In this document: positions 1 through 64,000 of the stretch, piece after piece | Position numbering within the stretch: the stretch's first letter is position 1 | Layout of the letters: each line of letters begins with the position of its first letter | Assembly: GCA_030652115.1 (NCBI GenBank) | Contig: JAUSBK010000010.1 | Location: forward strand, 62,001 to 126,000 | Source of the DNA: Coriobacteriia bacterium | GTDB lineage: Bacteria > Actinomycetota > Coriobacteriia > Anaerosomatales > Anaerosomataceae | Direction: 5' to 3' | DNA length: 64,000 bases | Translations under genes and position numbers: made by a program | The notes under the pieces: model-generated | What the model was told of the DNA's origin: nothing | Databases searched by the model: none | What the model saw: the letters and a program-made list of their open reading frames with translations, nothing else

Positions 1-2
1 GC

Positions 3-1607
3 ATCTACACGTTCCTGCCGCTCGGCTACCGCTCGGTCCGCAAAGTGGAGCAGATCGTGCGCGAGGAGATGGACGCGATCGGCAGCCAGGAGATGCTGAT
101 GCCGGTGGTCCAGCCCGCCGAGTTGTGGCAGCAGTCCGGCAGGTGGGACGTCTACGGACCCGAGCTCGCGCGGCTGAAAGACCGTCAGGGCCGCGAGTTC
201 TGCCTCGGCCCGACGCACGAGGAGATCATCACGGCGACCGTGCGCGATGAGCTGCGCTCGTACCGGGAACTCCCCGTGTCGCTCTACCAGATCAACACGA
301 AATTCCGCGATGAGATGCGGCCGAGGTTCGGTCTGCTGCGTGGCCGCGAGTTCATCATGAAAGACGCGTACTCGTTCCACGCGTCGGAGGCGTCGCTCCA
401 GGAGCACTACGACGCGATGGCCGGGGCGTACGGACGCATCTGCGACCGGCTGGGCCTTGCATGGCGCCCCGTGGCGGCCGACTCGGGACAGATCGGCGGC
501 TCGGTCACGACCGAGTTCATGGCACTTGCCGAAAGCGGCGAGGCTGCACTCGTGTACTGCAACTGCGGCTACGCGGCCAACGTGGAGGCCGCCGAGGCCA
601 CCGTGGCGTACGAGCCGCAGGCCACGACCTCGCAGCCGCTCGAGCGCGTGCATACGCCCGGCGTGCAGACGATCGCCGAACTTGCGGCGTTCCTCGGCGT
701 GGACGCCCGCCACACGGTCAAGACGATGGCCGCACGCACGGGGGCGGGCAAGCTCGTCTTCCTCTGCCTGCCGGGTGACCGCGAGCTCAACACGCTCAAG
801 GCCGAGCACGTCGTGCCGGGCTTCGAGCTGCTCGAAGAGGCCGACTTCGCCGCCTTCGGCATCCATCGTGGCTTCCTCGGACCCGTGGGCGCGCCCGAGG
901 GCACGCTCATCGTCGTGGACCGCACGCTCAAAGCCGAGCTCGCCTGGACCGTGGGCGCGAACGAGGCCGACTATCACCTCACGGGCGGCCTGCCCGGGCG
1001 CGACTTCGCCATCGGCGTGTGGGCCGACCTCGTGACCGCCGAGCCGGGCGACGCCTGCCCGCGCTGCGGCGCGCCGCTTGAGGCTGCCCGCGGCATCGAG
1101 GTCTCGCAGGTCTTCCAGCTCGGCACCAAGTACTCGGAGTCCATGGGGGCCTCGTACACCGACGAGGCGGGCGAGGAGCACCCGTTCATCATGGGTTGCT
1201 ACGGCGTGGGCATCACGCGCTCGCTTGCCGCCGTGATCGAGCAGCACTACGACGAGCACGGCATCGCCTGGCCGGTGAGCGTCGCGCCCGCCGAGGTCGC
1301 GGTCCTGCCGCTGGCCGCCGATGGTGAGGTCTTCGAGGTCGCCGAGACGCTGTGGAGCGAGCTCGCGGAAGCCGGCATCGAGGTGGTCCTCGACGACCGC
1401 GACGAGCGCGCTGGCGTGAAGTTCGCCGATGCCGACCTGATCGGCTGGCCCTACCAGATCGTGGTGGGCAAGAAGGGTCTTGCCGAGGGCGTGGTCGAGA
1501 TCAAGCAGCGCGCTACGGGTGAGCGCGAGACGGTGCCTATGGCCGAAGCGACCACGCATGTGACGGCGCTCGTGACCGCCGCCCGCGCCCGTTTCGCCCA
1601 CTCCTGA
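3..1607 (+). CDS. proS: Prolyl-tRNA synthetase, 5'-truncated by window edge
   Basis: Class II aminoacyl-tRNA synthetase that charges tRNA-Pro. The reading frame is open from base 3 with no start, so the N-terminus lies outside the window. Visible parts in order: motif 2 (FRDEMRPRFGLLRGREF) near codon 115; an inserted YbaK-like editing domain (HTVKTMAARTGAGK, about codons 240-380) typical of bacterial ProRS; the motif 3 region (GCYGVGITR); and a C-terminal anticodon-binding domain ending in VTALVTAARARFAHS. The gene is followed by a hairpin and then the rimP-nusA-infB operon. Family assignment is secure. Confidence 0.97.
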   Translation: MYTFLPLGYRSVRKVEQIVREEMDAIGSQEMLMPVVQPAELWQQSGRWDVYGPELARLKDRQGREFCLGPTHEEIITATVRDELRSYRELPVSLYQINTKFRDEMRPRFGLLRGREFIMKDAYSFHASEASLQEHYDAMAGAYGRICDRLGLAWRPVAADSGQIGGSVTTEFMALAESGEAALVYCNCGYAANVEAAEATVAYEPQATTSQPLERVHTPGVQTIAELAAFLGVDARHTVKTMAARTGAGKLVFLCLPGDRELNTLKAEHVVPGFELLEEADFAAFGIHRGFLGPVGAPEGTLIVVDRTLKAELAWTVGANEADYHLTGGLPGRDFAIGVWADLVTAEPGDACPRCGAPLEAARGIEVSQVFQLGTKYSESMGASYTDEAGEEHPFIMGCYGVGITRSLAAVIEQHYDEHGIAWPVSVAPAEVAVLPLAADGEVFEVAETLWSELAEAGIEVVLDDRDERAGVKFADADLIGWPYQIVVGKKGLAEGVVEIKQRATGERETVPMAEATTHVTALVTAARARFAHS

Positions 1608-1619
1608 GAGTGCTCCCTG

Positions 1620-1653
1620 AGGCACCCCGTCGTCTTTGACCGGCGGGGTGCCT
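1620..1653 (+). terminator. Hairpin after proS
   Basis: A perfect 10-bp inverted repeat, AGGCACCCCG (1620-1629) with CGGGGTGCCT (1644-1653), starts 12 bases after the proS stop. There is no U-run, so termination would be factor-assisted or partial. Confidence 0.65.
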
Positions 1654-1663
1654 GTGCTACAAT
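1636..1663 (+). promoter_or_regulatory. Promoter for the rimP-nusA-infB operon
   Basis: TTGACC (1636-1641), a 16-bp spacer, then TACAAT (1658-1663). The -35 lies in the loop of the proS hairpin and the spacer covers its 3' arm, so terminator and promoter are superimposed. Confidence 0.7.
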
Positions 1664-1691
1664 CCCTGCGAACGACACATGTCCCGTGGCG

Positions 1692-1715
1692 AGAAGTGGG
1701 CTTACCCCCGCTTCT
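1692..1715 (+). promoter_or_regulatory. Leader hairpin upstream of rimP
   Basis: AGAAGTGGG (1692-1700) pairs with CCCGCTTCT (1707-1715), with one G-U pair, and runs into TTTGTT. It sits between the promoter and the rimP ribosome site, so it could be an attenuator or a leader structure for the nusA operon. Confidence 0.5.
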
Positions 1716-1739
1716 TTTGTTCTGGAAGGAGGTCCGAGC

Positions 1740-2222
1740 GTGTCTGTGAGTCTCGTAAGCGAGCTGATCGCCCTGCTCGAGCCTCTTGCTCAGGACAACG
1801 GGCTCGAGCTTGTGACCGTTGAGGTCTCCGGCGGCCAGCGCCATCAGACCGTGCGGGTGTTCCTCGATCGCGAAGGCGGGATCGATATCGACGCCATCGC
1901 GAGCTCGAACGCCTGGGTCTCCGAGGCGCTGGACGCGGTCTCCCGCTTGAACGGCGCCTACACGCTCGAGGTCTCGTCACCGGGTATCGAACGCGTTCTT
2001 CGGAAGCGTGACGACTTCGTCCGCTTCGCAGGCGAGAACGTCACGATCCATGCGCTGCGCACCATCGATGGCCGCTCGCGTTTCACGGGGCAGCTCATCG
2101 GTCTTCAGGGCGACGATGTCGTCGTCGAGTACGAGGGGCAGGAACATCGCGTGCCGTTCGACGCTATCGAGCGTGCACGCTTGAAGGCCGACTTCGGCGA
2201 GGTCGGCGGAAGGAACGGGTAG
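1740..2222 (+). CDS. rimP: Ribosome maturation factor RimP
   Basis: RimP binds the 30S subunit and is needed for its maturation. The 160-residue product has the family hallmark LEVSSPGIERVL, followed by the C-terminal SH3-like domain (FTGQLIGLQGDDVVVEYEGQ). The GTG at 1740 is chosen because GGAAGGAGGT lies 8-15 bases upstream; the frame stays open further 5' but crosses the leader hairpin. It is the first gene of the rimP-nusA-ylxR-infB-rbfA operon, with 3 bases to nusA. Confidence 0.93.
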   Translation: MSVSLVSELIALLEPLAQDNGLELVTVEVSGGQRHQTVRVFLDREGGIDIDAIASSNAWVSEALDAVSRLNGAYTLEVSSPGIERVLRKRDDFVRFAGENVTIHALRTIDGRSRFTGQLIGLQGDDVVVEYEGQEHRVPFDAIERARLKADFGEVGGRNG

Positions 2223-2225
2223 CTC

Positions 2226-3371
2226 ATGGAAGCCGAGCACATAAACCTGATGGACGCTCTGCGCGAACTTGCGCGCGAGAAGAACATCGACGTGAACATC
2301 ATGCTCGAGCGGCTGGAACAGCAGCTCGGTCTCACGTATCAGCGCATCCTGGACACCGAGAACGAGTGCACGGTGAAGATCGACCGCGAGTCGGGTCGCA
2401 TCTTCGTCTACGAGCTCGTGCCGGTGGGCGGTACCGAAGAGGAGCCTGTCTTCGAATCGCGTGACGTCACGCCTTCGGACATCTCACGCTTCGCCGCGCA
2501 GGCGGCCAAGCAGGTCATCACGCAGTCCATCCGTGAGGCCGAGCGCGAGCAGATCTTCGAGGAGTACGCGGACCGCATCGGCGACAGCATCACCGGTACG
2601 GTCCAGCAGTCCGACTCGCGCTACACGCTCGTGAAGATCCGCGAGGGCGTCGAGGCGCTGCTGCCCTCGGCCGAGCAGCCCGGCAACGAGCGCTACGAGC
2701 ACAATCAGCGCCTGAAGGCGCTCATCATCGACGTGCGCAAGACCTCGAACGAGCCTTCGATCGTGGTCTCGCGGACGCACCCCAACTTGCTCAAGCGCCT
2801 CTTCGAGCTCGAGGTGCCCGAGATCTACGACGGCATCGTGGAGATCAAGAGCGTGGCCCGCGAGCCGGGGCTGCGCTCGAAAGTCGCCGTGTCGTCGCGC
2901 GAACCGGGTCTCGACCCGGTGGGCGCGTGCGTGGGCCCCAAGGGAAGCCGCGTCCGCATGGTCGTGGCCGAGCTTCGCGGAGAGCGCATCGACGTGGTGC
3001 CGTGGAACGACGATCCGGCCACGTTCGTTGGCAACGCACTGTCGCCGGCGAAGGTCGCCCGCGTGCTCGTCAGCGAGGACGACCACACCGCAACGGTCAT
3101 CGTCCCCGACGACCAGCTGTCCCTTGCGATCGGCAAGGAAGGCCAGAACGCGCGCCTCGCAGCCAAGCTCACCGGCTGGCGCATCGACATCAAGAGCCAG
3201 GTGCAGGCTGCCTCGGCTGGGATAGCCACGATTGCCGACGGCGGGGAATCACACGCCGATGAGGGCGATGGGCGCTGTGTAGCGGTCACGAGCACCGGGA
3301 TCCGCTGCCGCAATCAGGCCCGACCGGGTACCCGGTTCTGTGGCGTGCACGAGAAGGAGGGCGCGAGCTAA
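2226..3371 (+). CDS. nusA: Transcription elongation/antitermination factor NusA with cysteine-rich tail
   Basis: NusA binds RNA polymerase and controls pausing, termination and antitermination. Domains in order: N-terminal polymerase-binding domain (1-125), S1 domain (about 133-200), KH1 ([14 protein letters not shown]) and KH2 ([20 protein letters not shown]). The 381-residue protein lacks the acidic repeats of proteobacterial NusA. Instead it ends in a tail (346-381) with Cys351, Cys361, Cys372 and His375, a plausible small zinc site that is not part of the standard NusA core. It lies between rimP and ylxR, as in most bacteria. Confidence 0.96.
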
Positions 3372-3374
3372 GCA

Positions 3375-3680
3375 ATGGTCGTTCGCAAGACCCCGCTCAG
3401 GACGTGTGTCGCGTGTCGCCGAGAGGCCGACAAGCGCGAGCTCGTCCGGTTCGTCCGGGACGCCGACGGTGAGGTACACGTCGATCCGAACGGCAAGGCT
3501 CCCGGTCGTGGAGCGTCGGTCTGTGCGGACATGGCCTGCTTCGAGGCCGCGGTTGCACGTAAACGGCTCGCGCCGGCGCTCCGCGCGAGTCTGAGTGAAG
3601 AAGATGTGGAGCGGCTGAGACACGAGTTCGAGGAGGCCCTGCCTAAGCGCAGCCCGGCCGACTCGCGATCTGGACGGTGA
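3375..3680 (+). CDS. ylxR: YlxR family RNA-binding protein (RnpM)
   Basis: Small basic protein of 101 residues with the YlxR signature: an N-terminal TCVACRREADKRELVRFVR segment and GRGASVC near residue 55. In Bacillus this family (renamed RnpM) binds the RNase P RNA. It keeps the classical position between nusA and infB, with the start three bases after the nusA stop. Confidence 0.92.
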   Translation: MVVRKTPLRTCVACRREADKRELVRFVRDADGEVHVDPNGKAPGRGASVCADMACFEAAVARKRLAPALRASLSEEDVERLRHEFEEALPKRSPADSRSGR

Positions 3681-3686
3681 AGAAGC

Positions 3687-6134
3687 ATGCCCGCAATGCG
3701 CGTACATGAACTGGCCAAGGAATTCGGGATGACCTCTAAGGAGCTCCTCGATCACCTTGCGCGCCTCAAGATACCCGCACGCAATCACGCATCCACGCTC
3801 GTCGAGGCCTACGTGGACAAGATCCGCAAGGACCTCCACGACGAGATCGCGAGCAAGCAAGCGGAGATGGAAACCGAGCGCCTTCGCGAAGAAGCCGAGC
3901 GTATGGCCGAGGAGGAGATCGAGCGGGCACGCGAGGCTGAAGCGCGCGCCAAGCTCGATGCCGAAGAGGCCGAGCGTCTTGCAGCCGAGGCCGCACGCCT
4001 CGCCGAAGAGGATGCCGCCCGCAAGGCCGAAGAAGAGGCTCGTGCCAAGGCCGACGAGGCGCAGCGCCTCCGCGAGGCCGAGGAGCACGCCAAGCGCGAT
4101 GCGGAAGAGGCCATTCGCAAGGAGGCCGAGCAGCGTGCCGCTGAAGAGCGGGCGCTCCTCGCCGAGGCTGCCGCCAAGGAAGAGGCCGCCGAGGCAGACC
4201 GCTACCGTCAGATGGCCAAGGACGCCGAGGCCGTTGCGCCGGCTGCACCCGCGAACCTCATCACCGAGGCCGCCAAGATGGTCCAGAGCGACTCGGACAA
4301 GCGCAAGCGCAAGACCAAGAAGCCGTCGGGCAGGCGCGAGGCAGCGACTCACGCGCACATCGTCGCGGACGAGAAGCCGCAGGTGGCTGCCGTTGTGGTC
4401 ACGCTCGTGCAGAACTCCACGGTGGCCGAGTTCGCGGACGCCGCAGGCGTCACGCCGGGCGAAGTCATCAAGCGCCTCATGATGCTCGGCGACATGCACA
4501 CGGTGAACCAGCCGATGAGCCGCGACGCCATGGAGATCCTCGCCGAGGACCTCGGCATCGAGGTCATCGTGGTCTCACCTGCCGAAGAGCAGAGCTTCGT
4601 GTTCGAGGACGACCCCGAAGACCTCAAGGCGCGTCCGCCGGTCGTGACCGTCATGGGTCACGTCGACCACGGCAAGACGTCGCTCCTCGATGCCATCCGC
4701 GAGACCGGCGTCGTAGACACCGAGGCCGGCGGCATCACGCAGCACATCGGTGCGTCGGTCGTGGAGCGCAACGGCAAGCAGATCACCTTCATCGACACCC
4801 CGGGCCACGAGGCGTTCACCGCCATGCGTGCCCGCGGTGCGAACATCACCGACATCGTCATCCTCGTGGTGGCCGCCGACGACGGCGTCATGCCGCAGAC
4901 GGTCGAGGCCATCCACCACGCCAAGGCCGCAGGCGTGCCGATCATCGTGGCCGTGAACAAGATCGACAAGGACGGCGCCAACCCCGAGCAGGTCAAGCAG
5001 ATGCTCACCGAGCACGAGATCGTGCCCGAGGAGTGGGGTGGCCCGAACATCTTCGTGAATGTCAGTGCCAAGAAGCGCATCGCCATCGAGGACCTTCTCG
5101 AGATGGTGCTGCTACAGGCCGAAGTGCTCGAGCTCCAGGCTAATCCCGACACGTTCGCAAGCGGCGTGGTCATCGAGGCGAACCTCGACAAGGGCCGTGG
5201 CCCTGTCGCGACCGTGCTGGTACAGCGCGGGACGCTGCAGGTGGGCGACTCGATCGTGGCCGGCACGAGCCACGGGCGCGTTCGTGCGCTCGTCAATCCG
5301 CTCGGCGAGACCGTCGAGACCGCAGGGCCCGCCGATCCGGTCGAGGTCCAGGGACTCTCGAGCGTGCCTTCGGCAGGAGACGAGTTCCGTGTCTTTGCCG
5401 ATGAGCGCGACGCGCGCAACCTGGCCGAGGAGCGTTCGCTCAAGCAGCGTCTCCTGGCTCACGAGCGCAAGAGCCACGTCACGCTGGACGACCTGTTCAC
5501 ACGCATCCAGCAGGGCGAGATCAAGGACCTCAACCTGGTCGTGAAAGCCGACGTCCAGGGCTCCATCGAGGCACTCAAGGACGCGCTCGACAAGATGAAG
5601 CAGGACGAGGTCCACATCAACGTCATCCACTCGGGCGTGGGCGGTATCACCGAAAGCGACGTCATGCTCGCGACCGCGTCCGACGCCATCATCATCGGTT
5701 TCAACGTCCGTCCGCTTCCCGAGGCACGCGACCTGGCGGCCAAGGAGAAGGTGGACATGCGGATGTACCGCGTGATCTACCAGGCGATCGAGGAGATCAA
5801 TGCCGCACGCGTGGGCATGCTCGCTCCCACGATCGAGGAGCAGGAGACGGCGCACGTCGAGGTCCGCGATCTGTTCAAGGTGCCGAAGCTCGGCACGATC
5901 GCCGGCTGCTTCGTGCAAGACGGCGAGATCGCGCGTGACGACCGCATCCGCATCGTCCGCGACGGCACGATCATCCACGACGGCAAGCTCCACTCGCTGC
6001 GCCGCTTCAAAGACGACGTCAAGTCCGTGAAGCAGGGCTACGAGTGCGGCATCGGCATAGAGAACTTCCAGGACATCAAGGTGGGCGACGTCATCGAGTC
6101 GTACAAGACGATCGAGGTCGCCCGCGAGGAGTAG
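3687..6134 (+). CDS. infB: Translation initiation factor IF-2
   Basis: GTPase that delivers initiator tRNA to the 30S subunit. The 815-residue protein has an N-terminal IF2_N helical module ([19 protein letters not shown]), then a long charged Glu/Ala/Arg helix (about 55-190), a second IF2_N module (about 238-300), and the G domain with GHVDHGKTS at about 324, DTPGHEAF and NKID. IF-2 domains 2-4 follow and the protein ends in [18 protein letters not shown] 3687 is used; ATG 3696 is a possible alternative. Spacing to ylxR and rbfA is short. Confidence 0.97.
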
Positions 6135-6139
6135 CACCC

Positions 6140-6502
6140 ATGAAGAGCACACCCCGTACCCGCAAGCTTGGGGAGGCGGTCAGAGAGGCGCTCGCAGAGG
6201 TGCTGCGTGACGACGTCGCTGATCCCCGTATCGACTTCGCGACGATCACGTCCGTACAGGTCTCATCCGACCTGGGCGTGGCCGACGTCTACGTGACCAC
6301 GCACGGCGACCAGGAGCGTTACGAGGCGCTGCTGGAGGGCCTGAACTCAGCCGAGGGAAGGATCCGGTCCGGGCTCGCGCGCCGCGTCAAGCTGCGTATC
6401 ACGCCCGTGCTGAGGTTCCACCTCGACACGTCGGTGGACCAGGGCATGCGCATCTACGAGGCCCTCAAAGACGTTCCCCCCGGCCTGGTGGACGGCGAGT
6501 AG
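6140..6502 (+). CDS. rbfA: 30S ribosome-binding factor A
   Basis: RbfA is a KH-fold factor for late 30S maturation and 16S 5'-end processing. The 120-residue protein matches the family throughout (RTRKLGEAVREALAEVLRD at the N-terminus, then TPVLRFHLDTSVDQGMRIYE). ATG 6140, six bases after the infB stop, is the natural start; the frame is open further upstream inside infB but that part shows no RbfA similarity. It is followed within 7 bases by nrnA. Confidence 0.94.
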   Translation: MKSTPRTRKLGEAVREALAEVLRDDVADPRIDFATITSVQVSSDLGVADVYVTTHGDQERYEALLEGLNSAEGRIRSGLARRVKLRITPVLRFHLDTSVDQGMRIYEALKDVPPGLVDGE

Positions 6503-6508
6503 GCCGCC

Positions 6509-7483
6509 ATGGTTCCTGCCGACACGCTGCAGGCAGCTGCGGCCATCCTGCGTGACGCTCCGCACGTGGTCATCGGCTCGCACGTGGATCCCGATGGGGA
6601 CGCGATCGGGTCGTCACTCGGCCTTGCGTTCGCGCTCGACCAGCTCGGCGTGCCGGTCACGCTCGTGCTGGGCTCGGGAAGCCGCTGCCCGGCTACCTAC
6701 GCGTTCCTGCCGGGTTCGGAGCGGCTCGGCGCGCCACCTGCCGAAGTGGACGGCCCGTACGTCTTCGCCGCGCTCGACAGCCCCGACGTGAGTCGGCTCG
6801 GCGCGGGCACGGACCTTGCGAAGCGCGCCGACAGCCTGCTCCTGATCGACCACCATCCCGACGCGACGCGTCTACAGCCGGCGGACGTGCTCGACAGCAG
6901 CGCGGCTGCGACCGGCATGCTCGTGTGGCAGCTGCTCTCGCACCTGGGCGCCACGCCCGACGAGCGGATCGCCACGTGCCTCTACACGGCCACGCTTACC
7001 GACACCGGGCGCTTCAGCTACTCCAACACCACGCCGGACACCCTGCGCGCGGCGGCGGACATGGCCGATGCGGGCGCGCACCCGAACGACATCTACTCGG
7101 CCGTCTACGAGAACCGCTCGGCGGGTGCGCAGATGCTTGTGGGGCGCACGCTCGCGCGCGTCACCATCGCCAACGGTGGCCACGTGGCATACTCCTGGAT
7201 CACCGAGGACGATTTCGCTGACACCGGCGCGCTGCCGGAGGAGTCGGAGAACCTCATCGACTTCGTGCGCGCGCTCGGCGGGGTAGACGTCGTCTTCCTG
7301 GCCAAGGTGAACGGCACCACCGTCCGCGGGAACCTGCGCTCCAAGTCGGACACCGACGTGAGCGCGGTCGCCCGCATGCTCGGCGGGGGAGGTCATCGCG
7401 CGGCGGCAGGGTTCACGCTCGAGGGCGATCTCGACACCCTGCTTGCGCGGCTGCTCCCGCTGCTCCCCGGAGGACAGAAGTGA
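6509..7483 (+). CDS. nrnA: DHH/DHHA1 phosphoesterase (NrnA-like)
   Basis: Manganese-dependent phosphoesterase of the DHH family. Relatives degrade nanoRNA, 3'-phosphoadenosine 5'-phosphate or linear cyclic-dinucleotide products. Motifs: SHVDPDGDAIGSSLGL (res 24-39), the defining DHH in LLIDHHPDATR, and the DHHA1 glycine loop GGGGHRAAAGF near the C-terminus. Its place between rbfA and truB is the usual one in Gram-positive bacteria. The truB start overlaps its stop. Exact substrate cannot be read from sequence. Confidence 0.92.
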   Translation: MVPADTLQAAAAILRDAPHVVIGSHVDPDGDAIGSSLGLAFALDQLGVPVTLVLGSGSRCPATYAFLPGSERLGAPPAEVDGPYVFAALDSPDVSRLGAGTDLAKRADSLLLIDHHPDATRLQPADVLDSSAAATGMLVWQLLSHLGATPDERIATCLYTATLTDTGRFSYSNTTPDTLRAAADMADAGAHPNDIYSAVYENRSAGAQMLVGRTLARVTIANGGHVAYSWITEDDFADTGALPEESENLIDFVRALGGVDVVFLAKVNGTTVRGNLRSKSDTDVSAVARMLGGGGHRAAAGFTLEGDLDTLLARLLPLLPGGQK

Positions 7484-8394
7484 AGGCGCGCCGTGGAGGT
7501 ACGGACCTCTCCGGCGTGCTGCTCCTCGACAAGCCGCAGGGCCCCACGAGCCACGACGTGATCGCAAAGCTGCGTGCGGCCACCGGCGAGCGCCGGATCG
7601 GCCACGCCGGCACCCTCGATCCGATGGCGACCGGGCTGCTGACCATCCTCATCGGCCGGGCCACCCGGCTCGAGCAGTACCTCGTGGGCCACGACAAGCG
7701 CTACGAGGCGCGCATCGTCTTTGGCGCCGAGACCGACACGCTCGATGCCGAGGGTGCGGTGACCGAGTCCGCACCGGTTCCCGCCGAGGTGTCCGACCCC
7801 GCGTGGGCGACCGATCTCCTCGAGCGCTTCCTCGGCGAGCAGAAGCAGATGCCACCTGCGTACTCCGCACTCAAGCGCGACGGCGTTGCCGCGCACCGCA
7901 TCGCACGCGCCGGCGGCGAGCCGGTGCTCGATCCCCGGCTCATCACCGTCTACGCAGCCGACCTTGCCGGCATCGACAGCACGCTGCCCGCATGGGACGT
8001 GGTCTTCTCGGTCTCCAAGGGGACCTACATCCGCTCGCTCGCGCGTGACATCGGGCGCGCCGCGGGAACCCGCGCGCATCTCGGCGTGCTTCGGCGCACG
8101 CACGTTGGCTTGGCCAACGTGGCCGAGGCCCTCACGCTTCCCGATGCGGTGGCGGCCGCTGAGGCGGGGAACCTTCCCGAGCGCTTCTGCGACCCGGTGG
8201 CGCTTCTCGGCTTCCCATCACTCGAGGTGGCCGAGGAACTTGTGCGAGACGGCAAGCCGCTTGCCGATAGCGCGCCCCGTGCCGAAGGCGAACGGGTCGC
8301 GATCGTCACGCCCGAGCGGTTGCTCGCGGTCTACCGCAGGGCAGGGGAGCGGCTTGTTCCCGAGTCCGTTCTCGTACCGGGAGTCTCCCGATGA
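7480..8394 (+). CDS. truB: tRNA pseudouridine(55) synthase
   Basis: Makes pseudouridine 55 in the T-loop of tRNAs. The family motifs are intact: LLLDKPQGPTSHDV and RRIGHAGTLDPMATGLL with catalytic Asp47, later GTYIRSLARDIG. It starts with GTG at 7480, overlapping the nrnA stop (GTGA), and its own stop overlaps the ribF start (ATGA), so the three genes are translationally coupled. Confidence 0.96.
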   Translation: MKARRGGTDLSGVLLLDKPQGPTSHDVIAKLRAATGERRIGHAGTLDPMATGLLTILIGRATRLEQYLVGHDKRYEARIVFGAETDTLDAEGAVTESAPVPAEVSDPAWATDLLERFLGEQKQMPPAYSALKRDGVAAHRIARAGGEPVLDPRLITVYAADLAGIDSTLPAWDVVFSVSKGTYIRSLARDIGRAAGTRAHLGVLRRTHVGLANVAEALTLPDAVAAAEAGNLPERFCDPVALLGFPSLEVAEELVRDGKPLADSAPRAEGERVAIVTPERLLAVYRRAGERLVPESVLVPGVSR

Positions 8395-9329
8395 GCGGGC
8401 GCCCTGCAGTCATCACGCACGTGCGCGGCATGCACGAGCTCGGGCCCGCTGTGATGGCGATCGGCGTCTTCGACGGCGTGCACATCGGTCACCAGGCGCT
8501 CGTGACCGACATGATCACCATTGCCCGCGAGCGTCACTCGGCGGCATGCGTGCTCACCTTCGACCGGGACCCCGACCAGGTGGTCACGCCGTCGCATCCG
8601 GCCAAGCAGCTCACCACGCTCGAGGACAAGATCGCGCTTCTGTCCGACCTCGGCCCGGACGTGGTGCTCATCATCCCGTTCGACGACTGGCTCGCATCGC
8701 TCACGCCGGACGACTTCTGCATCGACGTCCTGCGAGACGCCGCCGAGCCCGTCGCGTGCGTGGTGGGCTTTGACTTCCGCTTTGGCACGCGTGCATCGGG
8801 TGACGCGGACACGCTCCGTGCGCTGGGCTCGCTCCATGGATTCCAGGTGATCACGCACCCGCTCGTCCACGCCGAAGGGGCGCCGGTGACCTCCACGCGC
8901 ATCCGCGCGCTGGTGGCGCGGGGGGAAGTTGCGGCAGCCGCCGCGCTCCTCGGCAGGCCACACCGGCTTCGGTGCGAGGTCGTGCACGGCAAGCGCATCG
9001 GGCACGAACTCGGGACGCCCACGGCGAACCTCACGGTGGGTCACGAGTTTGCGGTGCCGGCGACCGGTGTGTACGCCGGGTGGGCCACAGTCGCAGGCGA
9101 GCGGTACCCGGCGGCGATCTCGGTCGGGATCTCGCCGACGTTCCCGGACGCCACCTGCGACCTCGAGGCGCACCTCATCGGCTTCGATGGCGATCTCTAC
9201 GGGCAGAGCATGATGCTCGAGTTCGTCGAGCGCGTGCGCGAACAGCAGGCGTTCGCCTCCACCGAAGCGCTCGCGCAGGCGATTGCCGACGATGTGGCGC
9301 ACATCGCGGCGCTGCTCGGCGGGGGATAG
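8391..9329 (+). CDS. ribF: Bifunctional riboflavin kinase / FAD synthetase
   Basis: Converts riboflavin to FMN and FMN to FAD. The N-terminal adenylyltransferase half has GVFDGVHIGHQAL (res 25-37); the C-terminal flavokinase half has GKRIGHELGTPTANL. At 312 residues it is a full-length fusion enzyme. It is coupled to truB by a 4-base overlap. The next gene is a membrane FMN-binding protein, which fits supply of flavin to it. Confidence 0.95.
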   Translation: MSGRPAVITHVRGMHELGPAVMAIGVFDGVHIGHQALVTDMITIARERHSAACVLTFDRDPDQVVTPSHPAKQLTTLEDKIALLSDLGPDVVLIIPFDDWLASLTPDDFCIDVLRDAAEPVACVVGFDFRFGTRASGDADTLRALGSLHGFQVITHPLVHAEGAPVTSTRIRALVARGEVAAAAALLGRPHRLRCEVVHGKRIGHELGTPTANLTVGHEFAVPATGVYAGWATVAGERYPAAISVGISPTFPDATCDLEAHLIGFDGDLYGQSMMLEFVERVREQQAFASTEALAQAIADDVAHIAALLGGG

Positions 9330-9352
9330 TCGACCGAGGGGAGATCAGTACG

Positions 9353-9781
9353 ATGTCTGAGAGGTCCGGCACAAAGGGCAGTCCGCTCATGAAGGTGCTC
9401 ATCGTCATCGGCGTCTTCCTTCTGCTCATGGTCCTCGCGCTGGGGGCGATGGTGTTGGCGACTGAGGGTCAGCGTCGGGACGACCGCAACCTGACAATCG
9501 CCGATGTGGACTTCGCGCAGGTACCCGACGGCACGTACCGTGGCAGCTACGACGGGTGGAACACGTTCGACGTGTTCGTCACGGTCACTGGCGGCGCGGT
9601 CACGGACATCACGATCGCCGAGGACTCGGCAAACCCACGGACGGACATCACCGACAAGGTCATCGAGCTCATCGTGGACGGCCAGTCACTCGACGTGGAC
9701 ACGGTGAGCGGCGCTACCGTCACTACGAATGCGCTCGTGAAGGCCGTGGAAATCGGCCTCGTGGAGCAGCGCGAGGAGTAG
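9353..9781 (+). CDS. Membrane-anchored FMN-binding domain protein
   Basis: A 142-residue protein with one hydrophobic segment at about 14-36 followed by an FMN_bind domain. The sequence DTVSGATVTT (about res 114-123) matches the D-x2-SGAT consensus where ApbE-type transferases attach FMN to a threonine. The domain should face outside, as in flavin-based extracytosolic electron transfer proteins. ATG 9353 has GAGGGGAGAT upstream. It follows ribF by 23 bases. No ApbE gene is in the window, so the partner is unknown. Confidence 0.8.
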   Translation: MSERSGTKGSPLMKVLIVIGVFLLLMVLALGAMVLATEGQRRDDRNLTIADVDFAQVPDGTYRGSYDGWNTFDVFVTVTGGAVTDITIAEDSANPRTDITDKVIELIVDGQSLDVDTVSGATVTTNALVKAVEIGLVEQREE

Positions 9782-9823
9782 CCCGGCCGCAGCGCAGGGT
9801 GTCGCCGGCACCTCGGCCTGTGC

Positions 9824-9829
9824 TACACT
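9824..9829 (+). promoter_or_regulatory. Probable -10 element for rpsO
   Basis: TACACT about 90 bases upstream of the rpsO start. No convincing -35 is visible. The leader that follows (9830-9920) is long enough to hold the translational operator that S15 mRNAs often carry, but I cannot identify one. Confidence 0.4.
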
Positions 9830-9920
9830 ACGCGGGCTGTAATGACCCGGTCCCTGGACTAGCGACTCACCACCGTTACTCTCGGCGCCGGGCGACTCCT
9901 CAAGAAAGGTGAAAGAGAAT

Positions 9921-10190
9921 ATGCCACTACCCAAAGACGTGAAGACGTCGATCGTCGCCGAGCACGCCCGCACCGAGGGTGACACCGGCTCCGCCGAGGT
10001 TCAGATCGCGCTCCTTACGCAGCGCATCCGCGACCTCACCGAGCACCTCCGCACGCATTCGCACGACCACCACTGCCGCCGTGGGCTCTTGAAGCTCGTC
10101 GGCCAGCGCCGGAGATTGCTCAACTACCTCAAGAAGAACGACATCGAGCGCTACCGCGCAATCGTCGCGAAGCTCGGTCTCCGCAACTAA
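9921..10190 (+). CDS. rpsO: 30S ribosomal protein S15
   Basis: Primary 16S rRNA-binding protein of the 30S platform. The 89-residue length and sequence are standard ([49 protein letters not shown]). ATG 9921 follows GAAAGGTGAAAG. It is followed by a strong hairpin and then pnp, the classical rpsO-pnp order. Confidence 0.98.
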
Positions 10191-10203
10191 AGAGCGGAAC
10201 CAC

Positions 10204-10231
10204 GTGAAGGCGGGGAGAACCCCGCCTTCAC
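10204..10231 (+). terminator. Strong hairpin between rpsO and pnp
   Basis: Perfect 12-bp stem GTGAAGGCGGGG / CCCCGCCTTCAC with an AGAA loop, no U-run. In other bacteria the rpsO-pnp spacer carries a terminator and/or RNase III processing stem; this hairpin is in that place. Confidence 0.75.
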
Positions 10232-10304
10232 TGACGTAGGGGCACGAGGCCCCGCATGATGAGGCTGGGCCGCATGGGGCGGACAGCCGGAGAAGAGGAA
10301 GAGG

Positions 10305-12485
10305 ATGGGAAAGGTAACGAAGACCTTCGAGCTGTACGACCAGCAGTACACGCTCGAGACCGGCGAGTTGGCCAAGCAGGCCGGCGGCGCCGTGTTGGTA
10401 CGACAGGGTGACAGCGTGATCCTGGTCACCGCCACCGCGAGCAAGGAAGCGAAGGATCTCGACTTCTTCCCGCTCACGGTCGATTTCGAAGAGCGCATGT
10501 ATGCTGCGGGGCGTTTGCCCGGCGGCTTCGTCAAGCGTGAGACGCGGCCGAGCGAGAAGGCCACCCTCACGGCACGCATGATCGACCGCCCGATCCGTTC
10601 GGCGTTCGCAAGCAACTTCCGCAACGACGTCCAGGTCATCGCCACCGTGCTCTCGGCGGACCAGGAGCACCAGATCGACGTCATCTCGATCATGGGCGCG
10701 TCGGCCGCCTTGAAGGCCGCCGGTCTCCCGTTCGAGGGCCCGCTCGCCGGCGTGCGCATCTGCCGCGACGACTCCGGCGAGTTCCTCGTGAACCCGACCT
10801 TCGAGGATGCCGAGGCCTCCGATCTCGACCTCGTGGTGGCCGGTAGCCGCGACGCGATCTACATGGTCGAGGCGGGTGCAAACGAGGTGTCCGAGGAGGA
10901 CATGCTCGCAGCCCTCACCTTCGCGCAGGAAGCCATCGGCGAGTTTTGCGCCATCCAGGAGCAGTTCCTGGCCGAGCTCGAGATCACCCCGATGGTCGTG
11001 AAGCTCGACGAGCCTTCCGAGGAGCTCCGCGAGCGGATCTTCACCGCAGGTACCGAGAAGATGCGCGCCGCGCTCCACAACCCCGACAAGCATGCCCGCA
11101 TGGATGCCGTGGCGGCTGTGAAAGACGAGCTCAAGGCCAGCTTCACCGAGGCCGAGCTCAGCGCATCCGGCAAGCACATCAAGGGCCTGCTCAAGGCGCT
11201 CGAGAAGAAGACCATGCGAGACATGGTGCTCGACGAGGGCGAGCGCGCCGACGGCCGTAAGGCCGATGAGATCCGTCCGATCAGCTGCGTGGTCGACTAC
11301 CTCCCGCGCGCCCACGGAACCGGCCTCTTCACACGCGGTCAGACCCAGGTGCTCTCCGTGCTCACGCTCGGCATGCTGAACGAATGGCAGCGCATCGACA
11401 CGATCGACGTTGCCGACGGCAAGCGCTACATCCACCACTACAACTTCCCGCCGTTTTCCACGGGCGAGACGGGCTTCATGCGCGGGCCGAAGCGCCGCGA
11501 CATCGGTCACGGTGCCCTTGCCGAGCGTGCGCTCCTCCCGGTGGTTCCGCCGGAGGAGACCTTCCCGTACACGATCCGCATCGTCTCCGAGGTGCTTGAG
11601 TCCAACGGCTCCAGCTCCATGGGCTCGGTCTGCGGCTCGTCCATGGCGCTCATGGATGCCGGTGTGCCGATCAAGGCGCCGGTCTCCGGCATCGCGATGG
11701 GCCTCATCAAGGAGGGCGACCGCTACGCGATCCTCTCCGACATCCAGGGCCTCGAGGACTTCCTCGGCGACATGGACTTCAAGGTAGCCGGAACGCCTGC
11801 GGGCATCACCGCGCTGCAGATGGACAACAAGGCCAAGGGCCTGTCTGTCGAGCTTCTCTCGGCTGCGCTCAACCAGGCGAAGGCCGGTCGTGCGCACATC
11901 CTGGCGAAGATGAACGAGGCGATCTCCGAGTCGCGTGCGGACCTCAAGGAGTACGCGCCGCGCATCATCACCATCAAGATCCCGACGGACAAGATCCGCG
12001 ACGTCATCGGGCCGGGCGGCAAGGTCATCAAGGGCCTCGTCGAGGAGACCGGTGCCGAGATCGACGTGAACGACGACGGCACGATCTACGTGGCCGCCCG
12101 CGACGCGCGTGGCGCGACTGCGGTCGACCGCATCCGTGCGATCGTGCGCGACGTGGAGCCGGGCGAGAAGTACACCGGCCGCGTGGTCTCGATCCAGCCG
12201 TTCGGCGCGTTCATCGAGCTCATCCCCGGCAAGGACGGCCTGCTGCACATCTCCAAGATGGCCAAGGGCCGTATCGCGCACGTGGAGTCCGTACTCAACA
12301 TCGGCGACGAGGTCGAGGTCGTGGTCCAGGAGATCGACGACCGCGGCAAGGTCTCGCTCGATCTCATCGAGAAGTTCGACGTGCCGGAGGGTGCCGAGGC
12401 ACCGCCGTCGCCGCGCCGTGACGACCGCGGTCACAGTGGTGGCCACAGCGGCGACCGCGATCGCAAGCCCCGCCGTCGCGACTAG
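10305..12485 (+). CDS. pnp: Polyribonucleotide nucleotidyltransferase (PNPase)
   Basis: Phosphorolytic 3'-5' exoribonuclease. The 726-residue protein has two RNase PH domains (the second with FTRGQTQVLSVLTLG, FPPFSTGETG and SSSMGSVCGSSMALMDAG), a KH domain (IRDVIGPGGKVIKGLVEETG) and an S1 domain (GRVVSIQPFGAFIELIPGKD), followed by a short basic, Gly/His-rich tail. ATG 10305 is preceded by GAAGAGGAAGAGG. Antisense to it is an 839-codon open frame that I regard as a high-GC shadow. Confidence 0.98.
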   Translation: MGKVTKTFELYDQQYTLETGELAKQAGGAVLVRQGDSVILVTATASKEAKDLDFFPLTVDFEERMYAAGRLPGGFVKRETRPSEKATLTARMIDRPIRSAFASNFRNDVQVIATVLSADQEHQIDVISIMGASAALKAAGLPFEGPLAGVRICRDDSGEFLVNPTFEDAEASDLDLVVAGSRDAIYMVEAGANEVSEEDMLAALTFAQEAIGEFCAIQEQFLAELEITPMVVKLDEPSEELRERIFTAGTEKMRAALHNPDKHARMDAVAAVKDELKASFTEAELSASGKHIKGLLKALEKKTMRDMVLDEGERADGRKADEIRPISCVVDYLPRAHGTGLFTRGQTQVLSVLTLGMLNEWQRIDTIDVADGKRYIHHYNFPPFSTGETGFMRGPKRRDIGHGALAERALLPVVPPEETFPYTIRIVSEVLESNGSSSMGSVCGSSMALMDAGVPIKAPVSGIAMGLIKEGDRYAILSDIQGLEDFLGDMDFKVAGTPAGITALQMDNKAKGLSVELLSAALNQAKAGRAHILAKMNEAISESRADLKEYAPRIITIKIPTDKIRDVIGPGGKVIKGLVEETGAEIDVNDDGTIYVAARDARGATAVDRIRAIVRDVEPGEKYTGRVVSIQPFGAFIELIPGKDGLLHISKMAKGRIAHVESVLNIGDEVEVVVQEIDDRGKVSLDLIEKFDVPEGAEAPPSPRRDDRGHSGGHSGDRDRKPRRRD

Positions 12486-12507
12486 TACCTGAAGAACATC
12501 GTCAGGC

Positions 12508-12537
12508 GGCCTGAGGTGCGCACATGCGCCTCGGGCC
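12508..12537 (+). terminator. Hairpin after pnp
   Basis: GGCCTGAGGTGC (12508-12519) pairs with GCGCCTCGGGCC (12526-12537), using two G-U pairs. It lies 23 bases after the pnp stop and has no U-run. Confidence 0.5.
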
Positions 12538-12576
12538 GTCGGCGCTTACCAGCCGAGGAGCCATAGGAGCCTGAAG

Positions 12577-13827
12577 ATGACCTTCTACGACAAGACCGTC
12601 CTGCCGAACGGCATCACCGTGATCACCGAGCCGATGGACACGGTGCGCTCGGTCACCCTGGGCATCTGGTGCGCCGTGGGCAGCCGTGACGAAACGCCAG
12701 ATGAGGCCGGCATGTCCCACTTCATGGAGCACATGATGTTCAAGGGCACGCCCACGCGCTCGGCGTCCGAGATCTCCGAGGCGTTCGACAGGCTGGGCGC
12801 AGAGCTCAACGCGTTCACCAGCAAGGAGTACACCTGCTACTACGCACGGTTGCTCGACCAGCACACGGGCGATGCGGTGAATATCCTCGGCGACATGGTC
12901 GTGAACTCGCTTCTTGCCGACGACGCGTGCACCTCCGAGCGTGAGGTCGTGATCGAGGAGATCGCACGTTACGAGGACCAGCCCGACGAGCAGGTGCACG
13001 AGCTCTTTGCGAGCACGCTCATGCCGTCCCACCCGCTGGGACTGCCGGTGATCGGCACGCGCGAGACGGTGGGGTCGTTCGACCACGCGCGGGCGAAATC
13101 GTTCCACGGCAGCCACTACACGTCGGGCAACATCGTGGTCGCCGCCTCCGGTGCGCTCGAGCACGAAGACGTGGTGGCGATGGTGCGCGAGAAGCTGAAC
13201 CTGCCCGAGGGCCCGCGGAGCCAGCGCGTGCACGCGGTGCCGACGACCGAGCCGCGGCTCAAGGTCATCACCAAGGAGACCGAGCAGGCGCACATCTGCT
13301 GGGGCGTTGCGGGACTCACGTCGCGCGACCCCGACCGCTTCAATGCCGCTGTGCTCGACGCGGTCCTCGGCGGCGGCATGAGCTCGCGCCTCTTCCAGGA
13401 GATCCGCGAGAAGCGCGGCCTGGCCTACGCGGTGTACTCGTACCACGCGCAGTATCAGGACACCGGCCAGTTTGCCGTCTACGCAGGCACGCGGCCCGAC
13501 AAGGCCGTGGAGGTCATCGGCCTCATCCGCGACGAGATCGCCAAGATCACCGAGGGCGGCATCACCACCGACGAGCTCGACCGCGTGCGCGAGAGCATCA
13601 AGGGCCAGATGATCCTCGGCCTGGAGAGCACGCGCGCGCGCATGACGCGCCTCGGCAAGGCCGAAGTGACCAACGGCGAGCTGCTGTCGCTCGACGAGAT
13701 CGTGGAGCGCGTCGACGCGGTGACCTGCGAAGACGTGCACACGATGGCCAAGCGCCTCTTTGACGGCAACCATGCGCTCGCCATCATCGCCCCGTTCGGG
13801 GAAGATGCCGTAGAGCACCTGCTGTAG
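12577..13827 (+). CDS. M16 family zinc metallopeptidase
   Basis: Processing-peptidase-like protein of 416 residues. The inverted zinc motif HxxEH is present as HFMEHMMF at about res 48-55, with the downstream zinc-ligand glutamate region (SEREVVIEEIARYEDQPDE). The second half is the non-catalytic M16 domain (RDPDRFNAAVLDAVLGGGMSSRLFQEIREKRGLAY). In Gram-positives and actinobacteria this gene normally follows pnp and precedes dapB, as here. Substrate unknown. Confidence 0.93.
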   Translation: MTFYDKTVLPNGITVITEPMDTVRSVTLGIWCAVGSRDETPDEAGMSHFMEHMMFKGTPTRSASEISEAFDRLGAELNAFTSKEYTCYYARLLDQHTGDAVNILGDMVVNSLLADDACTSEREVVIEEIARYEDQPDEQVHELFASTLMPSHPLGLPVIGTRETVGSFDHARAKSFHGSHYTSGNIVVAASGALEHEDVVAMVREKLNLPEGPRSQRVHAVPTTEPRLKVITKETEQAHICWGVAGLTSRDPDRFNAAVLDAVLGGGMSSRLFQEIREKRGLAYAVYSYHAQYQDTGQFAVYAGTRPDKAVEVIGLIRDEIAKITEGGITTDELDRVRESIKGQMILGLESTRARMTRLGKAEVTNGELLSLDEIVERVDAVTCEDVHTMAKRLFDGNHALAIIAPFGEDAVEHLL

Positions 13828-13841
13828 GGGAGGGCGAAGCG

Positions 13842-14621
13842 ATGATCAGGGTACTCGTGAGCGGAGCGGCCGGGCGCATGGGCCGCGAGGTCGTGCGTGC
13901 GGTGCTTGCCGAAGACGACCTGGAGCTGGTGGCAGCGGTCGATCCCCTGCACGCGGGCGAAGCGCTGGGCGAGGGGACCGAGCTTGCGGTCGCAGGCGAC
14001 CTTGCGAGCACGATCGAGGCCTGCACGCCGGATGTGGTGGTGGACTTCACCCACCCGAGTTCGGTCGAGGACAACATCCGAACCACGCTCGCAGCGGGCG
14101 TTGACTGCGTGGTGGGAACCACCGGCCTCTCGGAGTCCGCGCTTCACGCGCTGGCAGCCGGGATCCCGGACGAGACCTGCCTGTTCGTTGCGCCCAACTT
14201 CGCGATCGGCGCGGTCTTGATGATGCGCTTTGCCGCCGATGCCGCGCGCTTCATGCCGCACGTGGAGATCATCGAGCTCCACCACGACCGCAAGGCCGAC
14301 GCGCCGAGCGGCACCGCGCTCCGCACCGCGTCGCTCATCGCCGATGCCCGAGCGACCGTGCCCGCTGCGCCCGGACGCGAGACCGAGATCGCCGAGGGCG
14401 CCCGCGGCGCGCTGGTACACGACGTGACAGTGCACTCCGTTCGGCTGCCCGGGCTGGTGGCACACCAGGAAGTGCTCTTTGGCGGGCAGGGGCAGACGCT
14501 CTCGATCCGCCACGACTCCATCGACCGCACGAGCTTCATGCCCGGCGTGGTGCTCGCCGTCCGCAAGGTCGGGGGACAGAGCGGCCTCATCGTGGGCCTC
14601 GAGCACCTGATGGAGGAGTAG
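13842..14621 (+). CDS. dapB: 4-hydroxy-tetrahydrodipicolinate reductase
   Basis: Second committed enzyme of diaminopimelate/lysine synthesis, using NAD(P)H. The 259-residue enzyme has the N-terminal Rossmann loop VSGAAGRMGREV, the active-site signature ELHHDRKADAPSGTA, and the closing HDSIDRTSFMPGVVLAVR. It sits 14 bases after the M16 peptidase and is followed immediately by lysC, forming a lysine-branch pair. Confidence 0.97.
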   Translation: MIRVLVSGAAGRMGREVVRAVLAEDDLELVAAVDPLHAGEALGEGTELAVAGDLASTIEACTPDVVVDFTHPSSVEDNIRTTLAAGVDCVVGTTGLSESALHALAAGIPDETCLFVAPNFAIGAVLMMRFAADAARFMPHVEIIELHHDRKADAPSGTALRTASLIADARATVPAAPGRETEIAEGARGALVHDVTVHSVRLPGLVAHQEVLFGGQGQTLSIRHDSIDRTSFMPGVVLAVRKVGGQSGLIVGLEHLMEE

Positions 14622-14625
14622 CGCG

Positions 14626-15843
14626 GTGTCGATGCGCCCCGTGATCGTGATGAAGTTCGGCGGCACGTCGGTGGCCACACCCGAGGGCCGCTCGGCTATC
14701 GCAAGCCGCGTGACCGAGTCGCTCGAGCTCGGCAAGGCGCCGGTGGTGGTGGTCTCGGCCATGGGCCGGGCGGGCGCGCCGTACGCCACCGACACGCTGC
14801 TGGGGCTCGTGGCCGAGCTGCCCGCCGATGCGCGCGAGCGCGACTTGCTGGCGTCGACCGGCGAGCTCATCTCCGCGGTGGTGGTGGCGCACGAACTGCG
14901 GCAGGCAGGCATCGAAGCGGCCGCGATGACCGGCGCCGAGGCGGGCATCGGCACCGACGGCGTGTACGAGAACGCGTCGATCACCGACATCTACCCGGCC
15001 GGCATGCTCGAAGCCATCGCGCTCGGACGCGTGCCCGTGGTGGCTGGCTTCCAGGGCGTGGCGCCCGACGGGCGCGTCACCACGCTCGGCCGCGGCGGCA
15101 GCGACACCACCGCGTGCGCGCTTGGCGTGGCGCTCGAGGCCGAGGCCGTGGAGATCTACACCGACGTGGATGGCGTGATGACCGCCGACCCGCGCACGCG
15201 CGCGGACGCGGTGGTGCTCGATGTGATCAGCGCCGACGAGCTCTTCCAGATGGCCAAGCACGGCTCGCGCGTGGTGCACACGCCGGCGGCCGAGCTCGCG
15301 CTCTCGAGCGGTCTTGCCGTGCGCGTGCGCAACACTTACACCGATCACCCCGGCACGCTGGTGGCCGACATCGCGTCGTACCGCCCCGCGAGTGTGGCAA
15401 CGGCCGTCTCGCACGCCACGGGCATCGCCCGCGTGCGGGTGAGCCTGCCCGCCGAGGAGGGGAGCCCCGAGCACACGGGTGCGCAGGCGCGCGTGTACCG
15501 CGCGATGGCCGACGCCGGCGTGTCGCTCGACATGTTCACGCCTGCGTGCGACTCGCTGCTGTTCACGGTGCCGACGGCCGACATCCAGGCTGCAACAAGC
15601 GTGCTCGATTCGCTCGCGCTCACCCACGAGGTCCGCGACTCTCTCGCGAAGGTGACGCTGGTGGGAGCGGGAATGCACGGAGTACCCGGCGTGATGGCGC
15701 GCCTTGCCGAGGCGCTGGATGAGGCGAACGTGCACGTGCTGCAGACGGCCGACAGCCACACCACGATCTCAGTGCTGGTGCCTGCCGAGGATGCCGAGAA
15801 GGCAGTGGGGGCGCTGCACGAAGGGTTCGGGCTGGGGGAGTAG
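14626..15843 (+). CDS. lysC: Aspartate kinase
   Basis: Phosphorylates aspartate at the start of the lysine/threonine/methionine family. The 405-residue monofunctional kinase has the motif MKFGGTSVATPEGR (res 7-20), then GRGGSDTTACALG, and two C-terminal ACT domains (around 265-335 and 345-400) expected to give feedback control by amino acids. GTG 14626 is used; ATG 14632 is nearly as good. It is the last core gene before the cassette array. Confidence 0.95.
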   Translation: MSMRPVIVMKFGGTSVATPEGRSAIASRVTESLELGKAPVVVVSAMGRAGAPYATDTLLGLVAELPADARERDLLASTGELISAVVVAHELRQAGIEAAAMTGAEAGIGTDGVYENASITDIYPAGMLEAIALGRVPVVAGFQGVAPDGRVTTLGRGGSDTTACALGVALEAEAVEIYTDVDGVMTADPRTRADAVVLDVISADELFQMAKHGSRVVHTPAAELALSSGLAVRVRNTYTDHPGTLVADIASYRPASVATAVSHATGIARVRVSLPAEEGSPEHTGAQARVYRAMADAGVSLDMFTPACDSLLFTVPTADIQAATSVLDSLALTHEVRDSLAKVTLVGAGMHGVPGVMARLAEALDEANVHVLQTADSHTTISVLVPAEDAEKAVGALHEGFGLGE

Positions 15844-15984
15844 GGGGCTGAGGGGTCGCGGGCTTACACGGACCGCGCAACTACGCAGGCATCAGGTGCC
15901 CACGTGCAGGTCTTTCAACGCATGCGCCGAAAGCAGAACATGGGTACGCACGAGTGAGTACGTACGCAGTCTGCTCAATTGAGG
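15844..15984. other. Spacer between lysC and first cassette; possible attI remnant
   Basis: No gene is visible. It contains a direct repeat GTACGCA (15944-15950 and 15962-15968) and a 10-bp palindrome CTCAATTGAG (15974-15983) ending one base before the first core site GTTATGC. Integron attI sites carry integrase-binding repeats next to the core site, so this may be an attI remnant, but nothing proves it. No integrase gene lies on either side. Confidence 0.35.
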
Positions 15985-16016
15985 GTTATGCGCAGAGCCG
16001 GTAGGGCGGGGGTCCG

Positions 16017-16514
16017 GTGGAGGTTCGTTCGCTCGAGTCGTCAGATCGTGAGTGGTCGGATGCCCTCGTCGCCCAGCACTTCGGCTCGTCGCGGGTCGTC
16101 TCTCGCGGCCGCTTGCACGACGCGACCACACTCCCCGGGCTCATCGCGCTGAAAGACGGCGTCCCGATCGGCTTGCTCCTGTACCGCATCGAGGCTGACG
16201 AGTGTGAGCTCGTCGTGCTGGTCTCGGAGCGCCCGCGCGAGGGTATCGCGACCGCCCTCGTGGATGCGCTCGTGAATCGTCTGTGCGAGTCCGGGTGCAC
16301 CCGCGCATGGCTCGTCACCACGAACGATAACCTCGGGGCGCAGTCGTTCTACGAGTCCTTGGGCTGGAGACTCGCAGCGGTGCACCGCGCTGCCGTCACC
16401 CAGGCGCGGGAGCTCAAGCCGGAGATTCCGGCCTTCGGGGAGAACGGGGTCCCAATCGAGGACGAACTTGAGTATGAGCTCGACGTGTCGCGCATAACCC
16501 GGGCGTCAACCTGA
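16017..16514 (+). CDS. GNAT family N-acetyltransferase (cassette 1)
   Basis: A 165-residue acetyl-CoA-dependent acyltransferase of the GNAT fold. The acetyl-CoA pyrophosphate loop is RPREGIATALVDAL (about res 72-85), with the following strand-helix NDNLGAQSFYESLGWR typical of motif B. The GTG start at 16017 is about 30 bases into the cassette. The stop lies inside the attC stem, as is common for cassette genes. GNATs are frequent cassette cargo and may modify antibiotics, amino acids or proteins; the substrate here cannot be told. Confidence 0.85.
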   Translation: MEVRSLESSDREWSDALVAQHFGSSRVVSRGRLHDATTLPGLIALKDGVPIGLLLYRIEADECELVVLVSERPREGIATALVDALVNRLCESGCTRAWLVTTNDNLGAQSFYESLGWRLAAVHRAAVTQARELKPEIPAFGENGVPIEDELEYELDVSRITRAST

Positions 16515-16577
16515 CGCGGCAAGCATGTCGTACTCTGTAAGCGCAGGGCGCGCAGGTTACGCCCAAAGACGTTAGTC
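16492..16577 (+). repeat. attC site 1
   Basis: Outer boxes GCATAAC (16492-16498) and GTTAGTC (16571-16577). The inner arms 16501-16518 and 16549-16564 pair over 16 bp (GGGCGT-AACCTG-CGCG). Two bases, C16507 and A16514, are left unpaired on the left arm only. That is the extrahelical-base pattern integrases use to choose the attC strand. Confidence 0.9.
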
Positions 16578-16602
16578 GCATCGTCGCCATTGAGGGGGAA
16601 CT

Positions 16603-17841
16603 GTGAGGCCTTTCGCGGAGGGAGACACATTCACCTTCTTCAGGAGTCTGGAGGAGGGAGTCCGTCGCGAAATCGATGCTCTCGACAACGACTACGTCCT
16701 GAACGCTTCTCCGTCTGAGCTGGAGCAGCACTTCGTCTCAAAGGGCACGATCTCGCCTCTTGTGATCCACGCGGATGACTACTACATGGCCTCCAACGAT
16801 TCAGCCAAGATTGACGTCTCGAATGACTTCCTCCGCGGTGGCTACGGCGATGGACGGCCAATCGTGATCGCCGGGACGAGACTCACAATCGCGATACCCT
16901 TTGAAGGCGACGCCAAGCTCTGGCGAATTCGAGCGTCAACCTTCTCCATGGGAGGCTACCCCGAGATAGACCTCGTGGGCGGAGAGGTTCGCTTCGGCGT
17001 CACGTTCCCGGACGATTCCGCCAATGCAGACACGCTGAGGCGACAGATCGACGGCCATGTGAAGTCGCTGGTGACTGCCGTCGACTACCTCGCGAACGAC
17101 GTTGCGAAGCACAATCAGTCGATGCGGTCAATGGTGCCTGCTGCCATTGAGAGCAAGCGTGCGAAGGCACTGACAGCCACAAACGCCGTAGCATCGCTTG
17201 GCATCCCGATGAAGCGCAGCGAGCAGCCGCCGACCTTCACTCTCCCATTGCAGCGGCGCCCCACGCCAATCACGCGTCCCAAGGTGGCGACGGGCAAGTA
17301 TGAGCCTGAGCCACTTCTCGCCAGGGCGGAATACGACCACATTCTCACGGTCATGAGGAGTATGTCCCTTGTGATCGAGAGGAATCCCGCGTCTTTCGGG
17401 GACTTGAGCGAGGAGGCAATACGTGACCACTTCCTCCTCCAGTTGAACGGTCATTACCAGGGCGGTGCTACCGGCGAGACCTTCAATGCGTCCGGCAAGA
17501 CCGACATCCTTCTTCGTTCCGGGGATAGAAACGTCTTCATCGCAGAGTGCAAGTTCTGGCGCGGCACGAAGGGCTTCAGTGATGCTGTTGACCAGCTCCT
17601 GGGCTACCTCACGTGGCGCGACTCCAAGACGGCGCTAGTGGTGTTCAACCGCAATCGCGACACCGCAGGTGTTCGCGCGAAGATGCATGCAGCCATCGAG
17701 GCACGCCCCGAGTGGGTGAAGACGCTAGTTGCGAGCACGACCGGAGATTCATCGTACGCATTGGTGAAGCCGAGCGATCCCGGTCGCGAGATTCTGCTGA
17801 CTACGCAGCTGTACGATGTGCCTGCTGGGACGAGCGACTAA
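16603..17841 (+). CDS. PD-(D/E)XK nuclease-like protein (cassette 2)
   Basis: A 412-residue protein I do not recognise by name. The C-terminal region (about 240-400) looks like a restriction-endonuclease fold. It has a predicted core GKTDILLR followed by VFIAECKFW, giving the D...ExK catalytic set of PD-(D/E)XK enzymes, then a helix and the strand TALVVFNRN. The N-terminal half has no motif I can name. GTG 16603 follows GAGGGGGAA. The stop TAA lies inside the attC left box GACTAAC. No methyltransferase is present, so a classical restriction-modification pair is unlikely; a standalone defence nuclease or repair role is possible. Confidence 0.75.
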   Translation: MRPFAEGDTFTFFRSLEEGVRREIDALDNDYVLNASPSELEQHFVSKGTISPLVIHADDYYMASNDSAKIDVSNDFLRGGYGDGRPIVIAGTRLTIAIPFEGDAKLWRIRASTFSMGGYPEIDLVGGEVRFGVTFPDDSANADTLRRQIDGHVKSLVTAVDYLANDVAKHNQSMRSMVPAAIESKRAKALTATNAVASLGIPMKRSEQPPTFTLPLQRRPTPITRPKVATGKYEPEPLLARAEYDHILTVMRSMSLVIERNPASFGDLSEEAIRDHFLLQLNGHYQGGATGETFNASGKTDILLRSGDRNVFIAECKFWRGTKGFSDAVDQLLGYLTWRDSKTALVVFNRNRDTAGVRAKMHAAIEARPEWVKTLVASTTGDSSYALVKPSDPGREILLTTQLYDVPAGTSD

Positions 17842-17896
17842 CCCGGAAATCGAGCCGACTCGCTTCGCTCGCGGCCCATCTCCAAGAACGTTAGTG
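17836..17896 (+). repeat. attC site 2
   Basis: Outer boxes GACTAAC (17836-17842) and GTTAGTG (17890-17896), 61 bases apart overall, close to the shortest known attC lengths. The inner stem is weaker than in sites 1 and 4 (GGAAATC...GCCG against CGGC...ATCTCC). Confidence 0.8.
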
Positions 17897-18236
17897 ATAC
17901 ACGGTACTGTTCCTCGCGTCTGAGTTCACTCTCGGGTGCGGTTGTCGTCATCGCAGCCACCTGACCGTCGCCGGGTTCAGACACACGTTCAACGTGCACA
18001 CGGCATGAACGTTTCATGCACCAAGTCCTATGAGCCGGTCACCCGTTCACGAGCAGGAGTCCCTACTTCGCCAAGTGCGGACCGCGATTGCCGGAAGTCT
18101 GACCGCGAGAGAGGGACTGGGCCTGATAGACTCATCGCGGATTGAACGTTCTGAGTTGCAGACTCGTGGGTCTGACCGTCGTTGGGGGCGTACTCTGGTA
18201 GACTCCAGCGGAGTAGAGTTCGGTATGGGGGAAAGC
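17897..18236 (+). promoter_or_regulatory. Leader of the three-gene cassette with two palindromes
   Basis: 340 bases between attC2 and the first gene of cassette 3. I see no convincing gene, although frames are open. Two perfect inverted repeats lie close together: CACGTT-C-AACGTG (17984-17996) and GCATGAA-CGT-TTCATGC (18003-18019). These are candidate operators, suggesting the operon has its own regulated promoter rather than relying on a promoter at the array start. No consensus -35/-10 pair stands out. Confidence 0.5.
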
Positions 18237-19208
18237 ATGGATGAGATTCGTTTTTCGCAATTTGCCGCGCCTTGGCGAGACGAGAAGACCCGGCTGGATT
18301 GGAAGACCGCGACCGCATTGTTTGGGTCTCCAAACTGGCAGGAACTTGAGCTCTCGACTACTTCTGAGGTCCTGTTCAGTCTCCGAGGTATTGACTACTT
18401 GAACCCAGACGGACTCCTATGGGTGCTACTTCTTGGTGAGCGAGCCAGACAAGTTGACCGCAACCGGACGCTTTGGCTAGAACTGCCGCATGAAGGAGCG
18501 TCTCTCCGCTACCTGAAGGAGTCGGCTTTCGCCGCGGTCTCCAGTGAGGTGTTCATGCTGTCAAACCCTTACGATCTCGACAGAGTCGACGTCCCGGCAC
18601 CTCGACGAGGCTTGCGTTTCTACAGGGTAGACATCGACTCGTTGGGTTCCGTCGTATCGGATGTCGGTTGCCTACTAACTTCGTCCGAGTTCCTGAAGGG
18701 CCTTGGCATCGTGCCGTTCGATGAAGTCGCATTCGAGTACGTGCCGCCTTTTCTGGGTGTCGTGAGTGAGACAACGAAGAACGTGGTGCAGCACAGCCAC
18801 AGTACCCTCTCTGGGGGCCGGGGTTACATCGTCATAGGAGAGATGCGTACCGGTGTGACCAGAATATGTATTGGTGACGCCGGCCGTGGTCTACGCAGCA
18901 GCCTTGATGCAAAAGGTGCCAACGTGGCAGACGATGCTGCCGCGATTGAAGGCGCTCTTCTCTACCACTATGCGAATCCTGAAGGGGAAGGGCTATTCAG
19001 GGTCCTGCAACTCGTGAGCTTTCTTGAAGGCGCTATTCGGATTCGATCCGGAGCAAGAGAGGTCTTCCTGGATCTCTCCAATGACTATCTCCGCACTGAA
19101 GATGAGACACGCTCCTTCATAGAGGAGAAGGCCCGATACCACAAGTGCGCCAACTTCCCTGGCGTGCAAGTAATGATTGATGTGAGACGACCTCGGGAGA
19201 AGCGGTGA
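18237..19208 (+). CDS. STAS-like plus GHKL ATPase protein (three-gene system, gene A)
   Basis: A 323-residue protein. The N-terminal part (about 40-95) resembles a STAS fold (VLFSLRGIDYLNPDGLLWVLLL). The C-terminal part is a GHKL ATPase: N-box SETTKNVVQHS with Glu178 and Asn182, G1 box IGDAGRGL (Asp214, Gly216, Gly218) and G2 box GEGLFRV (250-256). The combination recalls anti-sigma kinases and their STAS partners, here in one chain, so an ATP-dependent sensor or switch is likely. ATG 18237 is preferred because GGGGGA sits 5 bases upstream; an in-frame ATG at 18030 would add 69 unremarkable residues. Its stop overlaps gene B. Confidence 0.78.
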   Translation: MDEIRFSQFAAPWRDEKTRLDWKTATALFGSPNWQELELSTTSEVLFSLRGIDYLNPDGLLWVLLLGERARQVDRNRTLWLELPHEGASLRYLKESAFAAVSSEVFMLSNPYDLDRVDVPAPRRGLRFYRVDIDSLGSVVSDVGCLLTSSEFLKGLGIVPFDEVAFEYVPPFLGVVSETTKNVVQHSHSTLSGGRGYIVIGEMRTGVTRICIGDAGRGLRSSLDAKGANVADDAAAIEGALLYHYANPEGEGLFRVLQLVSFLEGAIRIRSGAREVFLDLSNDYLRTEDETRSFIEEKARYHKCANFPGVQVMIDVRRPREKR

Positions 19209-20263
19209 TGGCCGGGGGGACGTACTACCTCGAGCCACTCCGGGACGCACTGAAGCGACTTCTGATGTCGGGGCAAATGAACTCGCTTAAGAGAGCGCTC
19301 AGCCTATATGGCACTGCGGACGATGTTGATTCGCTGCAATCCTCGATTCGAGAAGCTCACAACCACACTCCGGGCGGCCTACCGCTAGTCGACATGACTC
19401 CATTTCAGAGTATTGGTGCACAGCAGAGACTCCATGTGCTGGCCGATCTGTACGAAGAGTTACCTTTCGTCATCCTGCTTGGCCGACAGCTGGCATTGGA
19501 GCAGGCGGAGTGGCTCCAGCGAGTCGCCTACGTCATATGTGATGATGACTTCCGTATTCTCCAAGTCTGCGATGGATCCGGAACGCCAACCGAGTCGATG
19601 GCCGAGGTTCATGACCAGTTCTTCATTGGGGGCAATGCGTCCAAAGCACATGACGAGTGGGTTGAAGAGCGACTCATGGGGTTTGCTCGATCGGCGATAA
19701 GGCGGCCACCAGAGAACACCCGCTATCTCCCGCTGCACGATGGCGCATGGGCGAACATGTGGATAGACGTCAAGACCCTGCTTCAGGAGTCAAGCTTCGC
19801 GTTCTTCGCTGCCTACCAGATTGGATATCGCCTGAGCAGGGGGTACCGAGACGAGTTCCCCGAAGATGCCATCGTTGCGAGCAACAACACAGCGTATGTT
19901 CTTGCCTCGCTGCTTCAAGCGCTATTCAGTCACAAGCAACTAGTGATGATCGACCGACTCGGGCCTCTGCCGGACTTGACTGAGCTGTGGTTGCTGGGTC
20001 TGGAGCGAATCGGGGCCAAGCGACTGTGCTGGATCGAGGACGTCATGTCGACAGGCCGAGAACTGGACATGACCCAACTCGTAGTTCGCCAATACAATGC
20101 TGAGGTCACGCAGGCAGTGTGCTTGTTCGACCTTGAAGTAGCGAAATCCCGCTTGATGTCGCCTTCGAAAATCGAGTCGCTGTGCCGGCCCTCCAAAGCA
20201 ATCGGATACAGTCGCCTAGCGAAGTACGAGATCGAGCCTGAGGAACTGGGGGTGCTCAAATGA
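19208..20263 (+). CDS. Phosphoribosyltransferase-like protein (three-gene system, gene B)
   Basis: A 351-residue protein. The last 160 residues look like a type I phosphoribosyltransferase: CWIEDVMSTGREL (res 275-287) keeps the acidic pair Glu277-Asp278 and the Thr282-Gly283 turn of the PRPP-binding loop. Residues 1-190 contain no motif I recognise. It starts at ATG 19208 in a TGATG overlap with gene A, and its end overlaps gene C by ATGA, so the three proteins are made from one message. A role in transferring to or cleaving PRPP or a nucleotide is inference; families named PRTase-CE were defined for conflict-linked proteins of this kind, to my memory. Confidence 0.75.
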   Translation: MAGGTYYLEPLRDALKRLLMSGQMNSLKRALSLYGTADDVDSLQSSIREAHNHTPGGLPLVDMTPFQSIGAQQRLHVLADLYEELPFVILLGRQLALEQAEWLQRVAYVICDDDFRILQVCDGSGTPTESMAEVHDQFFIGGNASKAHDEWVEERLMGFARSAIRRPPENTRYLPLHDGAWANMWIDVKTLLQESSFAFFAAYQIGYRLSRGYRDEFPEDAIVASNNTAYVLASLLQALFSHKQLVMIDRLGPLPDLTELWLLGLERIGAKRLCWIEDVMSTGRELDMTQLVVRQYNAEVTQAVCLFDLEVAKSRLMSPSKIESLCRPSKAIGYSRLAKYEIEPEELGVLK

Positions 20264-21936
20264 GTTCATCCAGTGGTCTGCGCTCATGCGGGGACTTCCT
20301 TGAGCTGCTGGATCTTCATGAAGCGACATTGGCGAATGTAGACCTTGAGCTGCTGTTCAGGAATGTCTACGAGTGGGTCGCGGTGATATGGTCAAGAACA
20401 ACCATGTACAAGTTCGTAGACCATGGGATCAACCACAGCTACGCAGACCTTGAGAAGGCTTTGCAGATCAGCACTGGCCTGGGGAGGCGCTTGTGTGAGT
20501 TCGAGCCGCTCGAACGCTGTGTCCTTGGAATGGCGGCGTTGCTGCATGACATTGGGATGCAGTACGGCAAGTACGCTGGCGAAGAGATGAGCGCTCAGGA
20601 GATCCGGAAGAACCACTGTGAACTTGGTTTCCAGATGGTTGAAGCGGCACGAGAGGGCACATTCGAGGCCGATCTTGGTGGGCCGGCTCTGCAAATAGAC
20701 AAGCAGACGTGGAGCTTCGTGTACTTCGCATCAGTTGTCGGCTTCGCCCACAGTGGAAGCAAGCACTGGAAGGCACTGGATGAGTCCGACTATGGCGACC
20801 GAAAAGAAGGTGGACAACAGCTTCTGAGACTCAGGTACTTGGCCGCGCTCCTGCGCATTGCGGATGAAGTGCACACCGAGTACACGCGGTTGCTGGAGAC
20901 GAGCTTCATGACCAGCCCGCTTCTTGACGAGAAGGGCAAAGCACATTGGGCCGCGTGCTACTACACGCAAGATGTTGAGGTATCGTCACCCGTAGTCGGG
21001 GGTGGCGGAGGCGTCTACCTGACGATGAAATGGCGTGTTCCGCGAGTCGCCTCCGACGAGACAGTTGATGTGATCAGGACCCTGCTTCAGGACCTCCGGG
21101 AGAAGAAGACAAACACCGAGTGTCAGTTGGTCCGCAAGTACCTCCGGCTTAGCGAACATAGCGATCCTTGCTTCATCGAATTCAGACTTGAACCCACACC
21201 GCAGCGTTCGGCCATCGAGGATCCTTCAGCGGACGTGGTGATGTATGTGCGAGAGATGCGCCCGATCCATTTTGGCTTGAGCGAGCCGAGCCAATTGGGG
21301 AACCTCTCGTTTCTCCCTCAGACGAGCGAGGATGATGGATGGCTGCGGACGCACGCAGAGCAGTTCTTCTCTCAAGGGCGAGGCGTGATTTCCGGACACT
21401 TTCGTGTTCGGACGGGCAGACACACAAACAAGTACGTTCGCTGTCGTGAACTGTGTGAGGACTCCGGATTCTCCTTCAAACTTGCTTGGCGACTTGCGAG
21501 TTTCTACAGGGACCGTGAGATAGCACACGTTATTGCCGTCGGAACCAGCGCGATTAGGGTGACCAGCCTCCTGTCAGTGATGCTTCCTGGCGTCGAGTTC
21601 TCATACACCTTCGCGGACGAGAGATCCTACACTACGTATGAGCAGGATATAAAGCGAGTCGCTGGCAACGTTCTTATCGTTGACGATATCCTTGGCGTTG
21701 GTAGCGTTCTACATCAGGTGGTCGATAGGCTGAGGTCGCAGGATCCCATCCCAATGCGAATAGAGGCGTTCGTGCTCTATTCTCTGGGAGATGCGAAGGC
21801 GGCGCTGGCGGACCTAGTCGATGTCGAAGTCACCTGCTTGGCTGCATTTCCTGACGTCATGTACTGGGACGAAGTCGCCGACGGGACTTGTCCACAGTGC
21901 GCACCCAAACCCGGCATTCTTAGTCTTCCAGAGTAG
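20260..21936 (+). CDS. HD phosphohydrolase fused to OPRT-like domain (three-gene system, gene C)
   Basis: A 558-residue two-domain protein. Residues 45-210 form an HD domain with FVDHGINHS (His55/His59), LLHDIG (His96-Asp97), His119, GFAHSG (His164) and LLRIADEVH (Asp202), so metal ligands look complete. Residues 370-558 resemble orotate phosphoribosyltransferase: VISGHFRVRTGRHTNKYVRC (376 on), the acidic pair in LIVDDILGVGS (Asp475-Asp476), and the tail CPQCAPKPGIL (Cys544, Cys547), seen in some OPRTs. The PRPP loop has lost its TTG/TGxT residues, suggesting altered chemistry or a binding role. Coupled to gene B. An HD effector acting on nucleotides is a reasonable guess. Confidence 0.78.
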   Translation: MSSSSGLRSCGDFLELLDLHEATLANVDLELLFRNVYEWVAVIWSRTTMYKFVDHGINHSYADLEKALQISTGLGRRLCEFEPLERCVLGMAALLHDIGMQYGKYAGEEMSAQEIRKNHCELGFQMVEAAREGTFEADLGGPALQIDKQTWSFVYFASVVGFAHSGSKHWKALDESDYGDRKEGGQQLLRLRYLAALLRIADEVHTEYTRLLETSFMTSPLLDEKGKAHWAACYYTQDVEVSSPVVGGGGGVYLTMKWRVPRVASDETVDVIRTLLQDLREKKTNTECQLVRKYLRLSEHSDPCFIEFRLEPTPQRSAIEDPSADVVMYVREMRPIHFGLSEPSQLGNLSFLPQTSEDDGWLRTHAEQFFSQGRGVISGHFRVRTGRHTNKYVRCRELCEDSGFSFKLAWRLASFYRDREIAHVIAVGTSAIRVTSLLSVMLPGVEFSYTFADERSYTTYEQDIKRVAGNVLIVDDILGVGSVLHQVVDRLRSQDPIPMRIEAFVLYSLGDAKAALADLVDVEVTCLAAFPDVMYWDEVADGTCPQCAPKPGILSLPE

Positions 21937-22068
21937 GGTCCGAATCGCGCCAGGCGTATCGTGTGCGCGATTTGTAGTGTTGAGCTTGCCGCACACAAGT
22001 CGCAGCCGACTCCGAACGCTGCGTGTAACGGCGGCACGGACCCCTCGGTTGCGGGCTTCAGTCCTGAT
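21937..22068 (+). other. Non-coding 3' part of cassette 3
   Basis: 132 bases between the gene C stop and attC3. Open frames here give no recognisable product. No clear terminator. Confidence 0.5.
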
Positions 22069-22172
22069 CACTAACCCGCGCTTCCACACAGACGGCGCGG
22101 CCTGAGTGAAGGTATTCTGAGATGACAGCGGTGCAACGGCCGCGCCGCTGGTGAAGCGCAGACACGTTAGGC
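22069..22172 (+). repeat. attC site 3
   Basis: Outer boxes CACTAAC (22069-22075) and GTTAGGC (22166-22172). The stem includes CGCTTC/GAAGCG and a perfect 10-bp inner helix CGGCGCGGCC (22093-22102) with GGCCGCGCCG (22138-22147). The spacer between the two helices is longer on the left arm. Confidence 0.88.
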
Positions 22173-22193
22173 CAACTCCTTTGGGGGAGTGCG

Positions 22194-23168
22194 TTGGATA
22201 TTCGCGACAAGCGGGATCTGATTGATCGCATCGCTGGATGTTTCGTCGATGACGACAACTGGGACCGAAGGCAGTCGCAAAACGACATTTCCATGCACTT
22301 GGCAGCTTACGGCGTCGCCTTCGACCGCCCCTTGCCAGAGTCCGTGAACAGCCGGCGGAAGCGAATCCAGCACCTGCTCATTCCTGAGCCGGCAAGCGTG
22401 GTCGTGCGAATTGCGACTGAGTTGGGCATCCCGCACGCCTTCGACACACCGTCGCGAGGACCTAGTGGTGGCTTGTCCCATGATCGCTCGCATATGGAAG
22501 CCGCGATCGACCGGGCACGGCGATGCGTGAGCGAGCCCGGCAAGGCCTCACCCCGTGTCGGAGCCGTAGTGGTGCTGGCCGGAACCGTCCTGGGCGCTGC
22601 CTTTCGAGGCGAGCAGGCTTCGGGAGAGCACGCTGAGTTCACGCTGCTGGAGAAGAAGCTCCCAGATACCGCGCTCGCCGGCTCGACCCTCTACACAACT
22701 CTCGAGCCCTGCACGAGCCGCAATCACCCCAAGATTCCATGTGTAGAGCGAATCATCGAACGTAGGATTGCGCGAGTCGTCATCGGTACTTTGGATCCGA
22801 ACGATGAGATTCGCGGCCGAGGGGAGCTTCGGCTCCGCGATGCGGGGATTGAGATCAGCAGATTCGATCCCGACTTGATGGCGGCAATTGAGGAGCTAAA
22901 CAGGGAGTTCATTCGGGACCAGAAGGAGAAGTCCGGGCGTCTTCGGGCGACGGGCCTCGCATACGTCCCCAGGGTGGTCGGTCTCCCGGTCGACGAGGCG
23001 GAGAGGTCGATCCTGGACGCGGACCTGCAGCCCAGGGTCGTTTCGGACTATGGACCCGGTTCCGACGCACTCGAGATGGGTCTGGTGTTCAAGCAGCAAC
23101 CCGAGGGCTCGATGGAGGTCCCTCACGGCACGGTCGTTCGCATACACACCTGGTTTGAGACCCAGTAG
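22194..23168 (+). CDS. RibD-like cytidine deaminase-fold protein with C-terminal PASTA domain (cassette 4)
   Basis: A 324-residue three-part protein. Residues 1-90 are an unassigned helical region. Residues 98-240 are a zinc-dependent deaminase of the RibD/dCMP type: PRVGAVVV, then GEHAEF with His146 and Glu148, and EPC-x9-C with Cys173 and Cys183. Residues 257-318 form a PASTA domain ([21 protein letters not shown]). PASTA domains normally sit outside the cell on PknB kinases and penicillin-binding proteins, but no membrane segment or signal peptide is visible here. TTG 22194 follows GGGGGAG. Substrate could be a free pyrimidine, a nucleotide or a nucleic acid. Confidence 0.8.
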
Positions 23169-23186
23169 TTGAGTCGCCCAGGAGTG

Positions 23187-23275
23187 GCCTAGCCCGCGCT
23201 TCCAGCTGACGCGCAGGAGTCATCGGTTCGGCAGAGAAGGTAATGGCGCGCAGCTGAAGCGCAAAGACGCTAGGC
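23187..23275 (+). repeat. attC site 4 (core with GCT instead of GTT)
   Basis: Outer boxes GCCTAGC (23187-23193) and GCTAGGC (23269-23275) are fully complementary to each other but both carry a change from the AAC/GTT core. The inner arms 23196-23214 and 23246-23262 pair perfectly over 17 bp, leaving C23203 and A23209 unpaired on the left arm: a textbook attC fold with two extrahelical bases. Confidence 0.88.
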
Positions 23276-23302
23276 ACAGGCTTACTCAGGGGGGCTTCAT
23301 TC

Positions 23303-24217
23303 TTGCGTACTCGTAGGAGACTCGTCGGTGATCGTCCCGACTTGAAGTGCGCTCCAGCGGCTCCCGAGCCTTCGAAGGCGTCCAAACTAGCTGCTGAAGT
23401 CGCGCCTTGGGCGGCCATCGTGGCGTCCCTCGTTGTTGGAATCGCCTCAGTTGTGATTGCCACCAGCGCCAACTCGATATCTGCGCAGCAAAACTCGCTG
23501 GTGGCTGAGCAGAACGAACTGGTTGTCCAACAGCAGAGAGTTCTGCAAGCGGAAGCGGCGTTGCTCGCGACGCAGACGGTGCTGATGGAAGAGGGGAATC
23601 GCATCGCTGCATCCTCCCTGCAGCCCGTGATTACGATCAAGTACGGGTTGCAGGAGTACAGCCACAAGGATCTGGCCGGGCACTGGCAGGAGTACGTGGA
23701 GATTACCAACTCGGGCTCACCGGCCCTTGAGATGGAGGTGTCGGTCCTGACCGTGGCAGTTGTCAGTATCGGGGCAGGCCACGCAACCGCACCATCAGCT
23801 TTCACAGCAAACCCCACCTTCTTCTACAACTCCTTCGAGTTCTCAGGTGAGATGGCCACGACGGGCCGCGTAGGCTACCTCGTCTCTGACGACTTGACCA
23901 CTGATGAAGTCTGGCAGGCATGGCCGGCCAATGACTATCAAGCAGCGGCAGGCGATCTCTTCATCGACCGCCTTCATTACCTGCACATCGAGTACACGGA
24001 CATGACCGGCGCCCAGCATGAGGAGAACTACCTACTCGATCGAAGAGCGCCAGGCCCTGAGCGCATAACGCCGGAGGCAGCCGCTGAGGCCGCGCGACAC
24101 TACGCTGACCTGCAGGCGACGGGCGCGTACTATCCTGGCTATCAGTTGTCCGGCGATGGACTGCTCGATCTTTGGAGCAGATACGTCGGCAACGGGAAGG
24201 GTGCGTTCTACCAGTAG
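23303..24217 (+). CDS. Membrane-anchored protein with coiled coil, function unknown (cassette 5)
   Basis: A 304-residue protein not recognised by family. One transmembrane helix at about 32-53 (VAPWAAIVASLVVGIASVVI) is followed by a Gln/Ala/Glu-rich coiled coil (about 55-100), then a beta-rich domain (VITIKYGLQEY..., VEITNSGSPALEMEVSV) and a helical tail. The beta-rich part resembles many uncharacterised proteins that place a globular domain beside the membrane. TTG 23303 has AGGGGGG upstream. Single gene in its cassette. Confidence 0.7.
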   Translation: MRTRRRLVGDRPDLKCAPAAPEPSKASKLAAEVAPWAAIVASLVVGIASVVIATSANSISAQQNSLVAEQNELVVQQQRVLQAEAALLATQTVLMEEGNRIAASSLQPVITIKYGLQEYSHKDLAGHWQEYVEITNSGSPALEMEVSVLTVAVVSIGAGHATAPSAFTANPTFFYNSFEFSGEMATTGRVGYLVSDDLTTDEVWQAWPANDYQAAAGDLFIDRLHYLHIEYTDMTGAQHEENYLLDRRAPGPERITPEAAAEAARHYADLQATGAYYPGYQLSGDGLLDLWSRYVGNGKGAFYQ

Positions 24218-24224
24218 CCGCCGT

Positions 24225-24307
24225 GCCTAACCCGTGCTTCCAGACGACTCACGCACTAGGCTGAACTGGAGCCGCTCGTTCGCGGCTGAGGCACAGAGAC
24301 GTAGCGT
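24225..24307 (+). repeat. attC site 5 with damaged right core
   Basis: The left box GCCTAAC (24225-24231) is intact. The expected right core GTTAGCG reads GTAGCGT (24301-24307), one T short, so recombination here may be blocked. The stem starts GTGCTTCCAG against CTGAGGCAC. It is strongly similar to attC6 across its length. Confidence 0.8.
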
Positions 24308-24344
24308 CAGCGGCATCCGCATTAGACGCTGAGGATGTGGTGCT

Positions 24345-25112
24345 TTGAGCAAGTCGGGGTTCGGATACATTGACCTGTCGCGCTCGTGGCTAGTCTCGGC
24401 CGTGCCTGTGCTGGCATACTCGGTTGCGTTCCTGTCCCGGGTCGGTGAGGCATTCGTGCGCAAGGTCCCCGTCGACTGGATAGTGATATCGCTAACGGAC
24501 GCACTCTCCCGGACGGCGCTGGTCAGCCTCGTTGTGCTCGCCATGTTCATGTCGGCACGGGCGGAGGCAGCGTGGGTGTGTCGTCATCCCACATGGACCC
24601 ATCGGGCCGCGTCGAACTTCCTCGAGCAACTTGCCCCGCTGACGATGATGCTGGTGCTCCTCGGCCAGCTCGTACTGGCAGTGTCATTCGGTGTCGTCTT
24701 TGTTGTTGTCACCGCGGGGATGGCCCTGCGGGACTATCGTAGGCGTGACTCCCTGCCCTCGAGGAAGCGCGAGATCATCGGGCCTGTGATCCTCGAGGCC
24801 GGCAGTGGTGGCGAGGACAAGCCTGCGACTCGCGTGTCTGCTCAGTGGGCAATGAGTGTCTTGATGGTGGCTCTCGTGCTTGCCCCCGTGGGCGGGGCGA
24901 TGCGCGCTCTCGTGGAGCAGGACTTCCTTGTAGATCCTGACCAGACGACCATCATTGTTGCTAGCTATGGGCATGTCGCCGTCTTGGCTGATCTTGACGT
25001 TCGTGAGGATGGCGAATGGGTTGTTGGCAGTACTCGCCGTCTGGTCGATCTGACATCAGAACCGGGATTGGTCTTCGAGATGAAGCGGGCGCCCTGGTTC
25101 ATTGACTGGTAG
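24345..25112 (+). CDS. Multi-pass membrane protein, function unknown (cassette 6)
   Basis: A 255-residue protein with about four hydrophobic helices: near 14-30, 55-72, 96-130 (a long stretch that may be one or two helices) and 165-187. It ends in a soluble C-terminal region of about 65 residues (TTIIVASYGHVAVLADLDVREDG). No family motif is recognised. TTG 24345 is preceded by GCTGAGG. The C-terminal beta-rich segment could be a small sensor or channel-associated domain, but nothing supports a specific role. Confidence 0.65.
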   Translation: MSKSGFGYIDLSRSWLVSAVPVLAYSVAFLSRVGEAFVRKVPVDWIVISLTDALSRTALVSLVVLAMFMSARAEAAWVCRHPTWTHRAASNFLEQLAPLTMMLVLLGQLVLAVSFGVVFVVVTAGMALRDYRRRDSLPSRKREIIGPVILEAGSGGEDKPATRVSAQWAMSVLMVALVLAPVGGAMRALVEQDFLVDPDQTTIIVASYGHVAVLADLDVREDGEWVVGSTRRLVDLTSEPGLVFEMKRAPWFIDW

Positions 25113-25121
25113 CTGGGGAGC

Positions 25122-25209
25122 CGCTAACCCGCGCTTCCAGCCGACTCACGCACGCGCTAGGCTGAGACTGGAGCCGCTCGTTCGCGGCTGAACCGCAAAC
25201 ACGTTAGCC
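25122..25209 (+). repeat. attC site 6 (right end of array)
   Basis: Outer boxes CGCTAAC (25122-25128) and GTTAGCC (25203-25209). The arm GCGCTTC-AGCCG-C pairs with GCGGCTGAACCGC (25184-25196) with one mismatch, leaving C and A unpaired on the left arm. The inner hairpin GCCGC/GCGGC is shared with attC5. This is the last attC before the core genes resume. Confidence 0.88.
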
Positions 25210-25298
25210 ATAACTGCGCCACAATGCCCACCCACCCAACTGGGGTAGAGTCAGGGAGTCAGGAGTCCTTCCCTCGGCGATCAGTTCGGATGTGACGC

Positions 25299-26714
25299 GT
25301 GGAGGAGTTGTTCCTCGGCCAGAGGTACCGGGCGACCGAGCAGATCGGCACCGGAGGCATGGCCGACGTCTACAAGGCGGTCGATGAAGTCCTCGGGCGA
25401 ACCGTGGCCGTGAAGGTCATGCACGCCCATCTTGCCGAGGACCCCTCGTTTGCAGCGCGATTCCGCCACGAGGCCCAGTCTGCCGCCAACCTCATGAGCC
25501 CCAATATCGTGAACATGTACGACTGGGGCCAGGACGACGGCACGTTCTACATCGTGATGGAGTACGTTCGCGGCACCGATCTCAAGTCGATGATCGAGCG
25601 GGAGGGCGCACTGCCGTCGCGCACCGTCGCCCAGATCGGCGAGCAGGTCTGCGCCGCGCTCTCGGTCGCCCACGGGTACGGCATCATCCACCGCGATATC
25701 AAGCCGCACAACATCATGGTGCAGGCCGATGGCGCGGTGAAGCTGATGGACTTCGGCATAGCGCGGGCGGGCCCTTCGATGATGACCCAGACCGGGTCGG
25801 TCCTCGGCACTGCGCAGTACCTGTCACCCGAGGCCGCGCTCGGCACGCCGCTCACCACTGCAAGTGACCTGTACTCCCTCGGCGTTGCCTTGTACGAAGC
25901 CGCGACCGGTCACGTGCCGTTCGACGGCGACACACCCGTGTCGGTGGCACTCAAGCAGGTCAACGAGGAAGCAGTGTCGCCGAATCTCGTGAACCCCGGC
26001 ATCGAGCCTGCCCTGAGTGCCGTCATCGTCAAGGCGATGCAGAAGCAGACCGCCGACCGCTACGTGTCGGCGGGTGACCTCCAGCGCGATTTGAGCGCCA
26101 TCGCCCAGGGCCGATCACAAGAGGTCGCCGCCGCCGGGTACGCCGGTATGGTCGCGGGCCTTGGCGTGCCGGGCGCGGCGCCGCACGTGGCGCCGACCGC
26201 CGTCATGCCGCAGGTGAGCGCTCCGGTGCTGGTGGGCCCGATCGAGTCCTCGGAAGCCCTGGAGGCCCCTCAGGCCACTGCACCCGAAGTGGCCCCGCAA
26301 CGCAGGCCTGTGTGGCACTGGATCGTGCTCGCCGTGCTGCTCCTGCTGGCCGGTCTTGGCGCATTGTGCTGGGGCATGGATCTTCTCGGCGGTCAGGATG
26401 AGCCGGTTCCGGACGTGGACGCAACAACGGGCACGGACGCGCCGGTCGATCCTGTCCCCGTCGAGGAAGTGGTGATGGTCGAGATCCCCGACATCATCGG
26501 CATGCGCGAAGACGAAGCGGTCGAGACGCTCGAGCGCGCCGGGTTCACCCCGGAGGCGCTGCCGCCGCAGTACAACAGCGACGAGCGCAAGGGCAAGGTG
26601 TTCGAGCAGACGCCGCCCGACGAGGAGATGGCGCCAAAGGGCTCGGTCGTCACCTACGTGGTCAGCCTGGGCGACGCCCCCGGCAAGAACGACCGTGATG
26701 ACGAAGACGACTGA
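25299..26714 (+). CDS. PknB-type Ser/Thr protein kinase with one PASTA domain
   Basis: Eukaryotic-like membrane kinase (471 residues) that senses cell-wall fragments in related bacteria. The cytoplasmic kinase domain (res 8-270) has GTGGMADVYKAVD, the catalytic Lys39, HRDIKPHN and DFGIA. A proline/alanine-rich linker is followed by a transmembrane helix near 337-358 (WHWIVLAVLLLLAGLGALCW) and one extracellular PASTA domain (VEIPDIIGMREDEAVETLE...). Most PknB proteins carry three or four PASTA repeats, so this one is short. GTG 25299 is the likely start. It directly follows the cassette array. Confidence 0.93.
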   Translation: MEELFLGQRYRATEQIGTGGMADVYKAVDEVLGRTVAVKVMHAHLAEDPSFAARFRHEAQSAANLMSPNIVNMYDWGQDDGTFYIVMEYVRGTDLKSMIEREGALPSRTVAQIGEQVCAALSVAHGYGIIHRDIKPHNIMVQADGAVKLMDFGIARAGPSMMTQTGSVLGTAQYLSPEAALGTPLTTASDLYSLGVALYEAATGHVPFDGDTPVSVALKQVNEEAVSPNLVNPGIEPALSAVIVKAMQKQTADRYVSAGDLQRDLSAIAQGRSQEVAAAGYAGMVAGLGVPGAAPHVAPTAVMPQVSAPVLVGPIESSEALEAPQATAPEVAPQRRPVWHWIVLAVLLLLAGLGALCWGMDLLGGQDEPVPDVDATTGTDAPVDPVPVEEVVMVEIPDIIGMREDEAVETLERAGFTPEALPPQYNSDERKGKVFEQTPPDEEMAPKGSVVTYVVSLGDAPGKNDRDDEDD

Positions 26715-26825
26715 ATGAGCCCCACCTAGACGCCCGCAATCGTCCCATCGAACGTGTGTAGCCGAGTCTCGCGTTCGTCCGCAGCGGCGCGCAGCGTACC
26801 TGCCTATGCACTCGTCCGGGGGGAA

Positions 26826-26831
26826 TATAGT
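26826..26831 (+). promoter_or_regulatory. Probable -10 element for the GGDEF-EAL gene
   Basis: TATAGT 25 bases upstream of the chosen GTG start, followed by a run of eight G (26838-26845) that can serve as ribosome-binding site. No clear -35 is seen. Confidence 0.4.
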
Positions 26832-26855
26832 CTCGTTGGGGGGGGCTTCACGAAA

Positions 26856-28880
26856 GTGAACGCTGACCATCTAGTGGTAGCTATCTTCGTGGTGGGGACG
26901 CTGGTGCAACTCGCCGCCGCGGCCCTGGCGCTCCTCTCGATCCCTCTGAGCGGGAAGCACTATGCATGGGTCCTGCTCTCCTGCGGCCTGGTGCTTCAGA
27001 TTTGGCGACGCGTCTACCTTCTCTTCGATGGAGCCTCCGGGTCCCGGCTCCATGAGGGTGTCAGTGCCCTTGTAGTGTCCGTGTTCATGCTTCTCAGCGT
27101 CGTCGGGATCCGTTCGATCTTCCGCTCGATGATCGAGACCAGTGAGCGCCTCCGAATCGAACAGGGTCGGACCCAGGAGTACGTGGATCTCACGGAGGCA
27201 CTCGTCGTCGGCCTCGACCGTGCAGGCAGGATTGCGCTGATCAACCGTGCAGGAGCGCGGACGCTCGGTGGGCAGAAGGACGCCCTGCTCGGTGAAGAAT
27301 GGCACGCTCGCTTCGTTCCTCCGGAGCGCAGCGACGGAGAACGGGAGCTGTTCGAGAAGTTCATGCTGGGAACGGCAGAGCCGATCGAGGTATTCGAGAC
27401 TCCCATCGTCACGATCGATGGCGAGAGACGGTCGGTTGTATGGCACAAGGCGATACAGCGAGACAAAGAGGGTCACATCACTGGCACGCTTGCCTTTGGG
27501 ACCGACGTGACAGAGCGCAGGGAGGCGGAGGCCGCGGTTGAGCACCTGACCCACCATGACGTGCTTACGGGCCTGCCCGGTCGCGCACTCTTCGAGCAGC
27601 GAGCAGAACTGATGATGGCCAGTGCACGGCAGGACGGCACGCCGCTCGCACTCCTCTTCTTCGACGTGGATGACCTGAAGGGGGTCAACGACAGATACGG
27701 GCGTCCTGTCGCCGACCATCTTCTCTGGGAGTTCGCGGACCGAATCACCGAAGCATTCCCCGACCAGAATACGGTAGCGCGTCTCGGGGGCGATGAGTTC
27801 TGCGTACTCCTCTCGGTTCACGATACGGCCGAGGCGGACGCCGCAGCCGAGAAGGCGAGGGAGGCCCTCAGACAGCCGTACCGGCTGTACGGGAAGGAGA
27901 TCTGGTCGACAGCGAGTGTTGGGATCGCCTGGTGTCCCAAGGATGCCCGGGACGTCGAGGGGCTGCTGTGGAGGGGCGACGCGGCGGCCCGAAAGGCTCG
28001 CCGGTCAGGCGGGAACAGCCAGTGCCGCTACGTCTCCGGCATGAGGGGCGACATGATACGGAGACTGTCCCTGCGGCACGACTTGGCCGCAGCCGTCGCG
28101 GCCGAACAGTTCGTGCTTCACTACCAGCCACAGGTGCGCATCGACACGGGAGACATCGTTGGCGCCGAAGCGCTCATCAGGTGGAACCGCCCCGATCACG
28201 GGCTGATGGCACCGGCGAACTTCATCCCTGTGCTGGAGGAGATCGGACTCATCGAGACGGTGGGCGAGTGGGTCACTCGGGAAGCATGCGCGCAGGCCGT
28301 GGCCTGGCAGGAAGATGGTTTCAGGGGTTTGAGAATGTCCGTGAACGCATCCGTCGGACAGTTCCGGGGCAAGGACTTCCTGGGAGTCATCCGCGATGCG
28401 CTCGACTCGACGGGGCTTGACCCGCATGACCTGCAGATCGAGATCACCGAGACCATGGCCATCGAAGACATTCATGAAGCTCTGGAACTCGTGGCCGGCA
28501 TCAACGCTATCGGTGCATCTGTGGCGATCGACGACTTCGGGACAGGTCACTCGCAACTGGTGTATTTGAAGCGTTTCCCGGTGCGGACCGTGAAGATCGA
28601 CCGGGCCTTCATCATGGATCTGGAGGCCTCCGAAAGCGACCAGGTGCTTGTCTCCTCGATGATCGCCCTTGCACACGGCCTGCATTTCGAGGTCGTTGCG
28701 GAGGGCATCGAGACGGAGGGGCAGCTGGCGCTGCTGCAGGACTATGGATGCGACTGTGCTCAGGGGTTCCTGTGCCGGCCTCCGCTTGCGGTGGATGAGT
28801 TCGCTGCGTTCCTGAAGGCGCACGCGAGGGCGCCGCATCGAGTGCTCAGTGGATCTACTTCGGTGTCGGCTTGTACCTGA
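26856..28880 (+). CDS. Membrane PAS-GGDEF-EAL cyclic di-GMP protein
   Basis: A 674-residue protein predicted to make and/or degrade cyclic di-GMP. Three hydrophobic helices occupy about 8-95, then a PAS domain (about 105-230, TEALVVGLDRAGRIALINRAG), a GGDEF domain with intact LGGDEFCVLL, and an EAL domain with AEALIRW, MSVNAS, EITET and IDDFGTGHS; all standard catalytic residues are present in both. GTG 26856 is chosen because a -10 lies just upstream; the frame continues 34 codons further 5'. Sensor input through PAS or membrane part is inferred. Confidence 0.9.
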   Translation: MNADHLVVAIFVVGTLVQLAAAALALLSIPLSGKHYAWVLLSCGLVLQIWRRVYLLFDGASGSRLHEGVSALVVSVFMLLSVVGIRSIFRSMIETSERLRIEQGRTQEYVDLTEALVVGLDRAGRIALINRAGARTLGGQKDALLGEEWHARFVPPERSDGERELFEKFMLGTAEPIEVFETPIVTIDGERRSVVWHKAIQRDKEGHITGTLAFGTDVTERREAEAAVEHLTHHDVLTGLPGRALFEQRAELMMASARQDGTPLALLFFDVDDLKGVNDRYGRPVADHLLWEFADRITEAFPDQNTVARLGGDEFCVLLSVHDTAEADAAAEKAREALRQPYRLYGKEIWSTASVGIAWCPKDARDVEGLLWRGDAAARKARRSGGNSQCRYVSGMRGDMIRRLSLRHDLAAAVAAEQFVLHYQPQVRIDTGDIVGAEALIRWNRPDHGLMAPANFIPVLEEIGLIETVGEWVTREACAQAVAWQEDGFRGLRMSVNASVGQFRGKDFLGVIRDALDSTGLDPHDLQIEITETMAIEDIHEALELVAGINAIGASVAIDDFGTGHSQLVYLKRFPVRTVKIDRAFIMDLEASESDQVLVSSMIALAHGLHFEVVAEGIETEGQLALLQDYGCDCAQGFLCRPPLAVDEFAAFLKAHARAPHRVLSGSTSVSACT

Positions 28881-29022
28881 TCGTATGGGCTTGTTTTATG
28901 ACGCGTTCATGCACGCGTCCCGGCAACTACTCAGTAACCACGCCCGCGCTCGCCGGTACGGTGTGGCACAATACTTCGGATAGACACTCACCAGTCCGGC
29001 GTTCGCGCAACGCCTTTGACCC

Positions 29023-29037
29023 AGGAGGCGACCTCCT
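29023..29037 (+). promoter_or_regulatory. Hairpin over the dapA ribosome-binding site
   Basis: AGGAGG-CGA-CCTCCT, a perfect 6-bp hairpin whose left arm is the Shine-Dalgarno sequence and whose right arm ends one base before the ATG. It could hide the site and make translation conditional. Confidence 0.55.
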
Positions 29038-29934
29038 ATGACCGAGCCTCGTTTCGGACGACTTCTTACCGCCATGGTCACGCCGTTCACGCCTGATGGC
29101 GAACTCGACCTGCCTCGCGCGCAGGAGCTCGCGCTCCGCCTGCTCGACCAGGGGACCGAGGCACTCGTGGTCTGCGGCACCACCGGCGAGTCACCAACCG
29201 TCTTCTACGACGACAAGCTGCGCCTGTTCGAAGCGGTGCTCGAGGCCGTGGCTGGCTCGGCGCCGGTCATCGCAAACGCCGGCGACAACTGCACGGACGA
29301 CTCGGTGGAGTTTGCGCAGCGGGTCGTGAAGCTCGGCGTGGACGCCGTGATGGCCGTGGTGCCGTACTACAACAAGCCGCCGCAGGAGGGCCTGTACCGC
29401 CACTTCGGCGCGATCGCGAGCGCGGTGGACGTGCCCGTGATCCTCTACAACATTCCCGGGCGCTCGGTGGTGAACCTCGAAGCGGCAACCACGCTTCGCC
29501 TCGCAGCCGACTTCGAGAACATCGTCGCGGTCAAGGAAGCCTCCTCCAACCTCACGCAGATCGCGTCGATCATCGACGGCTCACCGGTGGGCTTCGAGGT
29601 GCTCTCGGGCAACGACGAGGACACGCTCCCGATGATGGGCCTCGGCGCCACCGGCGTGATCTCGGTGGCCGCGCACGTAGCAGGTCCGCAGCTTGCCGAG
29701 ATGCTCGCCGCGCAGGCGGGTGGCGACCACACCCGCGCCCTCAAGATCCACCTCGAGTTGATGCCGCTGTTCAAGGCGCTGTTCATGACCGCCAACCCGA
29801 TCCTGGTGAAGAAGGCGCTCGACCTCGCCGGGTTCCCGGTGGGGGACTGCCGGCTTCCGCTCATCCCCGCAACCGATGACCAGACCGCCGAGATGGTACG
29901 CATCATGAGCCACATCGGCCTCCTCAACGACTGA
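29038..29934 (+). CDS. dapA: 4-hydroxy-tetrahydrodipicolinate synthase
   Basis: Condenses pyruvate with aspartate semialdehyde at the start of the diaminopimelate branch. The 298-residue TIM-barrel protein has GTTGESPT (res 44-51), the tyrosine motif YNIPGRS, and the Schiff-base lysine in AVKEASSNL. It feeds DapB, whose gene is at 13.8 kb. The next gene, rnj, starts 72 bases later; dapA-rnj adjacency is common in actinobacteria. Confidence 0.97.
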   Translation: MTEPRFGRLLTAMVTPFTPDGELDLPRAQELALRLLDQGTEALVVCGTTGESPTVFYDDKLRLFEAVLEAVAGSAPVIANAGDNCTDDSVEFAQRVVKLGVDAVMAVVPYYNKPPQEGLYRHFGAIASAVDVPVILYNIPGRSVVNLEAATTLRLAADFENIVAVKEASSNLTQIASIIDGSPVGFEVLSGNDEDTLPMMGLGATGVISVAAHVAGPQLAEMLAAQAGGDHTRALKIHLELMPLFKALFMTANPILVKKALDLAGFPVGDCRLPLIPATDDQTAEMVRIMSHIGLLND

Positions 29935-30006
29935 TTCGCAGCCGCGCGAGCGGTTGCGCAGCACGGCGCATACCTCCCACACGATAAGGAGCACATTCAG
30001 CCTTCC

Positions 30007-31677
30007 ATGACATCTAAGAAGAATCGCCTTCGCGTCATCCCGCTCGGCGGGCTCGACGGCATCGGCAAGAATATGACCGTGCTCGAGCTCGGCAACGACA
30101 TGATCGTCATCGACGCGGGACTCATGTTCCCGGACGACGATCACCCCGGCATCGATCTGATCCTGCCGGACTACAGCTACATCGTTCAGCGCAAGGACAA
30201 GCTGCGGGGCATCGTCATCACCCACGGCCACGAGGACCACACGGGCGCGCTGCCGTACCTGCTCAAGGACCTCGGCCAGCCGGTGCCGGTGCTGGGCACG
30301 AAGCTCACGCTCGGCATCGTTGCGGGCAAGCTCGAGGAACACCGCATCAAGAAGCCGAAGCTCCGCGAGATCAAGGCCGGCAGCCACGTGAACCTCGGCA
30401 TGTTCAGCCTCGACTTCCTCGCCGTGAACCACTCGATCCCCGATGGCGTGGCCGTCTACGTGCGCACACCCGTGGGCTCGGTGCTCCACAGCGGCGACTT
30501 CAAGCTCGACCAGACGCCCATCGACGGTCGCTTCACGGACTTTGCCGGCTTCGCGCGCGCAGCCAAGCAGGGCGTCACGCTGCTGATGAGCGACTCCACC
30601 GGCGCCGAGCATCCGGGACACACGGCATCCGAGGCCGAGGTCGGCATCGCGTTGCGCACGATCTTCGCCGCCGCCGAGCAGCGCATCATCGTGGCGTCGT
30701 TCGCCAGCCACGTGCACCGCGTGCAGCAGATCTGCGATGCGGCGGTGGCCAACGGCCGCAAGGTGGTCGTCACCGGCCGCTCGATGATCAACATCACCAA
30801 GATCGCCCGCGACCTCGGCTATCTGCACATCGAGGACGAGGACATCATCGACGCCTACGCGATGGGCAACATGCCCGCCAACGAGGTGGTGGTGCTCTGC
30901 ACCGGAAGCCAGGGCGAACCGCTCTCGGCGCTCGCGCGCATCGCCAACGGCGACCACAAGACCGTGCAGATCGAGGCGGGGGATACCGTGGTCATCTCGG
31001 CAAGCCCGGTGCCGGGCAACGAGAAAGCCGTGAGCCGCGTGATGAACCGCCTCTACCGGGCGGGCGCGAACGTGGTGCACAAGGGCATCGCCAAGATCCA
31101 CGTGTCCGGACACGGCTCCGCCGAGGAGCTCAAGCTCATGCTCAACCTCGTGTCCCCGGACAACTTCATGCCGATCCACGGCGAGATGCGGCATCTGCAC
31201 GCCCATGCCGAGCTGGCCCGGGCGGTCGGCCTGACCAACGAGCACGTGTTCATCCTCGACAACGGCGACTGCCTGGAGATCGACGAGACCGGCGTGCACC
31301 GCGGCGAGCGCGTGAACTCAGGCGTTATCTACGTGGACGGCCTTGCGGTCGGCGACCTCGGCCAGGTGGTCCTGCGCGACCGGCAGGCGCTCTCGAGCGA
31401 CGGTTTCGCCCTCATCGTAGCTGCGATCGACAGCCGCACCGGCGCCCTCGTGGGCGAGCCCGAGCTGGTGACCCGCGGCCTCGTGCTCGGCGCGGACACC
31501 GCCGAGGCGCTCAAGGGCGCACGCGCGCGCATCGAGAAGGTCCTCAAGAAGACCGCCGCCGAAGGCGCCACCGACGAGGCGGTCATCAAGAAGGCGCTCC
31601 ACGACGCCCTCTCGCAGTACGTATGGGAGACCGCCCGCCGCCGCCCGATGATCATCCCGATCGTCATGGAGGTGTAG
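30007..31677 (+). CDS. rnj: Ribonuclease J
   Basis: Metallo-beta-lactamase/beta-CASP ribonuclease with 5'-exo and endo activity. The 556-residue length is normal. Zinc motif ITHGHEDHTGALPYLL lies at about res 74-89, the beta-CASP core includes FASHVHRVQQICDAA and GRSMINI, and the C-terminal domain follows (RTGALVGEPELVTRG). Together with RNase Y at 41.9 kb and PNPase at 10.3 kb it forms a Gram-positive style RNA-decay set. Confidence 0.96.
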   Translation: MTSKKNRLRVIPLGGLDGIGKNMTVLELGNDMIVIDAGLMFPDDDHPGIDLILPDYSYIVQRKDKLRGIVITHGHEDHTGALPYLLKDLGQPVPVLGTKLTLGIVAGKLEEHRIKKPKLREIKAGSHVNLGMFSLDFLAVNHSIPDGVAVYVRTPVGSVLHSGDFKLDQTPIDGRFTDFAGFARAAKQGVTLLMSDSTGAEHPGHTASEAEVGIALRTIFAAAEQRIIVASFASHVHRVQQICDAAVANGRKVVVTGRSMINITKIARDLGYLHIEDEDIIDAYAMGNMPANEVVVLCTGSQGEPLSALARIANGDHKTVQIEAGDTVVISASPVPGNEKAVSRVMNRLYRAGANVVHKGIAKIHVSGHGSAEELKLMLNLVSPDNFMPIHGEMRHLHAHAELARAVGLTNEHVFILDNGDCLEIDETGVHRGERVNSGVIYVDGLAVGDLGQVVLRDRQALSSDGFALIVAAIDSRTGALVGEPELVTRGLVLGADTAEALKGARARIEKVLKKTAAEGATDEAVIKKALHDALSQYVWETARRRPMIIPIVMEV

Positions 31678-32508
31678 GTGGGCATCCTCGAAGCGATCGT
31701 CCTGGGAATCACCCAGGGCATCAGCGAGTTCCTGCCGATCTCGAGCGACGGGCACCTCATCTTGGTGCCCGCGCTGTTCGGATGGAACCGCTTCGGGCTG
31801 GGCTTCGACGTGGTGCTCCACGCGGCCACGCTGCTGGCCACCATCGCGTACTTCCGCGCCGACGTGTGGCGGTTGCTCACCGCGCTCTTCAGCAAGGCCC
31901 CCGAGCGCGCGCGCGACCGGCGCCTCGCACTCGTGCTCATCGCCGCCACCGTCCCGAGCGTGATCGTAGCGCTCGCATTCGAGCCGCTCGTGGACCAGGT
32001 GGAGACGCTCCCGATGGCCACACAGGTCACGATCGTGGGCATCTTCCTGCTGGTCACGGCCGCGCTGCTGGCTGGCGCCGAGCTGATCGCCCGACGCTCC
32101 TCGGCGCACATCACCTCGGCCGAAGACGTCCCGCTCAAGCGCGCGCTCGCTATCGGCCTCGCGCAGGGCTTCGCGGTCGCGCCCGGGCTCTCGCGCTCGG
32201 GCACCACGATCGCGGCGGGAGTGGCGCTCGGCATCCAGCGTGACGAGGCCGCGCGCTTCTCGTTCTTGCTCTCGATCCCGATCATCGGCGCGGCAACCGC
32301 GAAGAAGATCCTGCTCGACGTGATCGTGGGAGGGGAGGCCCTTCCGGCCGCCGCCCCGCTTGCCGTCGGGCTCATCACCACGGCGATCGTGGGCTACGGT
32401 GCCATCGCACTTCTGCTCCCGTACGTCCGAAAGCACTCCCTTTGGGCGTTCGCCATCTACACCGCAATCGCCGGTACCGCCATACTGGCCATGAACGTCC
32501 TCACGTAA
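31678..32508 (+). CDS. uppP: Undecaprenyl-diphosphatase
   Basis: Integral membrane phosphatase that recycles undecaprenyl diphosphate for peptidoglycan synthesis (BacA/UppP). The 276-residue protein has the motif GITQGISEFLPISSDGHL (res 9-26) and PGLSRSGTT (about 168-176), both active-site segments, in a set of about eight helices. The GTG start directly abuts the rnj stop, so the genes are probably cotranscribed. Confidence 0.95.
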   Translation: MGILEAIVLGITQGISEFLPISSDGHLILVPALFGWNRFGLGFDVVLHAATLLATIAYFRADVWRLLTALFSKAPERARDRRLALVLIAATVPSVIVALAFEPLVDQVETLPMATQVTIVGIFLLVTAALLAGAELIARRSSAHITSAEDVPLKRALAIGLAQGFAVAPGLSRSGTTIAAGVALGIQRDEAARFSFLLSIPIIGAATAKKILLDVIVGGEALPAAAPLAVGLITTAIVGYGAIALLLPYVRKHSLWAFAIYTAIAGTAILAMNVLT

Positions 32509-32528
32509 GACCCACAAGGAGACCCGCA

Positions 32529-34790
32529 TTGGCCACCGGCCGCACCTCATCGAGCAACAAGAAACCCGCGAAGGGCACGGCTCCCGCGCGCACCGGCCGC
32601 GGAAGCGCGACGCCCGCGCCCGCACGCGTGCTGGATGACGACAGCCGCCACGAGATCATCGGGATCGCACTCGCTGCGCTCGCGGTCGTCTTCGCCATCA
32701 GCGTGCTCACCGAGACAGCAGGCGTGGTGCCCCGTGCGATCGCCACGCTGCTCAAGCTCGGGTTCGGCGTGGGGGCGTATGCGATCCCGTTCGTCTTCCT
32801 CCTGTGGGCCGTCACGTTCTTTCTCACCTCGATCCGCATCGACGAGTTCCGCGTGGGCCTCGGGATGGGCATGGTGCTCATCTCGGTCCTCGCGATCTAT
32901 TCGATCGGCAACGACCCGCTCACGCAGTGGGACCAGACGATGGTTTCGGCAAGCGGGGGCTACATCGGCGGCGCGCTCGCGTGGGTGCTCCGCACGCTCC
33001 TCGGCTCGGTCATCGCGTACGTCATCGCCATCGCACTGGTGCTCGTGGGCCTTGTGGTGGCCGGTCTTTCGATCACCGACGCGCTCGAGCGCCTGCGTGA
33101 AGTCGTCCGCAAGCCGGTCGTGAACGAGGAGCCCCGCGAGGAGATGAGCCGCCGTCGCGCCGGCAAGACCGTGCCGCTGCAGGACTTCGAGGAGCCGCAG
33201 GGCTTCGAGCACCAGCCCGCCGAAGCCGCCCGCGGCGCCAAGCCCCGGCGAGGGCTGGATCCCGAGATCGCCAAGCCCACGCTCCCGACCCCACCCTCGG
33301 TCGGCCCGCGCGCGATGGAGGGCTTCGAGCTCCCACCGCTTTCCGCGCTCGTGCGCACGCCCGAGACCACGGCCGCGCACAAGGCCTCGGAAAAGGAGCT
33401 CCGCCACACCGCCGGGCTCATCGAGCAGACGTTCGCGACGTTCGACATCATCGCGCGCGTGGTCAACTGGATCCCCGGCCCCACGGTCACGATGTTCGAG
33501 GTAGAGATCGCCAAGGGCGTGAAGGTCAACCGGGTCACGGCGCTCTCCGACGACCTCGCGCTTGCGCTCGCTGCCCCCACCATCCGCATCCTGGCCCCGA
33601 TCCCCGGCAAGAGCTACGTGGGCATCGAGGTTCCCAACGCCGGCCGCACCACCGTCACCCTCGGCGATGTGCTCCACACCGGCCTCGTGGCCGATCCGCG
33701 CCCGCTCATGCTCGCCATTGGCAAGGACGTGGCCGGCGAGCAGATCGCGGCGGACCTGGCCTCGATGCCCCACCTGCTGATCGCGGGTTCCACCGGCACG
33801 GGCAAGAGCGTCTGCATCAACGCGCTCATCATGTCGATCCTCATGCGGTCGACCCCGGCCGAGGTCCGGCTCATCCTTATCGACCCCAAGCGCATCGAGC
33901 TCAACTTGTACAACGGCGTCCCGCACCTCTACGTGCCGGTGGTGACCGAGGCGAAGGAAGCGGCCTCGGCACTGCACTGGGCCGTGGGCGAGATGGAGTC
34001 GCGCCTCAAGAAGCTCCAGAAGGCGGGCGCGCGCAACGTGGCGCAGTACAACGTCGCCGTGCGTGCCGGCAAGGGACCCGAGGGCGGGGAAGAGCTGCCG
34101 TACCTGGTCATCATCATCGACGAGCTCGCCGACCTGATGATGGTGGCCGCCAAGGAAGTGGAGGACTCCATCTGCCGCATCGCGCAGCTTGCGCGCGCCG
34201 CCGGCATCCACCTCATCGTGGCCACGCAGCGCCCGTCGACCGACATCATCACGGGTCTCATCAAGACCAACATCACCAACCGCATCGCGTTCGCGGTCTC
34301 CTCGGGCATCGACAGCCGCGTCATCCTCGATACGTCCGGCGCCGAGAAGCTCGTCGGTCTCGGCGACATGCTCTTCTCCACGCCCGCGTGGCCCAAGCCC
34401 AAGCGCATCCAGGGCGCGTACGTGAGCGAGGAGGAGATCAACGCGGTCGTGGACCACATCAAGGGGCAGGCCGAGCCCGACTACCACGAGGAGATCCTCC
34501 ACCTCAAGGTCACAAGCGCCACGGGCACCCTCGAAAGCTCTGATGACGACGACCCGCTCTTGTGGGAAGCTGCGGACATGGTGGTCACGAGCGGGATGGG
34601 CTCCACATCGCTCCTCCAGCGCCGCCTCAAGGTCGGCTACTCGCGTGCCGGGCGCATCATGGACATGCTGGAGATGAAGGGCATCGTCGGCCAGCCGGAC
34701 GGGAGCCGTCCGCGTGAAGTCCTGGTGGATATCGAAGAGCTCGAATCGCTCAAGCTCTTCGAGCGTGAGGAGCGCAATGATGGCCTGTAG
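32529..34790 (+). CDS. ftsK: DNA translocase FtsK/SpoIIIE
   Basis: Moves chromosome DNA through the division septum. The 753-residue protein has a basic N-terminal segment, four to five transmembrane helices (about 40-185), a short linker, the alpha-beta motor with Walker A AGSTGTGKSVCINALI and Walker B YLVIIIDELADLM, and the gamma winged-helix domain (TSLLQRRLKVGYSRAGRIMDM). TTG 32529 is chosen because AAGGAG lies 8 bases upstream; a longer frame extends into uppP. Confidence 0.96.
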   Translation: MATGRTSSSNKKPAKGTAPARTGRGSATPAPARVLDDDSRHEIIGIALAALAVVFAISVLTETAGVVPRAIATLLKLGFGVGAYAIPFVFLLWAVTFFLTSIRIDEFRVGLGMGMVLISVLAIYSIGNDPLTQWDQTMVSASGGYIGGALAWVLRTLLGSVIAYVIAIALVLVGLVVAGLSITDALERLREVVRKPVVNEEPREEMSRRRAGKTVPLQDFEEPQGFEHQPAEAARGAKPRRGLDPEIAKPTLPTPPSVGPRAMEGFELPPLSALVRTPETTAAHKASEKELRHTAGLIEQTFATFDIIARVVNWIPGPTVTMFEVEIAKGVKVNRVTALSDDLALALAAPTIRILAPIPGKSYVGIEVPNAGRTTVTLGDVLHTGLVADPRPLMLAIGKDVAGEQIAADLASMPHLLIAGSTGTGKSVCINALIMSILMRSTPAEVRLILIDPKRIELNLYNGVPHLYVPVVTEAKEAASALHWAVGEMESRLKKLQKAGARNVAQYNVAVRAGKGPEGGEELPYLVIIIDELADLMMVAAKEVEDSICRIAQLARAAGIHLIVATQRPSTDIITGLIKTNITNRIAFAVSSGIDSRVILDTSGAEKLVGLGDMLFSTPAWPKPKRIQGAYVSEEEINAVVDHIKGQAEPDYHEEILHLKVTSATGTLESSDDDDPLLWEAADMVVTSGMGSTSLLQRRLKVGYSRAGRIMDMLEMKGIVGQPDGSRPREVLVDIEELESLKLFEREERNDGL

Positions 34791-34814
34791 CATCTTCAGG
34801 AACGGCGGTGCTCC

Positions 34815-35555
34815 ATGCCTGTAGGCGAGAAGCTCTCGGCGCTCAGGCGCGAACGCGGCAAGACACTGCCGGACCTCGAGAACGCCACCAAGATCATGGG
34901 GCGGATGCTCTCGGCACTCGAGAACAACCGCTGGGACGAGTTGCCCGATCCGGTGTACGTCCGCGGCTACATTCGCAACTATGCCCAGTTCCTCGGCGCG
35001 GATCCCGAGCCGCTCTTGGCCGAATACATGCGCGACATCAGCGTGCAGCCGGAGCACATCCCGCTGCGCCGCATCCCCGAACGCACGGTGGTGCCGCACC
35101 GCCTCGACGTGCACGACATCCCGAAACAGGCGTGGATCGCGATCGCGGTCGCCGTGCTCGTGGTCGCGCTCATCGCCTGGGGCATCTCGGCGCTCATGTC
35201 GCGCGACGAAACGCCGCCGCCCATCGCGCCGGAGACGACCTCCACCGCGCCAGCCACAACCGAGAACGCCGTCTCGGAGGCGGTGACCGATGCCGTCACC
35301 GAAGGTGCGTTCATCCTCAAAGTCGAGATCGCCGATGGCCAGTCGTCGTGGCTGCAGGTGCGCGTGGACGACATGATCGCCTACGAGGGCACGATGCCCG
35401 GCGGCGAGTCCAAGATATGGACCGTCACGGGCTCGGCAGTCGTCCGCATCGGCAAACCCGCAGCTGTGACGCTCACGCGCGACGGTCAGCCCGTTGTGGT
35501 GACGCCGGCCGCCGAAGGCATCACCGAGCTCACCCTCACGCCCGATACCGAGTGA
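34815..35555 (+). CDS. RodZ-like helix-turn-helix membrane protein
   Basis: A 246-residue protein with an N-terminal HTH_25 domain (GEKLSALRRERGKTLPDLENATKI), the conserved YVRGYIRNYAQFLGADPEPL segment, a transmembrane helix near 111-130, and an extracellular DUF4115 domain (WLQVRVDDMIAYEGTMPGG). RodZ links MreB filaments to wall growth in rods; in bacteria lacking MreB its job is unclear. The ftsK-rodZ-rimO-pgsA-cinA-recA order is widespread in Gram-positive bacteria. Confidence 0.88.
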   Translation: MPVGEKLSALRRERGKTLPDLENATKIMGRMLSALENNRWDELPDPVYVRGYIRNYAQFLGADPEPLLAEYMRDISVQPEHIPLRRIPERTVVPHRLDVHDIPKQAWIAIAVAVLVVALIAWGISALMSRDETPPPIAPETTSTAPATTENAVSEAVTDAVTEGAFILKVEIADGQSSWLQVRVDDMIAYEGTMPGGESKIWTVTGSAVVRIGKPAAVTLTRDGQPVVVTPAAEGITELTLTPDTE

Positions 35556-35579
35556 CCCTATCCCCGTACAGGAGGACCC

Positions 35580-36077
35580 ATGGCCAAGGACCAGAGCTTC
35601 GACGTCGTCTCACAGGTGGACCTGCAGGAGGTCGACAACGCCGTTCAGCAGACCGTTAAGGAGCTGACCCAGCGCTACGATCTCAAGGACAGCGGCTCCA
35701 CCGTCACGTTCGACCGTACGGCCGGAACGATCTCGCTCGCCGCGCCGAGTGACTTCGTTCTCGGCCAGGTGAAGGACGTGCTCGACTCGAAGCTCGTCCG
35801 GCGCACCATCGACCTTGCGGCTGTTTCGTGGGCCAAGATCGAGGCCGCTTCCGGCGGCAGCTCGCGCCGCGTCGGTACGGTCGTGAACGGCATCGAAGCG
35901 GACATCGCGCGCCGCATCAACAAAGAGATCCGCGACGAGAAGTTCAAGGTCAAGGTCCAGATCGAGGGCGACAAGGTGCGTGTCTTCAGCGCCAGCAGAG
36001 ACGAGCTCCAGGCCGTCATCGGCTTCCTCAAGGAGCGCGACTACGAGATCCCGATCCAGTTCGTGAACTACCGGTAG
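35580..36077 (+). CDS. YajQ family nucleotide-binding protein
   Basis: UPF0234/YajQ protein of 165 residues. It matches the family end to end (DQSFDVVSQVDLQEVDNAV, EIRDEKFKVKVQIEGDKVRV, IGFLKERDYEIPIQFVNYR). Some members bind cyclic di-GMP, which is notable because a GGDEF-EAL protein is encoded 7 kb upstream, but a link is only a guess. ATG 35580 follows CAGGAGG. Confidence 0.93.
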   Translation: MAKDQSFDVVSQVDLQEVDNAVQQTVKELTQRYDLKDSGSTVTFDRTAGTISLAAPSDFVLGQVKDVLDSKLVRRTIDLAAVSWAKIEAASGGSSRRVGTVVNGIEADIARRINKEIRDEKFKVKVQIEGDKVRVFSASRDELQAVIGFLKERDYEIPIQFVNYR

Positions 36078-36081
36078 CAGT

Positions 36082-37374
36082 GTGTCCCCCGCACCGGCGA
36101 TAGCCTTCGTCACCCTCGGCTGCCCAAAGAACGAGGTCGATTCCGACCGCATGGCCGCGCTCGTCGCATCCTCGGCATATCGGCTTGTCGATGAACCGGA
36201 CGACGCCGACGTGGTCGTGCTCAACACCTGCGCGTTCATACAGCCGGCCACTGAGGAGTCGATCGCCGAGGCGCTTACGCTGGCAGGGGAGTGGCGGCCC
36301 GCTCGCGCAGGCCGCGCGCTCGTCGTCGCCGGATGCATGGTGTCGCGCTACGGCCCCGAGCTCGCCGATGCGATGCCCGAGGTCGATGCGTTCCTGCCGG
36401 TGGCCGACGAGCACTCCGTGCTCCGCGTGCTGGAGAGCCTTCTCGGCACGGCCGCCGAAGCCACCCCGGGTCCTTCGCGGACCGCTGGCAGCGCCACCGC
36501 CTACCTCAAGGTGAGCGAAGGGTGCGACCGGCGCTGCGCGTACTGCACCATCCCGGCGATCCGCGGCGCATTCGTCTCGGACCCCGTGGAGCGCGTGCTC
36601 GAGGAGGCCTCACTGCTCATCGCAGGCGGGGCGCGCGAGCTCGTGCTCGTGGGCCAGGACATCGCGAGCTACGGCACCGACCTTGCCTCCGGCGAGGACC
36701 TCCCGGCGCTCGTGAAGCGCATCGACGCTCTCGAGGGTGACTTCCGCATCCGCCTGATGTACCTGCAGCCCGACGGCGTCACCGACCGGCTCCTCTCGGT
36801 CATCGCCGAAAGCCGGCGCGTCTGCCGCTACCTCGATATCCCGCTGCAGCACGCCTCGGCCACCGTGCTGGAGGCGATGGGGCGCACGGGCAGCCCGGAG
36901 CGTCACCTCGCCCTCCTCGAGCGCATCCGTGCGGTCATGCCCGACGTGGTCCTGCGCACGACGGTGATGGCGGGCTTCCCAGGCGAGACCGACGCCGATG
37001 CGGCCGAACTCGAGCGGTTCATCGCCGAGGCGGCGTTCGACTTCGTCGGCGTCTTCGGGTTCAGCGCCGAGGAGGGCACGCCAGCGGCCTCGTTGGCTGG
37101 CGAGGTACCCGAGCAGGTCAGGTTGGAGCGCGCCCAGCGGCTTCGTGACGTGGCCGACGAGACCGGTTTCGAGCGCGCGGCGGCTCTCGTCGGGAGCGTG
37201 CAGCGGGTCTTGGTCGAGAGCGTCGAGGAGGGCGAACTCGTCGGGCGGACCTGCGGCCAGGCGCCCGACGTGGACGGCATCACCGTACTGGAGGCGGAAC
37301 TCCCTGTCGGGGAGTTCGCCGATGTGCGTATCATCGATGCTGCAGGCTACGATCTGATCGGGGGCCCGCTATGA
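36082..37374 (+). CDS. rimO: Ribosomal protein S12 methylthiotransferase
   Basis: Radical SAM enzyme that methylthiolates Asp in ribosomal protein S12. The 430-residue protein has the N-terminal iron-sulfur domain (TLGCPKNEVDSDRM, NTCAF), the radical SAM CxxxCxxC motif in CDRRCAYCTIP, and a C-terminal TRAM domain. The motif LGCPKNEVDS separates RimO from MiaB, which is encoded at 45.9 kb. Starts with GTG four bases after yajQ; its stop overlaps pgsA. Confidence 0.93.
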   Translation: MSPAPAIAFVTLGCPKNEVDSDRMAALVASSAYRLVDEPDDADVVVLNTCAFIQPATEESIAEALTLAGEWRPARAGRALVVAGCMVSRYGPELADAMPEVDAFLPVADEHSVLRVLESLLGTAAEATPGPSRTAGSATAYLKVSEGCDRRCAYCTIPAIRGAFVSDPVERVLEEASLLIAGGARELVLVGQDIASYGTDLASGEDLPALVKRIDALEGDFRIRLMYLQPDGVTDRLLSVIAESRRVCRYLDIPLQHASATVLEAMGRTGSPERHLALLERIRAVMPDVVLRTTVMAGFPGETDADAAELERFIAEAAFDFVGVFGFSAEEGTPAASLAGEVPEQVRLERAQRLRDVADETGFERAAALVGSVQRVLVESVEEGELVGRTCGQAPDVDGITVLEAELPVGEFADVRIIDAAGYDLIGGPL

Positions 37375-38009
37375 TCCGCAACATGAACCTCGCCAACAGG
37401 ATCACGATCGCGCGTATGGTCCTCATACCGGTCTTCCTGGTCGTGCTCCTCGGCGAGATTCCCGAGTGGCTGACTGCGCCGGAGTGGTGGCGCATAGCGC
37501 AGCCCTGGATCGCCGCGCTCATCTTCATCACGCTTGCTGCAACTGACGCAGTTGATGGCTACATCGCGCGCACCCGCAACCAGGTCACCACCTTCGGCAA
37601 GTTCATCGATCCGCTCGCCGACAAGCTGCTGGTCACCGCAGCGCTCGTGGCGCTCGTGGACCTCGACCGACTGCCCTCCTGGATCGCGCTCGTGATCATC
37701 AGTCGCGAGCTGGTGGTGAGCGGCCTCAGGATGGTCGCGGTGGCCGAGGGCCGTGTGATCGCCGCGTCCAATCTCGGCAAGTCCAAGACGGTGCTGCAGA
37801 TCATCGCGATCTCCGGCTTCCTGCTCAAGGACAGCACGTTCCTGCGCGACCTCTTCGGCAGCGGGGGCATGGCGGCCTTCGGCGGGCTTGCGTGGGCCAT
37901 CATGGCAGCGGCAGTCCTCATGACGATCTACTCGATGGTGGACTACCTCTACCACGCTCGGGACATCCTCACCGGTCCGTGGGACCGTGACCAGTCGCGG
38001 GGCGCCTGA
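37371..38009 (+). CDS. pgsA: CDP-diacylglycerol--glycerol-3-phosphate phosphatidyltransferase
   Basis: Makes phosphatidylglycerol phosphate at the membrane. The 212-residue protein carries the CDP-alcohol phosphotransferase signature DG-x2-AR-x8-G-x3-D-x3-D as DAVDGYIARTRN followed by GKFIDPLADK (about 56-85) and has about six helices. Overlaps rimO by ATGA. Confidence 0.93.
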   Translation: MIRNMNLANRITIARMVLIPVFLVVLLGEIPEWLTAPEWWRIAQPWIAALIFITLAATDAVDGYIARTRNQVTTFGKFIDPLADKLLVTAALVALVDLDRLPSWIALVIISRELVVSGLRMVAVAEGRVIAASNLGKSKTVLQIIAISGFLLKDSTFLRDLFGSGGMAAFGGLAWAIMAAAVLMTIYSMVDYLYHARDILTGPWDRDQSRGA

Positions 38010-38010
38010 G

Positions 38011-39234
38011 ATGGCGCCGCTTCCTGCTGCAGCGGTCGTTACCGTGGGCACGGAGCTCACGACCGGGCTGCGGCAGGACACCAACTCCACCGAGATCGCC
38101 CGGGCGCTCAACGCGGCCGGCTACGTCGTGCACGAGATCCGCTCGGTTCCCGACGACATGGCGGCGATCGAGGCCGCCGTGAAGGCGCTCCTGGACTCCT
38201 GCGACCTCGTAGTGGTCACAGGCGGCCTCGGACCCACTCACGACGACATCACCCGCGAGGCGGCCGCTCGTGCGCTCGGACGGTCACTTCACCGCGACGA
38301 GACGATCGCGGTGTCGTTGCGGGCCATGGCGGCGCGCCACACGAACGCCGAAGCGCGCAAAGACATGCTCCGCCAGGCCGACGTGATCGAAGGCGCCACG
38401 GTGCTTCCGGCCCGCACGGGGAGCGCCCCCGGGCAGGCCGTGACCGTGGGCGGCGCCACGCTGGTGCTGCTGCCGGGCCCGCCGGGGGAGATGCGGCCGC
38501 TCTTGGAGGGCTACCTCGCGGCGCGCACTCCCGTGACGCCCCCCGAGCGGCTCCGGTGCACGGGCATCACCGAGTCCGACGCCCAGCGCCTCGTGCAACC
38601 CGCAATCGCGCCCTTCGTAGTCGACCTCACACTCCTCGCCGCACCTGCCGACGTGGAGGTCGTGCTCTTCCCGAAAGACGGCGACGCCTCCGACCTGCCC
38701 GCAGCCACCCGAGCCGCCCTGCGCGCGCTCGGCGACCGCTGCTACTCGGCTGACGGCTCATCGCTCGCCGAGACCATCGTGCGCCTGGCCATCGGCGCGG
38801 GCGAGCACATCGTCACGGCCGAGTCCTGCACCGGCGGCATGGTCGCCTCGGCGCTCACCGACGTGGCCGGGTCCTCCTCGGCGTTCGCCGGCGGCGTGGT
38901 GGCGTACGCGAACGAGGTCAAGATGGAGGCGCTCGGGGTGCCGGCGGGCCTGCTGGCCCAGTTCGGGGCGGTGAGCGAGGAGACCGCGCGCGCAATGGCC
39001 GAAGGAGCGCTCTCGCTGCCGGGCTCCACGATCTCGGTGGCTGTCACCGGCATCGCCGGTCCTGAGGGCGGGACCCCGGACAAGCCGGTGGGCCTCGTAT
39101 GGTTCGCGGTCGCGCACGCTGATGGCCGCGTGAGAGCGATCTCGCATCATCTCCCCGGCGATCGGGCCGCCGTTCGGCGCAGGGCCGTGATCGTCGCGCT
39201 CGACGCGCTGCGTCGAGACCTCGCGGAAGGGTAG
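38011..39234 (+). CDS. cinA: CinA family protein (nicotinamide-nucleotide amidase)
   Basis: A 407-residue two-domain protein: an N-terminal MoCF-like domain (VVTVGTELTTG, VVTGGLGPTHDDITREA) and a C-terminal PncC amidase domain (TAESCTGGMVASALTDVAGSS, GIAGPEGG). It recycles NMN and in some species is competence-associated. The cinA-recA neighbourhood is conserved. ATG 38011 follows the pgsA stop by one base; GTG 37987 is a possible earlier start overlapping pgsA. Confidence 0.93.
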   Translation: MAPLPAAAVVTVGTELTTGLRQDTNSTEIARALNAAGYVVHEIRSVPDDMAAIEAAVKALLDSCDLVVVTGGLGPTHDDITREAAARALGRSLHRDETIAVSLRAMAARHTNAEARKDMLRQADVIEGATVLPARTGSAPGQAVTVGGATLVLLPGPPGEMRPLLEGYLAARTPVTPPERLRCTGITESDAQRLVQPAIAPFVVDLTLLAAPADVEVVLFPKDGDASDLPAATRAALRALGDRCYSADGSSLAETIVRLAIGAGEHIVTAESCTGGMVASALTDVAGSSSAFAGGVVAYANEVKMEALGVPAGLLAQFGAVSEETARAMAEGALSLPGSTISVAVTGIAGPEGGTPDKPVGLVWFAVAHADGRVRAISHHLPGDRAAVRRRAVIVALDALRRDLAEG

Positions 39235-39238
39235 GGGC

Positions 39239-39823
39239 GTGCCTCGTACGTTCCTCGCCATCGCGCTACCGATCGCCGTACGATCCACGCTCGCTTCATG
39301 CCGAGAGGCGTTTGTGGCCGCCGACCCCGAGTGGCGGGGCGAGAAGTGGGTCGCCGAACCCAACCTCCACATCACCCTTCGCTTCCTCGGCTCGGTTCCC
39401 GAGCCTGTCCTGCCGCTCATCACCCGGTCGGTCCGCTCGGCGATCGAGGACCTCGAGCCGTATAGGCTTCGGCTCGGCCTCGTCCGGGCCGTGCCCCGGC
39501 CGCGCTCCGCCTCACTCGTCTGGGTCGCGCCCGAAGCGCCGCACGACGAGACATCGATGCTTGCCGAGCGCATCGCAGCCGCCACGTCGTTCCTTGAGTT
39601 CGAGCCCGAAGGCCGGGCGTTCAAGGCCCATGTGACGCTTTGCAGGGCGCGCCGTCCGAGGCGTGTCAGCACCGAGGCCCTCGACGCCGTGGAGCACGTT
39701 CTCAGCCGCGCGGACGAACGCTCCGCGTGCGTGTCAGTGCGGGAGGTTACGCTCTTCTCGTCGGTGCTCACACCACGTGGCCCGGTCTACGAAGAACTCG
39801 CGATCGTCCCATTCGGAGGGTGA
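39239..39823 (+). CDS. thpR: RNA 2',3'-cyclic phosphodiesterase
   Basis: 2H phosphoesterase of 194 residues with both HxTx motifs: HITLRFLG (about 43-50) and HVTLCRAR (about 130-137). It opens 2',3'-cyclic phosphates of RNA and can ligate tRNA halves in vitro. GTG 39239 directly follows cinA, and the gene is followed by the recA promoter. Confidence 0.92.
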   Translation: MPRTFLAIALPIAVRSTLASCREAFVAADPEWRGEKWVAEPNLHITLRFLGSVPEPVLPLITRSVRSAIEDLEPYRLRLGLVRAVPRPRSASLVWVAPEAPHDETSMLAERIAAATSFLEFEPEGRAFKAHVTLCRARRPRRVSTEALDAVEHVLSRADERSACVSVREVTLFSSVLTPRGPVYEELAIVPFGG

Positions 39824-39852
39824 TTGACATCGAACGTATGTTCGTGTAGGTT
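39824..39852 (+). promoter_or_regulatory. recA promoter with SOS box in the spacer
   Basis: TTGACA (39824-39829), a 17-bp spacer, TAGGTT (39847-39852). The spacer contains a perfect Gram-positive SOS box CGAACGTATGTTCG (39831-39844), so LexA bound here would block RNA polymerase. Confidence 0.9.
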
Positions 39853-39905
39853 CGTGTCAGCCTTCAGGGGGTCGCACAGACGCGATAAGGAGCGGGATCT
39901 CACAC

Positions 39906-40970
<1,065 letters not shown>

Positions 40971-40973
40971 ATC

Positions 40974-41630
40974 GTGGATCCTCGATCCGCTGTTGTCACC
41001 GGCATCCGTCAGCACGGACGCGGCTCCCGTCGAAGGACTCTGTACCTCGATGGGGACGAGTGGACCACGCTGCCAGTCGAGGTCCTTCGGGACCTCGACT
41101 TGCGTGAGGACGACGTCGTCGACACGTCCGAGCTGACGGAGCGGATTGCCTCAATCGCCCCGGTACGTGCTCGCGAACGCGCGCTGCGACTCCTGATGTA
41201 CCGGGAGCGGAGCTCCTTCGAGATCACCAAACGCCTGAGCGACGACGGGTATCCGGAAGATGTGGCGAGCCTCATCACGGAAGACCTCCTCAGGACGGGG
41301 CTCGTGGACGACGAGCGTTTCGCCGAGTCTTACGCTCGCGCCCTGATCCAGGCCCGCGGTTACGGGCGATCTCGTGCGCTGCGCGAACTGTCGGCGCGTG
41401 GGATTGCTCCGGAACTCGCACTGAGCGCCCTCGAGGAACTGGCGCCCGACGACGGCGAGGACCAGCGCGCCCGGGTGCGTGCACGGTCGCTCGTACGCCC
41501 CAACGACACGGTGGATCGACTCGCGGCACGCCTCATCCGCCGCGGCTTCTCGCAGTCGGTCGCTCTTCGCGCCGCACGGGACACGCTCACTGCGATCCTT
41601 GATGAATCGCCCCCAGAGGACGGCACTTAG
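40974..41630 (+). CDS. recX: Regulatory protein RecX
   Basis: A 218-residue RecX family protein. Three-helix repeats typical of RecX run from about 65 on (ALRLLMYRERSSFEITKRLSDDGYPEDVASLI, LVDDERFAESYARALIQARGYGRSRALRELSARGI). The first 60 residues are a lineage-type N-terminal extension. GTG 40974 uses the GGAGG at the recA end as ribosome site. Confidence 0.9.
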   Translation: MDPRSAVVTGIRQHGRGSRRRTLYLDGDEWTTLPVEVLRDLDLREDDVVDTSELTERIASIAPVRARERALRLLMYRERSSFEITKRLSDDGYPEDVASLITEDLLRTGLVDDERFAESYARALIQARGYGRSRALRELSARGIAPELALSALEELAPDDGEDQRARVRARSLVRPNDTVDRLAARLIRRGFSQSVALRAARDTLTAILDESPPEDGT

Positions 41631-41665
41631 CACGCCGTTTGTGCTGCTCAGAGCCGCTACCTTGC

Positions 41666-41695
41666 TTGACGAAACACGGGGCGCGCGAGTACCAT
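41666..41695 (+). promoter_or_regulatory. Probable promoter for rny
   Basis: TTGACG (41666-41671), an 18-bp spacer, TACCAT (41690-41695). It lies in the 297-base gap between recX and rny. No gene is supported in that gap, and the leader of about 225 bases shows no structure I can name. Confidence 0.55.
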
Positions 41696-41927
41696 GAGCG
41701 CGGCAAATGTGATCGATGCGGCACCGCTCGCGGTGGCCGCGTCGTGTGTGGTTCTTCAGCTATCAAGCACGCTACCGCCCTCCCGGGGCGGTTCGTCGTG
41801 CATATGCGAATAGAAATCCACATACGTCGATCTCATGCGCCGGGCGATTCGTCGTTCGGCGCTTTCGCGTCACAAGAGCCGCTGACATAGACGAATACCG
41901 ATGTTCAAGGTAAGGGAGGGGCGCCTC

Positions 41928-43460
41928 ATGGGCTGGATTTACGCACTAGTGCTCGGCCTCGCAGCCGGCGTCGTCCTCGGCTTCGTCATCAATCGCTTCG
42001 TCGTATCCGGTAAGGCCGATCAGGCGCGACAGCTCGCGGAGCGCGTGCTCGCCGACGCTGAAAAGCAAGCCGAGACGATGAAGAAGGAGATGCTGCTCGA
42101 AGCGAAGGACGAGATCTTCCACCTCAAGGCTCAGTCCGAAGAGGAGGGCAAGGAGCGTCGCAAGGACATCACCGCGATGGAGGGACGTCTGATCCAGCGC
42201 GAGGAGTCCATCGAGCGCCGCGCCGAATCGCTCGACAAACGCGAACACCAGCTGTCGAGTCAGGCTGGACAGATCACCAAGCGCGAACAGGAGCTCGACG
42301 AAGCGATCGCCGAGGAGAAGTCCCGCCTTGAGGCGCTCGCGGGCATGTCCTCTGATCAGGCGAAGACCGTCCTGCTCGACCGCATCAAGCAGGACGTAAG
42401 CCACGACGCGGCGATCGTCATCCGCGAAGCGGAACAGCGCGCCCGCGAGGAGGCGGACCGCAAGGCCCGCAACATCATCGGGATCGCCATCGGCCGGGTC
42501 GCCGCGGATCACACCGCGGAGTCCACCGTCTCGGTGGTCCACATCCCGAGCGACGACCTCAAGGGACGCATCATCGGTCGCGAAGGCCGCAACATCCGCG
42601 CCTTCGAGCAGCTGACCGGCATCAACCTCATCATCGACGACACGCCCGAGGCGGTCATCCTCTCGAGCTTCGACCCGGTGCGGCGTGAGGTCGGGCGCAT
42701 CACGCTCGAGAACCTCATCGCCGACGGCCGCATCCACCCGGCGCGCATCGAGGAGATGTTCAAGAAGGCCGAGGCGCTCGTGGACCAGCAGGTTCACGAA
42801 GCGGGCGAGCAGGCCGTCTTCGACGCCGGCGTGCACAACCTCCACAGCGACATCGTTCGCACCCTCGGCCGGCTCAAGTACCGCACCAGCTACGGGCAGA
42901 ATGTGCTCAACCACTCGCTCGAGGTCTCGTATCTCTCGGGCGTCATGGCTGCCGAGCTCGGACTCGATCCGACGCTTGCCAAGCGTGCCGGTCTCCTCCA
43001 CGACCTCGGCAAGGCGATCGACCACGAGATCGAAGGACCGCACGCGGTCATCGGCGCCGACCTTGCTCGCCGGCTCGGCGAGAACAAGGAGGTCGTCCAC
43101 TGCATCGAGGCGCACCACGGCGACGTGGAGCCGCAGACGGTGGAAGCCGTCATCGTGCAGGCCGCCGACGCCATCTCGGCGGCCCGACCGGGCGCTCGTC
43201 GCGAGACGCTCGAGAGCTACATCAAGCGCCTGGAGAAGCTCGAGGCGCTGGCCGAGGCCCACAAGGGCGTGGAGAAGTCCTACGCGATGCAGGCCGGCCG
43301 CGAGATCCGCGTCATGGTCAAGCCCGAGGAGATCACCGACGCCGAGGCCACGCTCATGGCGCGTGACCTTGCGAAGCAGATCGAAGAGGAGCTTCAGTAC
43401 CCCGGCCAGATCAAGGTCATGATCATCCGGGAGAGCCGTGCCATCGACTACGCCAAGTAG
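41928..43460 (+). CDS. rny: Ribonuclease Y
   Basis: Membrane-anchored endoribonuclease that starts mRNA decay, 510 residues. A transmembrane helix at about 3-24 ([18 protein letters not shown]) is followed by a long coiled coil, a KH domain ([21 protein letters not shown]), and an HD domain ([16 protein letters not shown]). ATG 41928 is preferred because GGGAGGGG lies 7-14 bases upstream; ATG 41901 would add nine residues before the helix. Confidence 0.95.
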
Positions 43461-43491
43461 TGTCGCCACGGCCTGCTGAACGTGCACTGCC

Positions 43492-43519
43492 CCGAGGGGA
43501 CCGCTTGCGGTCCCCTCGG
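43492..43519 (+). terminator. Terminator after rny
   Basis: Perfect 12-bp stem CCGAGGGGACCG / CGGTCCCCTCGG with a CTTG loop, followed by TCTTG. Confidence 0.8.
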
Positions 43520-43560
43520 TCTTGAGAACCAGCCGCTCCCGTGGCACGCTGGAAGATGAG

Positions 43561-44637
43561 ATGACTGAACACGACCCACTCATAGATTTCGTCAACACGG
43601 TCTCCGGTGACGGCTACCTCAAAGTCGAGGAGTCGCTCGGCGACGGGTACGTGCGTCTGCGCGTGCCCGAGGCCGAACGCCGCCAGGCGAAGCACGATAT
43701 CCAGAGCTTCGAGGACGTCGTCATCGAGCTCCTGCGCAACGCGCGTGACGCTCACGCGCAGCGGATCTTCGTCGCTACGACCCGGGACGGCGCCACCCGC
43801 AGCCTCACCATGCTCGACGACGGGATCGGCATCCCCGTAGCCCTGCAGGACACGATCTTCGAGCCGCGTGTCACCTCAAAGCTCGAGACCATGGTGATGG
43901 ACCGGTGGGGCGTCCACGGCCGCGGCATGGCGCTCTTCTCGGTCCGCGAGAACGTCAAAGAGGCACGCGTCGTCGCCTCCGCGCCGCACAAGGGCGCCGC
44001 GGTGACCGTGCTTGCCGACACGGGCGAACTCACCGAGCGCACGGACCAGTCCACATGGCCGGTCGTCGAGTTCGACGAGACCGGCTCGCCGCACGTGACC
44101 CGCGGCCCGCACAACATCGTGCGCCGGCTGGTCGAGTTCGCCTGCGAGCACCCCGAACTCGAGCTCTACGTCGGCACGCCCACCGAGGTGCTCGCCACGC
44201 TCTACGCACTCGGCCGGGAGCACCTCGAGACCGCCGACCTCATGTTCTGCGACGATCTCGAGCGCCTCGTGGTCTGGCAACGGCCTGCAGCCTGCGCCGA
44301 TGCGGCCGAGCTCGAAGAGGTCGCTGCGGCCATCGGCCTTTCGGTCTCCGAGCGCACCGCGCACCGCGTCCTCGCTGCGGATCTTGCGCCGCTCGAGCCG
44401 GTGCTCGCACAGCTCACCGCCGAGGAGGAGCCGGAGGCCAAGCCCGGCCCCGACATCTACCGGGACCGCCGCTCGCTTCACATCCACCACGGCGACCTTG
44501 CGGCGTTCAAACAGGAGCTGTCGCGCGCGTTCGACATCCTCGCCGAGCGCTACTACCTCAACCTCAAGGGCGAGCCGAAGATCACGGTGGGCCGGGACAC
44601 GATCAGCGTGCGTTTCCCGGTCGAGAAGGACGACTGA
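43561..44637 (+). CDS. GHKL-fold ATP-binding protein between rny and spoVS
   Basis: A 358-residue protein with a GHKL ATPase domain in its first half: N-box VVIELLRNARDAHAQ, G1 box LDDGIGIP and G2 box WGVHGRGMALFSV, with the spacing of a histidine-kinase or MutL/Hsp90-type ATPase. There is no transmembrane helix, phospho-acceptor histidine region or MutL endonuclease domain. ATG 43561 lies just after GGAAGATGAG; the frame is open 13 codons further up. Neighbours rny and spoVS suggest a conserved lineage cluster. Function unknown; an anti-sigma-like or chaperone-like regulator is possible. Confidence 0.8.
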   Translation: MTEHDPLIDFVNTVSGDGYLKVEESLGDGYVRLRVPEAERRQAKHDIQSFEDVVIELLRNARDAHAQRIFVATTRDGATRSLTMLDDGIGIPVALQDTIFEPRVTSKLETMVMDRWGVHGRGMALFSVRENVKEARVVASAPHKGAAVTVLADTGELTERTDQSTWPVVEFDETGSPHVTRGPHNIVRRLVEFACEHPELELYVGTPTEVLATLYALGREHLETADLMFCDDLERLVVWQRPAACADAAELEEVAAAIGLSVSERTAHRVLAADLAPLEPVLAQLTAEEEPEAKPGPDIYRDRRSLHIHHGDLAAFKQELSRAFDILAERYYLNLKGEPKITVGRDTISVRFPVEKDD

Positions 44638-44689
44638 CCCGCACCTCGCTGTGGACACCCGGATGATGCGTTGAGCGGTGCTCATGCGC

Positions 44690-44695
44690 TATACT
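44690..44695 (+). promoter_or_regulatory. Probable -10 element for spoVS
   Basis: TATACT about 110 bases upstream of the spoVS start; TTGAGC upstream is too close (13 bp) to be a standard -35. Confidence 0.35.
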
Positions 44696-44803
44696 CCGTA
44701 CCACACCGCCTCCAGCGGTTGCACCAGCATCTGCACTCCCGTCACACCAGCGGATAGAGCACCAGACACAGTTCAGCATCACAGCACAGGAGGCGCCGTC
44801 ACC

Positions 44804-45079
44804 GTGGAAGTGCTTAAGGTTTCCACCAAGTCCAGCCCCAACTCCGTTGCAGGAGCGCTCGCCGGCGTCATTCGCGAGCAGGGCGTCGTCGAAATCCAGA
44901 TCGTCGGCGCAGGCGCGCTCAACCAGGCCATCAAGGCGATCGCCATCGCGCGCGGCTTCGTTGCGCCGATGGGATACGACCTCATCTGTACCCCCGCATT
45001 CGCCGACATCGAGATCAACGGCGAGGAGCGCACCGCGATCCGTCTCCTCGTGGAGCCGCGCCAGCCGCATCGCCCCTGA
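44804..45079 (+). CDS. spoVS: Stage V sporulation protein S (SpoVS)
   Basis: A 91-residue Alba-like protein almost identical in layout to Bacillus SpoVS (MEVLKVSTKSSPNSVAGALAG, GAGALNQAIKAIAIARGF, PAFADIEINGEERTAIRLLVEPR). GTG 44804 follows AGGAGG. SpoVS is found in many bacteria that do not sporulate, so it does not prove sporulation. Here it follows the rny and GHKL genes and precedes a PHP phosphoesterase by 5 bases. Confidence 0.94.
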   Translation: MEVLKVSTKSSPNSVAGALAGVIREQGVVEIQIVGAGALNQAIKAIAIARGFVAPMGYDLICTPAFADIEINGEERTAIRLLVEPRQPHRP

Positions 45080-45084
45080 GCTCC

Positions 45085-45909
45085 ATGCCCGGCCCTGACC
45101 TCCATCTGCATTCCACCGCGTCCGATGGCACGCGCTCGCCGGCCCAACTCGTCTCACTCGCACTCGAGGTCGGCTGCCCCGCGATAGCGCTCACTGACCA
45201 CGACACCGTGAGCGGCGTCGCCGAAGCGCATGCGGCAGCCGAGCACCTCCCGCTCACGGTGATACCCGGCGTCGAACTCTCGGCAGGACATGGCGATCGC
45301 GGGGTGCACATCCTCGGCTATCACATCGACCACGCCGATCCGCGACTCGCAGAGAGGCTCGCGCAGCTCCGTGCCACGCGCCTCGAGCGCGCTGAGCGCA
45401 TCGTCTACGCGCTCGCCCGCGACGGATTCTCGATCTCCGTCGCCGACGTGCTCCACGCAGCTGACGGAGGATCCATCGGTCGCGCCCACATCGCACAGCT
45501 GCTCGTGACCACCGGACAGGTCTCGTCCGTGGCCGAGGCGTTCAGCACCCTCCTCGGCAAGACCGCGCCCTACTACGTTCCCAAGCCGGTCCTCGATCCC
45601 GAGGAGCTCATCGGGTGGGTGCGCGAAGCCGGCGGCGTCGCGGTCCTCGCGCATCCGGGCCTGAGCGGCGTTGACGACCTCGTGCCGTCCCTCGTTCACG
45701 CGGGACTCGCCGGAATCGAGGCGTACCACCCGTCCCACGATGCCGTCGCACAGGAGCGCTATGCGGCGATGGCCGCAACGCTCGGGCTGATCGCGACAGG
45801 CGGCTCCGACTTCCACGGGCTCGATCGGGTCGGCGACCGCCTCGGCTGTATGGATGTGCCGCTCCACGTGGTCGACGACCTCGACCGTGCGCGGAGGCAG
45901 CCCCGATGA
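45085..45909 (+). CDS. PHP domain phosphoesterase (RNase AM-like)
   Basis: A 274-residue member of the PHP family. The metal motifs are DLHLHSTASDGT (res 5-16), TDHDTVSG, ELSAGHGDRGVHILGY, LAHPGL and GSDFHG. Related enzymes hydrolyse 3',5'-bisphosphonucleotides and short RNA 5' ends. Overlaps miaB by ATGA. Confidence 0.9.
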   Translation: MPGPDLHLHSTASDGTRSPAQLVSLALEVGCPAIALTDHDTVSGVAEAHAAAEHLPLTVIPGVELSAGHGDRGVHILGYHIDHADPRLAERLAQLRATRLERAERIVYALARDGFSISVADVLHAADGGSIGRAHIAQLLVTTGQVSSVAEAFSTLLGKTAPYYVPKPVLDPEELIGWVREAGGVAVLAHPGLSGVDDLVPSLVHAGLAGIEAYHPSHDAVAQERYAAMAATLGLIATGGSDFHGLDRVGDRLGCMDVPLHVVDDLDRARRQPR

Positions 45910-47240
45910 AGACGTACTTCGTGCGGACCTTCGGATGCCAGATGAACAAGCACGACTCCGAGCGCATCGCCGGCCTGCTTGCTGCCATGGGGCTCGTACC
46001 CGCTCCGGACCCCGAGACGGCCGACGTCATCGTCTTCAACACGTGTTGCGTCCGGGAGACCGCCGACGACCGCCTCTACGGGCAGGTCTCGTCCTTGAAG
46101 GCCCTGAAGACGGGAGGCCGGCCCGACGTGCTCATCGCGGTCGGCGGATGCGTGGGCCAGCGCGACGGCGCCGCAGTCCTCAAACATGCGCCTCACGTGG
46201 ATGTCGTCTTCGGCACGCACAACATCCACGAACTCCCCTCGTTGCTCGAGGCTGCCGAGGCAGGCCGGCCGGCCGTGAGCGTTCTGGAGGCGGGAGAGGG
46301 GTTCGCGAGCGATCTTCCGCAGGCCCGCGAGCATCCGTGGCACGCGTGGGTGTCCATCACGGTGGGCTGCGACAACCACTGCGCGTACTGCATCGTGCCG
46401 ACGGTCCGCGGCGCGGAGCGCAGCCGCGCGCTCGAAGACATCGTCGCCGAGGTAGAGCGCCTGGTGACCGACGGAGTCGTGGAGATCACGCTGCTGGGCC
46501 AGAACGTGAACTCCTACGGGCGCGACCGGTACGGAGAACCCCGCTTCGCCGCACTACTCCATGCGGTCGCGGCAACGGGCATTCGGCGGATCCGGTTTGC
46601 GACGAGCCACCCGAAGGACCTCTCGGACGAGACGATCGCCGCGATGGCCGGGATCCCGGCCATGATGTCGTTCCTGCATCTGCCGGTGCAGCACGGCTCG
46701 GACCGGATGCTCGAGGCCATGAACCGCAGGTACACGGCCGAGCAGTACCTTGCGCGAATCGCCGCCGTTCGGGCTGCCGTGCCCGACATCGCACTCTCGA
46801 CCGACATCATCGTCGGCTTCCCCGGGGAGACCGAGGACGACTTTCAGATGACGCTCGACTTGGTCGAGGCGGTCGGGTTCGATCATGCCTTCACGTTCAT
46901 CTACTCGCGTCGCGAGGGGACCCCTGCCGCGTCGCTTCCCGACACCGTGCCCCGCGATGTCGCGCAGGAGCGTTTCGACCGTCTCGCGTTGCTCGTGCGC
47001 ACGCTCTCCTTCGCCGCCAACGAGCGCGAGGTCGGCGCCGTGCGCGCATGCCTCGTGGAGGGCGCCTCCAAGCGCGAGGCCACGGTCCTCGCCGCGCGGA
47101 CGCCGCACAACCGCCTCGTGCACGTACCGCTGCCGCCGGGGTCACGCGCAGGAGAGTATGCGGGTAGCGTGCGGGACGTCCGCATCGTCTCGGCTCATCC
47201 GTGGTTTCTCACCGGCGAGTTCACTACCCCCTTACGTTAG
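45906..47240 (+). CDS. miaB: tRNA-2-methylthio-N6-dimethylallyladenosine synthase
   Basis: Radical SAM methylthiotransferase for tRNA A37. N-terminal cluster cysteines in RTFGCQMNKHDSER, NTCCVRE and VGGCVGQR; radical SAM motif CDNHCAYCIVPTVRG; then a TRAM domain. FGCQMN marks it as MiaB rather than RimO. MiaA, the enzyme for the preceding step, is encoded 1.4 kb downstream. Confidence 0.96.
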   Translation: MKTYFVRTFGCQMNKHDSERIAGLLAAMGLVPAPDPETADVIVFNTCCVRETADDRLYGQVSSLKALKTGGRPDVLIAVGGCVGQRDGAAVLKHAPHVDVVFGTHNIHELPSLLEAAEAGRPAVSVLEAGEGFASDLPQAREHPWHAWVSITVGCDNHCAYCIVPTVRGAERSRALEDIVAEVERLVTDGVVEITLLGQNVNSYGRDRYGEPRFAALLHAVAATGIRRIRFATSHPKDLSDETIAAMAGIPAMMSFLHLPVQHGSDRMLEAMNRRYTAEQYLARIAAVRAAVPDIALSTDIIVGFPGETEDDFQMTLDLVEAVGFDHAFTFIYSRREGTPAASLPDTVPRDVAQERFDRLALLVRTLSFAANEREVGAVRACLVEGASKREATVLAARTPHNRLVHVPLPPGSRAGEYAGSVRDVRIVSAHPWFLTGEFTTPLR

Positions 47241-47289
47241 CCTCCTCGCTCGCGCGGGAATGCACACGGTGTCCCGGGAGGTGAGCACA

Positions 47290-48663
47290 GTGGACTCGTC
47301 CGTACTCGGCATCATCGCTCCGCATCCGCCCATCATGGTGCCCGAGGTCGGAGGCGCACGCGCGGAGGTCACCGAGGACTCGGCGAACGCCATGGCACTC
47401 GCTGCACGCGCACTCCACACCTTCGCCCCTGACGTGATCGTCCTGATGTCCCCGCATGCACCGCTCACGCGAGATGCCTTCGTCATCGACACGAGCGAGC
47501 GGCTCGAGGGCGACTTGGGCCAGTTCGGTGCCGGCGGCGTGAACATCGAGCCTCCGGGCGACCCTGCGCTCGCCGCCGCGATCGTCGAGGAGGCGGCAGC
47601 CGCGAGCATCCCCGTGATCCCGCGTTCGGTGAGCCCGCTGCTGGATGCCGGCGTCCTCGACCACGGCGCGCTCGTGCCGCTGAGCTTCCTCGACCGCGCG
47701 GGCCGATACCCGCTGGTTGTGATCTCGCTCGCGTTCCTTCCGCTTCCCGACCATCGCGCGCTCGGCGCGGCGATCCGACGCGCGGCAGACCGCCTCGGCA
47801 GGAAAGTCGCCTTTGTCGCAAGCGGCGACTGCAGCCACCGGCTCACACGCGATGCGCCGGCCGGCTACTCCCCGCGAGGCGCCGAGTTCGACGCCGAGCT
47901 CGTTCGCATCCTTTCGGCCGGCCGGTTCCGTGAGCTCGAGTCCCTCGAACCGGGACTCATCGAGGCGGCAGGGGAGTGCGGACTCCGCTCGTTCATCGCG
48001 CTCGGCGGATTCCTCGAGGGAAGCGAGGTCCACACTCGTGTGCTTGCGTACGAGGGGCCATGGGGGGTCGGCTACCTCACCGCGATCGCCGCAACTCCCG
48101 AGTTGCTCGCGAGCCTCGCCACGCCCGACGTAGGCCGCAAGGGCGGTATGCCCGGGGCCGAGGAGTCCGAGCCGGTCTCTCTCGCGCGCCGCACCATCGA
48201 GGTGTACGTCCGTGAGCGCCGCGTCATCGCCGCGCCTGCCGCCGAAGGGCTGCTGGCATCGCGGCACGGCGCATTCGTGAGCCTTCACCGCGGCGGCATG
48301 CTCCGTGGCTGCATCGGCACGGTGGCCCCAACGCAGCCGACGCTCGCCGGGGAGATCCTCCACAACGCCATCCAGGCGGCCACGGCCGATCCCCGCTTCC
48401 CACCGCTCGAGGCAGACGAGCTCGCCGACCTCGAGATCTCGGTCGACGTCCTTCAGCCCGCCGAACCCGCCACGATCGAGGAACTCGATCCTCGCGTCTC
48501 GGGCGTGATCGTCACGGCCGACTGGCGACGCGGCCTGCTGCTTCCGGACCTCGACGGCGTGGATACGGCCGAGGACCAGATCGCGATCGCCTGCCAGAAG
48601 GCCGGCATCGGCCCTCACGAGAACATCCACCTCGAACGGTTCCGCGTCGACCGCTACCATTAG
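47290..48663 (+). CDS. Fused AmmeMemoRadiSam proteins B (MEMO) and A (AMMECR1)
   Basis: A 457-residue fusion. The N-terminal half is a MEMO/class III extradiol dioxygenase-like domain (LGIIAPHPPIMVPEVGG, LMSPHAPL, ASGDCSHRL); the C-terminal half (about 290-457) is an AMMECR1 domain (SLHRGGMLRGCIGTVAPTQPTL). The two usually occur with a radical SAM protein in a system of unknown function; that third protein is not in this window. GTG 47290 is chosen because GGAGGTGA lies 5-12 bases upstream; earlier in-frame starts overlap miaB. Confidence 0.9.
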   Translation: MDSSVLGIIAPHPPIMVPEVGGARAEVTEDSANAMALAARALHTFAPDVIVLMSPHAPLTRDAFVIDTSERLEGDLGQFGAGGVNIEPPGDPALAAAIVEEAAAASIPVIPRSVSPLLDAGVLDHGALVPLSFLDRAGRYPLVVISLAFLPLPDHRALGAAIRRAADRLGRKVAFVASGDCSHRLTRDAPAGYSPRGAEFDAELVRILSAGRFRELESLEPGLIEAAGECGLRSFIALGGFLEGSEVHTRVLAYEGPWGVGYLTAIAATPELLASLATPDVGRKGGMPGAEESEPVSLARRTIEVYVRERRVIAAPAAEGLLASRHGAFVSLHRGGMLRGCIGTVAPTQPTLAGEILHNAIQAATADPRFPPLEADELADLEISVDVLQPAEPATIEELDPRVSGVIVTADWRRGLLLPDLDGVDTAEDQIAIACQKAGIGPHENIHLERFRVDRYH

Positions 48664-48666
48664 CGG

Positions 48667-49602
48667 GTGATCACTCCGCACCCCATCGCGATCGTCGGTC
48701 CCACGGGCGTCGGCAAGAGCGCCATCGCCGAGGTTGTCGCGCTGCGCCTCGGCGGCGAGGTCGTGAACGCGGACTCCATGCAGGTGTACCGCCGCATGGA
48801 CATCGGCACGGCCAAGACGCCGCCCGCCGAACGCCGGGTGCCCCATCACTGCCTCGACCTCGTCGATCCCGGCGAGCTGTACTCGGCGGCGCGCTACCAG
48901 CGTGACGCGCGCGCCTCGATCGAAGAGATCCTCGCCCGCGGGGCGGTTCCGGTGGTCGTCGGCGGCACGGGGCTTTACGTGCGCGCAGCCTTGGACGAGT
49001 TCGAGTTCCCGTCCGGCGAACTCGGGAGTGACACCCGACGCGCTCTCGAAGAGCGTGCGCAGCTGCTCGGGGCCGCGGCGCTTCACGCGGAGCTTGCACG
49101 GCTCGATCCGCCCTCGGCAGCGCTCATCCATCCCAACAACGTGCGACGCACGGTACGCGCGCTCGAGATGCTCGCCGAGGGTCGTTCGTACGCGGACCAG
49201 GCATCCGGTTTCGCCGCACGCACGGGCCACTATCCGGAAGCGCGGTTCTTCGGCCTCACGATGGACCGCCCGACGCTCTACGAACGGATCGACGCGCGGG
49301 TCGACGCGATGATCGCGGCGGGTCTGCAGGCCGAGGTCGATTCCCTGCTCGCAGAGGGCTATCGCGCCGCGCTCACGGCCGCACAGGCGATCGGCTACAA
49401 GGAGCTCGTGCCGGTTGCCGAGGGCCAGATGCCGCTCGCAGAGGCGATCGCACAGATCAAGCGGGCGTCGAGGCGGTACGCGAAGCGTCAGCTCACTTGG
49501 TTCCGCGCGGATTCGCGAATCGAATGGCTTGACGTCACCGGACTGTCGCCTGACGCCGCCGGTACCGTGCTGCTCGACCTGCTAGAATCGGCCAAACGCT
49601 AG
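48667..49602 (+). CDS. miaA: tRNA dimethylallyltransferase
   Basis: Adds the dimethylallyl group to A37 of tRNAs, the substrate of MiaB. The 311-residue protein has a P-loop IVGPTGVGKSAIAE (res 8-21), NADSMQVYRRMDIGTAK, and GGTGLYVRA. GTG 48667 is four bases after the previous stop. Confidence 0.96.
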   Translation: MITPHPIAIVGPTGVGKSAIAEVVALRLGGEVVNADSMQVYRRMDIGTAKTPPAERRVPHHCLDLVDPGELYSAARYQRDARASIEEILARGAVPVVVGGTGLYVRAALDEFEFPSGELGSDTRRALEERAQLLGAAALHAELARLDPPSAALIHPNNVRRTVRALEMLAEGRSYADQASGFAARTGHYPEARFFGLTMDRPTLYERIDARVDAMIAAGLQAEVDSLLAEGYRAALTAAQAIGYKELVPVAEGQMPLAEAIAQIKRASRRYAKRQLTWFRADSRIEWLDVTGLSPDAAGTVLLDLLESAKR

Positions 49603-49621
49603 CGGCGAGGAGGACCCACCC

Positions 49622-50488
49622 GTGCAGCTCGAATTCGTCAAGATGAACGGGCTCGGCAACGACTTCATCATGATCGAGGATCTGGACGGCACGCTCGACA
49701 TGTCCGCCGAGGCAGTCGCCTGGTTCTGCGACCGTCACTTCGGCATCGGCGCCGACGGCCTCATCCTCGTGCGACGCGCGGTCAGCCCCGACGCCGATTT
49801 CGCGATGCACTACTTCAACGCCGACGGCTCGCTCGCACAGATGTGCGGCAACGGGGCTCGTTGCTTCGCCAAGTACGTCGTGGACCACGGCCTCGTCGCC
49901 TCGGAGGCCTCATCGCTCGTGATCGAAACGCTCGGCGGGCTGCGTCCGGTGAACTTCAGCCGTGCCGAAGACGGCACGATGGATTTGGCGACGGTGGACA
50001 TGGGCGTCCCCAAGCTCGCGCCCGCGGACATCCCCACGCTCCTGGAGGGCGTACAGGTCTACGAGTGCCCGATCGAGACGCCTGCGGGAGTACTGAATGT
50101 CACTGCTGTGAACATGGGCAATCCGCACGTGGTCACCTGGGTCGACGATGTGGAGACCGCTCCGGTCGAGTCTATCGGCCCCTTCCTCGCCCAGCACGAG
50201 CTCTTCCCAGAAGGCACGAACGTCGAGTTCGCGCAGTTCGTGAGCGAGTCCACCATCAGGGTGCGGGTCTGGGAGCGGGGGGTGGGGGAGACGCTGGCCT
50301 GCGGCACGGGTGCGTGCGCGGTGACCGTGGCCGGCACGCTGTCATGCCGGATCGGCCGGGACGCGACGATCGAACTGCCCGGCGGAGACCTCACCATCCG
50401 CTGGCACGAGAACGAACACGTCTACATGACCGGCTCGGCGGCCGTGTCGTTCACCGGCTCGATCGAACTCCCCGAAGACGACGCCTAG
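49622..50488 (+). CDS. dapF: Diaminopimelate epimerase
   Basis: Converts LL- to meso-diaminopimelate. The 288-residue protein has both catalytic cysteine motifs: MCGNGARC (about 76-83) and ACGTGACA (about 224-231). It lies just before dapL, which makes its substrate. Confidence 0.96.
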   Translation: MQLEFVKMNGLGNDFIMIEDLDGTLDMSAEAVAWFCDRHFGIGADGLILVRRAVSPDADFAMHYFNADGSLAQMCGNGARCFAKYVVDHGLVASEASSLVIETLGGLRPVNFSRAEDGTMDLATVDMGVPKLAPADIPTLLEGVQVYECPIETPAGVLNVTAVNMGNPHVVTWVDDVETAPVESIGPFLAQHELFPEGTNVEFAQFVSESTIRVRVWERGVGETLACGTGACAVTVAGTLSCRIGRDATIELPGGDLTIRWHENEHVYMTGSAAVSFTGSIELPEDDA

Positions 50489-50569
50489 GGCCACCACACC
50501 CGTGAAGCCGCTGCGCGCTCTGCTACCATGTCCAGAAACCATCGCACCAGACGAAAGGGATGACGTACG

Positions 50570-51727
50570 TTGAGGATCGCAGACCGCATGGCCAACCTGC
50601 CGCCCTACCTGTTCGCCGAGATCGACCGCAAGAAGGCCATCAAGGTCGCCGAAGGCGTGGACGTCATCTCACTCGGCATCGGGGATCCCGACATGCCGAC
50701 CCCGCAGCGCATCGTTGACGCGATGGCCACAGCGATCACCGTCCCCAGGAACCACCAGTACCCCGCGTATGCCGGCTCCAAGCCGTACCGCGAGGCCTGC
50801 GCCGAGTGGATGAACCGCCGCTTCGGCGTCGAACTGAACCCCGATACGGAGGTCCTCGCGCTCATCGGGTCCAAAGAAGGCATCGCGCATCTCTTCCCAG
50901 CCTTCATCAACGTGGGCGACTACACCCTCGTGCCCGGCGTGGGCTACCCGGTCTACTCGACCGGCGGCGTGCTCATCGGCGGCGAGACCCACTACATGCC
51001 GATGAACGACGGGAACGACTGGCTGGCCGACTTCGAATCCACGCCGGCCGACGTGCTCGCCAAGGCCAGGATGATGTTCATCAGCTACCCCAACAACCCT
51101 GCGGCCGTCGCGGCCCCGGTCGAGTACTTCGACCGTGCGATCGCGTTCGCCAAGCAGCACGACCTACTGCTCGTACACGACAACGCGTACTCCGAGATCG
51201 GCTTCGACGGCTACCTGCCGCCGAGCCTGCTCGAGCGCCCGGGCGCGCGCGACGTGGCCATCGAGCTCTTCAGCTGCTCCAAGGCGTACAACATGACCGG
51301 CTGGCGTGTTGCGTTCGCGTGCGGAAACGCCGAGGCCATCAAGGCGCTCGGGACCGTGAAGAGCAACATCGACTCCGGCATCTTCACCGCCGTGCAGGAC
51401 GCGGCCATCGAGGCCATGCTCGGCGCGCAGGACGATGTCGCGAACATGCGTGAGGTCTATCAGCGTCGCCGCGACGTGGTCCTCGCCGCGCTTCCCGAGA
51501 TAGGCCTGAGCGCCCGGGTATCTGCCGGCACGATCTACGTGTGGGCGCGCATTCCGGAGGGCTACACCTCGGCCGAGTACGCCAGCCTCGTGCTCGACAA
51601 GGCGGGCGTCATCGTGCCGCACGGCAGCGCCTACGGTCCTGATGGCGAAGGCTACATCCGCATCTCGCTCGCCACGCCCGACCACCGTCTGGCCGAAGCG
51701 CTCGAGCGCATGAAGACCGCCCTCTAA
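50570..51727 (+). CDS. dapL: LL-diaminopimelate aminotransferase
   Basis: PLP-dependent class I/II aminotransferase of 385 residues. It starts RIADRMANLPPYLFAEIDRKK and has SLGIGDPDMPTP and the PLP-lysine region SCSKAYNMTGWRVAF, a close match to DapL. DapL turns tetrahydrodipicolinate directly into LL-diaminopimelate, bypassing the succinylase or acetylase steps. The adjacent dapF supports this over a generic aminotransferase. TTG 50570 follows GAAAGGGA. Confidence 0.88.
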   Translation: MRIADRMANLPPYLFAEIDRKKAIKVAEGVDVISLGIGDPDMPTPQRIVDAMATAITVPRNHQYPAYAGSKPYREACAEWMNRRFGVELNPDTEVLALIGSKEGIAHLFPAFINVGDYTLVPGVGYPVYSTGGVLIGGETHYMPMNDGNDWLADFESTPADVLAKARMMFISYPNNPAAVAAPVEYFDRAIAFAKQHDLLLVHDNAYSEIGFDGYLPPSLLERPGARDVAIELFSCSKAYNMTGWRVAFACGNAEAIKALGTVKSNIDSGIFTAVQDAAIEAMLGAQDDVANMREVYQRRRDVVLAALPEIGLSARVSAGTIYVWARIPEGYTSAEYASLVLDKAGVIVPHGSAYGPDGEGYIRISLATPDHRLAEALERMKTAL

Positions 51728-51743
51728 GGAGTACCTGCAAAGC

Positions 51744-53042
51744 ATGTCCCGCGATACCTACGAGGTCATCAACGATGCCGGCGAGCGTGCCGTCCTCGTC
51801 GGCATCGACCGTTCCCGCTCCGACGGCTGGACGCTCGAGGACGACCTCGCGGAACTCGGACGGCTGGCCGATACCGCCGGAGCGACGGTCGTTGGCACCA
51901 TCACCCAGCGCATGGACCGGCCGAATCCGCGCACGTTCATCGGGGCCGGCAAGGCCGAGGAGGTCGACTCGGTCGCTCAGGCCGAGCGTGCTACCGTCAT
52001 CATCTTCGATGACGACCTGACGCCGAGCCAGCAGGCGAACCTCGAGGGGCTGCTCCCGCAGGTGCGCGTGATCGACCGCACGCAGCTCATACTCGACATC
52101 TTCGCGCTTCACGCGATCAGCCATGAGGGTAAACTGCAGGTCGAGCTTGCGAGACTCGAGTACCTTCTGCCACGACTGCGCGGGATGTGGGGCCACCTCG
52201 AGGCCGAACGCCTCGGAGGCGGCAAGGGAGCGCGCTTCGGTGCCGGTGAGTCCCAGCTCGAGAGCGACCGGCGTCTTACGCGCAAGCGCATCTCCGAGCT
52301 CAAGCGCGAACTCAAGACCGTCGCTCGCGCCCGCGACATCCAGCGCACCTCACGGGCACGGTCCGGGGTCTTCCGTATCGCGCTGGTGGGCTACACGAAC
52401 GCAGGGAAGTCGACACTACTGAACGCCCTCACCGACGCCGGCGTTCTCGTGCAAGACCAGCTCTTCGCCACCCTCGACGCTACCACACGGAAGCTGAGCC
52501 TCCCGGACGGCCGCGAAGTGACCCTCACCGACACCGTCGGGTTCATCAACAAGTTGCCGCACGGTCTCGTGGAAGCGTTCAAGTCCACGCTCGACGAGGT
52601 TCGCGAGGCCGACCTGCTGCTGCACGTCGTGGATGCCTCGCACCCGAACGCATTGGCGCAGATCGAGGCCGTCCGAGTGGTTCTTGAGGAGCTGGGCACC
52701 TCGGCCAAGCCGCAGCTGGTCGCCTACAACAAGGCCGACATGCTCACGCCCTCCGAGCAGGAGCACCTCGCCTCGCTGCCTGGAGCGGTCGTGATCGCTG
52801 CGGCCACGGGCGAGGGTCTCGATGCGCTGCTTCAGCGGATGTCCGTGCTCGCCGCACAAGGGGGCCAGCACCTCAGAGTGCTCGTACCCTACGATCGGGG
52901 CGATCTCGTGCGTCTCGCACACGACGCGGCGCACATACTCTCGGAGGAGCACACTGCCGAGGGAACGCTGCTCGCACTCGTAGCACCTGCGGAGATCGCG
53001 TCGCACTTCGACGCATTCGCCACGGACCGGGAGAGCGGCTAG
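51744..53042 (+). CDS. hflX: GTPase HflX
   Basis: Ribosome-associated GTPase that splits stalled or hibernating ribosomes. The 432-residue protein has the N-terminal HflX domain ([15 protein letters not shown]) and a G domain with [21 protein letters not shown] and NKAD. Converges on lexA: the two stop codons overlap. Confidence 0.95.
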
Positions 53043-53671
53043 ATCCTTCGGAAGAGCGCGACGACCTTGCCGAGGATCGCGAAGTCGACGTGCTCGTCCG
53101 CGAAGATGGGGTCCATGCTGCGATTCTCCGGCTGAAGACGGACGCGATCTCCCTCACGGAAGAAGCGCTTGACCGTGGCCCCTTCATCGAGCATGGCCAC
53201 GACGATGTCGCCGTTGGTGGCGGTCTGCTGCTGGCGCACCACCACGAAGTCGCCGTCCAGAATGCCGGCTTCGATCATGCTCTCGCCTTTGACGCGCAGG
53301 ATGAACGTCTCCTCGCCGGCGAATGAGGCGGGGAGGGGGAGGGTGGCTTCGATGTTCTCCGCCGCGAGGATCGGGGAGCCCGCAGCCACCTGTCCTACGA
53401 GCGGAACGGCCTGGACACGCTCGTAGTCGATACCTCGCTCGGTGTCGCGGTAATCCAGGACCTCGAGCGCGCGCGGCTTCGAGGGGTCGCGCCTGATCAG
53501 CCCCTTTGCCTCCAGCGCTGCCAGGTGCGAGTGAACGGTGGACGAGGAGGACAGCCCGACCGCCTGACCGATCTCCCGGACCGACGGCGGAAACCCGCGT
53601 CGGTGGATCTCGGCACGGATGAAGTCCAGTATCTCGCGCTGCCGCGCGGTGAGCTCGCGCTTGTATGCCAT
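53039..53671 (-). CDS. lexA: SOS repressor LexA
   Basis: Repressor-protease of the SOS response, 210 residues. N-terminal winged helix ([36 protein letters not shown]), cleavage site Ala97-Gly98 in VAAGSP, catalytic Ser131 in GESMIEAGI and Lys168 in GATVKRFF. Start at [11 protein letters not shown] (53671); the frame is open 12 codons further. Three SOS boxes lie upstream, so it is probably autoregulated. Confidence 0.96.
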
Positions 53672-53734
53672 GGAGACCCCCTGCGCTGAAGGACGGGTTC
53701 TGCGCATCAGTGTACGTCACGGGGTTCTGTGGTG

Positions 53735-53748
53735 CAAACACATGTTCG
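53735..53748. promoter_or_regulatory. SOS box 1 (lexA side)
   Basis: CAAACACATGTTCG, one mismatch from the CGAAC-N4-GTTCG palindrome. Confidence 0.75.
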
Positions 53749-53765
53749 TATTTGCTCTTGCGCAG

Positions 53766-53779
53766 CGAACAGGTGTTCG
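53766..53779. promoter_or_regulatory. SOS box 2
   Basis: CGAACAGGTGTTCG, a perfect CGAAC-N4-GTTCG palindrome between lexA and the LysM gene. Confidence 0.9.
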
Positions 53780-53792
53780 GTATCGTAGAGAG

Positions 53793-53806
53793 CGAACGTA
53801 TGTTCG
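53793..53806. promoter_or_regulatory. SOS box 3
   Basis: CGAACGTATGTTCG, identical to the box in the recA promoter. Confidence 0.92.
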
Positions 53807-53879
53807 GCCGTACGGAGAACGCGTGTCAGACCCGGCGGTTAGGGTGTCGCTGTAGCCGCACGAATGGGAGGTACGGGTC

Positions 53880-54302
53880 ATGCAGCACATCATCGGCATC
53901 ACATCCGCGCACGGAGTACCGGTCACTGCACCGACTGTCGGCGAGCGTTCGCGGCGCGCGCGGCGCGCCCTTCGCAGTTCGCGGCTGACGCTTGAGCGCA
54001 GAAGCGCCCTTGCCACTGCCGCCGTCGTCGCACTGGTGATCGCATCTGTGTCAGTCGCTGCACTGGCGATGCTGGCCGATCCGCAGCCTCCCGCTCCGAC
54101 AGGCTGGACCAGCGTCTCCATTGAGCCGAACGCGTCGTTGTGGACCCTCGCATCCGCGCATCCGGTGGAGGGACTCTCCACCCCAGAGACCGTACAGCTC
54201 ATCGCGCAGGAGAACGGGCTTGCCACCGGCATGCTGCAGGTGGGGGATACCCTGCTCGTTCCGGCTACGTCCTCGTGCGCCACGGCGCTCGCACAGCGCT
54301 AG
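53880..54302 (+). CDS. LysM membrane protein, YneA-like SOS cell-division inhibitor
   Basis: A 140-residue protein with a basic N-terminus, a transmembrane helix at about 42-65 (SALATAAVVALVIASVSVAAL) and a degenerate C-terminal LysM domain. It is divergent from lexA across three SOS boxes and upstream of nrdR, the place of yneA in Bacillus and of the LysM gene beside lexA in mycobacteria, whose products halt division during SOS. Sequence similarity alone is weak; context makes the call. Confidence 0.8.
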   Translation: MQHIIGITSAHGVPVTAPTVGERSRRARRALRSSRLTLERRSALATAAVVALVIASVSVAALAMLADPQPPAPTGWTSVSIEPNASLWTLASAHPVEGLSTPETVQLIAQENGLATGMLQVGDTLLVPATSSCATALAQR

Positions 54303-54360
54303 CGGATTCCCGCAGCTCAGAACCACCTCGCCGACAAGTCGACCCCGGCGGCCCCTGGTG

Positions 54361-54389
54361 TTGTCGCCCCATATCTTGTGTGCTAGGCT
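54361..54389 (+). promoter_or_regulatory. Probable nrdR promoter
   Basis: TTGTCG (54361-54366), a 17-bp spacer, TAGGCT (54384-54389). Confidence 0.6.
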
Positions 54390-54412
54390 TTCGCCAGTCC
54401 TAGATATGGGGG
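54366..54412 (+). promoter_or_regulatory. Pair of candidate NrdR boxes
   Basis: Box 1 GCCCCATATCTTGTGT (54366-54381) and box 2 AGTCCTAGATATGGGG (54397-54412) both resemble the ACACWATATATWGTGT consensus, box 1 strongly and box 2 weakly. They start 31 bases apart, three helical turns, as known tandem NrdR boxes do, and flank the -10 element. Suggests autoregulation. Confidence 0.55.
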
Positions 54413-54420
54413 ATACGCCG

Positions 54421-54867
54421 ATGAAGTGCCCGTTTTGCGGTCACAGCGAGACCAAGGTCGTCGATTCCCGCGATTCTGACGCTCAGGACGCCATCCGCCG
54501 ACGTCGGGAATGCCTTGAATGCGCGAAGCGCTTCACGACGTATGAGCGACGCGAAGATATGCCGCTCATGGTCCTCAAGAAGGACGGCTCCACCGAAGCG
54601 TTCGATCGCGGCAAGCTCCTCCGCGGCCTGGCGGTGGCCACGGCAAAGCGCCCCGTGACGCCCACTATCCTTGAAGCCCTGATCGACGACATCGAGTCCG
54701 AGCTGCACAACGCGATGCAGTACGAGATCCCTGCAAAGCAGCTCGGCGATATGGTCCTCGTCCGGCTGCTCGAGCTCGACAAGGTCGCGTACATCCGGTT
54801 CGCGTCCGTTTACAAGGAGTTCGCGGACCTGGACGGCTTCACATCAGAACTCAAGAAGCTCGGATAA
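54421..54867 (+). CDS. nrdR: Transcriptional repressor NrdR
   Basis: ATP/dATP-sensing repressor of ribonucleotide reductase genes, 148 residues. Zinc ribbon CPFCGH (Cys3, Cys6) and CLECAKRF (Cys31, Cys34), then an ATP-cone domain (VLKKDGSTEAFDRGKLLRGL). ATG 54421 lies 7 bases after GGGGGA. No reductase gene is nearby in the window. Confidence 0.96.
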   Translation: MKCPFCGHSETKVVDSRDSDAQDAIRRRRECLECAKRFTTYERREDMPLMVLKKDGSTEAFDRGKLLRGLAVATAKRPVTPTILEALIDDIESELHNAMQYEIPAKQLGDMVLVRLLELDKVAYIRFASVYKEFADLDGFTSELKKLG

Positions 54868-54911
54868 CCGCTCGCACACGCAGCTGACGAAGGGACAACG
54901 GGACTCCGGCC

Positions 54912-55157
54912 ATGGAAGTGAAGCTCTTCGTACGCGATGACTGTCCCGAGTGCCCCGCAGCACGCGCAGCCTGTGAGGGGATCTCCAATCTCTCGATCTA
55001 TGACGTGAGCGACGTCAGCGGCATCACGGAGGCGTCGCTCCTCGGCGTCACCGGCGTGCCGTCTATCGTTGTCGTTGACTCCTCGGGTCGAGAGGTCGCG
55101 GCGTGGCGCGGCACCACTCCTGATCCTTCCGATCTGCGCGCGGTACTGGCGAACTGA
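54912..55157 (+). CDS. Small thioredoxin/glutaredoxin-fold protein
   Basis: An 81-residue protein with the redox motif CPEC (Cys11, Cys14) after a short strand and the cis-proline segment [15 protein letters not shown]. Length fits a NrdH/glutaredoxin-like carrier. Its place just after nrdR suggests it might supply electrons to a ribonucleotide reductase, but this is inferred from position only. Confidence 0.75.
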
Positions 55158-55161
55158 CCCC

Positions 55162-55602
55162 ATGTCACCCGTCACGATCGCCATCAAGCGCCTCGACCCC
55201 GATCTTCCACTGCCCACGTACGCTCATCAGGGCGATGCCGGGCTCGATCTCTACGCGGCTGAAGACCGTTCGCTCGCGCCTCTGGAGCGCGCACTCATCC
55301 CGACCGGGATCGCGATCGCGATACCCGAGGGTCACGCCGGCTTCGTTCAGCCCCGCAGTGGACTCGCTCTCAAGCGCGGTCTGTCCCTCGTCAACACGCC
55401 CGGCCTGATCGATTCGCACTACCGCGGAGAGATCAAGGTCATCGCGATCAACCTCGACCCCACCGAGCCGCTTACGATCTCGCGGGGGGAGAAGATCGCA
55501 CAACTCGTCATCCAGCGCGTCGAGCAGGCCACCCTCGTTGAGGTCGACGATCTCAACGAGACGGCTCGCGGAGACCAGGGATTCGGGAGCACGGGTGTCT
55601 GA
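55162..55602 (+). CDS. dut: dUTP diphosphatase
   Basis: Trimeric dUTPase of 146 residues, hydrolysing dUTP to dUMP. Motifs in order: GDAGLDLYA (motif 1), [11 protein letters not shown] (motif 2), [16 protein letters not shown] (motif 3), [12 protein letters not shown] (motif 4) and GDQGFGSTG (motif 5). It starts four bases after the thioredoxin-fold gene. Confidence 0.96.
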
Positions 55603-55815
55603 CCCCGTTCGCAGCTCCCGCGGTCGCACCGCAGCCTGTCAGGGCCTTCGCGCTCAGATCACCGTATTCGCCACAGCCTGCGGGAGGGGGGATCGCCACT
55701 GCCGGCATGACGCCTGATCGTGTGAGCGCTGCGTCCCGAAGGACCCGCTCGCCAAACCCGCCCCGATGCCCGTCCGGAGGGATCGGCCTCGGGTGGGAAC
55801 CCACAAAGACTGCGA
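55603..55815 (+). promoter_or_regulatory. Structured leader before purine permease gene
   Basis: 213 bases without a gene. Several short helices can form in series: GAGC...GCTC enclosing GTCC-CGAA-GGAC (55724-55750), CCGAT...ATCGG, and GGGT-GGGA-ACCC near the 3' end. A purine transporter gene follows, so a regulatory RNA is plausible, but I find no match to the purine riboswitch core or another known class. Confidence 0.4.
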
Positions 55816-57189
55816 ATGAGAAAGGCTGATGCTGTGGAGAAGTTCTTCAAGTTCAGTGAACGCGGCACCTCGTTCAAGACCGAGCTGATCGCGGGAATCA
55901 CGACCTTCATGACCATGGCGTACATCATCTTCGTAAACCCGGGCATCCTCTCGGCGGCATTCGGCGAGACCGGTGCCGACTGGATCCCCGCTCTCGCTAC
56001 CGCCACCGCCCTTGGTGCGGCCCTCATGTGCATCGCGATGGGCCTGATCGCGAACAGGCCGCTCGCGCTCGCGTCGGGCATGGGCCTCAACGCCGTTGTC
56101 GCGTTCAGCATCATCCTCGGCGCCGGCGTTCCGTGGCAGGTGGGTATGTCGGTCGTCTTCGTCGAAGGCATCGTCATCCTCCTGCTGGTGCTCACCGGGC
56201 TGCGCGAGGCCATCATGAACGCCATCCCGATCAACCTGAAGCGCGCGATCGGCGTGGGCATCGGCCTGTTCATCACCTTCATCGGCCTGGTCGACGGCGG
56301 CATCGTCACTGCCAACCCGGCCACGCTCGTCCAGCTCGGCGACTTCAGCAAGCCTGCGGTCTGGGTCACCCTGATCGGCCTGGTCGCGATCTTTGCGTTC
56401 ATGGCACTCAAGGTGAAGGGCGACATCCTGTGGGGCATCCTTGTTGCAGCCGTGGCCGCCCTCATCTTCAAGGTCACGAGCCTTCCCACCGCAATCGTCG
56501 CGACGCCCGACTTCGCTACCTTCTTTGCGCCGTTCCAGACGCCTGAGGGGACCGACTCGATCGCGTTGCTGCAGGTCTTCACCCCCACGCTGCTGCTGTT
56601 CGTGTTCGCCGTCATGCTGACGGACTTCTTCGACACGATGGGCACGGTGCTCTCCGTGGGCGAGCAGGCCGGCTTCGTCGGCAAAGACGGCAAGGTCCCC
56701 GGCATCCGCAACATCCTCGCGGTCGACTCTGCCGCTGCGGCAGTCGGCGGCCTCTTCGGTGCCAGCTCGATCACGACCTACATCGAGTCTGCTGCTGGCG
56801 TGGCCGAAGGCGGACGCACAGGCCTCACATCGGTCGTCACGGGCGTCTTGTTCGCGCTGACGGTGTTCTTCACACCGCTCATCGCCATGGTCGGCGGATC
56901 GACCTCCATAACCGCTGGGGCGCTCATCGTGGTCGGCTTCCTCATGATGACCAATATCAAGGAGATTCCGTGGACCGACTTTGAGAACGCGTTCCCGGCG
57001 TTCCTGGTGATCGTCGGCATCCCGCTCACGTACAACATCAGCTACGGCATCGGCCTTGGCTTCATCAGCTACGTACTCATCAAGCTCCTCAACCGCAAGG
57101 CGGGCGAGATCCACTGGCTGATGTACGTCGTGAGCGTGGCCTTCGTCGTTGCCTTCATCCTGCCCAGCATCCAGGCTGCGATCGGATAG
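55816..57189 (+). CDS. NCS2 purine permease (AzgA/PbuG-like)
   Basis: Membrane transporter of 457 residues with about twelve to fourteen helices. Family markers are GITTFMTMAYIIFVNP (about 28-43), DFFDTMGT (about 270) and SSITTYIESAAGVAEGGRTG, which place it in the AzgA/PbuG branch importing guanine, hypoxanthine or adenine by proton symport. The next gene, another NCS2 permease, starts without spacing, so both are probably cotranscribed. Confidence 0.92.
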   Translation: MRKADAVEKFFKFSERGTSFKTELIAGITTFMTMAYIIFVNPGILSAAFGETGADWIPALATATALGAALMCIAMGLIANRPLALASGMGLNAVVAFSIILGAGVPWQVGMSVVFVEGIVILLLVLTGLREAIMNAIPINLKRAIGVGIGLFITFIGLVDGGIVTANPATLVQLGDFSKPAVWVTLIGLVAIFAFMALKVKGDILWGILVAAVAALIFKVTSLPTAIVATPDFATFFAPFQTPEGTDSIALLQVFTPTLLLFVFAVMLTDFFDTMGTVLSVGEQAGFVGKDGKVPGIRNILAVDSAAAAVGGLFGASSITTYIESAAGVAEGGRTGLTSVVTGVLFALTVFFTPLIAMVGGSTSITAGALIVVGFLMMTNIKEIPWTDFENAFPAFLVIVGIPLTYNISYGIGLGFISYVLIKLLNRKAGEIHWLMYVVSVAFVVAFILPSIQAAIG

Positions 57190-58503
57190 GTGGCTGACGT
57201 GGCTGAACGCAAAGTGATACAGACTGACGAGAAGCTGCCTATCATTCAGGCGATCCCGCTTGCGCTGCAGCATCTGATGGCCATGTTCGGTGCCACCGTG
57301 CTCGTTCCGCTCCTCACGGGGCTCGACCCGTCGCTCGCAATCATGACCTCCGGCGCGGGCACGATCCTGTACCTGATACTCACCAAGAACAAGATTCCGA
57401 GCTACCTCGGCTCGTCCTTCGCATTCATCGGGCCGATTGCCGCGGTAGCGGCCACCAAGGGCATTCCTGCTGCTCTCGGCGGTCTGGTGGTCGGCGGCCT
57501 GCTCTACGTCGTCGTTGCCCTCATCATCAAGGGATTCGGCACGGGTTGGATCAACAAGGTCCTGCCGCCGGCCCTCGTGGGCGCGGTCGTGATCGTCATC
57601 GGTCTCGGGTTGGCCGGTGTGGCGGTCGGCATGGCCACCAAGGGAGCAGGAGACACCTTCGCAATCGAGAACCTGATCATCGCTCTCATCACCCTGGGGG
57701 CAGCCATAGCCTTCTCGAGCTACTTCAAGGGCTTCCTCTCCACGATACCGGTGCTCCTGGGCATCATCGTCGGCTACGTAGCGGCGATTCCCATGGGTAT
57801 GGTCGACTTCCAGCCGGTGCTCGACGCCGCCTGGGTCGGCCTCCCCACACTCGTCTTCCCGGAATGGGACCTGGGAGCGATCCTCATCATCGCACCGGTG
57901 GCGCTCGTGGTGATAATCGAGCACATCGGCCACCTGCTCGTGGTGAACGAGATCGTCGGAAAGGACTTCACCCCGCTGCTGCCCGAGTCGCTCGCCGGCG
58001 ACGGGCTGGCCACCGCGCTTTCCGCGATGGTTGGCGGCTCCCCGTCGACCACATACGCGGAGAACATCGGCGTCATGGCCGTCACGAAGGTCTATGCGAC
58101 GCAGATCTTCTGGTACGCAGGCGCGTTCGCGTTCGTGATCGGTGGCTTCGTACCGAAGCTCAAGTTCCTCATCCAGTCGATCCCGACGCCGGTCATGGGA
58201 GGCATCTCGCTTCTCCTGTTCGGCCTGATCGCGAGCTCCGGCCTGCGGATGCTCGTGGAGAGCGGTATCGACTACGGTCACAGCCGCAACCTGATTCTTT
58301 CGAGTGTCGTACTCGTCGTGGGCATCGGGATGGAGACCACCGGCACAACGATCCCGCTCGGCGACTATGTGCTCCCAGGCATGGCGACCGCGACGTTCCT
58401 CGGCATCCTGCTCAACCTGATTCTGCCACGGGAGTCGAAGGGCTTAGCTCTCGATTCACCGGACTTCTCAGCCGAACTGGCCGAGGAAGCCGCAGAAGCG
58501 TAG
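57190..58503 (+). CDS. NCS2 nucleobase permease (UraA-like)
   Basis: A 437-residue member of the other NCS2 branch (uracil/xanthine permeases). It has ALQHLMAMFGATVLVPLLTG near the N-terminus, SSFAFIGP, and the substrate-loop segment SPSTTYAENIGVMAVTKVY, closest to uracil permease UraA. GTG 57190 abuts the stop of the preceding permease; GTG 57199 is an alternative. Confidence 0.92.
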   Translation: MADVAERKVIQTDEKLPIIQAIPLALQHLMAMFGATVLVPLLTGLDPSLAIMTSGAGTILYLILTKNKIPSYLGSSFAFIGPIAAVAATKGIPAALGGLVVGGLLYVVVALIIKGFGTGWINKVLPPALVGAVVIVIGLGLAGVAVGMATKGAGDTFAIENLIIALITLGAAIAFSSYFKGFLSTIPVLLGIIVGYVAAIPMGMVDFQPVLDAAWVGLPTLVFPEWDLGAILIIAPVALVVIIEHIGHLLVVNEIVGKDFTPLLPESLAGDGLATALSAMVGGSPSTTYAENIGVMAVTKVYATQIFWYAGAFAFVIGGFVPKLKFLIQSIPTPVMGGISLLLFGLIASSGLRMLVESGIDYGHSRNLILSSVVLVVGIGMETTGTTIPLGDYVLPGMATATFLGILLNLILPRESKGLALDSPDFSAELAEEAAEA

Positions 58504-58549
58504 GGGAGACCCATTCATACGTCGCACCCAGGCGTATGCGGGACCTGAC

Positions 58550-58582
58550 GGCCCCGGACTGCGAACACCGCGGCCCGGGGCC
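58550..58582 (+). terminator. Hairpin after the permease pair
   Basis: GGCCCCGG (58550-58557) and CCGGGGCC (58575-58582), perfect 8-bp stem, no U-run. Confidence 0.5.
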
Positions 58583-58643
58583 GCTTCAGCTCCCGGCGCT
58601 GAGCATCGGCAAGCGCCGAAGGAGAGCATACCGACCACCCATC

Positions 58644-58661
58644 TATCTTATGGTAACTGTA
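58644..58661 (+). repeat. 18-base repeat, copy 1
   Basis: TATCTTATGGTAACTGTA; 17 of 18 bases are identical to copy 2 at 59099-59116. Confidence 0.6.
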
Positions 58662-59098
58662 CTGGAATGTGCAATGAGTGGTGCGGCTGGCTCGGCCTTG
58701 ATCCCGGCCCGTCCCTAGGACTTCTCTCCGATACCGCCGGCCGTCGCTTCATCGCAGGCTGCACCCCGGACACCCGCGAGAAGGTGCCGCAGGTGTCATA
58801 CCAGGGCACCTGGGCTTCACCGGGCAACGTGGCAGGTAGCACAGCCACGCGCAGGACATTCAGTGCGAGTATCAAGGCTCGAACCCGGGGCCGAGCCTTA
58901 CACGCAGTTGGACACGCCGCAGTGATCGGACGCAGAGCGTCGGGCGACACTCAGAGCGCCGTGTGCAGGCCACAGGACGTCATGCGGCCGTTGATACGTC
59001 CACAACGCAGGGTTGAGGTCAGACGTTGAGTTCGGCTGATACCGGGCACAACCCGCACCACACGATCTCTCCGTGGTCGACTACTACGCCCGATAATG

Positions 59099-59116
59099 TA
59101 TCTTATGGTAATTGTA
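59099..59116 (+). repeat. 18-base repeat, copy 2
   Basis: TATCTTATGGTAATTGTA, direct orientation, 455 bases from copy 1. Confidence 0.6.
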
Positions 59117-59253
59117 GAGTACGCATACCAGGAAGACGCGAATGCGGGGCGTTGAAAGGTCTTCCCTGGTGCTCCATGCCTGTTGCGGAGGCGGGGCAAA
59201 CCCGATGCACCGCGCCGGGGCAACGAGCGTACGTGCGGTGTGATGCGGAGAGA

Positions 59254-59571
59254 TCAGACCCAGCCTTCAGGGAAGTAAGCGCCCTCAAACTCGGACTTGG
59301 TCATCTCCTCGAGCTCCCCCTCCCGATCCTCGAGCCACACGCGTGCCTCGGCGGGGTCGTCGAAGGTCTTGAGCGGGAAGGCGATCTCGTCATCGTCGAG
59401 CAGTACCGCTTCAACCGTGTGTGCCCGGTCGTCCACGATGTCGGCGTTTGGTGGTCTGCGGTAGAGGATGTCCTCTCGCCACTCGAAGTCGACTGCGTCA
59501 GTCGTGTCGACCGTCATCACCCGCAGCCGGTAGAAGTCCGATGCCGCCCCGATGGCCCTGCTCACGTGCAT
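59254..59571 (-). CDS. Small conserved-looking protein, function unknown
   Basis: A 105-residue acidic protein (MHVSRAIGAASDFYRLRVMT at the start, then VEAVLLDDDEIAFPLKTFDD). No motif or membrane segment is recognised. It lies six bases after an SH3-domain gene on the same strand, so the two are probably cotranscribed. Confidence 0.6.
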   Translation of the reverse strand: MHVSRAIGAASDFYRLRVMTVDTTDAVDFEWREDILYRRPPNADIVDDRAHTVEAVLLDDDEIAFPLKTFDDPAEARVWLEDREGELEEMTKSEFEGAYFPEGWV

Positions 59572-59577
59572 ACTCCT

Positions 59578-59976
59578 CTACGGCTGAATGAGTTCCGTGT
59601 AGCGTCCGCCGGCGGCCACCCAACCCTCGATGCCCTCCGCGTCACGAACGCGGTACCATCCGATGCCTTCTTCGATGAACGCGAGCTGCTGATCCGCCGA
59701 AAGCACCTTCACGACTGCTGCAGTCGTGGACGGCTCCGCCCTGAGGTTGAGACCATCACTGAGAACCTGCACGTACGGCTCGCCCGCGAGCACCACGCCT
59801 GGTGTCTGGGTGGCCTCGACCGTCGCCGTCGACTCATTCGAATCCGCCGCAGTGCGATAGTCGGTCACGAACGACCACAGCACGAGAAGCACGATCAGGA
59901 GCCCGACCCAGGGCACGACCACCCGCACGATACGTATCCCGGTCCTCGCGAAAGATGAGCGGTCGTCGTATGGCAT
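59578..59976 (-). CDS. Membrane-anchored SH3b domain protein
   Basis: A 132-residue protein with one transmembrane helix at about 18-40 (VVVPWVGLLIVLLVLWSF) and a C-terminal bacterial SH3 domain (VLSDGLNLRAEPSTTAAVVKVL, IGWYRVRDAEGIEGWVAAGG) that would lie outside the membrane. Such domains bind cell-wall peptides in related proteins. Neighbours give no clear role. Confidence 0.75.
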   Translation of the reverse strand: MPYDDRSSFARTGIRIVRVVVPWVGLLIVLLVLWSFVTDYRTAADSNESTATVEATQTPGVVLAGEPYVQVLSDGLNLRAEPSTTAAVVKVLSADQQLAFIEEGIGWYRVRDAEGIEGWVAAGGRYTELIQP

Positions 59977-59996
59977 GGCACTCCCCTCGTCCCCCG

Positions 59997-60539
59997 TTAG
60001 ATGTACAGGCCCCCACCGTACACGGATGAATCAGTCAGTTCGTACGCGGTCGATGCCGCCGCGATGTGGCCGTCGGCCTCAAGAAGCGCTACGCGCGCGG
60101 GTTCCAGATCAAGTTCAATGAGCGCGTCGAGTACCGGTTCGCCCTCTCCGTCCCCTACCCTGCCGGCCTGCTCGGCAAGCGATGACGCCGCAGCACCCAG
60201 GCTGTCAGCGAGCGGCCAAAGCTTCTTCGGGAGCGCGAGGTCCGCGAGTTCCGCGGCCTCGATCCTCATGCGCTCGGCGATCTCACGGACCGCCCGACGC
60301 TCCTCGGACGCGGCGTCTGCGAATGCGAGCAGGTCATCCACCGTGCCACCCGCGAGCGCGCGAACCTCACCGTCAGCGGTCTTGAGGGCCGCGCCCACGG
60401 CTTCGCGTCGGCCAAGCAGGCCGACCAGATATCGACGCACCTGGCGCCGCCAGGCCATACGCGCGAACACGATGGTAGCGACCGTGAGAACGGCCGCGGT
60501 GCCCGCGATGATCGCGTAGGGAGTCCATCCGTCCAGCAC
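59997..60539 (-). CDS. Membrane protein with helical cytoplasmic region, function unknown
   Basis: A 180-residue protein with a transmembrane helix near the N-terminus (YAIIAGTAAVLTVATIVFA) and a long alpha-helical, Ala/Glu/Arg-rich remainder. GTG 60539 is chosen for the AGGAG 5 bases upstream; an earlier GTG at 60596 would overlap the paaK-like gene by 29 bases. No family recognised. Confidence 0.6.
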   Translation of the reverse strand: MLDGWTPYAIIAGTAAVLTVATIVFARMAWRRQVRRYLVGLLGRREAVGAALKTADGEVRALAGGTVDDLLAFADAASEERRAVREIAERMRIEAAELADLALPKKLWPLADSLGAAASSLAEQAGRVGDGEGEPVLDALIELDLEPARVALLEADGHIAAASTAYELTDSSVYGGGLYI

Positions 60540-60567
60540 GCCGTCTCCTACCTTCGTGCGGAACCCG

Positions 60568-61872
60568 CTACTGGAACTGCCGCCGATCGATGACACGGCG
60601 GGCCTTGCCTGCCGTCCGCTCTATAGTACCAGGCTCGACCAGCGTTACCTTAGCGTGCAAACCTACAGCCGAGGCGATCTGGTCGCTCACCGTCCGCGTG
60701 AAGACGATCATGTCCTTCATCACGTCGGAAAACATCTCCTCGGCGACCTCGATCTGGATCTCCAACTGGTCGAGCGCGCCTGCACGGTCAACGATGATGA
60801 CATAGTGTGGCTCCACGCCCTCGACCTTCAGCAGAACGTCTTCGATCTGGCTCGGGAACACGTTCACACCGCGGATGATGAGCATGTCGTCCGTGCGCTT
60901 ACGCACCTTTTTCATGCGGGCGTTCGTGCGACCACACTCGCATGGCGTGCGGTCGATGACGGTGAGATCGTGCGTGCGGAAGCGGAGCACCGGGAACGCC
61001 TCTTTGGTGAGGGAGGTGATGATGAGCTCCCCCTCCTCCCCCTCCGCGCGCGGCTCCCCGGTCACCGGATCCACTACCTCGAACAGGAAGTGGTCCTCGG
61101 CCATATGCAGCCCACACTGATGCTCGCACTCACCCGAGACGCCGGGACCCATCACCTCGGAGAGGCCGTAGTTGTCGGTGGCAAGGATTCCCAAACGCCG
61201 CTCGATCTCGTCGCGCATCCCCTCACCGGAGGGCTCGCCGCCGAACAGGCCGACGCGGAGCGGCAGCGCGTGCATATCGATACCCATCTTCTCGGCCACC
61301 TCGGCGATGTAGAGCGCATAGCTCGGCGTGCAGACGATCACGGTCGTACCGAAGTCCTGCATCATCATCAGGTGCCGCTCGGTGTTGCCCGACCCTGCCG
61401 GAAACACGGTCGCACCCACGCGTTCCATGCCGTAGTGCATGCCCCAGCCGCCGGTGAACATACCGTAGAGGAAGGCCATCTGCACTCGGTCGCGCTCGGT
61501 CACGCCTGCCGCCGAGGCGATACGCGCTGTGAGCTCCGACCAGGTGTTGAGATCGCCCTTGGTGTACCCCACCACGATCGGCTTGCCGGTGGTGCCGGAC
61601 GATGAGTGGATTCGAACCACCTGCTCGAGCGGCACCGCGAACATCCCGAAGGGGTATGTGTCGCGAAGCGCCGTCTTGTCCGTCATCGGGAGGTGCCGCA
61701 GGTCCGCAAGCGACTTGATGTCGCGCGGCTTCACACCTAAGGCGTCGAGCTGCTCCCGGTAGTACGGCACGCGCTCGTAGACCCAGGCTACCGTCGACTG
61801 CAACCGTCGCAGCTGGAGTGCCTCGAGATCGGGCCGGCTCATGGTCTCGTATTCCGGGTTCCAGATGGGCAT
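60568..61872 (-). CDS. paaK: Phenylacetate/aryl-CoA ligase
   Basis: AMP-forming CoA ligase of 434 residues, close to PaaK: it begins IWNPEYETMSRPDLEALQ and has the ATP motif HSSSGTTGKPIVVGYT, YGLSEVMGPGVSGEC and a C-terminal domain (RTDDMLIIRGVNVFPSQIE). In anaerobes such ligases activate aryl acids or work with indolepyruvate oxidoreductases. The liv genes upstream on the same strand (13-base gap) suggest an amino-acid fermentation locus; substrate remains open. Confidence 0.9.
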   Translation of the reverse strand: MPIWNPEYETMSRPDLEALQLRRLQSTVAWVYERVPYYREQLDALGVKPRDIKSLADLRHLPMTDKTALRDTYPFGMFAVPLEQVVRIHSSSGTTGKPIVVGYTKGDLNTWSELTARIASAAGVTERDRVQMAFLYGMFTGGWGMHYGMERVGATVFPAGSGNTERHLMMMQDFGTTVIVCTPSYALYIAEVAEKMGIDMHALPLRVGLFGGEPSGEGMRDEIERRLGILATDNYGLSEVMGPGVSGECEHQCGLHMAEDHFLFEVVDPVTGEPRAEGEEGELIITSLTKEAFPVLRFRTHDLTVIDRTPCECGRTNARMKKVRKRTDDMLIIRGVNVFPSQIEDVLLKVEGVEPHYVIIVDRAGALDQLEIQIEVAEEMFSDVMKDMIVFTRTVSDQIASAVGLHAKVTLVEPGTIERTAGKARRVIDRRQFQ

Positions 61873-61885
61873 GAGGGTCTCTCTC

Positions 61886-62614
61886 CTACTCCTTGTTGTG
61901 CCACGCGCCGAGGTAGATCAGGCGCACATCATCGTTGCCGAGCAGTTCGGCGGACGGTCCCTCCAGAACGACAGAACCCGTACGCATAACGTATCCGCGC
62001 TCGGCATACCTGAGCGCGAGCTTTGCATCCTGCTCCACGAGCACCATCGTGAGCCCGGACTCCCGGAGGCGGTCGAGTACCGAGAAAATCTCGGCGATGA
62101 CCTTCGGCGCCAAACCGAGCGACGGTTCGTCGAGCAATAGGACCGACGGATCGGACATCAGCCCCCTGCCGATCGCCAGCATCTGCTGCTCGCCGCCAGA
62201 GAGCGTGCCTGCCGGCTGCCTGAGGCGGTCGGCGAGTACCGGGAACAGCTCGAAGACGCGCTCGCGGTCAGCCTGGAGTGCGCGCTTCGCCTCGCGGCCG
62301 GTCCGCAGATACGCCCCGAGGGCGAGGTTCTCCTCCACCGTCATCGACGCGAAGAGCATGCGCCCCTCCGGGACGAGTACGATTCCGCGTCCTACGCGAC
62401 GATGCACGGGAACTGTCGTCATGTCGGCGCCCTCGAGCATCACGCGTCCGGCACGGGCCGGTAGCACGCCCGCGATGACCTTGAGGAGCGTCGACTTGCC
62501 CGCGCCGTTCGCACCCACGAGCGTGACGATCTCTCCCCTCCCCGCCCGAAGCGAGACCCCGTGCAGCACGGGAATACGCCCGTAACCGGCGATGACGCCC
62601 TCGACATCAAGCAT
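61886..62614 (-). CDS. livF: Branched-chain amino acid ABC transporter ATPase LivF
   Basis: A 242-residue ABC ATPase. Walker A GANGAGKSTLL, signature LSGGEQQMLAIGRG and Walker B VLLLDEPSLGL. The short length and C-terminal sequence fit LivF. ATG 62614, inside the livG end, has GAGGAGG upstream; the frame extends five codons further. Confidence 0.93.
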   Translation of the reverse strand: MLDVEGVIAGYGRIPVLHGVSLRAGRGEIVTLVGANGAGKSTLLKVIAGVLPARAGRVMLEGADMTTVPVHRRVGRGIVLVPEGRMLFASMTVEENLALGAYLRTGREAKRALQADRERVFELFPVLADRLRQPAGTLSGGEQQMLAIGRGLMSDPSVLLLDEPSLGLAPKVIAEIFSVLDRLRESGLTMVLVEQDAKLALRYAERGYVMRTGSVVLEGPSAELLGNDDVRLIYLGAWHNKE

Positions 62615-63377
62615 CGGCGGCCTCCTCACCGAGGTACGCCTCGATCACGACAGGGTCCTTCTGGATGAGCCGCGGGGGTCCTTCGGCGATCTTTCTGCCC
62701 TCATTGAGAACGACGATCTCATCGCTCACATCCATGACGAGGCCCATGTCGTGCTCAACGACCACCAGCGTCACACCGGTGTCGCGGATCCGCCTGAGCG
62801 TGTCGGCAAGCTCGGCCGTCTCCGCGCTGTTCAGGCCTGCCGCAGGTTCGTCGAGCAGCATCAGCCGCGGCTGCGCGCCGAGACCGCGCGCGATCTCGAG
62901 CAGCCGCCGCTGGCCGTGCGGGAGATCGCCGGCCTTCACGTCGGCGATGCCGTCGAGCCCCACCAGCCGCAGCAACCGGTGCGCCTCTTCGCGCGCAAGA
63001 CGTTCTTCTGTGCGCACCTTCGGCAACACGATCGAAGCCGCCAGGAAGCCGGTGCGCATACGCACGTGCATGCCCACGAGCACGTTGTCGAGGACCGTCA
63101 TCTCGTCGAACAGCATCGTGTTCTGAAACGTACGCACCACGCCGAGCTTCACGATGCGATGAGGTCGCAAGCCCGTGAGCTTGGTGCCCTCGAACATGAC
63201 GGTGCCCGCGTCAGGCTTCTCGAAGCCCGTGAGCAGGTTGAATGCGGTGCTCTTGCCGGCGCCGTTGGGTCCGATCACGGCGTGGATGGTGCCCTCGAAC
63301 ACCTCGAAGGAGACCTGGTCGACTGCGGTGAGGCCGCCGAAACGCTTGGTGATGCCGTGCACCGACAGCATGCTCAT
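62607..63377 (-). CDS. livG: Branched-chain amino acid ABC transporter ATPase LivG
   Basis: A 256-residue ABC ATPase. Walker A GPNGAGKSTAFN, signature LPHGQRRLLEIARG, Walker B LMLLDEPAAGLN, and the LivG-type N-terminus GITKRFGGLTAVD. It overlaps livM at its start and livF at its end, so the operon is coupled. Confidence 0.94.
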   Translation of the reverse strand: MSMLSVHGITKRFGGLTAVDQVSFEVFEGTIHAVIGPNGAGKSTAFNLLTGFEKPDAGTVMFEGTKLTGLRPHRIVKLGVVRTFQNTMLFDEMTVLDNVLVGMHVRMRTGFLAASIVLPKVRTEERLAREEAHRLLRLVGLDGIADVKAGDLPHGQRRLLEIARGLGAQPRLMLLDEPAAGLNSAETAELADTLRRIRDTGVTLVVVEHDMGLVMDVSDEIVVLNEGRKIAEGPPRLIQKDPVVIEAYLGEEAADA

Positions 63378-64000
63378 GCGGCATCACCGGCCTTGGCGAC
63401 CGCCGGAGCATTGCGTCCGCGGATCCTGGAAACGACCGACCGCACCCATCCGGCCAGCCCACGTGGCATGAACAGCATCACAAGGATGAGGACGATGCCG
63501 TGGATATCGCTCTCCCAGTCCTGCAGCCACTCGACCACGCCGCGAGGCAGCCCGGGGACGATGGCGTCCACATACGGCAGCAGCGTGAGCAGAACGGTTC
63601 CCGCGATCGCCCCGCCGAGCGACCCTGCCCCTCCGAGCGCAACCATCGTCACCAGCACGACCGAGTAGTGCAGGGTGAAGGTAGAGGGTGACACGAAACC
63701 CACGTAGTGGGCGTAGAGCACGCCTGCCAGCCCGCCGAGGGCCGCGGAAAGCACGAAGATCTGCACCTTCACGCGCACCGTGTCGATGCCGCAGGCCTGG
63801 GCACCCATCTCCGAGCCGTGGATCGCGCGCAGCGCGCGTCCGGGCCGGTGGCGGACGATGTTGGCCGCAAGCACCAACACCGCACAGGCCACACCCCAAA
63901 CGAGCAGGTACTTCGCGGCAGGTGTGTCCGCCACGAGCGGTCCGATGCCCGCCGGGGGGATGCCTCGAAGCCCGTTCGAACCGCCGGTGACAGCCTCGGT
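63374..64000 (-). CDS. livM: Branched-chain amino acid ABC transporter permease LivM, 5'-truncated
   Basis: Permease subunit, cut by the window edge: the frame stays open to base 64000 with VTGGSNGLRGIPP, typical for LivM, ahead of the GTG at 63934. Hydrophobic helices and the cytoplasmic loop motif ALRAIHGSEMGAQACGID are visible, then GGAGSLGGAIAGTVLL. The substrate-binding protein and LivH are expected beyond the edge. Confidence 0.93.
   Translation of the reverse strand, partial: TEAVTGGSNGLRGIPPAGIGPLVADTPAAKYLLVWGVACAVLVLAANIVRHRPGRALRAIHGSEMGAQACGIDTVRVKVQIFVLSAALGGLAGVLYAHYVGFVSPSTFTLHYSVVLVTMVALGGAGSLGGAIAGTVLLTLLPYVDAIVPGLPRGVVEWLQDWESDIHGIVLILVMLFMPRGLAGWVRSVVSRIRGRNAPAVAKAGDAA

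Follow-up and report, generated by a model that had tools for sequence, protein, structure and literature searches.

We find that a one-gene integron cassette from a Coriobacteriia bacterium probably carries an immune deaminase of a partner-swapping family, joined here to a PASTA domain in a fusion that is rare and was seen once. The gene lies in a 64,000-nucleotide stretch of DNA, referred to throughout as the window, and both its reading frame and its coordinates (22194-23168) were placed correctly in the original prediction. The gene and its product are laid out as follows:

22194..23168, + strand: deaminase-PASTA gene, 324 amino acids, TTG start, with GGGGGAG upstream as a possible ribosome-binding site
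22194..22469, + strand: N-terminal region (aa 1-92), four predicted helices with pLDDT mostly 54-72, no family
22470..22937, + strand: RibD-like zinc deaminase core (aa 93-248), with HAE at 146-148, PC-x9-C at 172-183, an invariant K180 and DPN at 201-203
22965..23147, + strand: PASTA domain (aa 258-318), from Pfam, an independent profile and a structural model

The gene had been proposed to sit in a mobile cassette, and the cassette proved to be that of an integron, part of a six-attC array (16491-25212, all sites on the + strand) lying between lysC and a host PASTA kinase gene:

16491..16580, + strand: attC of the first cassette, which holds a GNAT gene (16017-16514)
16603..17841, + strand: PDC-S54 cassette gene, a candidate defence protein (PADLOC, 437 bits, nearly full length)
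17835..17899, + strand: attC of the PDC-S54 cassette
18030..21936, + strand: three-gene cassette with phosphoribosyltransferase-like and HD-CE domains (Pfam, NCBIfam)
22068..22175, + strand: attC upstream of the deaminase-PASTA gene, part of the preceding cassette, with its recombination point in GTTAGGC at 22166/22167
22167..23269, + strand: single-gene integron cassette containing the deaminase-PASTA gene only, its bounds taken from the attC cleavage points
23186..23278, + strand: attC of the deaminase-PASTA cassette, with paired core-box changes (CTAGC/GCTAG)
24224..24309, + strand: partly decayed attC, core box GTTAG changed to GTAG
25121..25212, + strand: final attC of the array, ahead of the host PASTA kinase gene

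Both attC sites flanking the gene form a bottom-strand fold with R and L stems and an unpaired spacer (z = -3.5 each). Over the six sites, stem positions were 93% paired versus 21-39% in slid controls, and four stem pairs carried compensatory changes on both sides. The array genes, except for the first, have a GC content of 0.56-0.62; most flanking host genes fall at 0.66-0.72, and a GGDEF/EAL gene is at 0.63. An Rfam search of the array returned no matches. Since our attC covariance model was built from the six array sites and therefore matches the window by construction, independent support comes from its matches elsewhere, in arrays on host contigs C2 and C9 and beside the integrase genes of related genomes. 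Run on the loci of the relatives of the deaminase, the model, which is tuned to the window lineage, gave no matches, and integron carriage of the family was seen for the window member only. The arrangement resembles that of the chromosomal integrons of Vibrio, documented stores of phage-defence genes (reviewed in PMC12409362), in having an attC-flanked single-gene cassette and a candidate defence gene in the array; it differs in that the host is an actinobacterium and that the integrase gene is absent from the assembly, although present in its kin. The cassette around 18030-21936 is unusually long (~4.3 kb), and its three overlapping or abutting genes, which encode an unidentified protein, a phosphoribosyltransferase-like protein and a protein with HD-CE and phosphoribosyltransferase domains, look like an undescribed operon, possibly for defence.

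We then sought to place the deaminase. The expected RibD/dCMP-type domain was recovered by Pfam (PF00383, 51.4 bits against a cut-off of 25; aa 96-199), with nine residues between the cysteines of its PC...C motif, and the HAE and PC...C zinc and catalytic motifs stand in the right fold for a zinc deaminase of the CDA superfamily. In the full-length AlphaFold2 model this part was confident (pLDDT mostly >85 over aa 100-230), and its top PDB matches were RibD/RibG deaminase domains (E 3e-12). The PASTA part of the same model was discarded, as unrelated C-termini had been aligned to it and made it meaningless, and the PASTA domain was therefore modelled on its own. NCBIfam and PDB searches likewise placed RibD nearest to the core; the TIGR00326 RibD model scored 73 bits where its equivalog cut-off asks for 156, and matched over the first 138 of its 343 positions only. 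The window protein thus lacks both an equivalog RibD score and the C-terminal reductase domain. Its family shares with RibD/RibG the fold, the zinc site and the DPN motif, but is set apart by the missing reductase, a longer PC-x9-C loop, the loss of the PNP asparagine, exchanged partner domains and a tree in which it forms a clade separate from RibD sequences (100/100 support). In an alignment of the family, the zinc and catalytic residues were invariant (14 of 14 members), DPN was largely kept and the PC-x9-C loop held a lysine near the position of RibG Lys79. In RibG, the phosphate of the substrate is handled by Lys79 and its ribose by Asp101 and Asn103 (PMC8256712). The asparagine of the RibD PNP motif is replaced by another residue in family members, and their substrate therefore cannot be read across from RibD; from these residues we infer that it may be a phosphorylated ribosyl compound other than, or besides, DAROPP.

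Twenty further members of the deaminase family were found, including one on a viral contig, in genomes labelled Rubrobacter, Verrucomicrobia, Deltaproteobacteria, Acidobacteria, Gemmatimonadaceae, Deinococcales, Dormiibacterota and others. In four samples taken at phylum level, ~1% of the genomes carry the family; the starting genome was part of some of these samples. A first scan of viral contigs found no members, while a later profile scan yielded one true member (L022) and an ordinary deaminase (L023) that was excluded. Searches by tblastn of plasmids and phages with the whole protein, and of plasmids with the core of a relative, gave no matches. What follows the deaminase differs among relatives or is absent. 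On the tree of 21 members, at least 10 changes of fused-partner architecture are needed, but the members with HATPase_c_4 and the seven that share another partner domain are partly clustered, so that not every difference is a separate swap. The domain shared by those seven, whose sequence includes GEVGPNGHRIGYTE, has no Pfam family and is conserved at the C-terminus of L013, L015, L016, L017, L018, L022 and L104; its fusions with the deaminase span several phyla and include the viral contig. Five members carry HATPase_c_4 after the deaminase (L045, L046, L048 and L049 by Pfam; L105 by eye). HATPase_c_4 is normally paired with Schlafen AlbA_2, and the deaminase-HATPase_c_4 fusion is an effector exchange in the slot that AlbA_2 usually fills. 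Other partners are a methyltransferase, a DUF4062-like region overlapping the candidate defence model PDC-S60 and, by eye, an OB-like tail; PASTA is the partner in 1 of 21 members, the window protein.

The surroundings of the relatives, read by hand at ~7 loci, contain defence genes: FRG/PDC-S15 and AAA_13/PDC-S06 beside L013, the HmaA helicase, a TmtA-like protein and NucS_C beside L015, Mrr beside L018, TIR/PDC-S35 beside L017, HEC-01A and an LmuA-like protein beside L021, and SLFN_AlbA_2 beside L022. At L019 the N-terminal domain of the family member is shared with an Abi_C protein (42% identity, E 9e-21) and, more distantly, with plasmid Mrr_cat proteins, so that the deaminase takes the position in which such effectors are otherwise found. 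The window array itself includes the PDC-S54 candidate defence gene. A defence setting is thus supported, at the level of gene neighbourhoods, by relatives that all lack PASTA, and the best explanation of these data is that the core is a RibD-derived hydrolytic deaminase forming a separate family and serving as an exchangeable module of defence proteins. AvcD and the dCTP/dCMP deaminases are phage-defence proteins that also use a CDA-fold deaminase (PMC10511110, PMC12409362), but the window protein is RibD-like and not dCMP-like; the PADLOC dCTPase model did not match it at E 1, and gave 13-20 bits for 4 of 6 relatives scanned. No PADLOC model matched the window protein convincingly, the best being PD-T4-6, which reached 16 bits and covered nothing but the PASTA part. 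Our literature search for defence deaminases of RibD type or with PASTA gave no match. The core looks like an effector module of bacterial defence that exchanges its partners and has not been catalogued, derived from RibD, present in ~1% of genomes in each of the four samples and unrecognised by PADLOC.

In the profile comparison that had been proposed for the N-terminal 90 residues, no Pfam family matched, and a weak likeness emerged to the Abi/Mrr-associated N-terminal domain (aa 1-93; hhalign probability 5%, P 0.008, 41 columns), which is only suggestive of a resemblance. BLASTP produced no alignment between the N-termini of the window protein and L019. The deaminase stands in the effector place of Abi_C/Mrr proteins at L019, whereas for the window protein the shared N-terminal domain is only weakly suggested. 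Two candidate matches to the region were rejected: the sole non-self match in 346 genomes (L096), which has internal stops, and a Methylobacterium plasmid match (E 0.08) that falls inside an unrelated large open reading frame.

At the C-terminus, profile searches upheld the predicted PASTA domain, with support from a structural model. PF03793 matched aa 258-318 with 29.1 bits (cut-off 23.2), and a PASTA profile made from other genomes only scored the tail at 37.0 bits (7e-10), compared with a maximum of 6.2 bits for 5,000 composition-preserving shuffles; where this profile gave any score to other family members, it was <1 bit. A separate model of aa 245-324 (pLDDT 85) matched the solved PASTA structures 5nod, 5e12, 7o4c and 3ouv, and is taken as support only, its alignment consisting of PASTA domains and hence being non-independent. 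The window domain has 17-35% identity to other PASTA domains and keeps the core positions. It shares fold, scores and core positions with the PASTA Ser/Thr kinases PknB/PrkC, but is present as a single copy, in a protein without a membrane segment and with a deaminase in place of the kinase. We found no signal peptide or membrane segment in the 324-residue protein, in line with the original prediction: its highest 19-residue hydrophobicity was 1.57, in a strand of the deaminase core, against 2.48 for the membrane segment of the host kinase. An origin of the domain from the adjoining kinase was rejected, as the two PASTA sequences are just 26% identical. The kinase lies beyond the last attC among host genes and PASTA proteins were present in all 26 of the 26 related genomes searched, so coincidence, raised at first as a possibility, is the best reading of its proximity. 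When we looked for the deaminase plus PASTA architecture elsewhere, as had been suggested, the window protein stood alone: queries with the deaminase, the N-terminal region or PASTA recovered no second such protein in ~1,900 genomes, and searches of collections of genomes, viruses, plasmids and phages found none either.

Taken with the family context, we infer that the window member acts in defence and on a nucleotide, with PASTA as its sensor. We regard it as about an even call that the gene encodes a one-gene cytoplasmic immune effector with a swappable sensor part, which, once its partner domain is engaged, would deplete or alter a nucleotide. Such a protein is predicted to be inactive or autoinhibited at rest; a cue that signals infection or damage to the envelope would be bound by the N-terminal helical region, the C-terminal PASTA domain or both, the deaminase would then act on a pyrimidine-type nucleotide bearing ribose-5'-phosphate, and phage replication would be starved or the cell halted. 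Possible PASTA ligands are lipid II, muropeptide-like precursors or a protein. The same enzyme might instead be a metabolic accessory, a stray RibD-type deaminase of riboflavin or modified-base metabolism which an integron carries as an adaptive trait and in which PASTA is a passive appendage. Its nearest structures and sequence models are those of RibD, and it keeps the ribose-binding DPN motif and the lysine near RibG Lys79; but the host already has a RibD of its own (L002, beside an FMN-riboswitch-like sequence by eye), and the family lacks the reductase, falls outside RibD on the tree, has lost the PNP asparagine and swaps partners in the manner of effectors, and we hold a metabolic role to be unlikely. 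Export, with PASTA outside the cell as in secreted deaminase toxins, would fit the usual extracytoplasmic place of PASTA domains but not a protein devoid of signal peptide and membrane segment, with no toxin trafficking domain found and no immunity gene in its cassette, and is highly improbable.

The role of PASTA within an immune effector is a separate matter, as the domain is carried by one member and its role thus gains no support from conservation. The boldest version of the immune reading, in which PASTA works inside the cell as the sensor for an immune system of a single protein, carried on a mobile integron cassette, and switches on the nucleotide deaminase, seems to us doubtful; the cue would be a peptidoglycan precursor, cytoplasmic or released by damage (lipid II, muropeptide), or a wall-acting phage protein. 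Muropeptide binding by PknB was measured with a region of four PASTA domains (PMC3145798), and kinase PASTA domains, including terminal ones, also have other, protein-binding roles (PMC6428115), so that muropeptide binding by one cytoplasmic PASTA is not to be assumed. These same observations, together with the single copy here and the different or missing C-terminal domains of relatives, favour PASTA as a folding, dimerisation or protein-binding module rather than a ligand sensor, in an enzyme that may still be a defence effector through its N-terminus; single PASTA domains do occur in other proteins such as PonA2 (PMC3145798), and we consider such a module a real, if tentative, possibility. 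The failure to find a second deaminase-PASTA protein in any collection would suit a neutral fusion that arose once, by chance, in a cassette and has no selected function. Against this, the frame is intact, the fold preserved and the PASTA core positions kept at 17-35% identity, which argues that the domain was maintained or acquired whole, and we think a neutral fusion improbable. The PASTA-bearing member of the proposed immune family offers a direct test of whether wall precursors or lysis can be sensed from inside the cell to trigger immunity.

Finally, we examined integrons in the host family, Anaerosomataceae. In the host assembly, no match to the integron integrase model TIGR02249 exceeded the cut-off. 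The arrays on C2 and C9 end at contig ends, and the host integrase may therefore sit in an assembly gap. Integrases above the curated cut-off were present in 22 of 27 genomes of the family, covering all 11 genera and scoring mostly 460-480 bits, compared with 0 of 14 control genomes. Among the integrase loci of related genomes (L106-L113), attC arrays adjoin the integrase at L110 and L112, the former in a one-contig genome. When complete genomes were surveyed in 2022, Actinobacteria/Actinomycetota yielded no complete integron (PMC9024848); the carrier of this cassette points to integrons being usual in one family of that phylum. The host genome has at least 20 further attC sites, found in two contig-end arrays (C2:1-12000, L060; C9:76000-93374, L061) and as single sites on C5 (L062) and C2 (C2:49096), with L064 also among the attC loci. 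The genes of these further cassettes mostly have no PADLOC match, and contig C5 also bears FRG-, Schlafen- and TIR-like genes, as judged by eye.
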